Made by a program: the position numbers and the translations under genes. From an uncultured Verrucomicrobiota bacterium (lineage in GTDB: Bacteria; Verrucomicrobiota; Verrucomicrobiia; Opitutales; Seribacteraceae), in NCBI GenBank assembly GCA_902615835.1, contig CACMQL010000016.1:1-39449 (forward strand): 39,449 nt of DNA. The letters are read 5' to 3'. Under the pieces are notes generated by a model that was not told the DNA's origin, searched no databases, and was given only the letters and a program-made list of their open reading frames with translations. Positions 1-39,449 of this stretch are shown piece after piece (position 1 is the first letter of the stretch; every line of letters begins with the position of its first letter).

Positions 1-1
1 C

Positions 2-1882
2 AAGACGATATTCACCCTTGAGATGGGTTCACTTTTAGCGGGTGCCAAGTTCAGGGGCGAATTTGAAGAACGACTGAAGGCAGTTCTAAGTGAGGTCAGC
101 AAGGCGGAGGGTAGGATCGTCCTCTTTATTGATGAAATGCATACAATTGTAGGTGCCGGTAAAGCAGAAGGAGCGATTGATGCCGGCAATATGTTAAAAC
201 CTATGCTCGCAAGAGGAGAACTTCACTGTATTGGTGCAACCACCTTGAATGAGTATCGGCAAAACATTGAAAAAGACGCAGCCTTGGAGAGGCGATTTCA
301 AACCGTACTTGTTGACCAACCGAATGTGGAGGATACGATTTCGATTTTGAGAGGCTTACGTGAACGGTTTGAAATTCATCACGGGGTAAATATTCGCGAT
401 GAGGCGTTGGTTCATGCAGCTTTACTTTCCAACCGTTATATTTCTGATCGTTTTCTTCCAGATAAGGCAATTGATTTGGTTGATGAAGCTTGTGCCATGA
501 TTCGCACTGAACTGGACAGCATGCCATCTGAACTTGATGAAATCAGCAGGCGGGTTCTCCAACTAGAAATTGAGGAAGCTGCACTCAAGCAGGAAAAGGA
601 TAAATCCAGTAAAGACCGTTTGGAGTCTTTGCGAAAAGAACTTGGTAATTGCCGTGACAAGATGGAAACTATTAAACGAAAGTGGGAAAATGAAAGAAAG
701 GAAATTGATAATGTTCGGCTACTCCGTGAGCAAATCGAGTCGACCCGTGCCGAAATGGAACGGGCAGAAAGAGCTTATGATTTGAATTTAGTAGCTGAAC
801 TTAAACACGGGAAACTCCCCGTCTTAGAAGCGGAGCTAGAGGAGTTAGAGAATGCGGATAAAAAGGCGGATTCAATCCTAAAAGAAGAAGTCACAGCAGA
901 AGAAATTGCCGATATTGTCGCTCGTTGGACTGGAGTGCCCGTTACAAAATTAATCGAAGGGGAGAGGGAAAAAATCCTGCGATTACAAAGTATCCTGCAT
1001 CAGCGTGTGATTGGCCAAAACGAAGCGGTTGATGCCGTTGCAGAAGCGATCCTCCGGGCACGGGCGGGAATCAAAGATCCCAACCGTCCAATTGGATCCT
1101 TTTTATTTTTAGGACCGACGGGCGTGGGGAAGACTGAATTGGCTAAGACCTTAGCCGAAAGCCTTTTTGATAGTGAAAACAATGTGGTCCGCATTGATAT
1201 GTCAGAGTACATGGAGAAACACTCGGTGGCCCGTTTGATCGGGGCACCTCCGGGCTATGTTGGGTATGAAGAAGGGGGGCAAATAACTGAAGCGGTGCGA
1301 CGTAAACCTTATTCGGTCATTCTTTTCGACGAGATCGAAAAAGCACATCCGGATGTATTTAATGTTCTTCTTCAATTGATGGATGATGGCCGTTTGACTG
1401 ATTCCCAGGGACGCACAGTGGATTTTAAAAATGTGGTCGTGATCATGACTTCAAATGTTGGCAGCCGTTATTTACAGGATAATTTGATTGACAACGAAAT
1501 TTCAGAATCTGCCCGGGAGTCAGTCATGGCTGATCTGCGTGATCATTTCCGTCCCGAATTTTTGAATCGGATTGATGATACAGTTTTGTTCAAACCTCTT
1601 TCGCTAGAGGAGATAACTGAAATCGTTGATTTGTTGGTTTCGTCTTTGAACAAGAGACTGGAGGATCGGAAAGTTTCAGTAGTGTTTACTCATTCCGCGA
1701 AGAAATGGATAGGTGAAAAAGGGTATGACCCGACCTACGGAGCTCGACCATTGAAGAGGTTTTTGCAGAAGCAAGTTGAGACTCAACTTGCCAGGGCACT
1801 GGTTGCCGGGGATGTGGAGGAGGGAAGCGAAGTCGCTTTTGCCATCAAAGATGACGCGTTGGTCATGAAAGTTCAAAATTGA
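2..1882 (+). CDS. clpB: ATP-dependent disaggregase ClpB, 3' part (5' end outside window)
   Basis: ClpB is a hexameric AAA+ unfoldase that rescues aggregated proteins with DnaK in the cytoplasm. The frame is open from base 2, so the ATG at 23 is internal: the residues before it (KTIFTLE) fit the family. Visible parts are the rest of the first nucleotide-binding domain with Walker B (VLFIDEMH, about 118-141), the long charged middle coiled coil (about 500-900) that separates ClpB from ClpA, the second Walker A (GPTGVGKT, 1112-1135), second Walker B ([12 protein letters not shown]) and the sensor-2 region (YGARPLKR). About 626 residues are present against roughly 860 for the family, so the N-terminal domain and first Walker A lie upstream. 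Convergent with the permease gene 40 bp away; no clear terminator between them. Confidence 0.95.
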
Positions 1883-1922
1883 TTGGGGCGAGCTGTTTAC
1901 TCTGTTTTTACAAGCAAATCCT

Positions 1923-3317
1923 TTACTTTTGGAGATCATGTACGGTTTGATTAATGATCATTTTATTGATCAAGAGGAAAGTCAGGGAGTAGAGCAACGC
2001 ACTGACAAGGGTGATTCCGGAAAGGTTCAAATCCATGTCGATTGCAAACTCATTGGCTTTTTGAGCGATAAAATAGTTGGAAATACAGCACATGATTATC
2101 GAACCGAGCAAAATAATCAGAAAAAGCTTTTGAAATCTTTGATAGAAAACTTGGGCAATTTGACCTGGAAAGAAGCCTAACAAAAGCAGGTTTTTTGTGT
2201 GGCCTGCAGATCGCGATATTATTAACTTAAAACTTGTTGCGAAGGTGGTAATGGAAAGAACGGATAGAAGGAACCCTACTCCAATCATACCGGCGAAAAG
2301 TCCTTGAAGAGCTTTTTTGACAAAGTCCTGATCCGGAAATTCCCGATTAAGCTCATATCCATTTTTATCTATATATGTAAGCAGAGCAGGGGAGGGTGCA
2401 TCCGCAGTTTCCAGAATGACCCGCGAAGGTTGGATCTTTGTATTTTCCTGTTTTAACAAAGATGCCATGGGCGAACGATCGGCAGGGCTTCCCAAGGGTG
2501 AAATTTCCCATGACTGAAATTCGGAATGAGTTTTGAGTTTGGATAAACTAGCCCGTGATTGCGGAGGGCCCTCGATGGTGCCGTTTTTCCATAAAAAAAA
2601 GAAATCCTTACTGTCAGACTGGGTAAATTTTTGATTGGCCCAGTGAAGAAAACTTTCGGGAACCAGAACACTGTTAATCCTTTTACTGAAGGCAACAAAA
2701 CGACCATTCATTGTCCTTTCTTTATTTTTGCCGATAAAGATTTCTATGGGCATTCCCCTCGCTGCATCTGTGGAAAGTGCAGGATATTCGACACGGGAGG
2801 GAGCCAGTCCGAAGTTCCATAAATCAAGATAAAACTTAGGCACCATGATTGGGACCGTGGATGCGTTTTCATCCCATTCCCATCCCTCGGGTATAAAGTC
2901 GAGAAATTCGTCCGGAATCGACTCAAAAAATAAATCCGTTTTGGCGGCGGCACCAAAGCCGGTTTTTCCTGAAGGCCAGATGTGTAAACTAAGTGGAAAT
3001 TTATTTCTGACAAATCCCCCGAGTTTTTGAACCCCTGGCAGTTTTTTGATTGATTCAAGCTCTTGTTGGTCAAATGAATCTTCCTTTTTGGTAAGGTTCA
3101 GCAAAGCCCCTCCCTCGATTTTTTTGTTAATGGTAAAATAATTTTTTGGGGCTTTATTTTGCTTTAAATAGACATTGGCAGCTTGGTAAAGTTGAATACC
3201 AAGGATAAGAAGGCTGGTGCCGATAAAACATCCGAAAGAAGCAAGCAAAAGCTCCCGACGAGGTCCCCTCGAGACGAGGCAAGATCGTAGATTAAAATGC
3301 GTAAGGTTTTCTTTCAC
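1923..3317 (-). CDS. FtsX/MacB-type ABC transporter permease
   Basis: A 464-residue membrane protein with the MacB/FtsX/LolE topology: one N-terminal membrane segment (about residues 22-46), a large extracytoplasmic domain to about residue 335, then three C-terminal segments. Such permeases usually act as mechanotransmission proteins with a LolD-like ATPase, moving lipoproteins or peptides or controlling cell-wall hydrolases. It starts with GTG, and that GTGA overlaps the stop of the upstream ATPase gene, so the two are translationally coupled and very likely form one transporter. The substrate cannot be read from the sequence. Last gene of the minus-strand group that starts at pyrG. Confidence 0.75.
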   Translation of the reverse strand: MKENLTHFNLRSCLVSRGPRRELLLASFGCFIGTSLLILGIQLYQAANVYLKQNKAPKNYFTINKKIEGGALLNLTKKEDSFDQQELESIKKLPGVQKLGGFVRNKFPLSLHIWPSGKTGFGAAAKTDLFFESIPDEFLDFIPEGWEWDENASTVPIMVPKFYLDLWNFGLAPSRVEYPALSTDAARGMPIEIFIGKNKERTMNGRFVAFSKRINSVLVPESFLHWANQKFTQSDSKDFFFLWKNGTIEGPPQSRASLSKLKTHSEFQSWEISPLGSPADRSPMASLLKQENTKIQPSRVILETADAPSPALLTYIDKNGYELNREFPDQDFVKKALQGLFAGMIGVGFLLSVLSITTFATSFKLIISRSAGHTKNLLLLGFFPGQIAQVFYQRFQKLFLIILLGSIIMCCISNYFIAQKANEFAIDMDLNLSGITLVSALLYSLTFLLINKMIINQTVHDLQK

Positions 3318-3949
3318 AAGGAATACTTTTGATCAAAAGGGATTTTAGGCACGGAACCAAGGGTTGATAAAATGATACCTGCTCCGTTTGCCTGCACCAC
3401 CCTATTTATCAAAGAACAGGCTTGGTTTTGGTTAACATCATCTAAATGACTGAACGGCTCATCGAGCAGTAGGAGTTTAAAAGGCTTGAGCAGTGCCCGC
3501 ACCAAAGCAACCCGCTGTCTCTGTCCATGTGAAAGGGTGTGGACGGATTGATCAAGCAAGGATGAGAGACCTAGCATTTCGGTCATCTCCTCAATTTTGG
3601 GAGCATCGCGATTAGTTTGAGGGATAAGACGGATGTTTTCGAGAGCTGTCAGGTGAGGAAACAGGCGCAAATCCTGGAAAAGGAGGGAAATGGATGATTT
3701 GCGAATTTTAATCCATTCATCGTGGGAAAAAGAACCAGAGTCTTTTCCATTAATTGATAGGACTCCCGAGTAATCCCTACGAATTCCGTACAACATATGG
3801 AGCAAGGTAGATTTTCCCATGCCTGAGTGTGCGGAAACTAAAATTGCAGAATTTGCTTCGAAATGAAATTGGGTGTCCCAAATCTCAGAAGATTGAACTA
3901 CGTCCTGCGGCAAAGGATCAGGCACCACATGATTCAATTCGAAGATCAT
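3314..3949 (-). CDS. ABC transporter ATP-binding protein (LolD/MacB-like) without H-loop histidine
   Basis: A short (211-residue) ABC ATPase. Visible motifs are a Walker A (AHSGMGKST, about 40-48, with Ala in place of the first Gly), Q-loop (LLFQD, about 88-92), signature (LSHGQRQR, about 139-146), Walker B (LLLLDEP, about 159-165) and D-loop (SHLDD). The switch-loop position, normally a His after the following beta strand (as in VTH or VSH), reads GIILSTLGS and has no His. The stop overlaps the permease GTG (GTGA) and its own ATG overlaps the stop of the amidohydrolase gene (ATGA). It probably energises the adjacent FtsX-like permease. The missing His suggests slow or altered hydrolysis; that is inference. 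Confidence 0.85.
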   Translation of the reverse strand: MIFELNHVVPDPLPQDVVQSSEIWDTQFHFEANSAILVSAHSGMGKSTLLHMLYGIRRDYSGVLSINGKDSGSFSHDEWIKIRKSSISLLFQDLRLFPHLTALENIRLIPQTNRDAPKIEEMTEMLGLSSLLDQSVHTLSHGQRQRVALVRALLKPFKLLLLDEPFSHLDDVNQNQACSLINRVVQANGAGIILSTLGSVPKIPFDQKYSL

Positions 3950-4824
3950 GGCAGAATAGACAAAATATTACCACCGTAGATCGCATGGGCTTCATTCTTA
4001 GTCAATTGGGCTTCTTGAAAAAGTAAATCTTTGAAGGAGCAGAAATCCGGTCGTTTTTGGGTTCTGGGAAATATCCGAAGAGGATAATCCGTTCCCCAAA
4101 GTATTTTTTTACAGCCAACGACATCAATTAATTTTCGGTATACTTGGGCATCATAAAGCAAGGGACAGGCGGCTAAGTCGTAATATACATTTTGTAAATC
4201 TGAACGGATTTTCGGGTTCAATTCATAAAAGGGGAAAAGACCGCCACCATGAGCTAAGATAATTTTCAGATTTGGAATTTCCCGGGCAAGCCAAAGAAAA
4301 TCTTCAAGCGGGGTGGGCACCCGGCCCGAGTAATCATGTCCGACTGGCTCCGTTACATGAAAAGTAACGGGCCATCCCGCTTGACTCGCAAACTCCATGC
4401 TTTGAATCCAAACTTTTTCTTTGATCGTAGATCCCTGGAGCCAAGGGTGACATTCTCCAATTCCTGCAAAACCCTGATCGTGCCTTTTCTTTAATTCGTC
4501 AAGCGGATCTTTAATCTTCGAATGAATACTCATAAACCCAATAAATTTAAGCGGGTCTTGTTGGATCCATTGTGCATGCCAGTCATTTTGAAGAATGCAG
4601 GTATCAGGATTTTCCCAATACCAGCCCTGAAGGATAACACGGTCTACCCCTTCGGATCTCATTTGAGATAGCATTTCTGTTCGATTTGCCCAACCTTGCA
4701 GGCTTTTTCCTTTGGCTGGTTTAACAAGTTGTAGCCAATGACTTTCCTTTTGTTTGTGGGCAAACTTTACGGGGTTTGCAATTACTTCTTCTGCGTAGCA
4801 GTGCGTATGTGCATCAATGATCAC
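3946..4824 (-). CDS. Metal-dependent amidohydrolase (amidohydrolase_2 family)
   Basis: A 292-residue TIM-barrel hydrolase of the amidohydrolase_2 (PF04909-like) group. It shows the N-terminal HxH metal motif (DAHTH, residues 4-8), a central His (VTFHVTEP), a later His (ILAHGGG) and the C-terminal Asp (LWGTDYPL), the usual one- or two-metal set for this fold. Relatives act on ring carboxylates, lactones or amides; the substrate here is unknown. The chosen start is GTG at 4824, because HxH must lie very near the N terminus. The stop overlaps the ABC ATPase start by ATGA, and pyrG ends 78 bp upstream, so it may be cotranscribed with pyrG. It is not TatD-like, so it is not the missing EboB. Confidence 0.8.
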   Translation of the reverse strand: MIIDAHTHCYAEEVIANPVKFAHKQKESHWLQLVKPAKGKSLQGWANRTEMLSQMRSEGVDRVILQGWYWENPDTCILQNDWHAQWIQQDPLKFIGFMSIHSKIKDPLDELKKRHDQGFAGIGECHPWLQGSTIKEKVWIQSMEFASQAGWPVTFHVTEPVGHDYSGRVPTPLEDFLWLAREIPNLKIILAHGGGLFPFYELNPKIRSDLQNVYYDLAACPLLYDAQVYRKLIDVVGCKKILWGTDYPLRIFPRTQKRPDFCSFKDLLFQEAQLTKNEAHAIYGGNILSILP

Positions 4825-4902
4825 AAGCTAGGACAATGATAAATTTCACCGTTTGGGAAAAATTCAAATTAACTTCTAGAATCTGGAAAAGAAAGGTAAA
4901 AC

Positions 4903-6537
<1,635 letters not shown>

Positions 6538-6548
6538 TTAATTCATCA

Positions 6549-6569
6549 ATGACATGGAAAAGCTGTCAT
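6549..6569. repeat. Short inverted repeat in the pyrG leader
   Basis: ATGACA at 6549-6554 and TGTCAT at 6564-6569 form perfect 6-bp arms around a 9-bp loop, 18 bp upstream of the pyrG start. There is no T-run, so it is not a standard terminator. It could be an operator or a leader hairpin, or chance. Confidence 0.25.
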
Positions 6570-6730
6570 GCAATGTTGTTTTGTTCACAGCAAAAAGTAC
6601 CCTTGAAAATACTTGAACAGAGGATACAACTATTAATTGTACTAATTGCAAAAGCTTATACCACTGAAAAATGATTATTTTAATTCGTCATTTGAATAAA
6701 TAGATTCAATGTCTGATTATCTGTTTTAAA

Positions 6731-7462
6731 ATGTTTGCTAGTTCCATTGGAAAAAAATATCTCATGGCTGTATCCGGGCTTGTCCTTATAGGCTTCGTTT
6801 TTGTGCACATGGCTGGTAACCTGCAAATTCTTATGGGCCAAGAGAAAATCAACGCCTATGCCCATGCCCTACAATCACTCCCTATGCCGATACTCTGGGG
6901 TTCACGCCTATTTCTACTCGCCGCTGTGGTTGTTCATGCAGTCACCGCTTACCAGTTGGTTGTAGAAAACCGCCGGGCCCGACCTCAATCAAATTATATC
7001 GAGACGACTAAGAAAGCAGGTCTGGCTTCTCTCAGAATGGGGCTCACTGGTTCCATTTTACTCGCTTTTATTATTTTTCACTTACTTCATTTTACCATTC
7101 GCTTGATTTATCCAGAGTACGATGAAATGATGACTACAGTTGGTTCACCTGACTCCAACAAGATTCACGATGTATACACGATGGTTATCAAAGGCTTCCA
7201 GCACACTTGGATTTCGATTTTCTATGTGGTGGCCATGTTCTTGCTATGCGGTCACTTAGCCCATGGCGTGAGTAGTACATTCCAGTCTTTGGGGATTCGA
7301 TCAGAAAATTGGCGGGCAAAATTAGAATTAGCTGCCAAAGCGTACGCATGGGTAATTTTCGCGGGATTTTCGATCGTTCCACTACTTGTCTTGGCTCAAA
7401 ATTGGGGTATGATTAACATCTTCAACTTCAGTTCAGGAATGGAACCACTCGCTTTAAATTGA
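6731..7462 (+). CDS. sdhC: Succinate dehydrogenase cytochrome b558 subunit
   Basis: Membrane anchor of respiratory complex II, of the single-polypeptide, five-helix, di-heme b558 type found in Bacillus, Bacteroidetes and Verrucomicrobiota. In 243 residues there are five hydrophobic segments (about 11-30, 54-75, 98-120, 155-178 and 206-228). Candidate heme-ligand histidines are H26 (VFVHMAG), in VVVHAVTAY, in FHLLHF, in FQHTW and in CGHLAHG. The next gene encodes the flavoprotein 22 bp downstream, in the order sdhCAB with no separate SdhD. No Shine-Dalgarno sequence is visible before the ATG. Confidence 0.93.
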
Positions 7463-7484
7463 ACTACCCAAAAAATTCCAAATT

Positions 7485-9401
7485 ATGAACCTCGATTCCA
7501 AAATTCCAGAAGGACCTATAGCAGATAAGTGGGACAACCATCGTTTCTCTTCCAAGTTGGTCAATCCAGCTAACAAGAGGAAATACAAAATCATTGTTGT
7601 GGGTTCCGGGCTTGCTGGAGGCTCGGCCGCTGCGACTCTCGGTGAGTTGGGATACAATGTTGATTGTTTTTGTTATCAGGATTCTCCCAGACGGGCTCAT
7701 TCGATTGCCGCTCAAGGTGGAATTAACGCTGCCAAAAATTACCAAAATGACGGAGACAGCGTTCACCGTCTCTTTTACGACACCGTTAAGGGCGGGGATT
7801 TCCGTTCAAGGGAAGCGAATGTTTATCGGCTGGCTCAAGTTAGCACCAATATAATCGACCAGTGTGTTGCCCAAGGTGTTCCTTTTGCTCGTGAATATGG
7901 AGGTCTGCTTGCCAACCGCTCTTTTGGGGGTGCACAGGTAAGTCGCACTTTTTACGCTCGAGGACAGACGGGCCAACAATTGCTACTTGGTGCTTACAGT
8001 GCCCTCAGTCGACAAATTTCATCCGGGCAGGTTAAGATGCACACCCGGGAAGAGATGTTAGATATTGTCGTTGTAGACGGCCACGCTAAAGGCATCATTT
8101 CTCGTAACTTGACAACGGGGGAGACTAATGCATGGACGGCAGATGCGGTTCTTCTTTGCACTGGTGGTTATGGAAATGTCTACTATTTATCTACCAATGC
8201 GATTGGTTGCAATGTTACAGCAACCTTTCGTGCTTATCGGCGAGGTGCAGGTTTTGCCAATCCTTGTTTCACCCAAATTCATCCAACTTGCATTCCGGTA
8301 GCCGGTGATCATCAATCGAAGTTGACCTTAATGTCTGAATCTTTGAGGAATGATGGTCGGGTTTGGGTGCCCAAAAAAGCGGAGGATGCAAGTAAACATC
8401 CCAATGATATTCCTGAATCTGATCGGGATTATTATCTTGAAAGAAAATATCCGAGTTTTGGAAATCTTGCACCAAGAGACATTTCCAGCCGTTCTGCCAA
8501 GGAAGCATGTGATGAGGGTAGGGGGGTTGGTCCTGGAGGCAGGGGTGTATATCTTGATTTTTCTGATTCCATCACCCGATTAGGCGAAAGTGCCATTCGT
8601 GAAAGGTATGGAAACCTATTCCAAATGTATGAGAGAATTACGGGAGAGAACGCATACCAGCGTCCCATGCGCATTTATCCAGCCATCCATTACACCATGG
8701 GGGGATTATGGGTTGATTACAACCTCATGACAACCATCCCAGGATGCTTTGCTCTGGGGGAGGCAAACTTTTCCGATCATGGCGCAAACCGACTTGGTGC
8801 GAGTGCTTTGATGCAGGGGCTGAGCGATGGTTATTTTGTTATCCCCTACACTATAGGCGATTACCTCGCCAAAGCAGGTGCAGGTGCCATCAGTCCGGAC
8901 TCCGCGGAAGTGAAGGAAGTCATGGAATCCGTTAGGGAACGAGTGGACCAGTTGATTTCTTCGAAAGGAAAGCGTTCGTCGCGTTCTTATCACAAAGAAC
9001 TGGGGCAAATCATGTGGGAATATGCGGGTATGGCCAGAAACGAAAAAGGATTAAACAAAGCAATCGGTCAAATCCAAGATCTTCGAGATGATTTCAACAA
9101 GAACCTTTTGGTACCGGGTTCCGGTGACAATTTGAATGCCGAACTGGAACGCGCAGGGCGCGTGCGTGATTTCTTGGATTTCGGGGAACTGCTCTGCCGT
9201 GATGCACTTGAACGAAACGAGTCCTGCGGTGGACATTTTCGAGAAGAACACCAGACTGAAGATGGTGAGGCCCTTCGCGATGATGAAAATTTTGCACACG
9301 CGGCGGTATGGGAATATGACAGCGATGACAAAATTCCCAGCCGGCATCAGGAAAAGCTAACATATGATAATGTGAAGCTAGCCGTTCGTAGCTACAAATA
9401 A
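7485..9401 (+). CDS. sdhA: Succinate dehydrogenase flavoprotein subunit
   Basis: Catalytic FAD subunit of complex II, oxidising succinate to fumarate on the cytoplasmic face. In 638 residues it has the dinucleotide-binding VVGSGLAGG motif near residue 35, the [12 protein letters not shown] segment whose His normally carries covalent FAD, the substrate-loop HPTC motif (IHPTCIPV) and the capping-domain sequence around [11 protein letters not shown]. The length and sequence match the Bacillus/Bacteroidetes-type SdhA that pairs with a b558 anchor. It lies between sdhC and sdhB, with only 7 bp to sdhB. Confidence 0.97.
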
Positions 9402-9408
9402 TTCTGAT

Positions 9409-10161
9409 ATGAAGTTGTTTCTAAAAGTCTGGAGACAAAGCGATCGAAATGATGAAGGCCGTTTTGAAACCCACACCCTAGATGAAGTTTCAGAGGATTC
9501 GTCTTTTTTGGAAATGATGGATCAACTGAATGAACAACTTCTTGAAGAAGGTACGGAACCAGTCGTTTTCGATCATGATTGCCGGGAAGGCATATGTGGA
9601 ATGTGTTCATTGACCATAAACGGTCATCCACACGGCACCGAAAACTCCACCACTACTTGCCAACTTCACATGCGCAAGTTTGAAGACGGTGACACGATTA
9701 CCATTGAACCTTTCCGGGCAAGGGCATTTCCTGTGGTCAAGGATCTTGTGGTGGACCGTTCCGCTTTTGACAGCATCACTCAGGCAGGAGGCTTCATCAC
9801 GGTTCGTACGGGGAGTGCTCCCGATGGTAACGCCCTACCCGTACCCAAGAATGATTCTGACAGAGCCATGGATGCAGCCGCATGCATCGGTTGTGGTGCC
9901 TGCGTGGCATCTTGTAAGAATGCATCCGCCATGCTCTTTACCTCCGCCAAGGCAGGACATCTCAACATGTTACCCCAGGGTCAGGCTGAAAAAGACAAAC
10001 GGGTGCTTGCGATGGTTTCGGCGATGGACGAGGCAGGATTTGGTAATTGTAGAAATTTCGGAGAATGCTCGGCCGCATGCCCCAAGGATATTTCGCTCGA
10101 CTACATTGCTAAACTGAACCGGGATCACATAAAAGCCAAGATTAAGTCCGTTTTTGCTTAA
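9409..10161 (+). CDS. sdhB: Succinate dehydrogenase iron-sulfur subunit
   Basis: Electron-transfer subunit of complex II, passing electrons from FAD to the quinone site in SdhC. In 250 residues all three cluster motifs are present: the [2Fe-2S] set CREGICGMC with a distal Cys in TTCQLH, the [4Fe-4S] set [11 protein letters not shown], and the [3Fe-4S] set [12 protein letters not shown]. The C-terminal cluster domain is of the alpha-helical ferredoxin type. It is the last gene of sdhCAB; argH begins 67 bp downstream in the same direction, with no clear terminator between. Confidence 0.97.
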
Positions 10162-10228
10162 TCGCCTAATTGGTCTTTCAGTTCAAATTTGATTGCGGCT
10201 ACGCCGAACCTTTGGATGATGAGTAATC

Positions 10229-11635
10229 ATGCCCAACGACGCAAAGCATGTTTCCTGGGGAGGAAGATTTTCAGCCCAACCTGATGCCTTGATGCAAGTG
10301 TTTGGGGAATCTGTCTCCTTTGATAAAAGACTGGCCTCATATGATTTAAAGGGAAGTCTTGCACATGCTGCCATGCTTGCCCATGTGGGTCTACTTTCTA
10401 CGGAAGAGTTGCAAGATATCGAAAAAGGAATTCTGGAATTACAGGAGGAGATTTACGAGGACGATTTTCCATGGAAGCTTGAGTTGGAAGATGTTCATAT
10501 GAACCTGGAACAAGCGTTGCGTGAAAAAACCAAAGCAGCGGACAAACTGCACACCGGAAGGAGTCGAAATGATCAAGTGGCCACTGATATGCGTCTCTTT
10601 TTTAAGGATGCCTGTTCAAATTTACAGCTAAGCCTCGAAGGAGCCATGCAAGCACTCCTCTCCATTGCGGAGAAGTACGCGACTCTTCCGATACCGGGTT
10701 ACACCCATTTGCAGAGGGCACAACCGGTCACGGTAGGCCATCATATGCTCGCCCACATTGAATCATTGGGTCGGGATCATGAAAGGTTTTCAGTCGTTGC
10801 CAGGCATGCTAACGCCTGCCCCCTTGGTTCAGGTGCAATTGCTGGGTCCACTTTACCCTTGGACAGAGAATACGCCGCGAAAGTTCTCGGTTTTGCCGAC
10901 GACAAGGGTAATGCGTGTTTGACTGCGAATGGAATGGATGCAGTTGCAGACCGTGATTTGTTTCTGGAATTCGCAAGTGCCTGTTCCATAACTGCAATTC
11001 ATTTGTCAAGATTATCAGAGGATTTGATTATTTGGAACTCCTCAGAATTTGATTTTGTTTCTTTGCCTGATTCCTTCACCACCGGGTCTTCACTTATGCC
11101 TCAAAAGAAAAATCCTGATTCCTATGAACTGGTCCGTGGAAAAACCGGTCGAATTGTTGGGAATCTGACCAATTTGTTGGTTGCAGTCAAAGGGCTACCC
11201 TTGACTTACAACCGCGACTTGCAGGAAGACAAGCCACCTGTCTTTGATTGCTATGATCAGTTATCTTTGTGCCTGTCAGTGGTTAAAGGATGCATGGAAG
11301 AAACAGTTTTCAATGAAGAAAAATGCGAGTTGGCTGCATCCGACCCTTTACTGCTTGCCACGGATCTTGCTGATTTCCTCGTTGGCAAGGGTCTGCCTTT
11401 TAGGCGGGCTCACCATGTCGTCGGAGAATTGGTCGGGCTAGCAGAGTCCAAGGGAATAAGTCTGACCGAAATCAGTAATGAGGAAGCTTCAGGCATTTCT
11501 GAATTTCTTACTGGTGAATGGAGGGAGGTTTTTGATCTCAAGCGGGCATTTTCCAAGCGCGAGAAACCCGGGATGCCGGGTCCCCGCCAAATCTCCACAA
11601 GAATTGATCATTGGAAGTCCGTATTGTCCGACTGA
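10229..11635 (+). CDS. argH: Argininosuccinate lyase
   Basis: Last enzyme of arginine synthesis, splitting argininosuccinate into arginine and fumarate. The 468 residues are full length for the family. The fumarase/aspartase-superfamily signature GSSLMPQKKNPD holds the catalytic flexible loop; TGRSRNDQVATD binds substrate near the N terminus, and GYTHLQRAQPVT carries the conserved catalytic His-containing segment. The downstream LIM/DA1-like gene starts only 6-15 bp after the stop, so the two are probably cotranscribed. Confidence 0.97.
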   Translation: MPNDAKHVSWGGRFSAQPDALMQVFGESVSFDKRLASYDLKGSLAHAAMLAHVGLLSTEELQDIEKGILELQEEIYEDDFPWKLELEDVHMNLEQALREKTKAADKLHTGRSRNDQVATDMRLFFKDACSNLQLSLEGAMQALLSIAEKYATLPIPGYTHLQRAQPVTVGHHMLAHIESLGRDHERFSVVARHANACPLGSGAIAGSTLPLDREYAAKVLGFADDKGNACLTANGMDAVADRDLFLEFASACSITAIHLSRLSEDLIIWNSSEFDFVSLPDSFTTGSSLMPQKKNPDSYELVRGKTGRIVGNLTNLLVAVKGLPLTYNRDLQEDKPPVFDCYDQLSLCLSVVKGCMEETVFNEEKCELAASDPLLLATDLADFLVGKGLPFRRAHHVVGELVGLAESKGISLTEISNEEASGISEFLTGEWREVFDLKRAFSKREKPGMPGPRQISTRIDHWKSVLSD

Positions 11636-11641
11636 CAAGCA

Positions 11642-12703
11642 TTGGAAATTGTGGGTCGACTGCCATATTTCTTTTGTTTGTTACTGACCATGATTGGTTT
11701 TCCTAGTTATGGAAGGGTTTGGACCACCGTGGAAGGCCGCACGCAAAATGGTGAACTTTTTGAAGTTGCAGGAGAGGAAGTTGGAATAAGAATAAAGGGA
11801 CGGGAGTACCGCTTTCTTATCAGCCGCTTTATCCCTTCAGATCGCAGGTATATTCAAGAATGGTCAAAAGTGGATAGATGTCATCGGTGTTCTAAAAAAC
11901 TTGGCAATGCTCCCTACAAGGAAGCTGGCTCTTATAAATTTCATGAAACTTGTTTTAGATGCTTAGTTTGTAACAATGAATTCAAAGGTGGTGAAAAATT
12001 AAAGAGAGATGAGTGGGGCGGAATGGTTCATGTGGATCATTTTGACAAGGCGAAAATGTGTGATTCTTGTTCCAGAATCATTTCTGTGGACAGCCTGACT
12101 TCTCAGCAGATTTTAAAAGACGGGCGCATGAATTGCCTCTCATGTACCTCGGATGGCGTATACGAAGTTAAGCGGATGGAGGAGGTTCGAAAGAGGGTTT
12201 GGCCTACCTTGGCAAGTTTAGGAATGACAGTACCAGTCGGGGATGTGATCATTCGGGTTGTGGGAAAGGATGTGATTGAAAAGCAGGCAAAAAAAATAAA
12301 AGCACGGGGCAACCTGCGTGGGCTAACCCTGACGACTTACAAAATTCGCAGTGATGGAAGATCCATTCGAACCACATTTGATCACGAGATTTTTATTCTC
12401 TATGGTATGCCCCACATTGAGTGTGCGTCCGTGTTGGCTCATGAATATGCTCACATCTGGCTAAACGAAAGGTTTATTGATGATTTTCCACCGGTCGTGG
12501 AGGGTTTTTGTAACTTAGTTTCGGAAGCAACCTTGGTTAAGGAAAAAGGAAAACTTGCTTCCATAATTCGTGAAAACATGCAGCAAAGTGACAACCCGGT
12601 CTATGGGGCCGGGTATCGTCGGATGAAGCAACGGCTTACAGTTCTGGGCTGGCCGGCCCTGCTTGCTGAAATGAAAAGAAAATCGCAACCACCAACCCCG
12701 TGA
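11642..12703 (+). CDS. Exported SHD1-LIM-DA1-like zinc metallopeptidase
   Basis: A 353-residue multidomain protein. Numbering is from the TTG at 11642; GTG at 11651 gives a neater signal peptide and may be the true start. Order: signal peptide (about 1-24); an SHD1-like domain (about 25-75, RVWTTVEGRTQNGE onward), common in Planctomycetota and Verrucomicrobiota; a LIM-type zinc finger (C80, C83, H101, C104, C107, C110, then H130 and H133); a second Cys pair set (C140, C143, C165, C168); and a DA1-like peptidase domain with HEYAH at 267-271 and a likely third ligand E287 in VVEGFC. This LIM plus HExxH plus EG(F/I)C layout matches plant DA1 peptidases, which cut regulators of organ growth. Export, unlike the cytosolic plant enzyme, is inferred from the N terminus. 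The stop overlaps the next gene (GTGA). Confidence 0.8.
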   Translation: MEIVGRLPYFFCLLLTMIGFPSYGRVWTTVEGRTQNGELFEVAGEEVGIRIKGREYRFLISRFIPSDRRYIQEWSKVDRCHRCSKKLGNAPYKEAGSYKFHETCFRCLVCNNEFKGGEKLKRDEWGGMVHVDHFDKAKMCDSCSRIISVDSLTSQQILKDGRMNCLSCTSDGVYEVKRMEEVRKRVWPTLASLGMTVPVGDVIIRVVGKDVIEKQAKKIKARGNLRGLTLTTYKIRSDGRSIRTTFDHEIFILYGMPHIECASVLAHEYAHIWLNERFIDDFPPVVEGFCNLVSEATLVKEKGKLASIIRENMQQSDNPVYGAGYRRMKQRLTVLGWPALLAEMKRKSQPPTP

Positions 12704-13542
12704 TAATAATGAAAATCGATTCTCATCATCACTTTTGGAAATATGACCCTCAGACTTATTCATGGATGAATCAACAAATGGACATCCTGAAAGTCGATTA
12801 CCAACCTTTGGATTTAGAAAGAGAAATTTCTGCTGCGGAAATAGACGGAGTGGTTTCGGTGCAGGCAGATCAATCACTTAGGGAAACAGACGACCTGCTC
12901 AATCATGCCAGAGTGAATGATTTTATTTTGGGGGTGGTGGGTTGGTTGCCTTTGGCAGATGCAAATGTCAGGGACTTGATGGATAAATATTCTGACTGTT
13001 CTCTTCTCAAGGGGATTCGTCATGTCGTGCAGGATGAACCCGATGATAATTTTATTTTGGGAGAAGAATTCAACCGGGGTGTCAGCTTACTCAAGGAGTA
13101 TAATTGGGCATATGACATTCTTATCTACGAAAGACAACTTAGCCCATCCATCCAGTTTGTTGATCGTCATCCCGATCAGGTCTTCGTTTTGGATCACATT
13201 GCCAAACCTAGAATCAGAGATTCAGTGATCGAGCCCTGGAAAACGCAAATGTATGAAATCGCCAAGCGGGAAAATGTTACCTGCAAACTTTCCGGCATTG
13301 CCACTGAAGCAAACTGGAACGAATGGAAAAAAGAGGACTTGATCCCCTTTATGGATATTGCACTGGATGCATTCGGGCCCGATCGTATTATGTTTGGTTC
13401 TGACTGGCCCGTTGCTAGGTTGGCCATTGAATACGGTTCTTGGGTTGAAATATGCCGCGAATTTATTTCTAAGCTCACTTATAACGAACGAAATCTTATT
13501 GAAGGAGAGGTCGCAACCCAGGTTTACGGGTTGAGGCAGTAA
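12700..13542 (+). CDS. Amidohydrolase, L-fuconolactonase / COG3618-like
   Basis: A 280-residue TIM-barrel hydrolase with the N-terminal DSHHHFW motif (HxH metal site), a central catalytic region VLDHIAKP, and the C-terminal MFGSDWPV Asp motif. These are typical of the L-fuconolactonase and 2-pyrone-4,6-dicarboxylate lactonase branch of the amidohydrolase superfamily, which opens sugar or aromatic lactones. The GTG at 12700 overlaps the stop of the metallopeptidase gene. ATG at 12709 (MKIDSHHHF) is an equally good start and closer to family lengths. No sugar-catabolism genes lie beside it, so the actual lactone cannot be named. It converges on the next gene with only 19 bp between. Confidence 0.82.
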   Translation: MIIMKIDSHHHFWKYDPQTYSWMNQQMDILKVDYQPLDLEREISAAEIDGVVSVQADQSLRETDDLLNHARVNDFILGVVGWLPLADANVRDLMDKYSDCSLLKGIRHVVQDEPDDNFILGEEFNRGVSLLKEYNWAYDILIYERQLSPSIQFVDRHPDQVFVLDHIAKPRIRDSVIEPWKTQMYEIAKRENVTCKLSGIATEANWNEWKKEDLIPFMDIALDAFGPDRIMFGSDWPVARLAIEYGSWVEICREFISKLTYNERNLIEGEVATQVYGLRQ

Positions 13543-13561
13543 TCTTTTGCGAAGAAGAAGT

Positions 13562-14677
13562 TCAACGCTGGTAGATCGGCAGGTAATGGTATTTAACCGC
13601 AAGGGCTAGCATCGCCATCGAAGAGCAGTATACTTCCCCGGCCCCGGCTTCAGACCCGCCACCCTGCCAGGAACCATTTTGCTTCTGCATGGGAAGAAGA
13701 ATTTCTTCAACCAGCTTGCGGGCCTTCTTTGCATGCTCATCCCCCCGCTGATACAAAGCCTGGGCATAATAATAAGTTCCATAAAAGAAAAACTTGCGGT
13801 TGGTCTGGGGAACATTTTCTAGGAGCCAGTCGGCTGCTCCATGTACGAATGGTGATTCGTACTCCCCACAGACTTGCATGGCCAGCAAGCCGGCTGCGGT
13901 GGTTGCGTATTCAGGGTGGCCCCCCGGTTGGTAAGCAAATCCTGATTTTTTATTAATGGGATTGCCTTGTTCATCCAACTTGGATTTATAAGAACGCTTC
14001 AAGTATTCGACGGCATCGGATATTGCAGAAGAGGTTACATCCAAGCCGGAGTTCTTCGCCGAACGCAGGGCCATAAGCTGCCAGATAGTCACGGAAAGAT
14101 CTGCATCCCTTGCGTCGGGACTGTATCGCCATCCTCCCTGCTGGGATTGATTCTTTTTAACCTTTTGCGACCGGACAATCAAATCTATGGCTTTCTGACA
14201 TTTCTCGCGAATTAATTTATCCCTCTGTTGGTCCATGCCCATACCTAGCATTTCTGCCAAAGTGAGGGTAACAATACCGTGACCATACATACGTCCTCCA
14301 TCCTTGCCGAAATAACCCATTTCATTTTGATTTTTTTTAAGGAGTATGAAATCAAGAGCCTTGGCCATAGCCTCACCTTTTTCATTTGGATGAATGGGCA
14401 GGTGTCCAACGGCAGCAAGCGACATTAATGATAGGGCGGTGATTGCAATGGGGTTTCCTCGATCATAAATGGCACCATCCGCTTTTTGATTTTTCAAAAG
14501 AAACTTCATACCGGTTTCAATGGCTTTATCCACTGCATCGGGCTGAAACGGGTTTTTCCATTGCAAAGGTTCAAATTTATCCCTCGGCTGGGTGAGGCCA
14601 ACTGTGGTAAAAAGCGGAAGCAGGAAAATGGATAAGAATATTTTTGTCGGCGTGTTAAATTGAAAATTTGCCATCAT
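13562..14677 (-). CDS. Secreted terpenoid-cyclase/prenyltransferase-fold protein
   Basis: A 371-residue protein with the alpha-barrel repeats of the squalene-hopene cyclase/prenyltransferase superfamily, including QW-like segments (KNQKADGAIYDRG, GGWRYSPDARDADLSVT, KQNGSWQGGG). There is no DxDD cyclase motif, so squalene cyclisation is unlikely. The start is set at 14677, not the open-frame limit 14809: it overlaps the stop of the giant gene by ATGA and places a clear signal peptide (about residues 8-29) at the N terminus. Proteins of this kind commonly follow moxR/BatA gene sets in Planctomycetota and Verrucomicrobiota; their function is unknown. Last gene of the six-gene operon starting with moxR. 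Confidence 0.75.
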   Translation of the reverse strand: MMANFQFNTPTKIFLSIFLLPLFTTVGLTQPRDKFEPLQWKNPFQPDAVDKAIETGMKFLLKNQKADGAIYDRGNPIAITALSLMSLAAVGHLPIHPNEKGEAMAKALDFILLKKNQNEMGYFGKDGGRMYGHGIVTLTLAEMLGMGMDQQRDKLIREKCQKAIDLIVRSQKVKKNQSQQGGWRYSPDARDADLSVTIWQLMALRSAKNSGLDVTSSAISDAVEYLKRSYKSKLDEQGNPINKKSGFAYQPGGHPEYATTAAGLLAMQVCGEYESPFVHGAADWLLENVPQTNRKFFFYGTYYYAQALYQRGDEHAKKARKLVEEILLPMQKQNGSWQGGGSEAGAGEVYCSSMAMLALAVKYHYLPIYQR

Positions 14678-17600
14678 TTCTTTAAGGTTTTTGCCTTGTT
14701 TGATATGGCCTGAAAGTATGCCTGTACCTGACTTCGGTAATTTTCCGACACCCTTTCGTGCCTGGCCTCCAACAGATCCTTCGAAAGTTGCGGGGGTAGT
14801 TTGCTCCAATCATCCTCAACCACTATTTCCTCCAAGTTGGGTAAGTCACCAACTTCTGCAAAAGAAGTTAACAGATATTCACCATCAGCAGAATTCATTT
14901 GGCTTCCCCGGGCATCCGCCATCATGATTTTAGTTCGTTGCTGAACCATGGCTTGGGCGTAAGATTCGGTGGCAAGTCGGAGGGATTCCAAGGCAAAATC
15001 CATGGCCTTGTCTGGAGATGCCAAGGTGGCTTCCTCACCGCTTCCCCCATTTCCCGGACCATTACCTGGTACTGGTTCACTTGGGGTTTCATTTGGATTT
15101 CCAATGGGCTGGTAGGCCGGAGCTTCATCTGCCGATGGTTGACCTTGAGCAGATTCTTGCGAAGATGGTGGCTCTGAAGGTGCGTCGGCGGGTTCGGTGA
15201 AAGGATTGTCATTTCCGAAGATTGCCTTGTCCAGGGAATCCAAGGTTTGGGCCAGGGCCTCATTGACTTCTGGGTTGGAAAATGGAGAGACAGATGATAA
15301 AGCATTTTGAGAAAAATCAGGTTCTTCGGCTGACAAGATTGATAAGTCAATGGAACCTTGTTCAATAGATGAGTCCACTGCAGAAGAATTTTTTGCAGAT
15401 TGGGATTCCGGAATCGAGCTTTCTCCAGACTGAAGATTTTCTAGAGCTTCAATTTGATCCTCCAAAGTATCACTTGCTTCATTAAGTGCCTTGGCAGCAA
15501 CAGGAAGGTTAGCATCCCTTAGTTCTTTTGAGAGAGGTGCGGAAAATTCTTCAAGTAATTGCTCGGTGGCAACGGCCAGGTCGGTTGCGTAACCAGCCTG
15601 CTTGGATGCCTGTACCGATTCTTCCATGGACCATTCCGCAACCTGCTGATCAACATCTGCCTGCTTCTGTGCCGTCTTAAAGTTTTCCTGTGCGGTTTCG
15701 GCTAAGGAGGCAAGCTGTTGGGCATCCTGAGATGCTGACTGAGCTGCTGCGACCGCTTCTTCTGCCTCCTGTGATGGTAGATTGCCCTCCTCCAGTTTTT
15801 TTGTGGCTTCAGCAGCAGCTTTTTCAAGACTTTCTGTCAGTTGCTCTGCCTGTTTGGCTTTCTTAAGGGCTTGCGTCCTTTCAGCTTTCGCTTCCTTGGT
15901 GGAATCCGCAGAATTTTCGGCTTTCTCTCGTGCGGATTCTGATTCAGCCGCCACAGTTTCCGCAAGCTGATAGAGTTCCTCTTCCGCCTGTTTTACCTTT
16001 TCACTAAAAGTCTGCGCTTGTTGCTGAAGTTCCGCAAAAGAAGATTCTCCCTCCATCATATTTTCGATTTCAGCCGCACTCTTAAAGAGATCTTCGGCTA
16101 CCTGCTCATCTCCTGCGGGCTGACTTTGTCTAAGATCTTTGGCAATGTCTTCCGCTAATTCGGCCAGATCCTGTAAATTGTTCCTCAAAGCCTGATTTTC
16201 TAAGGCCTGGGCAGTTTCAGGAATCTGATCAAGGGCAATTTCTTCGGTCGAATTAGCGAGATGTCCGAGCAGTTCATCGGCCAGCTGATTTTCCAGTCTC
16301 TCTTCATGCCTTGCCGCACGGGACAATTCCTGAGAAGTCTCAAAAAGATCTTCAGCGATTTGTTGCTGTGCTTCTTCAGCTTTTGTGAGTAAATCCTGGT
16401 TGCCTACAGCACTTTCTGTGAGCTGGTCCAATGCGTGAGCGAGTTCCTCTGCTTGTTGCAGAAGATCCCCAGCTACTTGAGCGGCTTCATCAGCAAGTTC
16501 AGAACCTTTTTCATTAGCTTGTTTGATCTCTTCTCGCTGACTATTTTCCGCCATTGCCTCCGCTAATAGCTGTGCTTCTTCTGCCTGTGCAACAGCTTCC
16601 TGTGCCTGTTCACTGGCACTATTCGCAACGGCTTGAGCGAGTTTTGCTTCTTCTTGTAATCCTTCGGCTTTCTTTTGTGCTTCCGTTAATGCCTGCTTTA
16701 GTGCGTCAGAAGTATCGGAAAGTTTGGTAACCTCATTTTTGGTTTCCTCGAGGTTTTTTTGAACCTTTGGATCATCTCCCACTTGGGTAGCTTTTTTCTC
16801 TGCCTTTGCTAGTTTTTTTGCAGCCTCAAACAATTTTTCCTGAATTTCATCCGCCTTTCGTTTTTCAAGAAGTGATTTTTGCTGTGCCTGTTGAGCTTCT
16901 TCGCTTTTCTGATTGGCTTCCTGCAGTAACGATTCCGATTCAGCCTGTCTCTTTTGAGCTATTTTCTTTGTTTGCTCAGCTTTTTTCAATGCTTCCTCTG
17001 GGGTGACTACAGCTTGTTTTCGTAAGTCATCTGAAAGGTCCCTCAATTCCTCATCGGCATCATGAAGGGATTCAGCTAAATGTAGGGCCGCAATTTTCAA
17101 TTCCTGGGTATGAGGTTTTTTCTTGGCAAGGTCTTCTACTGTTTGGCCTGTTTCCTCAAGTGCTTCCATTAGCTCTTCTGCCATTTCACTGGCCGTTTCA
17201 GCTAGGGCCTTGTCCGCTTGTTCCTGAAGCGGATTAATTTTTTGGGCTGCAAACTTTTGGGTTTCCTTTGCCAGTTGCTCCAGTTTCTTGGCCAGTTCCT
17301 GCTTTTGCTTTTGAATATCATTATCTTCCTGCTCTAGTTTATCAATGAAATCTTCCTCGCTTCGCAATGCTTCCTCAAATTGGTCTTTGGCTTTCTGCAC
17401 TGTCTCTTCAGCAAGTTCTGACAACTCGCGTTGCATGGCTTGATTTTGATCTAGCTCTTCTTCCAGTTCCTGGAGAAGATCTTCGGGAGAAAGTTGAGCA
17501 AGGTCGGCCAATCTTTCAGCCTGGGCATATTGTTCTTCAATCTCTTTGGAAATTTCCAGGGTCTCCTCTAAATCTCTGAGTTCAACCCTGGTTTCAGTCA

Positions 17601-20600
17601 CCGATTCTTGGTTCTCGAGTTTCTCAAAATGTTCCGCAATCAGGTTTAATTCCTCAATGAGTTCTTCTTGTTTTTCGCTAGTTTGCCTGGTGGAGATTTC
17701 GATTTCTTCTGAATTTTGACCCTGAGTTGCCTCCTTTAGTTTTTCTGCGATTTCGGATTCAGTCTCCTCCACCAGGGCCGCGGCATCGTCAGCGTCTCTG
17801 GCTATTTCCCTGCCTTGCTCGTCCAGAAGATTTTGAATGTTGGCTTCCTGTCGCAGGGCCTGCGCAAAATTCTCAATGGAATCACTTATTTTTTCCTGCA
17901 CTTGATTAAGCTGATATAGTTCCTCCCTTTTGTTCGCGAGGGTTTGATTCTGATCCTGATGGATATTTTCAATTTTTTCTTTTTGCTTTTCTGTTTCCTT
18001 TGCAAGTTCTTTGGCCAACTCTGCAATAGTTGGAGCATTTTGATTTATAAATACACGAGCTTTTCGGAAATCGTCCTTCAATAAAGAAATAATTTTTTGC
18101 AGATCCTGAAAAACAAAGTCCGCGTCTTCGACCATCAGTTTAGTCTCCCGTTGATCGAATTTAAGACGATTTTGCATCTCCCCAATGATGTTTTTCCTGT
18201 ATGGTTGGTTGGGGAGTTTTTTCATGATTTCAATTACTTCATGTGAAAGTCTCATCCGGTACATACTATCAAGTATTGGTTTCCAGATCGCTTCAACCCT
18301 TCCCCATTGCCTTGCACATTCGGCCCCCGACCTGGTAACGGGTTGAGATCTTTCCTTCCTCATGAAATAAAGAAGTTGGTTGGCCGATCCAATCAAATGA
18401 TGTTGTAACAGAAGGAGGTCAAAGGAGCTTCCAATTTTGGAGGATTTATCGGACAAATCAGAGAAGTTTTCGTCTACCCGAATATTCGGTTGCATTTCAA
18501 TGAGTGCCCTTCTCGTTTGTCCCGCATCTTTTACAAACAGAGCATTCTGATCTTTTCTTGCTTGTTCAACTTCGGAGAGCATTAAGGTCTCGACAATGAT
18601 AGTCTCAATCTCTGAACGAACATTGCTGATTGCCAGATCCAATGTGTCCGGTTTGGATTGGACTACTTTCTGCCAACTTCTATTAAGTTCGTCCCAGTAT
18701 AAGTGATTGCGGTTGAGGTTCCAAAAAAGTTCCTCTGCCTTATGACGAAACGATTCTCGAGACTTGGATGCTAACTTCTGGGCCGTTTCCCTGTGAATGT
18801 TTTGTAAGTTTTTCTCCCAGTCAGAAATTTGCTTTTGCAGTTTTTTTCTATCCCCCTTTATTCCAAGCAAGTCTTGTTGCAATTTTAATTGTTCAGATTT
18901 GATTCTTTTGAGCGTGGATGATCGTAGCGAATCACGGGAATAAAGAAGTGCCTTGGAAACAGGTTTCCATTGGCTAAGTGCAACTTCCTGCCTACGGACA
19001 AGAAAAGGAAGGGCTTTTCTTCTTTCCGTATCCTTTATCAATTCCTTTTGCCTGTTGAGAAGGGCCCGGAGATACGAGACTGCAACCACTTCAGCATGCT
19101 GGTTAAGTAAGTCCTGTGCGATGTTTCGGACATTTCCCGACATGGACATTCGTCGGCTGAGAACTCGACGGTTGAGCTCATTAATCTTTGAGCGGATATG
19201 ATTTATTTCAGTGCTTTTTTCTGCATCCTCAATCAATTCTTCCCAGGTGGTGCCTAGAGTCTTAAAAATTTGTCCTGCTGCCTGCGTGAGGATGGATAGC
19301 TGAAAAGAGTCGGCCCCTCTGGGCATGGAAACCAAGGATCGAAGCAGATTTTCGTAGGCATCTTCGGCCGTAGTAATAAATTCGCCTTCCGCCTGATTTA
19401 CTTTTTCAATCAGAATGTTTTTATCCCCCTTGTTCTGCTGAAAATCCTTTGAGGACCTCTGAAAATTCCTCTGCATCTGCACGGATTGCTCCCGCATGAT
19501 ATCATAATGCTTAAGAACCTGGGCTTTCTTTTCCAGTAGAATAAGACTACTCAGGTCAAAATCACGGGAGACGACCGATAATTCAATGGTCTCGGTCTCC
19601 ATTTCTGTTCCTTTTAAATCCTTTGCCCTAAGCTTGAGCAAGGCTTGGCTACCGGGTTTGAGCTTGTGCATGAGGAGGTCGAGATCAAAGGAAAGAGCCA
19701 AAGAGTTTTTCCCTCGCGGATCAAGCAACCCGGGAATTGGAAAAGATTCCCAGATTCCCTGATTTTTTTGAATTAGGTATTCGATGCGGGCCAACCCAAG
19801 GTCATCCTGAGCAAGGGCCGAGAAACTAAGAAGATCATTTGGAGCCACCAGCAGCTTCCTTTCAATTGGTTCCACCCATTGAATGGATGGGGCTAAATCA
19901 GGCTTCACTGTGATCTCAAATGTTGAGGACGGTCTGCCCTCCCAACCGAATTCTTCATCAATAAGATTTTTGATCCTGTAGGTTCCCGGATGGCTCATAC
20001 GAATGGATGTTCGGATTATGTGCTTATCAACCTCAGGTTTTAAGTCACGAAGTTCTTCCGGTTTTTCGAGCCATTTAAATTCCAGTTTACCGGATTTTAA
20101 TGGCTGGTTGGCCATCAGCGAAAGATCCACGGTTGTGCCTTCCCATGTTTCCAAATCACCGTGTTTTTCGGTTATTTCCAACGGCTCAAGTTCGGAGTAT
20201 TCCGGGAATTCAAAAGTCTTCTTAAAATTTTCGATAAAGGGCCTGACTCCAACATCCATTTTTCGCCATTCCGTTTGGGGTGCCTGGTCAACAAGGATAC
20301 GATACTCAAATTTTTCATTCCCCACATTATAATCAACGAAGAATCTATCAGGGTTCCTGCTGACTAAGGTAACATCTTTACTTTCATGGATGGTTCTCGT
20401 CTCTAGGCTAATTTCTTTAAATGCTCTTCCTTCTTTTTTTGTTTTGATTGAGATCAAAAAACGAAGCGGTTCGTTGCCGGGTGTACGGGTAACCTTTTCG
20501 TCTGGTGCGAGAATTCGAACATCATAAAAACTTACCGGAGGAAGATTTGAGCCCGGAAAGATTGCCCTTTGCATGAGCAACTTTAAAGCACTTCCAAAAT

Positions 20601-21117
20601 CAGGAATTTGCAAAAGTGCGAATGTTATCACGATCAAGCCTGCCGTTCCCCGAAACCAATATTTGAGGGTGCCGAGAGGGAGGATATTTTTAATATCTAT
20701 TTTGCTTACCTTGGTGGATGCCTGTTTTTGAAGAAGTTTTCTGAAAACATCAGAATCAGAGGATGATTGATTTCCCATTCCCAGCTCCACCGCGGAAAGC
20801 AAATCCTCCTTCAAGTCGGGCGAGGATTGTTCAAGAAGTCGAGCCAGTTTTTTGGCACTTGGTAGAAGTAACAAAGGGCCCAGGCAGGTCTTCCAAAAGA
20901 GGATCAGAACAAGGCAATAACCCAGGATTGAAAGACCGCTTCTAAAGTCCTGGGACATTCGGCCGCGGGTAAGATAATCGATCAGAGCGATCAGTACAAA
21001 AGTTCCGATAAAACTGAGAATCCCTGAGCAAAGACCTCGTAAGAGAATCAAATTTCTTCTCCTTAATCGAAAATCATCTAGTTTTTTGACAATGATAGGA
21101 TCCAAGTTTGTATTCAT
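14674..21117 (-). CDS. Giant membrane-anchored coiled-coil protein (DUF4175-like N terminus)
   Basis: A 2147-residue protein, by far the largest gene here. Three hydrophobic segments near the N terminus (about 22-48, 62-85 and 150-168) anchor it. Next come beta-rich Ig-like stretches to about residue 530 (for example ALAQDDLGLARIEYLI, as seen in DUF4175-like proteins), helical regions to about 1020, then about 880 residues of nearly unbroken Ala/Glu/Gln/Lys-rich helix, a Pro/Ser/Glu-rich linker (about 1900-2030) and a conserved-looking C-terminal helical tail (DWSKLPPQLSKDLL onward). A good ribosome site (AGGAAG) precedes the ATG. It sits 20 bp after the vWA/PA14 gene, in a moxR operon. It is probably a long periplasmic or envelope-spanning fibre or scaffold handled by the MoxR/vWA proteins; that role is inference. 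Confidence 0.8.
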   Translation of the reverse strand: MNTNLDPIIVKKLDDFRLRRRNLILLRGLCSGILSFIGTFVLIALIDYLTRGRMSQDFRSGLSILGYCLVLILFWKTCLGPLLLLPSAKKLARLLEQSSPDLKEDLLSAVELGMGNQSSSDSDVFRKLLQKQASTKVSKIDIKNILPLGTLKYWFRGTAGLIVITFALLQIPDFGSALKLLMQRAIFPGSNLPPVSFYDVRILAPDEKVTRTPGNEPLRFLISIKTKKEGRAFKEISLETRTIHESKDVTLVSRNPDRFFVDYNVGNEKFEYRILVDQAPQTEWRKMDVGVRPFIENFKKTFEFPEYSELEPLEITEKHGDLETWEGTTVDLSLMANQPLKSGKLEFKWLEKPEELRDLKPEVDKHIIRTSIRMSHPGTYRIKNLIDEEFGWEGRPSSTFEITVKPDLAPSIQWVEPIERKLLVAPNDLLSFSALAQDDLGLARIEYLIQKNQGIWESFPIPGLLDPRGKNSLALSFDLDLLMHKLKPGSQALLKLRAKDLKGTEMETETIELSVVSRDFDLSSLILLEKKAQVLKHYDIMREQSVQMQRNFQRSSKDFQQNKGDKNILIEKVNQAEGEFITTAEDAYENLLRSLVSMPRGADSFQLSILTQAAGQIFKTLGTTWEELIEDAEKSTEINHIRSKINELNRRVLSRRMSMSGNVRNIAQDLLNQHAEVVAVSYLRALLNRQKELIKDTERRKALPFLVRRQEVALSQWKPVSKALLYSRDSLRSSTLKRIKSEQLKLQQDLLGIKGDRKKLQKQISDWEKNLQNIHRETAQKLASKSRESFRHKAEELFWNLNRNHLYWDELNRSWQKVVQSKPDTLDLAISNVRSEIETIIVETLMLSEVEQARKDQNALFVKDAGQTRRALIEMQPNIRVDENFSDLSDKSSKIGSSFDLLLLQHHLIGSANQLLYFMRKERSQPVTRSGAECARQWGRVEAIWKPILDSMYRMRLSHEVIEIMKKLPNQPYRKNIIGEMQNRLKFDQRETKLMVEDADFVFQDLQKIISLLKDDFRKARVFINQNAPTIAELAKELAKETEKQKEKIENIHQDQNQTLANKREELYQLNQVQEKISDSIENFAQALRQEANIQNLLDEQGREIARDADDAAALVEETESEIAEKLKEATQGQNSEEIEISTRQTSEKQEELIEELNLIAEHFEKLENQESVTETRVELRDLEETLEISKEIEEQYAQAERLADLAQLSPEDLLQELEEELDQNQAMQRELSELAEETVQKAKDQFEEALRSEEDFIDKLEQEDNDIQKQKQELAKKLEQLAKETQKFAAQKINPLQEQADKALAETASEMAEELMEALEETGQTVEDLAKKKPHTQELKIAALHLAESLHDADEELRDLSDDLRKQAVVTPEEALKKAEQTKKIAQKRQAESESLLQEANQKSEEAQQAQQKSLLEKRKADEIQEKLFEAAKKLAKAEKKATQVGDDPKVQKNLEETKNEVTKLSDTSDALKQALTEAQKKAEGLQEEAKLAQAVANSASEQAQEAVAQAEEAQLLAEAMAENSQREEIKQANEKGSELADEAAQVAGDLLQQAEELAHALDQLTESAVGNQDLLTKAEEAQQQIAEDLFETSQELSRAARHEERLENQLADELLGHLANSTEEIALDQIPETAQALENQALRNNLQDLAELAEDIAKDLRQSQPAGDEQVAEDLFKSAAEIENMMEGESSFAELQQQAQTFSEKVKQAEEELYQLAETVAAESESAREKAENSADSTKEAKAERTQALKKAKQAEQLTESLEKAAAEATKKLEEGNLPSQEAEEAVAAAQSASQDAQQLASLAETAQENFKTAQKQADVDQQVAEWSMEESVQASKQAGYATDLAVATEQLLEEFSAPLSKELRDANLPVAAKALNEASDTLEDQIEALENLQSGESSIPESQSAKNSSAVDSSIEQGSIDLSILSAEEPDFSQNALSSVSPFSNPEVNEALAQTLDSLDKAIFGNDNPFTEPADAPSEPPSSQESAQGQPSADEAPAYQPIGNPNETPSEPVPGNGPGNGGSGEEATLASPDKAMDFALESLRLATESYAQAMVQQRTKIMMADARGSQMNSADGEYLLTSFAEVGDLPNLEEIVVEDDWSKLPPQLSKDLLEARHERVSENYRSQVQAYFQAISNKAKTLKK

Positions 21118-21137
21118 TTATAGTCTTCCTGGTTTGA

Positions 21138-24100
21138 TTAAAGCATGCCGGTCCGTTTTCTCAAAAACATTTCCAAACCTAAGATAAAAACAACAAATGC
21201 CATCCATCCAAAGCTTTGCCAGAGAATAATCTCGGATATGATAATTCTGCCTGAACTGATTGGACGAAGTGCGTTTTTCAATTCATGGAAATTTTCCTCG
21301 CGAAAAAAACTGCCTCCGGAAAGCTCAGCCATTTCTGAGAGAAGATTTTCATCACAGGTTAGAAAATCTTTTTCTTTATTTGGCCCTGCCCTCACTTCAA
21401 AACTTAATCTTTCTCCTGAAAATTCCATTTCATCTAGAATTCCTGGAGCCCGCACCGACATTTCATAGAAAGCAGGCTCGAGTCCGAAGACCTGCCCGGT
21501 AAAGAGGCTATCGGCGGAACTCGTCCCTTGGAGTGGAATTGTGGCAACGACTTCCTCTCCTTGCCAAATGAGGGCATCCACATCCGGAAATGGAGGTTCG
21601 GGCACTTTACCGTCCCTGTTTCGCAGTCGAATTCGAAGGGGAATGGCTTTATCAGGTTCATGACTTCCACCACCTACATCCATCGATAGTTGTTCATGAT
21701 TTAAAGCAAAGGGTCTTTCCATGACTATGCCCAGTAGTTGATTCCAAAATCTTTGATGGTACAGATCTGCCACTTCATAGCGCCATCGCCATGTCTCATC
21801 GAAACCCATGTAAAAACATTTTCCGGCACCCACTCGTTTTCCGGCAAGCACAGGAATATGATCTTTGGGTAATTGATGGTTATCGACCCCCTTGATGGAT
21901 ACGGAAAGAAAGACTTCCGAACCTGGCAAGGATTCAACTGGGGAAACCCATGCCGGTAGGGGGAGATATTTCCAGATTTCTTCATTCCTTTCCCTGAGGG
22001 GATCGAGCGTGAGGGCACTGATCCGGTTTGTCTCTTCGGGGCGGATGTAGAAAAATGGATTTACTCGAAGTGGACCGTCCGTTCGCCAAGAGACAGGAAA
22101 TAGCTTAGTTAGAGGATGTTGATCCTTATTTGTAAAGGCACGCAATTCTTGTCTTGGACCGTCTAAAAATAAAATTCCACCTGCCCGTTGCGTTACAAAA
22201 TCGACGATCCAGTTTTGTTCATCAATGGAAAATTCTTCGGCAGATATTTCACCGAAGACAATTAAATCAAAGGTAAACAATTCTTGTTTGGAGACTGGAA
22301 ATTTTCCAGTTTCATTACCCCTGGGAATTTGTTGATTTCTGGAGGAGGGCCTGCCCCATACAGAGGAGACCTCCCACCGTTCGTCGCGGTCAAAAAGGTT
22401 GTTAAGGTACCGGCTTTCCCATCGCGGTCCGCTATCAATGATTAATAATTGATTTTTTCTTCGGCTTGCATCAATGGAAAAACTTAATCGGTTGTTTTCC
22501 TTTTCCGCTTCATTTTCGATGGGATCAACCATCACTTGAAAGGATAGGGATACCGTTCGTATAGCTTCTTTTTCAGACTCCGGAAAGTCAGTTAGTTGTC
22601 TTTCCACTATTTCCTTGGCAGGAAAATCAAATCCCAGTTGGCTGATTCCCGTTTGCATGCCAATCATGTCCTTTTCCCACACCTCCTGACCGGTCGAATC
22701 CTTAATTTTAATTTTATATTCCGAGCCTGGGGTGAGGTCGTCTTTGATGGTTAGAATTCCCCGAATACGGTCTTCCTGATACACCGAATCGTGAACCACC
22801 GCTTGCAAAAGAGCGAAATCAGACGGCTTTTCTTCACTACCCAGTCCGACGGTGTAAATGGGCAGGTTACGCACCGAAAGAAGTTTGGCGGTTTCAAGGG
22901 GGGAATGATCGCGATTGTGTCCACCATCACTGATGAGCACGGCTGCGCCCCTTGTATATGAAGAGTTATCCTCATTTGCTTGATCTTCCACGCGAAGGGA
23001 ACTCAGGATACCCTTTGCCAGGTCTGTGTAGGGAGAATGAGTAATAATTTTGGGATCAAATTTATTCGTTTCCAAAAAATTATCCCATAAGACTTCAGTT
23101 GCGTTATCGGAAAGATTACGGACTTCAAGAATATGAGTGTCGTGAAATTCCTTCAGGATTCCGTTGGTTGGGTGAGTCAATAGCCGGGTGGCTCGATCCA
23201 TTCTGGAGGAGTTTTCAAAATTATTCATTGCCTCGTTTAGTGTAACTATATTTTGACTCACTAACGACTGTGCATATCCGTCGAACTTTTCCATTAAACG
23301 CGAGGAATACTCGAGAGCTTCAATCGCAAGATGATCAAAATTGGGGGATTCTTTTTTAGAATCCGGTCGGAGAATACTTTCAAATTTCCTTCTGATTTCC
23401 GTAAGTAGGTTGAATGCTCCGGGTGAGGCTTTTGAGCTGTAAGGCGCAGAAAAGTATTGCCCGTTGATTGGCTTCTCTTCCTTCCCGGAGGGTAGTGTCC
23501 ATCCCACTGCACAAAAATCTTCCCCTCCGTCTTCTTTATGGATGATCTGAATTTCATACTCATTTTGCTGGCGAAGGAAAACTTTCTCGCTTTCCACACT
23601 CGTATCCCAGGAATATGCGGTATTTGATTCGACCTCTATGATCTTTCTGAAATTTTTGGAGTCTGGTTGGGCTATTTGCAGAATCGAAGAATCATCTGAG
23701 AGTAGCCAGAAGGTATATTCCCCGTCTTCAGGGGGTCTTAGAAAACCACGAATTTTACGGGCATAGAAGTCACCAACATTCCGCTTGGTTTCAAAATTTG
23801 ATAAATAGGCAAATTGATCCGGTTTTTCCTTAGTAAACTTGTCTTCTTTCGGCAGGTCCTTCCAGCGGCTTCCCTTAAGGTTAAACCACAACTCTTCGAG
23901 CAACAAATTCTCTTTCCTCTTTTGTGAAAAACTTTGATCCAACTCCTCCAGTATTTTGAGCACCGAAGAGAGTTCATCCTGAATAGTCTTTCCTTGATCA
24001 TCTGTCGAGTTTTCACTTCCCGCTTTTCGCAGAAGGACAGCCAAGGTTTCCATTTTACGACTGGCTAAGGCAAGCCGGTAATCCACCAGGTTCGATTCTT

Positions 24101-24452
24101 GGGGGAGGAAACCATGTTCTTTAGCCAAAAGAACTTTTCTTCCGGGGCTGTAATTTTTATCCTTCAAATCCATGCTTTCAGAAGAATCAAGAAAAACGGT
24201 TATTCGCCCACGGTTTCCCTCCTCTGTTTCGAGTTGAAGAACCGGTCCGGCAAAAGTAAGGGCGATGGCACTCAATGCGAGGCATCGAAGAGTGGGGAGT
24301 AACCACCGCAGTTTTCCGGTCGTTCCCCGCTTAAATTCCCCCTGATAAATCCATGATGCAAGCAATACCAGCAGAAGGATCACTCCAAGCGTTTGCCATA
24401 AGGACCATTCCCCAGCCCATAAAAGGCGAATACTTTTTTGTTCTAGGTTCAT
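21138..24452 (-). CDS. Membrane vWA protein with PA14-like insert and glutamine-amidotransferase-like domain
   Basis: A 1104-residue protein. Two N-terminal membrane segments (about 18-36 and 50-72) precede a von Willebrand A domain with MIDAS motif DSSES (89-93). The vWA fold is interrupted: residues about 186-340 look like a PA14 beta-barrel (RKIRGFLRPPEDGEYTFWL, LLSDDSSILQI, GGEDFCAVGWTLP), and vWA sequence resumes at about 505 (VLISDGGHNRD). A class I glutamine-amidotransferase-like domain follows (LLIIDSGPRWESRYL near 670, GGILFLDGPRQEL near 760), then a C-terminal membrane helix. PA14 domains usually bind glycans. The start overlaps the stop of the BatA-like gene by ATGA. It is probably a periplasm-facing adaptor working with MoxR; its ligand is unknown. 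Confidence 0.82.
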   Translation of the reverse strand: MNLEQKSIRLLWAGEWSLWQTLGVILLLVLLASWIYQGEFKRGTTGKLRWLLPTLRCLALSAIALTFAGPVLQLETEEGNRGRITVFLDSSESMDLKDKNYSPGRKVLLAKEHGFLPQESNLVDYRLALASRKMETLAVLLRKAGSENSTDDQGKTIQDELSSVLKILEELDQSFSQKRKENLLLEELWFNLKGSRWKDLPKEDKFTKEKPDQFAYLSNFETKRNVGDFYARKIRGFLRPPEDGEYTFWLLSDDSSILQIAQPDSKNFRKIIEVESNTAYSWDTSVESEKVFLRQQNEYEIQIIHKEDGGEDFCAVGWTLPSGKEEKPINGQYFSAPYSSKASPGAFNLLTEIRRKFESILRPDSKKESPNFDHLAIEALEYSSRLMEKFDGYAQSLVSQNIVTLNEAMNNFENSSRMDRATRLLTHPTNGILKEFHDTHILEVRNLSDNATEVLWDNFLETNKFDPKIITHSPYTDLAKGILSSLRVEDQANEDNSSYTRGAAVLISDGGHNRDHSPLETAKLLSVRNLPIYTVGLGSEEKPSDFALLQAVVHDSVYQEDRIRGILTIKDDLTPGSEYKIKIKDSTGQEVWEKDMIGMQTGISQLGFDFPAKEIVERQLTDFPESEKEAIRTVSLSFQVMVDPIENEAEKENNRLSFSIDASRRKNQLLIIDSGPRWESRYLNNLFDRDERWEVSSVWGRPSSRNQQIPRGNETGKFPVSKQELFTFDLIVFGEISAEEFSIDEQNWIVDFVTQRAGGILFLDGPRQELRAFTNKDQHPLTKLFPVSWRTDGPLRVNPFFYIRPEETNRISALTLDPLRERNEEIWKYLPLPAWVSPVESLPGSEVFLSVSIKGVDNHQLPKDHIPVLAGKRVGAGKCFYMGFDETWRWRYEVADLYHQRFWNQLLGIVMERPFALNHEQLSMDVGGGSHEPDKAIPLRIRLRNRDGKVPEPPFPDVDALIWQGEEVVATIPLQGTSSADSLFTGQVFGLEPAFYEMSVRAPGILDEMEFSGERLSFEVRAGPNKEKDFLTCDENLLSEMAELSGGSFFREENFHELKNALRPISSGRIIISEIILWQSFGWMAFVVFILGLEMFLRKRTGML

Positions 24453-26842
24453 CGAACCAATCCTCCAAACTTTCTTAAGAGGATGATTTCCACAAAAATT
24501 AGTCCAAGAACAGTGGTCAGAAGAATTTGCCAGGTTTCCCGGCCAAACTTTCTCCGGGTGTCCATGGTTAGGTAGGACATCCAGCCTTTCCCTTCCCTTC
24601 CGTCTATATGTACCACATCTTTTGCGAGGGCGGAGGCGTTTGAAACGATTTGATCTTCGGGTGCTTTGTCTAAAATTGATTCAGAAATGGAAGAAAGCAC
24701 CACCAACTTGGCCACGACTTTTTCGGAATCAGATATTAGGTAGGTTCCAGGACTTCGCGTATCCGTAAACTCAAGAAGGTAACGATCCTTTCTTTTTCGG
24801 GGTATCAATTTTCGCGAAGATCCATCTGGAAGAGTCAGGCTGTATTCGGCGTCTTTTGCCCCCTCGTTTATGAAGTGGATAATCGGCATTTGGGCTTCGA
24901 CTGTTCGAGGGGGTAAAACTTTTTCAGCGAGATAGGATGTGATTTGCTGGGTGAAAGGGAGATAGCTTGGCCGAGCGGGCAGGTTGGTCCAGTCGGTGTC
25001 AATCGAAGATCCCCAGAGCATAACCACTCCCTTACCGAATTTTTTTTCCACCAAAATGGGTTGTCCATTCGTAAGCCTTGCAAGAACTGTAACTGCAGGG
25101 TCATTGCGTACTTTTGATTCATCCATGATCAACCATTTCTTGATCTGAGCCTCAGCCAGGCTTCCGTTACGCGGATCATTAAACATGGAGAGGGCAGGAT
25201 GTTCAAAAAAAGAACTGGAAATTTTGGAGTACGAGAGTTCGTTCAGTAATTGTCCCTGAGTTCCCTTGAGAGGTATAGGTAAAAAATTGCTCCCGTTGAA
25301 ACCCCAGAAATCGTTGTACCAATCAACTTTCATTTGATTGCCTGCACAGATGAGCACGCCTCCGCCGTTTTCGGTGAAAACTTCAATTTCTTTGGCTTTT
25401 TCAGATCCCAAATTCTGAAGATTTGCCAGAATGAGGAGACTGTATTCAGAAAGCGAATGTAACTTGCGGAATTCATCGACGGGGACGGATGCGGCTCGGA
25501 TCAGATCTTTCATTTCACCCTTGGCTGGGAGTGGTTTCTTGGAGTTCTTCTCACGGCTTTCCTCAAAGGGTGTAAGGGCAAGCTTTAGAAAGTCAGTATC
25601 TCCGCGTAACCACTCTTCTGATGGATCGCCATCCACAAGGAGAACCTTTATTTGTTCAATAACATTGAGGGCTGCACTTCTGCGGTTGTCCTGTGGCAGA
25701 TCATCCGCAACTTGAACTTCCGCATGAATCACCTTAGGACCAGCTGTTTCAAAATGATGAGTGAATGCCACCTGAGTCGAAGCAACGGGACCCAAGGAAA
25801 CCACCGCTTCATCTATGGCTTTTTCATTCTGATCCACGAATAATTTAACTTGTAAATTCCCTTCGAAAGACTCTTGACCGTAGTTACGGACGGTAACCCG
25901 AACAAGAATTGGATGGCCGATACCTACGGTCTGCGACGAAATTACGACTTTCTCCACGGATAAATTTTCCGAACTATCTTTGCCAAAGTCGACCCAGGTA
26001 AATGCGGGGCTGTTGGGCATGGCGGAAATTCTCTCGCGTAAGGCATCGACAGCCGTTTCGTCCCAACCCAGTAAATCCTGTTTCCTGAAATCGGAAAGTA
26101 GAATAATTTCGCGTTTCAGGTTTTTACCCTCCGCAATCATAGAAAGTGACTGGTCAAGTCCGGAAAGTAAGTTCATGCGGTCGCCTTCGGCTTGGAGATT
26201 TTCGGACCTGAGTCGAAGGGCATCAGGGTCGGATGTTGGTTTGTCAAAAACGGGCCTGGCGATTCCTCCCAACCGCAGGACGCTCGTTTCTGATTGCAGA
26301 TGCATATTTTCAAGAAAGCCGGAAATAAAGTCCTGGGCTTTGGCAAAACTTCCAGTTGCATTCATTGATAGGCTGTCGTCCAATAAAATCACTGTGCTTG
26401 CAGGCACATCCCCCGATGCGGCGGAGAGCTTGCTGTCTTTTCCCCAATCGGGAAGAAAGCCAAGAGCCCCCAGTCCGGTTGCAAGCAGACAAACTAGGCA
26501 GAGTAGTCCCCATATGAGGCGGGTTTTTTTGGTAAAGGCCACCAAAATTAAAAAGAGCAGGGCGACCAGGGGTAAGACTAGAAAGAAAAGAAATGAGTTC
26601 CAGTCCATCACCACCATTCTTGCTAGGGCGAGGGCGAGAAGAATGGGAATGGCACAGCGGATAATCAGAATAATCCATTGTTCCAGCTGTATCTGTTTAC
26701 GATTTTTGCGAAGGACGGATTCCAGCAAATGAGAAGCTCCCCATTTTATCACTTTGAAGCGGTTTCGATTGAATAAATGAATTACGAGAGGAATCAGAGC
26801 CGATAACGCACCCAGTACCAATGCTCCATTTAAAAAGCTCAC
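24449..26842 (-). CDS. BatA-like membrane vWA protein
   Basis: A 797-residue protein with the BatA N-terminal domain (PF07584-like; LIPLVIHLFNRNRFKVIKWGA at the start), three N-terminal hydrophobic segments, and a vWA domain whose MIDAS reads DDSLS (STVILLDDSLSMN). After a CARDB-like beta segment (HPILVRVTVRNYGQESFEG) comes a class I glutamine-amidotransferase-like domain (VLLVDGDPSEEWLRG), and a membrane helix lies near the C terminus. BatA/Aer-type proteins are found beside MoxR and DUF58 in Bacteroidetes, Planctomycetota and Verrucomicrobiota and have been linked to stress tolerance and envelope assembly. Four-base overlaps on both sides (with the DUF58 gene and the vWA/PA14 gene) show tight translational coupling. 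Confidence 0.85.
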   Translation of the reverse strand: MSFLNGALVLGALSALIPLVIHLFNRNRFKVIKWGASHLLESVLRKNRKQIQLEQWIILIIRCAIPILLALALARMVVMDWNSFLFFLVLPLVALLFLILVAFTKKTRLIWGLLCLVCLLATGLGALGFLPDWGKDSKLSAASGDVPASTVILLDDSLSMNATGSFAKAQDFISGFLENMHLQSETSVLRLGGIARPVFDKPTSDPDALRLRSENLQAEGDRMNLLSGLDQSLSMIAEGKNLKREIILLSDFRKQDLLGWDETAVDALRERISAMPNSPAFTWVDFGKDSSENLSVEKVVISSQTVGIGHPILVRVTVRNYGQESFEGNLQVKLFVDQNEKAIDEAVVSLGPVASTQVAFTHHFETAGPKVIHAEVQVADDLPQDNRRSAALNVIEQIKVLLVDGDPSEEWLRGDTDFLKLALTPFEESREKNSKKPLPAKGEMKDLIRAASVPVDEFRKLHSLSEYSLLILANLQNLGSEKAKEIEVFTENGGGVLICAGNQMKVDWYNDFWGFNGSNFLPIPLKGTQGQLLNELSYSKISSSFFEHPALSMFNDPRNGSLAEAQIKKWLIMDESKVRNDPAVTVLARLTNGQPILVEKKFGKGVVMLWGSSIDTDWTNLPARPSYLPFTQQITSYLAEKVLPPRTVEAQMPIIHFINEGAKDAEYSLTLPDGSSRKLIPRKRKDRYLLEFTDTRSPGTYLISDSEKVVAKLVVLSSISESILDKAPEDQIVSNASALAKDVVHIDGREGKGWMSYLTMDTRRKFGRETWQILLTTVLGLIFVEIILLRKFGGLVR

Positions 26843-27759
26843 AAGTGAACCGGTACGCCTACTTTTCCTCGGGCAGCCAGAAAAGAAGCTAAACTTTGGG
26901 CGTAGGGTTCATCCGTAGTCATAGGGAAAAGTTGCACCCTGTGTTGGTGGCATCCTTTGAGAAGATCTTCCCGGTATTGGCGAAGATTATCCAAATAGGC
27001 CTCTCTGAGATGAGCAGGGTCTACCGTGTGACGCAGGTCCGCATTTTCGAGACAATCAAAACGCGTCCATTTTCTAAAAGGAAATTCTATTTCATCTGGG
27101 TGCCAAACCTGAAAAACCACCACGTCATGTTTTGCGTGATTAAAGTGAGCCAAGCCTTTGAGGATCGAGGGGATGTTCCCAAAACAATCGGATATGATTA
27201 CGACCATACCACGCTTTTTCAATTGCGGGGTAATTTCATGAAAAACTTTGCCAAGGTCGGATTCGGAACCCGCTTTGGTGGTCCCCAGTAAATCAATAAT
27301 TTGACGGGTGTGGGAAGCTCCACCACGGGGAGGCACCACGGAGCGGACCGCTGAGTCGAAGGTGGTCAAGCCCACGCTATCCGTTTGGCGAAGGCAAAGA
27401 TAAGCAAGGCAGGCAGCGATCCTGGAACCGTATGCCAGTTTACTGAGCCCGATTGAATCATCACTTCCGTAAGACATTGAACCACTCGCATCGAGAAGAA
27501 GATGGCAGCGAAGATTGGTTTCCTCCTCATATTCACGAACATAGAAGCGGTCGGTTTTGGCAAAAACTTTCCAATCAAGCCTGCGAATTTCGTCACCCGG
27601 TGTGTAGGCCCGATGCTGCTTAAATTCTACGCTAAACCCCTTGTGTGGGGAGCGGTGCAAACCAGAGCAAAATCCTTCCACCACCCGCCTGGCCAAAACC
27701 TGATGGTTGGCCAGGCGGGATAAATCCCCGGGATCAAGAAAGTCGGTTATATGTGCCAT
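26839..27759 (-). CDS. DUF58 domain protein (vWA-like)
   Basis: A 306-residue soluble protein of the DUF58 family, the standard partner of MoxR ATPases. The family signature is clear (RAYTPGDEIRRLDWKVFAKT), followed by a vWA-type MIDAS (LLLDASGSM) and a later Thr/Asp-containing strand (MVVIISDCFGN). DUF58 proteins are thought to act as adaptors or substrates in MoxR-dependent assembly. It starts 21 bp after the moxR stop and its stop overlaps the BatA-like ATG (ATGA). No membrane segment is visible, unlike the two vWA proteins downstream. Confidence 0.92.
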   Translation of the reverse strand: MAHITDFLDPGDLSRLANHQVLARRVVEGFCSGLHRSPHKGFSVEFKQHRAYTPGDEIRRLDWKVFAKTDRFYVREYEEETNLRCHLLLDASGSMSYGSDDSIGLSKLAYGSRIAACLAYLCLRQTDSVGLTTFDSAVRSVVPPRGGASHTRQIIDLLGTTKAGSESDLGKVFHEITPQLKKRGMVVIISDCFGNIPSILKGLAHFNHAKHDVVVFQVWHPDEIEFPFRKWTRFDCLENADLRHTVDPAHLREAYLDNLRQYREDLLKGCHQHRVQLFPMTTDEPYAQSLASFLAARGKVGVPVHL

Positions 27760-27780
27760 CCAATTTGAGTCACGGATGGA

Positions 27781-28803
27781 TTAAAGAACGGCTTCTTTTT
27801 TTCCCGGTACTGCTTCGATGCACCGGTCGATGATTGATTCAACCGTGATACCCTCAGCCTCTGCATTGAAAGTGGGAACGATACGGTGTCTCAAAACAGG
27901 ATGAGCAAGGGCTTGAACATCTTGAACCTTGGCAGCGAACCGGCCATTCAATAAGGCACGCACCTTGGAACCGAGAATCAATTGTTGGCAAGCTCTTGGA
28001 CCCGGTCCCCAATCGATTAAATCTTTAACCCAGGTTTCCGCCCCTTCCTCTTTCGGGCGGGCCATACGCACAAGATCAAGCACATAGTCATATACATGAT
28101 CAGGTACGGGAACCTTTCGGACGGTTTCCTGACACTTCCGCAAGGTCGGGCCGTCAATTACCGCTTCGAGATTCGATTCAAAAGTGGAGGTGGTCCGTTC
28201 GATAATTTGACGTTCCTCTTCTCTTGTTGGATAATCCACAATCACCTGAAAAAGAAAACGATCCCTTTGGGCCTCGGGTAGGGGATAAGTCCCCTCCTGT
28301 TCAATGGGATTTTGGGTCGCCAGAACAAAGAATGGTTCATCCAAAGTGTAAGTTGCTCCTCCAATGGTGACTGAATGCTCTTGCATTGCTTCCAAGAGAG
28401 CTGCCTGCGTTTTGGGTGGTGTCCGGTTGATTTCATCGGCGAGAATGATTTGGCTGAAAATCGGACCTTTTTCAAAGATCAGCTCACGGTGACCGGACTT
28501 TTTGTCTTCCTGAATTATGTCCGTGCCGGTGATATCTGCCGGCATTAAATCAGGGGTGAATTGGATTCGTCTGAAACTCAGATCAATGGCCTGGGCAAGG
28601 GATCGAATCATTAGCGTCTTGGCAAGTCCGGGCACGCCCTCCAATAGACAGTGTCCCCGGGCTAACATCGCGATGAGCAGTTGTTCCAAAACTTTTTCCT
28701 GACCAACAATTACCTGGTGGACCTGTTCCTTTATTTTTTGGTAAGAGGCGACCAGTTCTTTGGCCAGGGCTTCATCATCGGGACTAGTATTAAAGGAATT
28801 CAT
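27781..28803 (-). CDS. moxR: MoxR-family AAA+ ATPase
   Basis: A MoxR ATPase, a chaperone-like AAA+ protein that matures or remodels protein complexes. With the ATG at 28803 it is 340 residues, normal for the family. The frame is open to 28896, but the extra 31 residues (hydrophobic and aromatic) do not fit known MoxR N termini. Motifs: Walker A (GVPGLAKT), Walker B ([12 protein letters not shown]), sensor-1 Asn ([20 protein letters not shown]) and the C-terminal lid. It is the first gene of a six-gene operon ending at 13562. The 138-bp gap to eboF upstream probably holds the operon promoter, but I could not pick out convincing boxes. Confidence 0.95.
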
Positions 28804-28941
28804 TTTCTGTTTAGAGTGATTGAGTTGATAGAAAAAAACGCTGAAATGGTGAATTACGGGGATCTCATTGAGAATCGAGCAAAAGTGATAAAGCAAGAAA
28901 ATTTCTACAATTTCGAAACATATTTGGGAAAGCCAAGAAGC

Positions 28942-30339
28942 TTAAAATTGAGTCAGGATTAGGTCATGGATCTCAGTCGCTTCCAAAACTTCTGACTCCG
29001 GTATACCGTTCCCGAAAACGACTGGCCAGTCCGCTTGATCCTTGGGCATAATTCCGTGACTTCCCCCAACCAAACTTGGATCCAGGGGAATCAAATCCAT
29101 GTGGATCCGAAAGCCCATTTTTTTGGCGATGAGTTTACGGGCTGCCTGGAGTTTTGGTAGAGTAATGCTTGGATCCACAAACAATTCAGCCGGGTCGTAG
29201 CCATGCTTTCGATGTATGTCAATACAGCGGGCAAATTCCGGCGCCTTCCCGTCGTCCTCCCAAAAATAATATGAAAACCAGGCATCCTCGTTTGCCAGGA
29301 CTATAAGATCTCCCGCTCTTGGGTGGTCCAATCCAGCCTGACTTCTGGACTTTCCCTCTAAAACTGTAGCCACTCCGTCCAGCGATTCGAGGCATACCCT
29401 GACTTTGGCTGAAAAACTCGAGGTTTTGTCCTGAAGATACACATGGGCCACCTGATGATCAGTGAGGGCAAAGGCTCGGCTTCCTCCTGAATCCAAAGTG
29501 TCCAGTCCAAATTCCTCTTTTATGTTCAGCCATCCTTGGTGACGGAGGGCACGGTTAGGGTAAATTACCCGATTCACTGCAGTGATACCGTACTCAGAGA
29601 GTATGATACAATGAACCCTCCGGTCAGACAGAAATTCGATTAGAGACCCCGCAAGCTCGTCAATTTCCTTCAAGGCTTGTTTGCAACGGAGATCATCCGG
29701 GCCGTATCTTTGCAGATCATAATCCAAATGAGGAAGGTAAATAAGATGAAGATCAGGCTGTTGCTTTCGCTCCATCCATTTCGCGGCATCCGCAATCCAT
29801 TTTGACGAGGCAATACCTGCCATCGGCCCCCAAAAGGAGGGAAATGGAAATTCTCCCAAATCTTTTTTGATAGCGTCCCGGATGGACAGAGGCTGGCTGT
29901 GAATATCAAAAATTTTCAAGCCATCCGATCGGTAGAGGGGACGGGGAGTGATGGAATAATCCACACTGGAATACATGTTATACCACCAGAATAAATTGGC
30001 ACAGGTGAAGCCGGGTCTGTCTTCCCGGAGAGTATCCCAGATTTTTTCTGATTCAACCAGCTGGTTTGACTGTTTCCAAAAATGATGCTCATGGAGGTTT
30101 CGGTCATACCAGCCATTTCCCACAATTCCGTGTTCTGTGGGAAGTTTACCCGTCAAATAAGTTGATTGAGCAGTGCAGGTAACGGCCGGGACCACCGGTC
30201 GGATAATCGATTCTTTCCTCCCGGATTGCCGTGCGAAACGACTTAGTTTTGGGGTTGATTCACCCAGAAGCCTGCCACACAAGCCAACAATATTAATAAT
30301 CGCAACACGCGGACCTGACCGATGGCCCTTTTCCGGCAT
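28942..30339 (-). CDS. eboF: EboF-like alkaline-phosphatase-fold protein (nucleotide pyrophosphatase family)
   Basis: A 465-residue protein of the type I phosphodiesterase/nucleotide pyrophosphatase family. The likely nucleophile is T54 in PAVTCTAQSTYLTG. Metal-ligand positions depart from textbook members: the first Asp (usually in an IDG-type motif) is NIVGL; the PDxxGH motif reads PHLDYDLQ, apparently swapping Asp and His; and the SDHG motif reads SEYG. The final His (GGSHGIM) is kept. It is the fourth gene of an ebo-type run, 2 bp after the eboD stop. In cyanobacteria the ebo cluster is needed to deliver a scytonemin precursor to the periplasm; its chemistry is unsolved. The ebo assignment rests on the neighbour set more than on this sequence alone. 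Confidence 0.75.
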   Translation of the reverse strand: MPEKGHRSGPRVAIINIVGLCGRLLGESTPKLSRFARQSGRKESIIRPVVPAVTCTAQSTYLTGKLPTEHGIVGNGWYDRNLHEHHFWKQSNQLVESEKIWDTLREDRPGFTCANLFWWYNMYSSVDYSITPRPLYRSDGLKIFDIHSQPLSIRDAIKKDLGEFPFPSFWGPMAGIASSKWIADAAKWMERKQQPDLHLIYLPHLDYDLQRYGPDDLRCKQALKEIDELAGSLIEFLSDRRVHCIILSEYGITAVNRVIYPNRALRHQGWLNIKEEFGLDTLDSGGSRAFALTDHQVAHVYLQDKTSSFSAKVRVCLESLDGVATVLEGKSRSQAGLDHPRAGDLIVLANEDAWFSYYFWEDDGKAPEFARCIDIHRKHGYDPAELFVDPSITLPKLQAARKLIAKKMGFRIHMDLIPLDPSLVGGSHGIMPKDQADWPVVFGNGIPESEVLEATEIHDLILTQF

Positions 30340-30341
30340 TT

Positions 30342-31529
30342 TTATTTCGCGGGAATCGCGTGGTGTCTTTTCCGAAGTTCATCAAGAGCTGATTTGATAT
30401 GCACCTTATCCATGGCATGAACCTCGACACCTTCCCCAATTCCCTGAATAAGGGTAATGGTCAACTCACCCCCCAGATGCTCGCGGAACTCATCGAGTCC
30501 TTTGAGTATAACCGAAATGTTATCTGCATCGACCTGATGCAAAAGGGCATCGTAGGTGGTAAACCCAAGTCGTTCAATCAATTCAATCGCACGGTAAGCC
30601 GTCGTTTCCTCAACCAGGCGGATACGGGTGGAATATAACAGATCCACCGCTAGGCCAATGGCCACGGCATCACCGTGCCCGATCCGGAAATCGGAAAGCT
30701 GTTCGAGTTTGTGGGCCACCCAATGACCGAAGTCCAGTGGGCGGGCGGAACCTTTTTCAAAAGGATCTCCTGAAGTTGCAATGTGGTCTAAATGCAGGGC
30801 TGCACTTTTACGGATTACTTCTTCCATGGCTCCCATATCAAAGCTGGCCAGTTCATCCGCCTTTTCTTCAATTTGTTCAAAAAAGGAACGGTCACGGATG
30901 AGAGCGACCTTGACTGCCTCAATAAAACCGGCCCGTTTCTGATTACTTGGCAAACCGCGGAGAAAGGAGAAATCATTGACCACCGCGTCCGGCACCGAAA
31001 AGGTGCCCACCCAGTTTTTCTTTCCAAAATAATTAATCCCGTTTTTCACGCCGACCCCACCATCTCCTTGGCTCAGGCTGGTGGTGGGGTAACGGATCAG
31101 GCGGAGACCGCGATGGGCGGTTGCGGTGGCAAAACCCACCATGTCCAAGGCGGCACCCCCGCCAATGGCGATAACATAGGAATGTCTGCACATGGCGTGC
31201 TTATGCAGATCGTTCCAAATTTGTTCAATGTATTGGAAATTATTCTTGGCCGGTTCTCCCCCGGAGCAAAATTTGGGTGGGCATACCAAATCCAGACGGT
31301 CTTCCCGTGAACGGAAATAGCTCGCAATCTGTTCGGGAAGATTAGGCATGCCATCGAGCAGACCTTCGTCCAGGTAGACGATGGCCTTAGTTGGATGTCC
31401 CTTCTGTCTGGGCTGCAGGATATCTGCCAGCGTTTCATTGGTCGCCGAAAAAGAATCACAGGTGAAGAAGACACGGTGGGTAAAATCCAGCCGGATATTA
31501 CGTTTTATCGTGGCAAAGCGTGAGGACAT
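30342..31529 (-). CDS. eboD: EboD-like 3-dehydroquinate-synthase family protein
   Basis: A 395-residue protein of the dehydroquinate-synthase/sugar-phosphate cyclase superfamily. It keeps the NAD-binding glycine motif (IAIGGGAALDMVGF), the substrate loop (YPTTSLSQGDGGVGVKNGIN) and all three likely metal ligands: Glu in AGFIEAVK, His in LDFGHWVAH and His in RIGHGDAVAIG. An active metal site is therefore likely. The reaction in ebo clusters is not known, and it need not be shikimate synthesis: no aro genes are nearby, and the long N-terminal part differs from AroB. It lies 24 bp after eboC and 2 bp before eboF. Confidence 0.82.
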   Translation of the reverse strand: MSSRFATIKRNIRLDFTHRVFFTCDSFSATNETLADILQPRQKGHPTKAIVYLDEGLLDGMPNLPEQIASYFRSREDRLDLVCPPKFCSGGEPAKNNFQYIEQIWNDLHKHAMCRHSYVIAIGGGAALDMVGFATATAHRGLRLIRYPTTSLSQGDGGVGVKNGINYFGKKNWVGTFSVPDAVVNDFSFLRGLPSNQKRAGFIEAVKVALIRDRSFFEQIEEKADELASFDMGAMEEVIRKSAALHLDHIATSGDPFEKGSARPLDFGHWVAHKLEQLSDFRIGHGDAVAIGLAVDLLYSTRIRLVEETTAYRAIELIERLGFTTYDALLHQVDADNISVILKGLDEFREHLGGELTITLIQGIGEGVEVHAMDKVHIKSALDELRKRHHAIPAK

Positions 31530-31553
31530 GAAAAAATTATCGTAGATCGGGAT

Positions 31554-32486
31554 CTAGGTCGCCGCAAACTTCTTTTGTAGAATCTGAGCAGAAAATTGGG
31601 CAAGGTAGCAGGGTGCCATTAGGGCGGGTGCGAAGAGAGAAACAGCCAGGGCATCCACTGAACAAATCCCGGCTAGAAGCATGGAAACACCCTGTCCAAT
31701 AGACCCTGGGATCCGGGTATTTTTCATCATCATTATTGCTTTTACTATAACCCATCCAAGAAACAGTCCGCTTAAGTTCAGTAAAAATGCCCGGGTGGGA
31801 TCGAGATGGTTCCACAAAACCAACAAACTCAATATGACCAAACAGGGACTGAAGAGAAGAAGGGTTGCAAGCGAACCGGACTGATGGGCATCCTGTCGTT
31901 TGGTTTCCTTCCGGGCAAACAGGCTAATGCCCACCACATATCCTCCCACGCACAACGAACCAACGATCACTTGATTCATGGTCTCGGCTCCTGCGGCTGA
32001 CCCAGCAGCCAGCCACAAAAAGCTACGGCAACTTCCCATAATCCATACAGAACCAACCCATTTTTTGTGACACCAATCGTAAAGGCAGACCGCTCCGATC
32101 AGCAGACCCGTCCACCAGACGGAGGTCGATGCCGGTCCCACCATAATTCCACCACCAAAGAGTATGAAAAGTATGCCCATAGCCCACACCCTGGAAGCTT
32201 TAATTTGACCCGAGGGGATGGGGCGGTGTGGATTAAATTGCCGGTCAAAATTTTGATCAAACGCGTCATTTAACACGCACCCCCCGGAATATACGAAACT
32301 GGCTCCAATAAGAACCCACCCGAGTACTCCCCAATCAAAGAGAAAGGGATCATGCCAGGCCGGAGTTTGCCCCACGATTTTTTCAACCGATTGATTGATG
32401 GTCCATGCAGCCAGACAATTTGTCCAGACCGTAGGCAGGTTGGATGCACGGGAGAGAGTCAGGGCGAGACTTACAATTGAGGGCAT
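31554..32486 (-). CDS. eboC: EboC-like UbiA-family prenyltransferase
   Basis: A 310-residue membrane protein of the UbiA superfamily, whose members transfer prenyl groups to aromatic or other acceptors in the membrane. The first Asp-rich motif is intact (NDAFDQNFD, about residues 72-80, followed by RPIPSG) and a second motif-like segment occurs as LYDWCHKKW. About eight hydrophobic helices are visible. Position between a TIM-barrel gene and a dehydroquinate-synthase-like gene fits EboC. The prenyl donor and acceptor cannot be read from the sequence. It is 14 bp after eboE and ends in TAG. Confidence 0.82.
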   Translation of the reverse strand: MPSIVSLALTLSRASNLPTVWTNCLAAWTINQSVEKIVGQTPAWHDPFLFDWGVLGWVLIGASFVYSGGCVLNDAFDQNFDRQFNPHRPIPSGQIKASRVWAMGILFILFGGGIMVGPASTSVWWTGLLIGAVCLYDWCHKKWVGSVWIMGSCRSFLWLAAGSAAGAETMNQVIVGSLCVGGYVVGISLFARKETKRQDAHQSGSLATLLLFSPCLVILSLLVLWNHLDPTRAFLLNLSGLFLGWVIVKAIMMMKNTRIPGSIGQGVSMLLAGICSVDALAVSLFAPALMAPCYLAQFSAQILQKKFAAT

Positions 32487-32500
32487 GGTGAATGGGCGGT

Positions 32501-33682
32501 CTAGTTTTCTTCAGGACTGAACCCGATTTTACGAATCTGTTCCAATGTCCAATCATATTCTTTGCCGACCTGTTCTACGACCGTGCCGGCTTGCAGTTCA
32601 CCGGGCAGGACTTCCCACGTGTAAGTTTCCATTTCCAAATGCCGGCAGGCACCTTGATTTTTACTGAGCCAGAAAAGGGTGTCAATTACATGAAGTCGGG
32701 TGTCTCCCAAATCACCTCCAGGAGAGGCGTGTAGGGGGATATGAAAATGGATTCTCCATTCATCCGCTTCCGGGAGATTCCCCCGCCTTTGCATTTCCAG
32801 GGCAGTGTCCAGATCCTTAATTCTTCGAATGCAATTTCCATTTTTGCCCAAGGTCACCTGATGAAGGTAGACCGGCTCAATAAAATCCCGCAACCTCAGC
32901 AAGTTATTCGGGGTTGGCTTGACGGAAAGGGCCGAACTCAGATGTAGTTTGCTTAGGCGGATATCATGCCTTTTAAGAGCGTCCAGTCCTTCATGGGCAT
33001 CCTCAAATTCAACCGCCAAATGGCAACAGTCGTAATTCACCCCGATCCGTTTCCGGATAATCTCCTCATCCGTATCCTGCTGAAATAATTTTTCAAAAAA
33101 AGTAACTGTTTCCTGGGTGGTCTCGAACAGGCCGAGCGGTTCCGGTTCCATACCCAGATGCAGGTCGAGATTTTTGGAACTGGCTATTTTTTCCATTTCC
33201 AGGGCACAGGCATTGACCTTTTTTAGGAGTGCATCCGGAATCTCCCCATCGGGGAGGAATTCCTTAAAGGAGCCGGGTAGGGTGCTGACACTTCCTTCCT
33301 CTCCCGGATCAAGTAATTTTTCGAGGATGGAAAAGAGGAGCAGGGTGTAATCCAGGCGTTCGTTGGTGGTCCAGTCCGGGCGGTATACTTTTTCCTTGAC
33401 CGGTGAGCCGTGAAAATTGCCGTGTGAAAAACCATTGATTGTGAAAACATAGGCGTTTTTTTGGTCAAGCCACTTCCGAAACTGGAAAAGCTTCCTTGGT
33501 TCGGATAATTCCTGGGCCGCGGGAGCACCCAGTCGTAACCCAATTGCAAATCTTTGGTCCGCAGCGACTCCCTTCCTCACCTCTATGACATACTTTTCCA
33601 AAGAATCAAAAGTCTGCTGCCAGTTGTTTCCACGGTGAACATTTGTGCAGTAGGCTAAATGAGCGTGGCGGCTAAATTTCAT
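32501..33682 (-). CDS. eboE: EboE-like xylose-isomerase-fold TIM-barrel protein
   Basis: A 393-residue protein of the xylose isomerase/AP endonuclease 2 TIM-barrel superfamily. The pattern of acidic and His ligands at strand ends is visible: LHLGMEPEPLG (Glu), NYDCCHLAVEF (Asp/His), LSKLHLSSA (His), IHFHIPLH (His) and RHLEMETYTW (Glu). Proteins of this fold isomerise or epimerise sugars or hydrolyse phosphates; the EboE substrate is unknown. First gene of the four-gene ebo run. Its leader (33683-33804) contains a strong terminator-type hairpin on the same strand. The gene ends in TAG, showing that TAG is an ordinary stop in this genome. Confidence 0.82.
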   Translation of the reverse strand: MKFSRHAHLAYCTNVHRGNNWQQTFDSLEKYVIEVRKGVAADQRFAIGLRLGAPAAQELSEPRKLFQFRKWLDQKNAYVFTINGFSHGNFHGSPVKEKVYRPDWTTNERLDYTLLLFSILEKLLDPGEEGSVSTLPGSFKEFLPDGEIPDALLKKVNACALEMEKIASSKNLDLHLGMEPEPLGLFETTQETVTFFEKLFQQDTDEEIIRKRIGVNYDCCHLAVEFEDAHEGLDALKRHDIRLSKLHLSSALSVKPTPNNLLRLRDFIEPVYLHQVTLGKNGNCIRRIKDLDTALEMQRRGNLPEADEWRIHFHIPLHASPGGDLGDTRLHVIDTLFWLSKNQGACRHLEMETYTWEVLPGELQAGTVVEQVGKEYDWTLEQIRKIGFSPEEN

Positions 33683-33870
33683 AAGAAAGTTGATCCATAG
33701 AAAGGACGTGGAGGCAAGACAAGGTAATCTGTTTTATAATACGGCTTTCTTTTTAATGGGAAGGCTATAAAACAAAAATGCGTGACCCAGCCCAGGTCAC
33801 GCATATTATGCAACTCAATTAAGAGTCTGTTTTGCCCTTTGTGATACAAGTTTTGCATGTTGGATGCCAA
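33679..33870 (-). other. Possible leader ORF upstream of eboE (63 codons, weak)
   Basis: An open frame of 63 codons that spans the leader hairpin and ends in an ATGA overlap with the eboE start. The overlap would suit a coupled leader peptide. The composition (many aromatic residues, no recognisable motif) and the absence of a ribosome site argue that it may be chance. Confidence 0.15.
33767..33804 (-). terminator. Rho-independent terminator-like hairpin in the ebo leader
   Basis: On the minus strand a perfect 10-bp stem (ATGCGTGACC, 33804-33795, and GGTCACGCAT, 33787-33778) closes a 7-nt loop and is followed by TTTTTGTTTT. This is a textbook intrinsic terminator, yet it points toward eboE, 84 bp before its start codon, with no minus-strand gene upstream for it to end. 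It would act as an attenuator of the ebo operon or end a short RNA. On the plus strand the stem has no following T-run. Confidence 0.7.
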
Positions 33871-33921
33871 TTTTCAAAAACCCCATAAAAAGGCAGAAAA
33901 AACTTTTTTTAATCAGTCTTC

Positions 33922-33949
33922 TTGTCACGCTGGTAAAAATTTTTACACT
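33922..33949 (+). promoter_or_regulatory. Candidate promoter of the ECF sigma gene
   Basis: TTGTCA (33922-33927) and TACACT (33944-33949) are separated by 16 bp and lie 43 bp before the preferred ATG at 33993. This is a housekeeping-type match of moderate quality. It also argues against translation starting at 33864, upstream of these boxes. Confidence 0.35.
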
Positions 33950-33992
33950 TAAAACAAATGATCTTAGTATTAACGCCTTCTTCTATACACTT

Positions 33993-34517
33993 ATGATCAC
34001 TGAACCTATCTGGAAGTCCTGGTTTGCCCGGCATGGGAATAAACTCCTTCTTTTCGCCAGGCAACAAGCCCGAAACCCTCATGATGCGGAGGATTTGGTA
34101 CAGGAAGCATTTGTGCGAATCTGGAGACTTTACGGTCATACCGGAGAAGTTGCACCTGGGCTGGTGTATCGGGCCATTCGTAGATTGGCAATTGACTGGG
34201 CACGGAGTATTGACCGCCGGGTAATTCGTGAACAGAAAACCTATGATTTGTCTCCGTTATCATCCGCCTTTGAGGATTCTCTTGAAAAAGATGAGCGCCA
34301 ACAGGCACTCCTCCGGGCAGTCGATCGTCTTCCGGAAGAACAGAAAGAAGTCCTCACCCTTAAAATTTGGGGGGAACTTACCTTTGATGAAATTGCCCGT
34401 ACTCTGGATATGTCCCTAAACACGGTTGCTTCACGATACCGCTACGCCCTACAAAAACTCAAGGACTGGGTACCGGAAGAACTTGAAAGTCCTAATCCGA
34501 ACCTCTCCCCATCATGA
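33993..34517 (+). CDS. ECF-type RNA polymerase sigma factor
   Basis: A 174-residue sigma-70 family factor of the extracytoplasmic-function type, directing RNA polymerase to stress or envelope promoters. Region 2 (NPHDAEDLVQEAFVRIWR) and region 4 (LPEEQKEVLTLKIWGELTFDEIARTLDMS, shown here only to locate it by its first 10 residues LPEEQKEVLT) are both clear; regions 1 and 3 are absent, as expected. The open frame reaches back to 33864, but the added residues are unlike any sigma N terminus, so ATG 33993 is preferred. The stop overlaps the next ATG (ATGA), the usual link between an ECF factor and its anti-sigma factor. Confidence 0.9.
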   Translation: MITEPIWKSWFARHGNKLLLFARQQARNPHDAEDLVQEAFVRIWRLYGHTGEVAPGLVYRAIRRLAIDWARSIDRRVIREQKTYDLSPLSSAFEDSLEKDERQQALLRAVDRLPEEQKEVLTLKIWGELTFDEIARTLDMSLNTVASRYRYALQKLKDWVPEELESPNPNLSPS

Positions 34518-35098
34518 ATGATTTTGAATCCCTTGAAAAGGAACTCAGGTCCCTGACTCCCAAAAAACCTTCACTTCGACTTTCCGATCGTATTGAGCAA
34601 GGCTTGGGGGATGCCGGTAATTTAGCGATGCGTAGACTCCCGGAGGAAGTAAAATCTTCCCCCGCTGCCAAGAAATCGAACATTTTATTTTTTCCATGGT
34701 TAGGCATAGGTATTGCCGCTTCTCTGATCTTAACTTTTCTAAGTGTTTACTTCTTGAAATTGGGGGAAAATGAGAATCTTTCCCCGCCTTCTGCAGAGAT
34801 TCCTGTTTTCGATGCTGTTCCTGGTGAAGATCCGGAAAGTCCTATTCACGGTGTTTCTGTCGCTGAACTGGAAGCGCGATCAGGCATGCCCGTTGGGGGA
34901 TGGATGCCCACTTTTCAGGAAAGGCTGCTTGACCGGGTTGATGAGGGAGTGATCGCCCGTCCCGGAGGATTGCCCGCCCGTCAGGTCCGAATGCATTATC
35001 TTGATGAAATTCTTTGGCAACACCCCGCTATTGATCAACGCATTCTTTCCAGCCAACCCCGCCAGGAGATTATTCTAATCGACCTCGATCTCTATTAA
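34514..35098 (+). CDS. Putative membrane anti-sigma factor
   Basis: A 194-residue protein with one membrane helix (about 57-82), a charged cytoplasmic N-terminal part of about 55 residues and a C-terminal part outside the membrane. No HxxxCxxC zinc anti-sigma motif and no clear family match are visible. The function is inferred from topology and from the 4-bp overlap with the ECF sigma gene. The outer part includes a Met/Pro-rich segment (SGMPVGGWMPTFQE) and ends with LIDLDLY. It could release the sigma factor on envelope stress. If it is not an anti-sigma factor, it is an unassigned single-pass protein. Confidence 0.6.
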   Translation: MNDFESLEKELRSLTPKKPSLRLSDRIEQGLGDAGNLAMRRLPEEVKSSPAAKKSNILFFPWLGIGIAASLILTFLSVYFLKLGENENLSPPSAEIPVFDAVPGEDPESPIHGVSVAELEARSGMPVGGWMPTFQERLLDRVDEGVIARPGGLPARQVRMHYLDEILWQHPAIDQRILSSQPRQEIILIDLDLY

Positions 35099-35103
35099 AT
35101 GGT

Positions 35104-35150
35104 TTTATGCCCATTTGTTATTTATTTTGAAATAATCAAGGTGGCATAAA
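35104..35150. repeat. Intergenic inverted repeat before the PDZ gene
   Basis: TTTATGCC (35104-35111) and GGCATAAA (35143-35150) are perfect 8-bp arms 31 bp apart, with a smaller A/T-rich repeat inside (TTATTT and AAATAA). They lie between the putative anti-sigma gene and the PDZ gene. Possible operator or leader structure; it has no T-run. Confidence 0.25.
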
Positions 35151-35168
35151 CATACGAGAGATCTGCAA

Positions 35169-36008
35169 ATGAAAATAGCTCATATAAGTTTGTCACTTTC
35201 ATACACTCTTTTATTTTTTTCTTCGGTTTGTCTGGCCGCTCAAACACATTTGGATGTTGAAAAAGTAACCTTCCTCGGAGTCAGTACTTCCACCTTGACC
35301 GTGGGAATGAGTGAACAGTTAAACCTACCTAGAGGGGTTCACTTAAGTATTGATCAAGTATCTCCTCAAAGTCCGGCCGAGCAAGCCGGGCTCAAACTTT
35401 ACGATGTTCTTTTAAGAATGGAAGACCAAATTTTGGTCAATTCTGCTCAACTCAAAGCTTTAATCCGAATGAAAAACCCTGGAGATCTTGTTCAATTGAA
35501 AATACTTCGAAAGGGCAAGCCCATGACCCTCGAGGTTAAACTTACCGAGTCGGAGGTAGCATTGATCGAAACAATGGGACGCCCCCAGCGATTTGACTCG
35601 AGGCCTTTGTTCCCAACAGATCTCTTCTCGCAGGATCCTTTTTTCCGGAATAATAATTCATCCATCATGGAACTGCTTAAGAAACATGGTTTTAATTCCA
35701 TGCCGGGTATTACTCAAAACAGTCGCATGAATCAAGACCCCTTCGACATCGACAGTCCTTTGCATGGTCCGAGTTCCAGTCCGGGTAATGTACAATCTTT
35801 CAACTATTCCTCCGAACAAAAGCAAATCATCACAACGGATGAGCTGGGCACATTGGAGTATTCCGTGAAGGACCAGAACAAACACCTGCGGGCAACATCC
35901 CCGGATGGGGAAGTGCTCTTTGATGGACCTGTCAATACCGATGAAGACCGTAAGAATCTACCCAAGGATCTTCACCAACGCCTCGAAAAGCTCGAATGCA
36001 GACTCTAA
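35169..36008 (+). CDS. Exported PDZ-domain protein
   Basis: A 279-residue protein with a signal peptide (cleavage about residue 24, CLAA|QT) and one PDZ domain (about 33-125; FLGVSTSTLTVG, SPQSPAEQAGLKLYDVLLRM, VQLKILRKGKP). The C-terminal half is polar and low in structure (many Ser, Asn, Gln), ending in a charged segment with similarity to nothing I recognise. There is no trypsin-like or other protease domain, so it is not DegS or HtrA. It lies 70 bp after the putative anti-sigma gene, so it may belong to the same envelope-stress group: a PDZ that senses protein C termini in the periplasm would suit, but this is inference. Confidence 0.75.
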   Translation: MKIAHISLSLSYTLLFFSSVCLAAQTHLDVEKVTFLGVSTSTLTVGMSEQLNLPRGVHLSIDQVSPQSPAEQAGLKLYDVLLRMEDQILVNSAQLKALIRMKNPGDLVQLKILRKGKPMTLEVKLTESEVALIETMGRPQRFDSRPLFPTDLFSQDPFFRNNNSSIMELLKKHGFNSMPGITQNSRMNQDPFDIDSPLHGPSSSPGNVQSFNYSSEQKQIITTDELGTLEYSVKDQNKHLRATSPDGEVLFDGPVNTDEDRKNLPKDLHQRLEKLECRL

Positions 36009-36012
36009 TAGC

Positions 36013-36055
36013 CTAAATTTAGAGCATTTATTTCTACTCTTTTAAATAAATTTAG
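36013..36055. repeat. Inverted repeat upstream of the barrel gene
   Basis: CTAAATTTA (36013-36021) and TAAATTTAG (36047-36055) are perfect 9-bp arms 25 bp apart, starting 5 bp after the PDZ stop and ending 61 bp before the porin-like ATG. AGAG/CTCT inside could extend the pairing with a bulge. No T-run follows. It may be an operator or an mRNA hairpin. Confidence 0.35.
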
Positions 36056-36116
36056 GAGTGAAATTTCTGCTTGACCCCGAAAAATGAGTACTAGATTATG
36101 GAAGGTCTGATACATC

Positions 36117-37514
36117 ATGAAATTATTTAATACCCTCACCGCCTGCTTTGCAGCTATTTCCGCTACTGCTTCTGCCCAAACTTCACGCATGATGATGCCT
36201 GCGGTGTCATCTCCCTCAGTTGCTGATGGAGGAACAGAATTGGGTGCAAACAGCACCCTTACTGCAAGCGGCATTGCCCTCGACAATCGCGTGAAAATGC
36301 GTGGATTTATTGATTTTCGTTACGATTACACAAACATTGATGAATTAGTTGCCGATGATGATGCCCGATTTCGCTCTGCGGCTGACATCGACTTCCTTTT
36401 TGACTTTTCCCCTGTTACTGGAGAAATTCACTTCGCTGCTTCACCAGACAGCGTTGGCCTTGAGCAAGCGTTCTTACGATACAATTTTAACCAAGATTTT
36501 AGTTTAACCGCTGGTAGACAGCTGACCGTACTTGGTTTCGAAAAAGACGAATCTCCTAATATGTATCAAACATCCTATGCTTATTTGACTGATGTAAGTG
36601 CAGATGTTCAAGGTGGAGGTGCCGCCTTGGAAAGTTTTATAGGTTTGTCTTCATTACGAACGGTTGGTCAAACAACCTTCAAAAATTTCACCCCTCTCGT
36701 AAATCTTGATACAACTTCAGGCACTCCAGCTGCACTTGCAAATATTTCATTCATTGCTGCCAATTATGCTACGACTCATCCTTATTTATTAGCAAATCCA
36801 ATGAAAGAATTTGGAGATGGTAATGCCGACCCTTTTCAAATTCCTTCTTTTCGTAGAAATTATGTTGATGGTTTACGTTTAAATTTTAATAACGGACAAT
36901 TTGGTTTTGTTGCTGGTCTTCACAATGGTTATTTTACAAGCAGCGATAATCTCAACGATGGAAATATCGGATTAGATATTGCTGCTTCTGTTATGATTAT
37001 TCCTGGCTTGGAATTTCGTATTGGTTTTGGTTATGAAAACAACGATGCTTACAATGATTCTATTGAACATTACAACACATGGGCTTCAGGCTTAAAATCA
37101 GCTTTAATTGCTGATTCCAGACCTGAGGCTAACAGCATACGAATATTCCCAGAGTCTGACGACATCAGTCAGTTCAACTTCTTGCTATCCTATCAAACAG
37201 GTGGTTTGACCCTCGCATTTGAGTGGGACCTTTGGAATGTGTATGTCATCGACATGTGGAACTTGATGTTCTTGGCCAACTATCAGTTCAACGATGTTTT
37301 CGGTCTTACCTTCCGTTATTCCCACGAAGACTTCGAAGCGGGTGTTCCTGGAGGTGGAGAGGGAAGCAGTAACCGTTTCACGATCGGACCTATATTCTCT
37401 GTTACTGATAACCTCACGGTCGGCATCGAGTACTCTCACGCTGAACTTGATTCCGACAATACTGGTGATACCAGCGTGGATGAACTATACGCTGAAACCA
37501 TCTTTTCTTTCTAA
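36117..37514 (+). CDS. Outer-membrane beta-barrel (porin-like) protein, copy 1
   Basis: A 465-residue exported protein. The signal peptide (MKLFNTLTACFAAISATASA|QTS) is clear. The mature part is rich in alternating strands with aromatic girdles (for example RMRGF-like turns, FNFLLSYQTGGLTLAFEWDL, FGLTFRYSHEDFE) and ends in the C-terminal Phe (ETIFSF) that typifies BAM substrates. It is presumably an outer-membrane channel; the solute is unknown. A GGAAGG ribosome site lies 11 bp before the ATG. A terminator follows at 37541. Copy 2 (37662-39065) is a tandem paralogue with the same order of motifs. A+T content is visibly higher than in the genes to the left. Confidence 0.82.
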   Translation: MKLFNTLTACFAAISATASAQTSRMMMPAVSSPSVADGGTELGANSTLTASGIALDNRVKMRGFIDFRYDYTNIDELVADDDARFRSAADIDFLFDFSPVTGEIHFAASPDSVGLEQAFLRYNFNQDFSLTAGRQLTVLGFEKDESPNMYQTSYAYLTDVSADVQGGGAALESFIGLSSLRTVGQTTFKNFTPLVNLDTTSGTPAALANISFIAANYATTHPYLLANPMKEFGDGNADPFQIPSFRRNYVDGLRLNFNNGQFGFVAGLHNGYFTSSDNLNDGNIGLDIAASVMIIPGLEFRIGFGYENNDAYNDSIEHYNTWASGLKSALIADSRPEANSIRIFPESDDISQFNFLLSYQTGGLTLAFEWDLWNVYVIDMWNLMFLANYQFNDVFGLTFRYSHEDFEAGVPGGGEGSSNRFTIGPIFSVTDNLTVGIEYSHAELDSDNTGDTSVDELYAETIFSF

Positions 37515-37540
37515 GAGTTAGAATATTCATGATTTTAAGA

Positions 37541-37567
37541 AAGCCCGCCACTCGGCGGGCTTTTTTG
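37541..37567 (+). terminator. Rho-independent terminator after barrel copy 1
   Basis: A GC-rich 7-bp stem (GCCCGCC, 37543-37549; GGCGGGC, 37554-37560) with a 4-nt loop, preceded by AA and followed by TTTTTT, sits 26 bp after the stop of copy 1. Confidence 0.9.
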
Positions 37568-37576
37568 TACCCGAGT

Positions 37577-37590
37577 TGGAAAATTTTCCA
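37577..37590. promoter_or_regulatory. 14-bp perfect palindrome upstream of barrel copy 2
   Basis: TGGAAAATTTTCCA is a perfect 14-bp palindrome, lying just after the terminator of copy 1 and 3 bp before a TTGACC box (37594-37599). It looks like a dimeric repressor site. No matching palindrome was noticed before copy 1. Confidence 0.4.
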
Positions 37591-37661
37591 CGATTGACCA
37601 AAACGACCTTTATCTATTTCATAACACTTTTCCCTACTACCTCAGACAGATAAAGTTATCC

Positions 37662-39065
37662 ATAAAACTATTTTATTCATTCATTGTTTCTTTTGCATCT
37701 ATTTCGCCCATTATTTACGCAGAAGAAGCAGATAATGCATCTATGCTTGCTTCAGAATCATTGGGGCGAACAATGCTTGGAGTGAATGAAACGCTTGCTT
37801 ACAAAGGCATTTCTATCGACAACCGTCTAAAAATGCGAGGATTCATTGATTTTCGTTTAGACTATACCAATTTTGATAGTCTAATCTCAGAAGATGACAC
37901 TCGCTTTAGAACATTTGCTGATATTGATTTTCTCATAGATTTCTCTCCCGTTTCGGGTGAAATTCATTTTGGATTCAGCAACGAGGGTATCGATCTTGAG
38001 TAGGCTTTTTTACGCTGTAGTTTTAACAAAAATTTTAATTTGACTGCTGGTCGTCAGTTGACTGCTCTGAGTTATGAGAAAGACGAATCCCCCAGTATGT
38101 ACCAAACATCCTACGCCTACATAACGGATGTGATGGCAGATGTGAGAGAGGGAGGTAAGGCGTTGGAGGATTTTGTAGGTATAACCACAATCAAAAATAC
38201 GGGTAGTCAAGTGTCCAAAGATTTAGTTGCGGAACGTAAGAAAATTACAGATATGGCATCAACCCTCTTTGACGAAAAATTTGAAATTACATCCGACTAT
38301 CTCGACAATTATCCCTTAGTTGGAATTGATGAAGAGAGAGAGTTCGAACTGCCTGGATTTCGTAGAAACTATGTGGACGGCGTCCGGTTTAACTACAACA
38401 ACGGAAGAATCGGCTATGTTGCCGGACTTCACAATGGATACTTTACCGACAGCAATCACCAGAATAATGGGAATATTGGTTTGGATCTCGCTGCTTCCTT
38501 TATGCTCATTCCTGGACTTGAGTTGCGTCTTGGTTATGGATATGAGAAAAATGATGCATACAACCAGTCAATCTCGGGATACAATAGTTGGGCTTCTAAT
38601 TTTACATCTGCGGTCAACGCCGACCGTGCCAAAAGACCTTCCTTAACCGGACATGATTTCTATGCTAAGTTTGCTAAGGGAGTATTTTTGTTTCCTGAAT
38701 CTGATGATATTAGCCAGCTCAATCTACAGGTTTCTTACCAAACAGGTGGGTTGACCCTCGCGTTTGAGTGGGACATGTGGGATGTTTATGTGATTGAAAT
38801 GTGGAATATCATGATGCTTGCGAACTATCAGTTTAATGATTTGTTCGGACTTACTTTCCGTTATTCGCACGAAAATTTCGAAATGGAGGACGATATTCCA
38901 GTAAAAGGAGAGGGAAGCAGCAATCGTTTCACCTTTGGACCGATGTTTAGCGTTACTGATAACTTGACCGTTGGCATCGAGTATAGTCATGCCGAACTTG
39001 ATTCGACAAATACGGGTGATACCAGCGTGGATGAACTATATGCTGAAACCATCTTTTCTTTCTAA
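37662..39065 (+). pseudogene. Outer-membrane beta-barrel protein, copy 2, with lost start codon and amber stop
   Basis: This is a full-length paralogue of copy 1 (468 codons). Codons from 37662 read I-K-L-F-Y-S and align with M-K-L-F-N-T of copy 1; the signal peptide continues to IIYA|EEADNA, so ATA stands where copy 1 has ATG. No ATG, GTG or TTG lies in this frame from 37623 to 37742. At 38001 a TAG replaces the Gln codon (CAA, 36465) of copy 1, and the same frame then runs unbroken for 353 codons to ETIFSF. Two point lesions and no frameshift point to a recent or still selected loss, a silent cassette, or sequence errors. The last about 20 residues differ from copy 1 at one position. Confidence 0.8.
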
Positions 39066-39090
39066 GAGTTAGAATATTTATGATTTAGAA

Positions 39091-39118
39091 AATCCCGCCA
39101 CTTGGCGGGCTTTTTTTG
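39091..39118 (+). terminator. Rho-independent terminator after barrel copy 2
   Basis: A 6-bp stem (CCCGCC, 39094-39099; GGCGGG, 39104-39109), 4-nt loop and a run of seven Ts follow copy 2. It is nearly identical to the terminator of copy 1 and at the same distance from the stop codon, so the duplication covered the 3' flank. Confidence 0.88.
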
Positions 39119-39133
39119 TATGAGCCAATAAAG

Positions 39134-39147
39134 GTGTTAAATAACAC
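39134..39147. repeat. Operator-like inverted repeat upstream of the lipoprotein gene
   Basis: GTGTTA (39134-39139) and TAACAC (39142-39147) are perfect 6-bp arms around AA, ending 12 bp before a TTGACA box. The position would suit a regulator of the promoter at 39160. Confidence 0.3.
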
Positions 39148-39159
39148 GAAATTAAGAAA

Positions 39160-39189
39160 TTGACAAAAGCATGTGTTAGTCGATATGGA
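39160..39189 (+). promoter_or_regulatory. Candidate promoter of the lipoprotein gene
   Basis: A consensus TTGACA -35 box (39160-39165) and a weak -10 box TATGGA (39184-39189) are separated by 18 bp, 23 bp before the ATG at 39213. The -35 is perfect and the -10 is poor. Confidence 0.4.
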
Positions 39190-39212
39190 AGTGATTTTGT
39201 CTCTAAATTAAT

Positions 39213-39449
39213 ATGAAATATCATTTAATTCCTCTTATTATTTCAACACTTCTTTTTCACGGCTGTGGAAGTGACTCAAGCCAAGGAAGCACCGCAACTA
39301 CAAGTGGTGCATCCACACCTGCCAGTTTACCGGCTGGACTGTCGATTGCAGTAAACCCTACTATTACTTTTACTTCTAGTCTTTTCAATGGTGCCACGGT
39401 TTCTGTCACATATGACAACCCTACCGCATTTTCGACTTATCCTGTATAC
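39213..39449 (+). CDS. Putative lipoprotein, 5' part (cut by window end)
   Basis: The first 79 codons of a gene that runs off the window. The N terminus (MKYHLIPLIISTLLFHGC) is a short lipoprotein signal with the likely lipidated Cys at residue 18, followed by GSDSSQGS and a Ser/Thr/Ala/Pro-rich linker, then what looks like a beta-strand repeat (LSIAVNPTITFTSS). No family can be named from this part. No Shine-Dalgarno sequence is seen before the ATG; a consensus -35 box lies upstream. Terminator 39091-39118 separates it from the barrel genes. Confidence 0.65.
   Translation, partial: MKYHLIPLIISTLLFHGCGSDSSQGSTATTSGASTPASLPAGLSIAVNPTITFTSSLFNGATVSVTYDNPTAFSTYPVY

Follow-up and report, generated by a model that had tools for sequence, protein, structure and literature searches.

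Related porin arrays

Porin genes that stand in succession and of which one is decaying, porin alleles that recombine between species, and neighboring porin genes of which one is silent have all been described in other bacteria. In the available excerpts of the respective reports, (i) the third porin gene of the Dickeya ompF/ompF2/ompF3 array is missing or a pseudogene in some strains (PMC10581057); (ii) ompF alleles of Yersinia recombine across species (PMC3105102); and (iii) Brucella omp2a and omp2b are a genuine pair of porin genes in which a silent copy serves as the source of conversion (PMC7050475). Known donor systems, according to an excerpt of a further report, recombine via shared stretches (PMC4534519).

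The locus analyzed here, on which literature searches found no paper, recalls these systems and also differs from them. The Dickeya array is enterobacterial and, as the excerpt describes it, its pattern of loss is known over many strains (PMC10581057), whereas the apparently decayed gene described here, copy 2, comes from one assembly only. The recombination described in the Yersinia excerpt lies within one gene (PMC3105102), while here a whole tandem copy has apparently moved, as judged from one pair of bins. In the Brucella excerpt, the two omp2 copies face in opposite directions, are 82–100% identical and carry many conversion tracts (PMC7050475); the copies at our locus, in contrast, are arranged in tandem, share 66% identity and show at most one short tract.

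A tandem porin pair at a contig end

The window, i.e., the whole stretch of 39,449 nucleotides that was analyzed, is a single contig (C16); the draft genome to which it belongs comprises 1,815,189 bases in 91 contigs, with completeness estimated at 60.81% and bin contamination at 0.11%. Two porin genes lie near its right end, and the second of these ends 384 bp before the contig does. The features of this region are as follows.

36117–37514, + strand: copy 1, intact porin gene of 465 aa with a signal peptide (by eye) and 16 predicted strands (ORF, fold model, Foldseek)
37543–37566, + strand: terminator-like hairpin and T-run after copy 1, read from the sequence and aligned with matching elements that follow four related genes; absent from the consensus scan
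37662–39065, + strand: copy 2, porin pseudogene with one frame and two lesions (translation, homology)
37662–37664, + strand: ATA at the start-codon position (sequence, alignment to copy 1)
37856–39119, + strand: stretch 94.2% identical to contig G025:C18 (L034), ending with the terminator and with no clear similarity beyond it (DNA alignment)
38001–38003, + strand: internal TAG at an invariant Gln (translation, alignment of relatives, copy 1 model)
39015–39078, + strand: 64-bp stretch, 63/64 identical to copy 1 (37464–37527), the only candidate conversion tract (alignment of the copies)
39094–39116, + strand: terminator-like hairpin and T-run after copy 2 (sequence and consensus scan)
39213–39449, + strand: start of a lipoprotein-like ORF (by eye), cut by the contig end, with weak matches in 2 of 26 other genomes of the genus and no Pfam family

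Within the genus, the right flank of copy 2 has weak relatives only. Promoter-like matches in this region did not exceed chance (11, against 9.1 expected), and copy 2 is without a conventional start. Directly upstream of the porins, within 33864–37514, stand genes for a sigma factor of the ECF type (with Pfam sigma-70 r2 and r4), a 194-aa ORF for which no Pfam family was found, and a PDZ-domain protein; the same order is also present in G007:C3 and in G025:C80, G025 being the TMED56 bin.

Copy 2, which stands beside an intact paralogue, is a gene for a 16-stranded porin that is probably BBP2-like. Of 56 other genomes drawn from the genus, family and order, 34 contain matches to copy 1 (E ≤ 1e-5), and 8 of the 23 aligned relatives match Pfam BBP2 (PF07642) at E ≤ 0.01. 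Folding of copy 1 predicts 16 strands (of five models, the best reached a mean pLDDT of 75.6 and a pTM of 0.72, and the other four a pLDDT of 58–62), and the matches that Foldseek listed for it were nearly all outer-membrane porins, those of the OmpF/OmpT/OprP/OmpM1 type among them, with loose superpositions (rmsd mostly >9 Å). While strand number, Foldseek matches and the BBP2 matches of relatives liken copy 1 to general 16-stranded porins and to BBP2, these superpositions set it apart, as do the long variable inserts that the model of copy 1 shows at the predicted loops between strands 5–6 and 9–10 and the results of the family searches: copy 1 had no Pfam family at 0.01 (Porin_O_P appeared at an E-value of 0.058 only). 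NCBIfam returned nothing for copy 1 or for the orthologue of copy 2 described below, and a PDB sequence search returned nothing useful. A viral origin of copy 2 was considered and dropped, as one scan of viral_contigs found no relative of it.

One open frame with two lesions

Translation of 37662–39068 on the forward strand gives a single open frame of 467 residues that runs to the TAA at 39063–39065; its sole internal stop is the TAG at 38001–38003, and its first codon, at 37662, is ATA. The latter aligns with the ATG of copy 1 (IKLF.. against MKLF..). An alternative upstream start was ruled out, there being no in-frame ATG, GTG or TTG back to the stop at 37536. An earlier note on this DNA had read an ATA at the start, a TAG in place of Gln at 38001 and no frameshift over 468 codons, all of which the translation and alignment bear out. 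With 63% protein identity between copies 1 and 2, and 66% DNA identity over 1353 aligned coding bases, the open frame of copy 2 reflects homology rather than chance. Copy 2 thus combines homology to an intact gene with inactivating lesions, the two properties by which a pseudogene is recognized.

The amber codon occupies the position of a Gln that is kept in all 22 of the other aligned relatives. It corresponds to residue 117 of copy 1, which the fold model of copy 1 places in predicted strand 4; a protein that stopped at this point would therefore have fewer than four of the 16 strands. At 38016, copy 2 has a Cys where its orthologue and the five outgroup porins used have a Tyr.

The same note had held that TAG is a normal stop in this organism and that recoding is unlikely, and our results agree. 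A match to prfA (RF1) above the cut-off is present on contig C6, and TAG ends 3 of the 26 ORFs in the window. Among the 23 tRNAs typed by ARAGORN (of 24 matches), none has the CUA anticodon of an amber suppressor, which is weak evidence in a genome that is 60.8% complete. Recoding of TAG was rejected on the basis of prfA, the three window genes that end in TAG and the typed tRNAs.

A near-identical orthologue in the TMED56 bin

Copy 2 matches a contig of the TMED56 bin (G025:C18; locus L034) at 94.2% DNA identity over 1264 bp without gaps. At the protein level, the orthologous reading frame (L034 2–1207) shares 94.8% identity with copy 2 over 402 aa; 69 of 1206 coding positions differ between them. 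The orthologue contains no stop and is open at the amber site; it starts at the contig edge, where its start codon is cut off. We found an orthologue of copy 2 only once, in 1 of the 26 other genomes of the genus, and the same one was recovered among 41 other genomes of the family and 371 other genomes of the order. The presence of a 94% identical orthologue in another bin indicates that copy 2 is a separate, old porin type rather than a recent duplicate of copy 1.

In two relatives (L032:3467–6150 and L034:1315–4036), the next genes are an additional, smaller porin and PPK2, neither of which was found after copy 2. PPK2 and the genes after it on the orthologous contig were also not found in the genome of the window, a result of little weight at 60.8% completeness.

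Timing of the inactivation

The amber codon arose after copy 2 had split from its orthologue. Random substitutions would create nonsense codons in about 2.8% of cases. A single nonsense change in approximately 35 (half of the 69, assuming an even split) therefore matches the expectation for neutral drift along the whole branch or a part of it. The pairwise omega between copy 2 and its orthologue is 0.13, and compared with a single shared omega, a model with both copies neutral loses 13.35 lnL; the pair has therefore been mostly under purifying selection.

The earlier note had also proposed dN/dS as a check on copy 2, and the answer is divided. Counts of individual sites lean toward relaxation: copy 2 has 15 nonsynonymous to 10 synonymous changes (amber included), compared with 7 to 25 in the orthologue (Fisher p 0.006), and in the body alone the counts are 10:8 and 5:14 (p 0.10). 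The changes were polarized by the outgroup majority, which left 12 of the 69 sites unpolarized, and third positions of the outgroups are near saturation. The likelihood tests, on the other hand, do not tell the two branches apart. With copy 2 as the foreground, 2dlnL was 10.7, and with the orthologue as the foreground, as a control, it was 10.0; allowing the two separate omegas gained only 0.17 lnL. An apparent neutral evolution of copy 2 (likelihood p 0.001) was consequently dropped, as the control branch behaved the same and no difference emerged under the joint model.

Probable exchange between species

Elsewhere in the TMED56 bin, the DNA compared is much less similar to the genome of the window than copy 2 is to its orthologue. 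Identity to G025:C80 is 67.4–71.9% in the ebo/sigma region and 68.3–70.4% in copy 1, positions 1–13500 of the window are 66–76% identical to G025, and the remainder of contig C18 is 80–83% identical to the genome of the window at the two places where they meet. The dS between copy 2 and its orthologue is 0.20 overall (0.08–0.20 in five of six segments and 0.72 in the last 201 bp), while four ORF matches on the same contig have dS values of 0.45, 0.87, 0.97 and 1.00. The last segment is a mosaic: at 39009–39062, copy 2 shares 96% identity with copy 1 and 89% with the orthologue. With the other DNA compared only 66–83% alike, against 94.2% for copy 2, transfer of the gene body between the lineages after their split is the simplest explanation. 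Judging from these comparisons, the copy 2 gene was probably exchanged between species before it died.

Bin G025, however, has an estimated contamination of about 6%, and its contigs C18 and C80 may come from different organisms; part of the exchange signal could stem from a mixed bin or from chimerism at a contig end. As a separate observation, positions 11917–13499 of the window match both G025:C46 and G025:C106, which fits either a mixed bin or a duplicated gene there.

We consider it likely that copy 2 is a real, recently inactivated tandem porin pseudogene, probably exchanged between species, and that copy 1 has been left as the working porin. Of the three readings that the earlier note had put forward (silent donor cassette, recent decay and assembly error), recent decay has the best support, from the two lesions in the assembled sequence, from homology, from the use of TAG as a stop and from a near-identical orthologue that is open where copy 2 has the amber. 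Copy 2 would represent a porin type distinct from copy 1, which a related marine Opitutia bin carries almost unchanged, and this type was probably exchanged between species by recombination. Copy 2 would have been functional through most of its history; its inactivation would be a recent event of this lineage, in which the start codon was lost and the amber codon gained, with copy 1 presumably remaining as the working porin at the locus and covering the function.

Taken alone, copy 2 is an ordinary broken paralogue. It modestly suggests that, in uncultured marine Verrucomicrobiota, surface porins pass from one species to another and decay afterward; if such exchange held true in populations, it might bear on nutrient uptake and on the turnover of phage receptors. 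One could go further and propose that marine Opitutia share a reservoir of porin genes, which travel from species to species as cassettes delimited by the common 3' end and terminator, and that switched-off copies stay in the array as exchange material through that end, but we regard this as very unlikely.

Alternative explanations

The main rival to a pseudogene is an artefact of assembly or consensus, in which the last 1.8 kb would be chimeric with another population, or strain variants would have been merged, so that the living cell has either an intact copy 2 or none at this place. The draft state of the genome (91 contigs, 60.81% complete), the position of copy 2 only 384 bp from the contig end and its being far closer to the other bin than the rest of the contig is would fit such an artefact, and the porin 3' ends and terminators, which are alike across paralogues, could mislead an assembler. 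We nevertheless think an artefact unlikely. The two lesions fall within the 1.4 kb of copy 2, compared with no internal stop in any of 25 other contig ORFs examined; collinearity with G007 continues beyond the terminator of copy 1 to 37619, which confines a false join to approximately 37620–37856; and the bin contamination is estimated at 0.11%. Moreover, with 69 differences from its nearest relative in 1206 coding positions, copy 2 is not simply the sequence of the TMED56 bin.

A silent donor cassette, as the earlier note had suggested, would feed gene conversion from copy 2 into copy 1 and thereby vary a surface barrel. The tandem arrangement, the kept frame and the missing conventional start would suit such a role, for which the Brucella pair offers a real precedent (PMC7050475, in excerpt), and over a 64-bp stretch at the 3' end the two copies are identical at 63 of 64 bases, with an unusual density of identical codons (15/17, reached in 5 of 20000 shuffles). 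This 3' end is, however, conserved among all copies (copy 1 and the orthologue of copy 2 share 13 of 17 codons there), and the match falls short of the loops expected to vary. Outside the 3' end, the longest run of identical codons is 4, so that no block of the copy 2 type is visible in copy 1, and exact runs of more than 14 bp are confined to that end (26 and 37 bp), leaving the remainder of the genes without the pairing stretches expected of a donor. The coding identity of 66% also lies below the 82–100% of Brucella omp2 given in the excerpt, and the assembly holds only one candidate donor. The 64-bp stretch suggests a single short conversion or a shared constraint, and no variation system. 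We therefore regard a donor cassette, which the absence of exact runs >14 bp outside the 3' end and the single candidate donor leave weakly supported at best, as highly improbable, and retain the recently inactivated pseudogene as our reading.

That copy 2 is still a functional gene, with AUA initiation and amber readthrough yielding a full-length porin, would accord with a frame kept over 468 codons and a pairwise omega of 0.13 but is barely conceivable in view of prfA, the three TAG-ended genes of the window and the lack of a CUA anticodon among the 23 tRNAs typed in this incomplete genome, and two weak steps in series would presumably yield little protein.

Damage to porin genes of this family was seen in one further place, the metagenome-assembled genome AC_MB256, where matches to a porin of the same family (L042:5998–7088) are spread over three frames; the gene is thus frameshifted there, through either decay or indel errors of the assembly.
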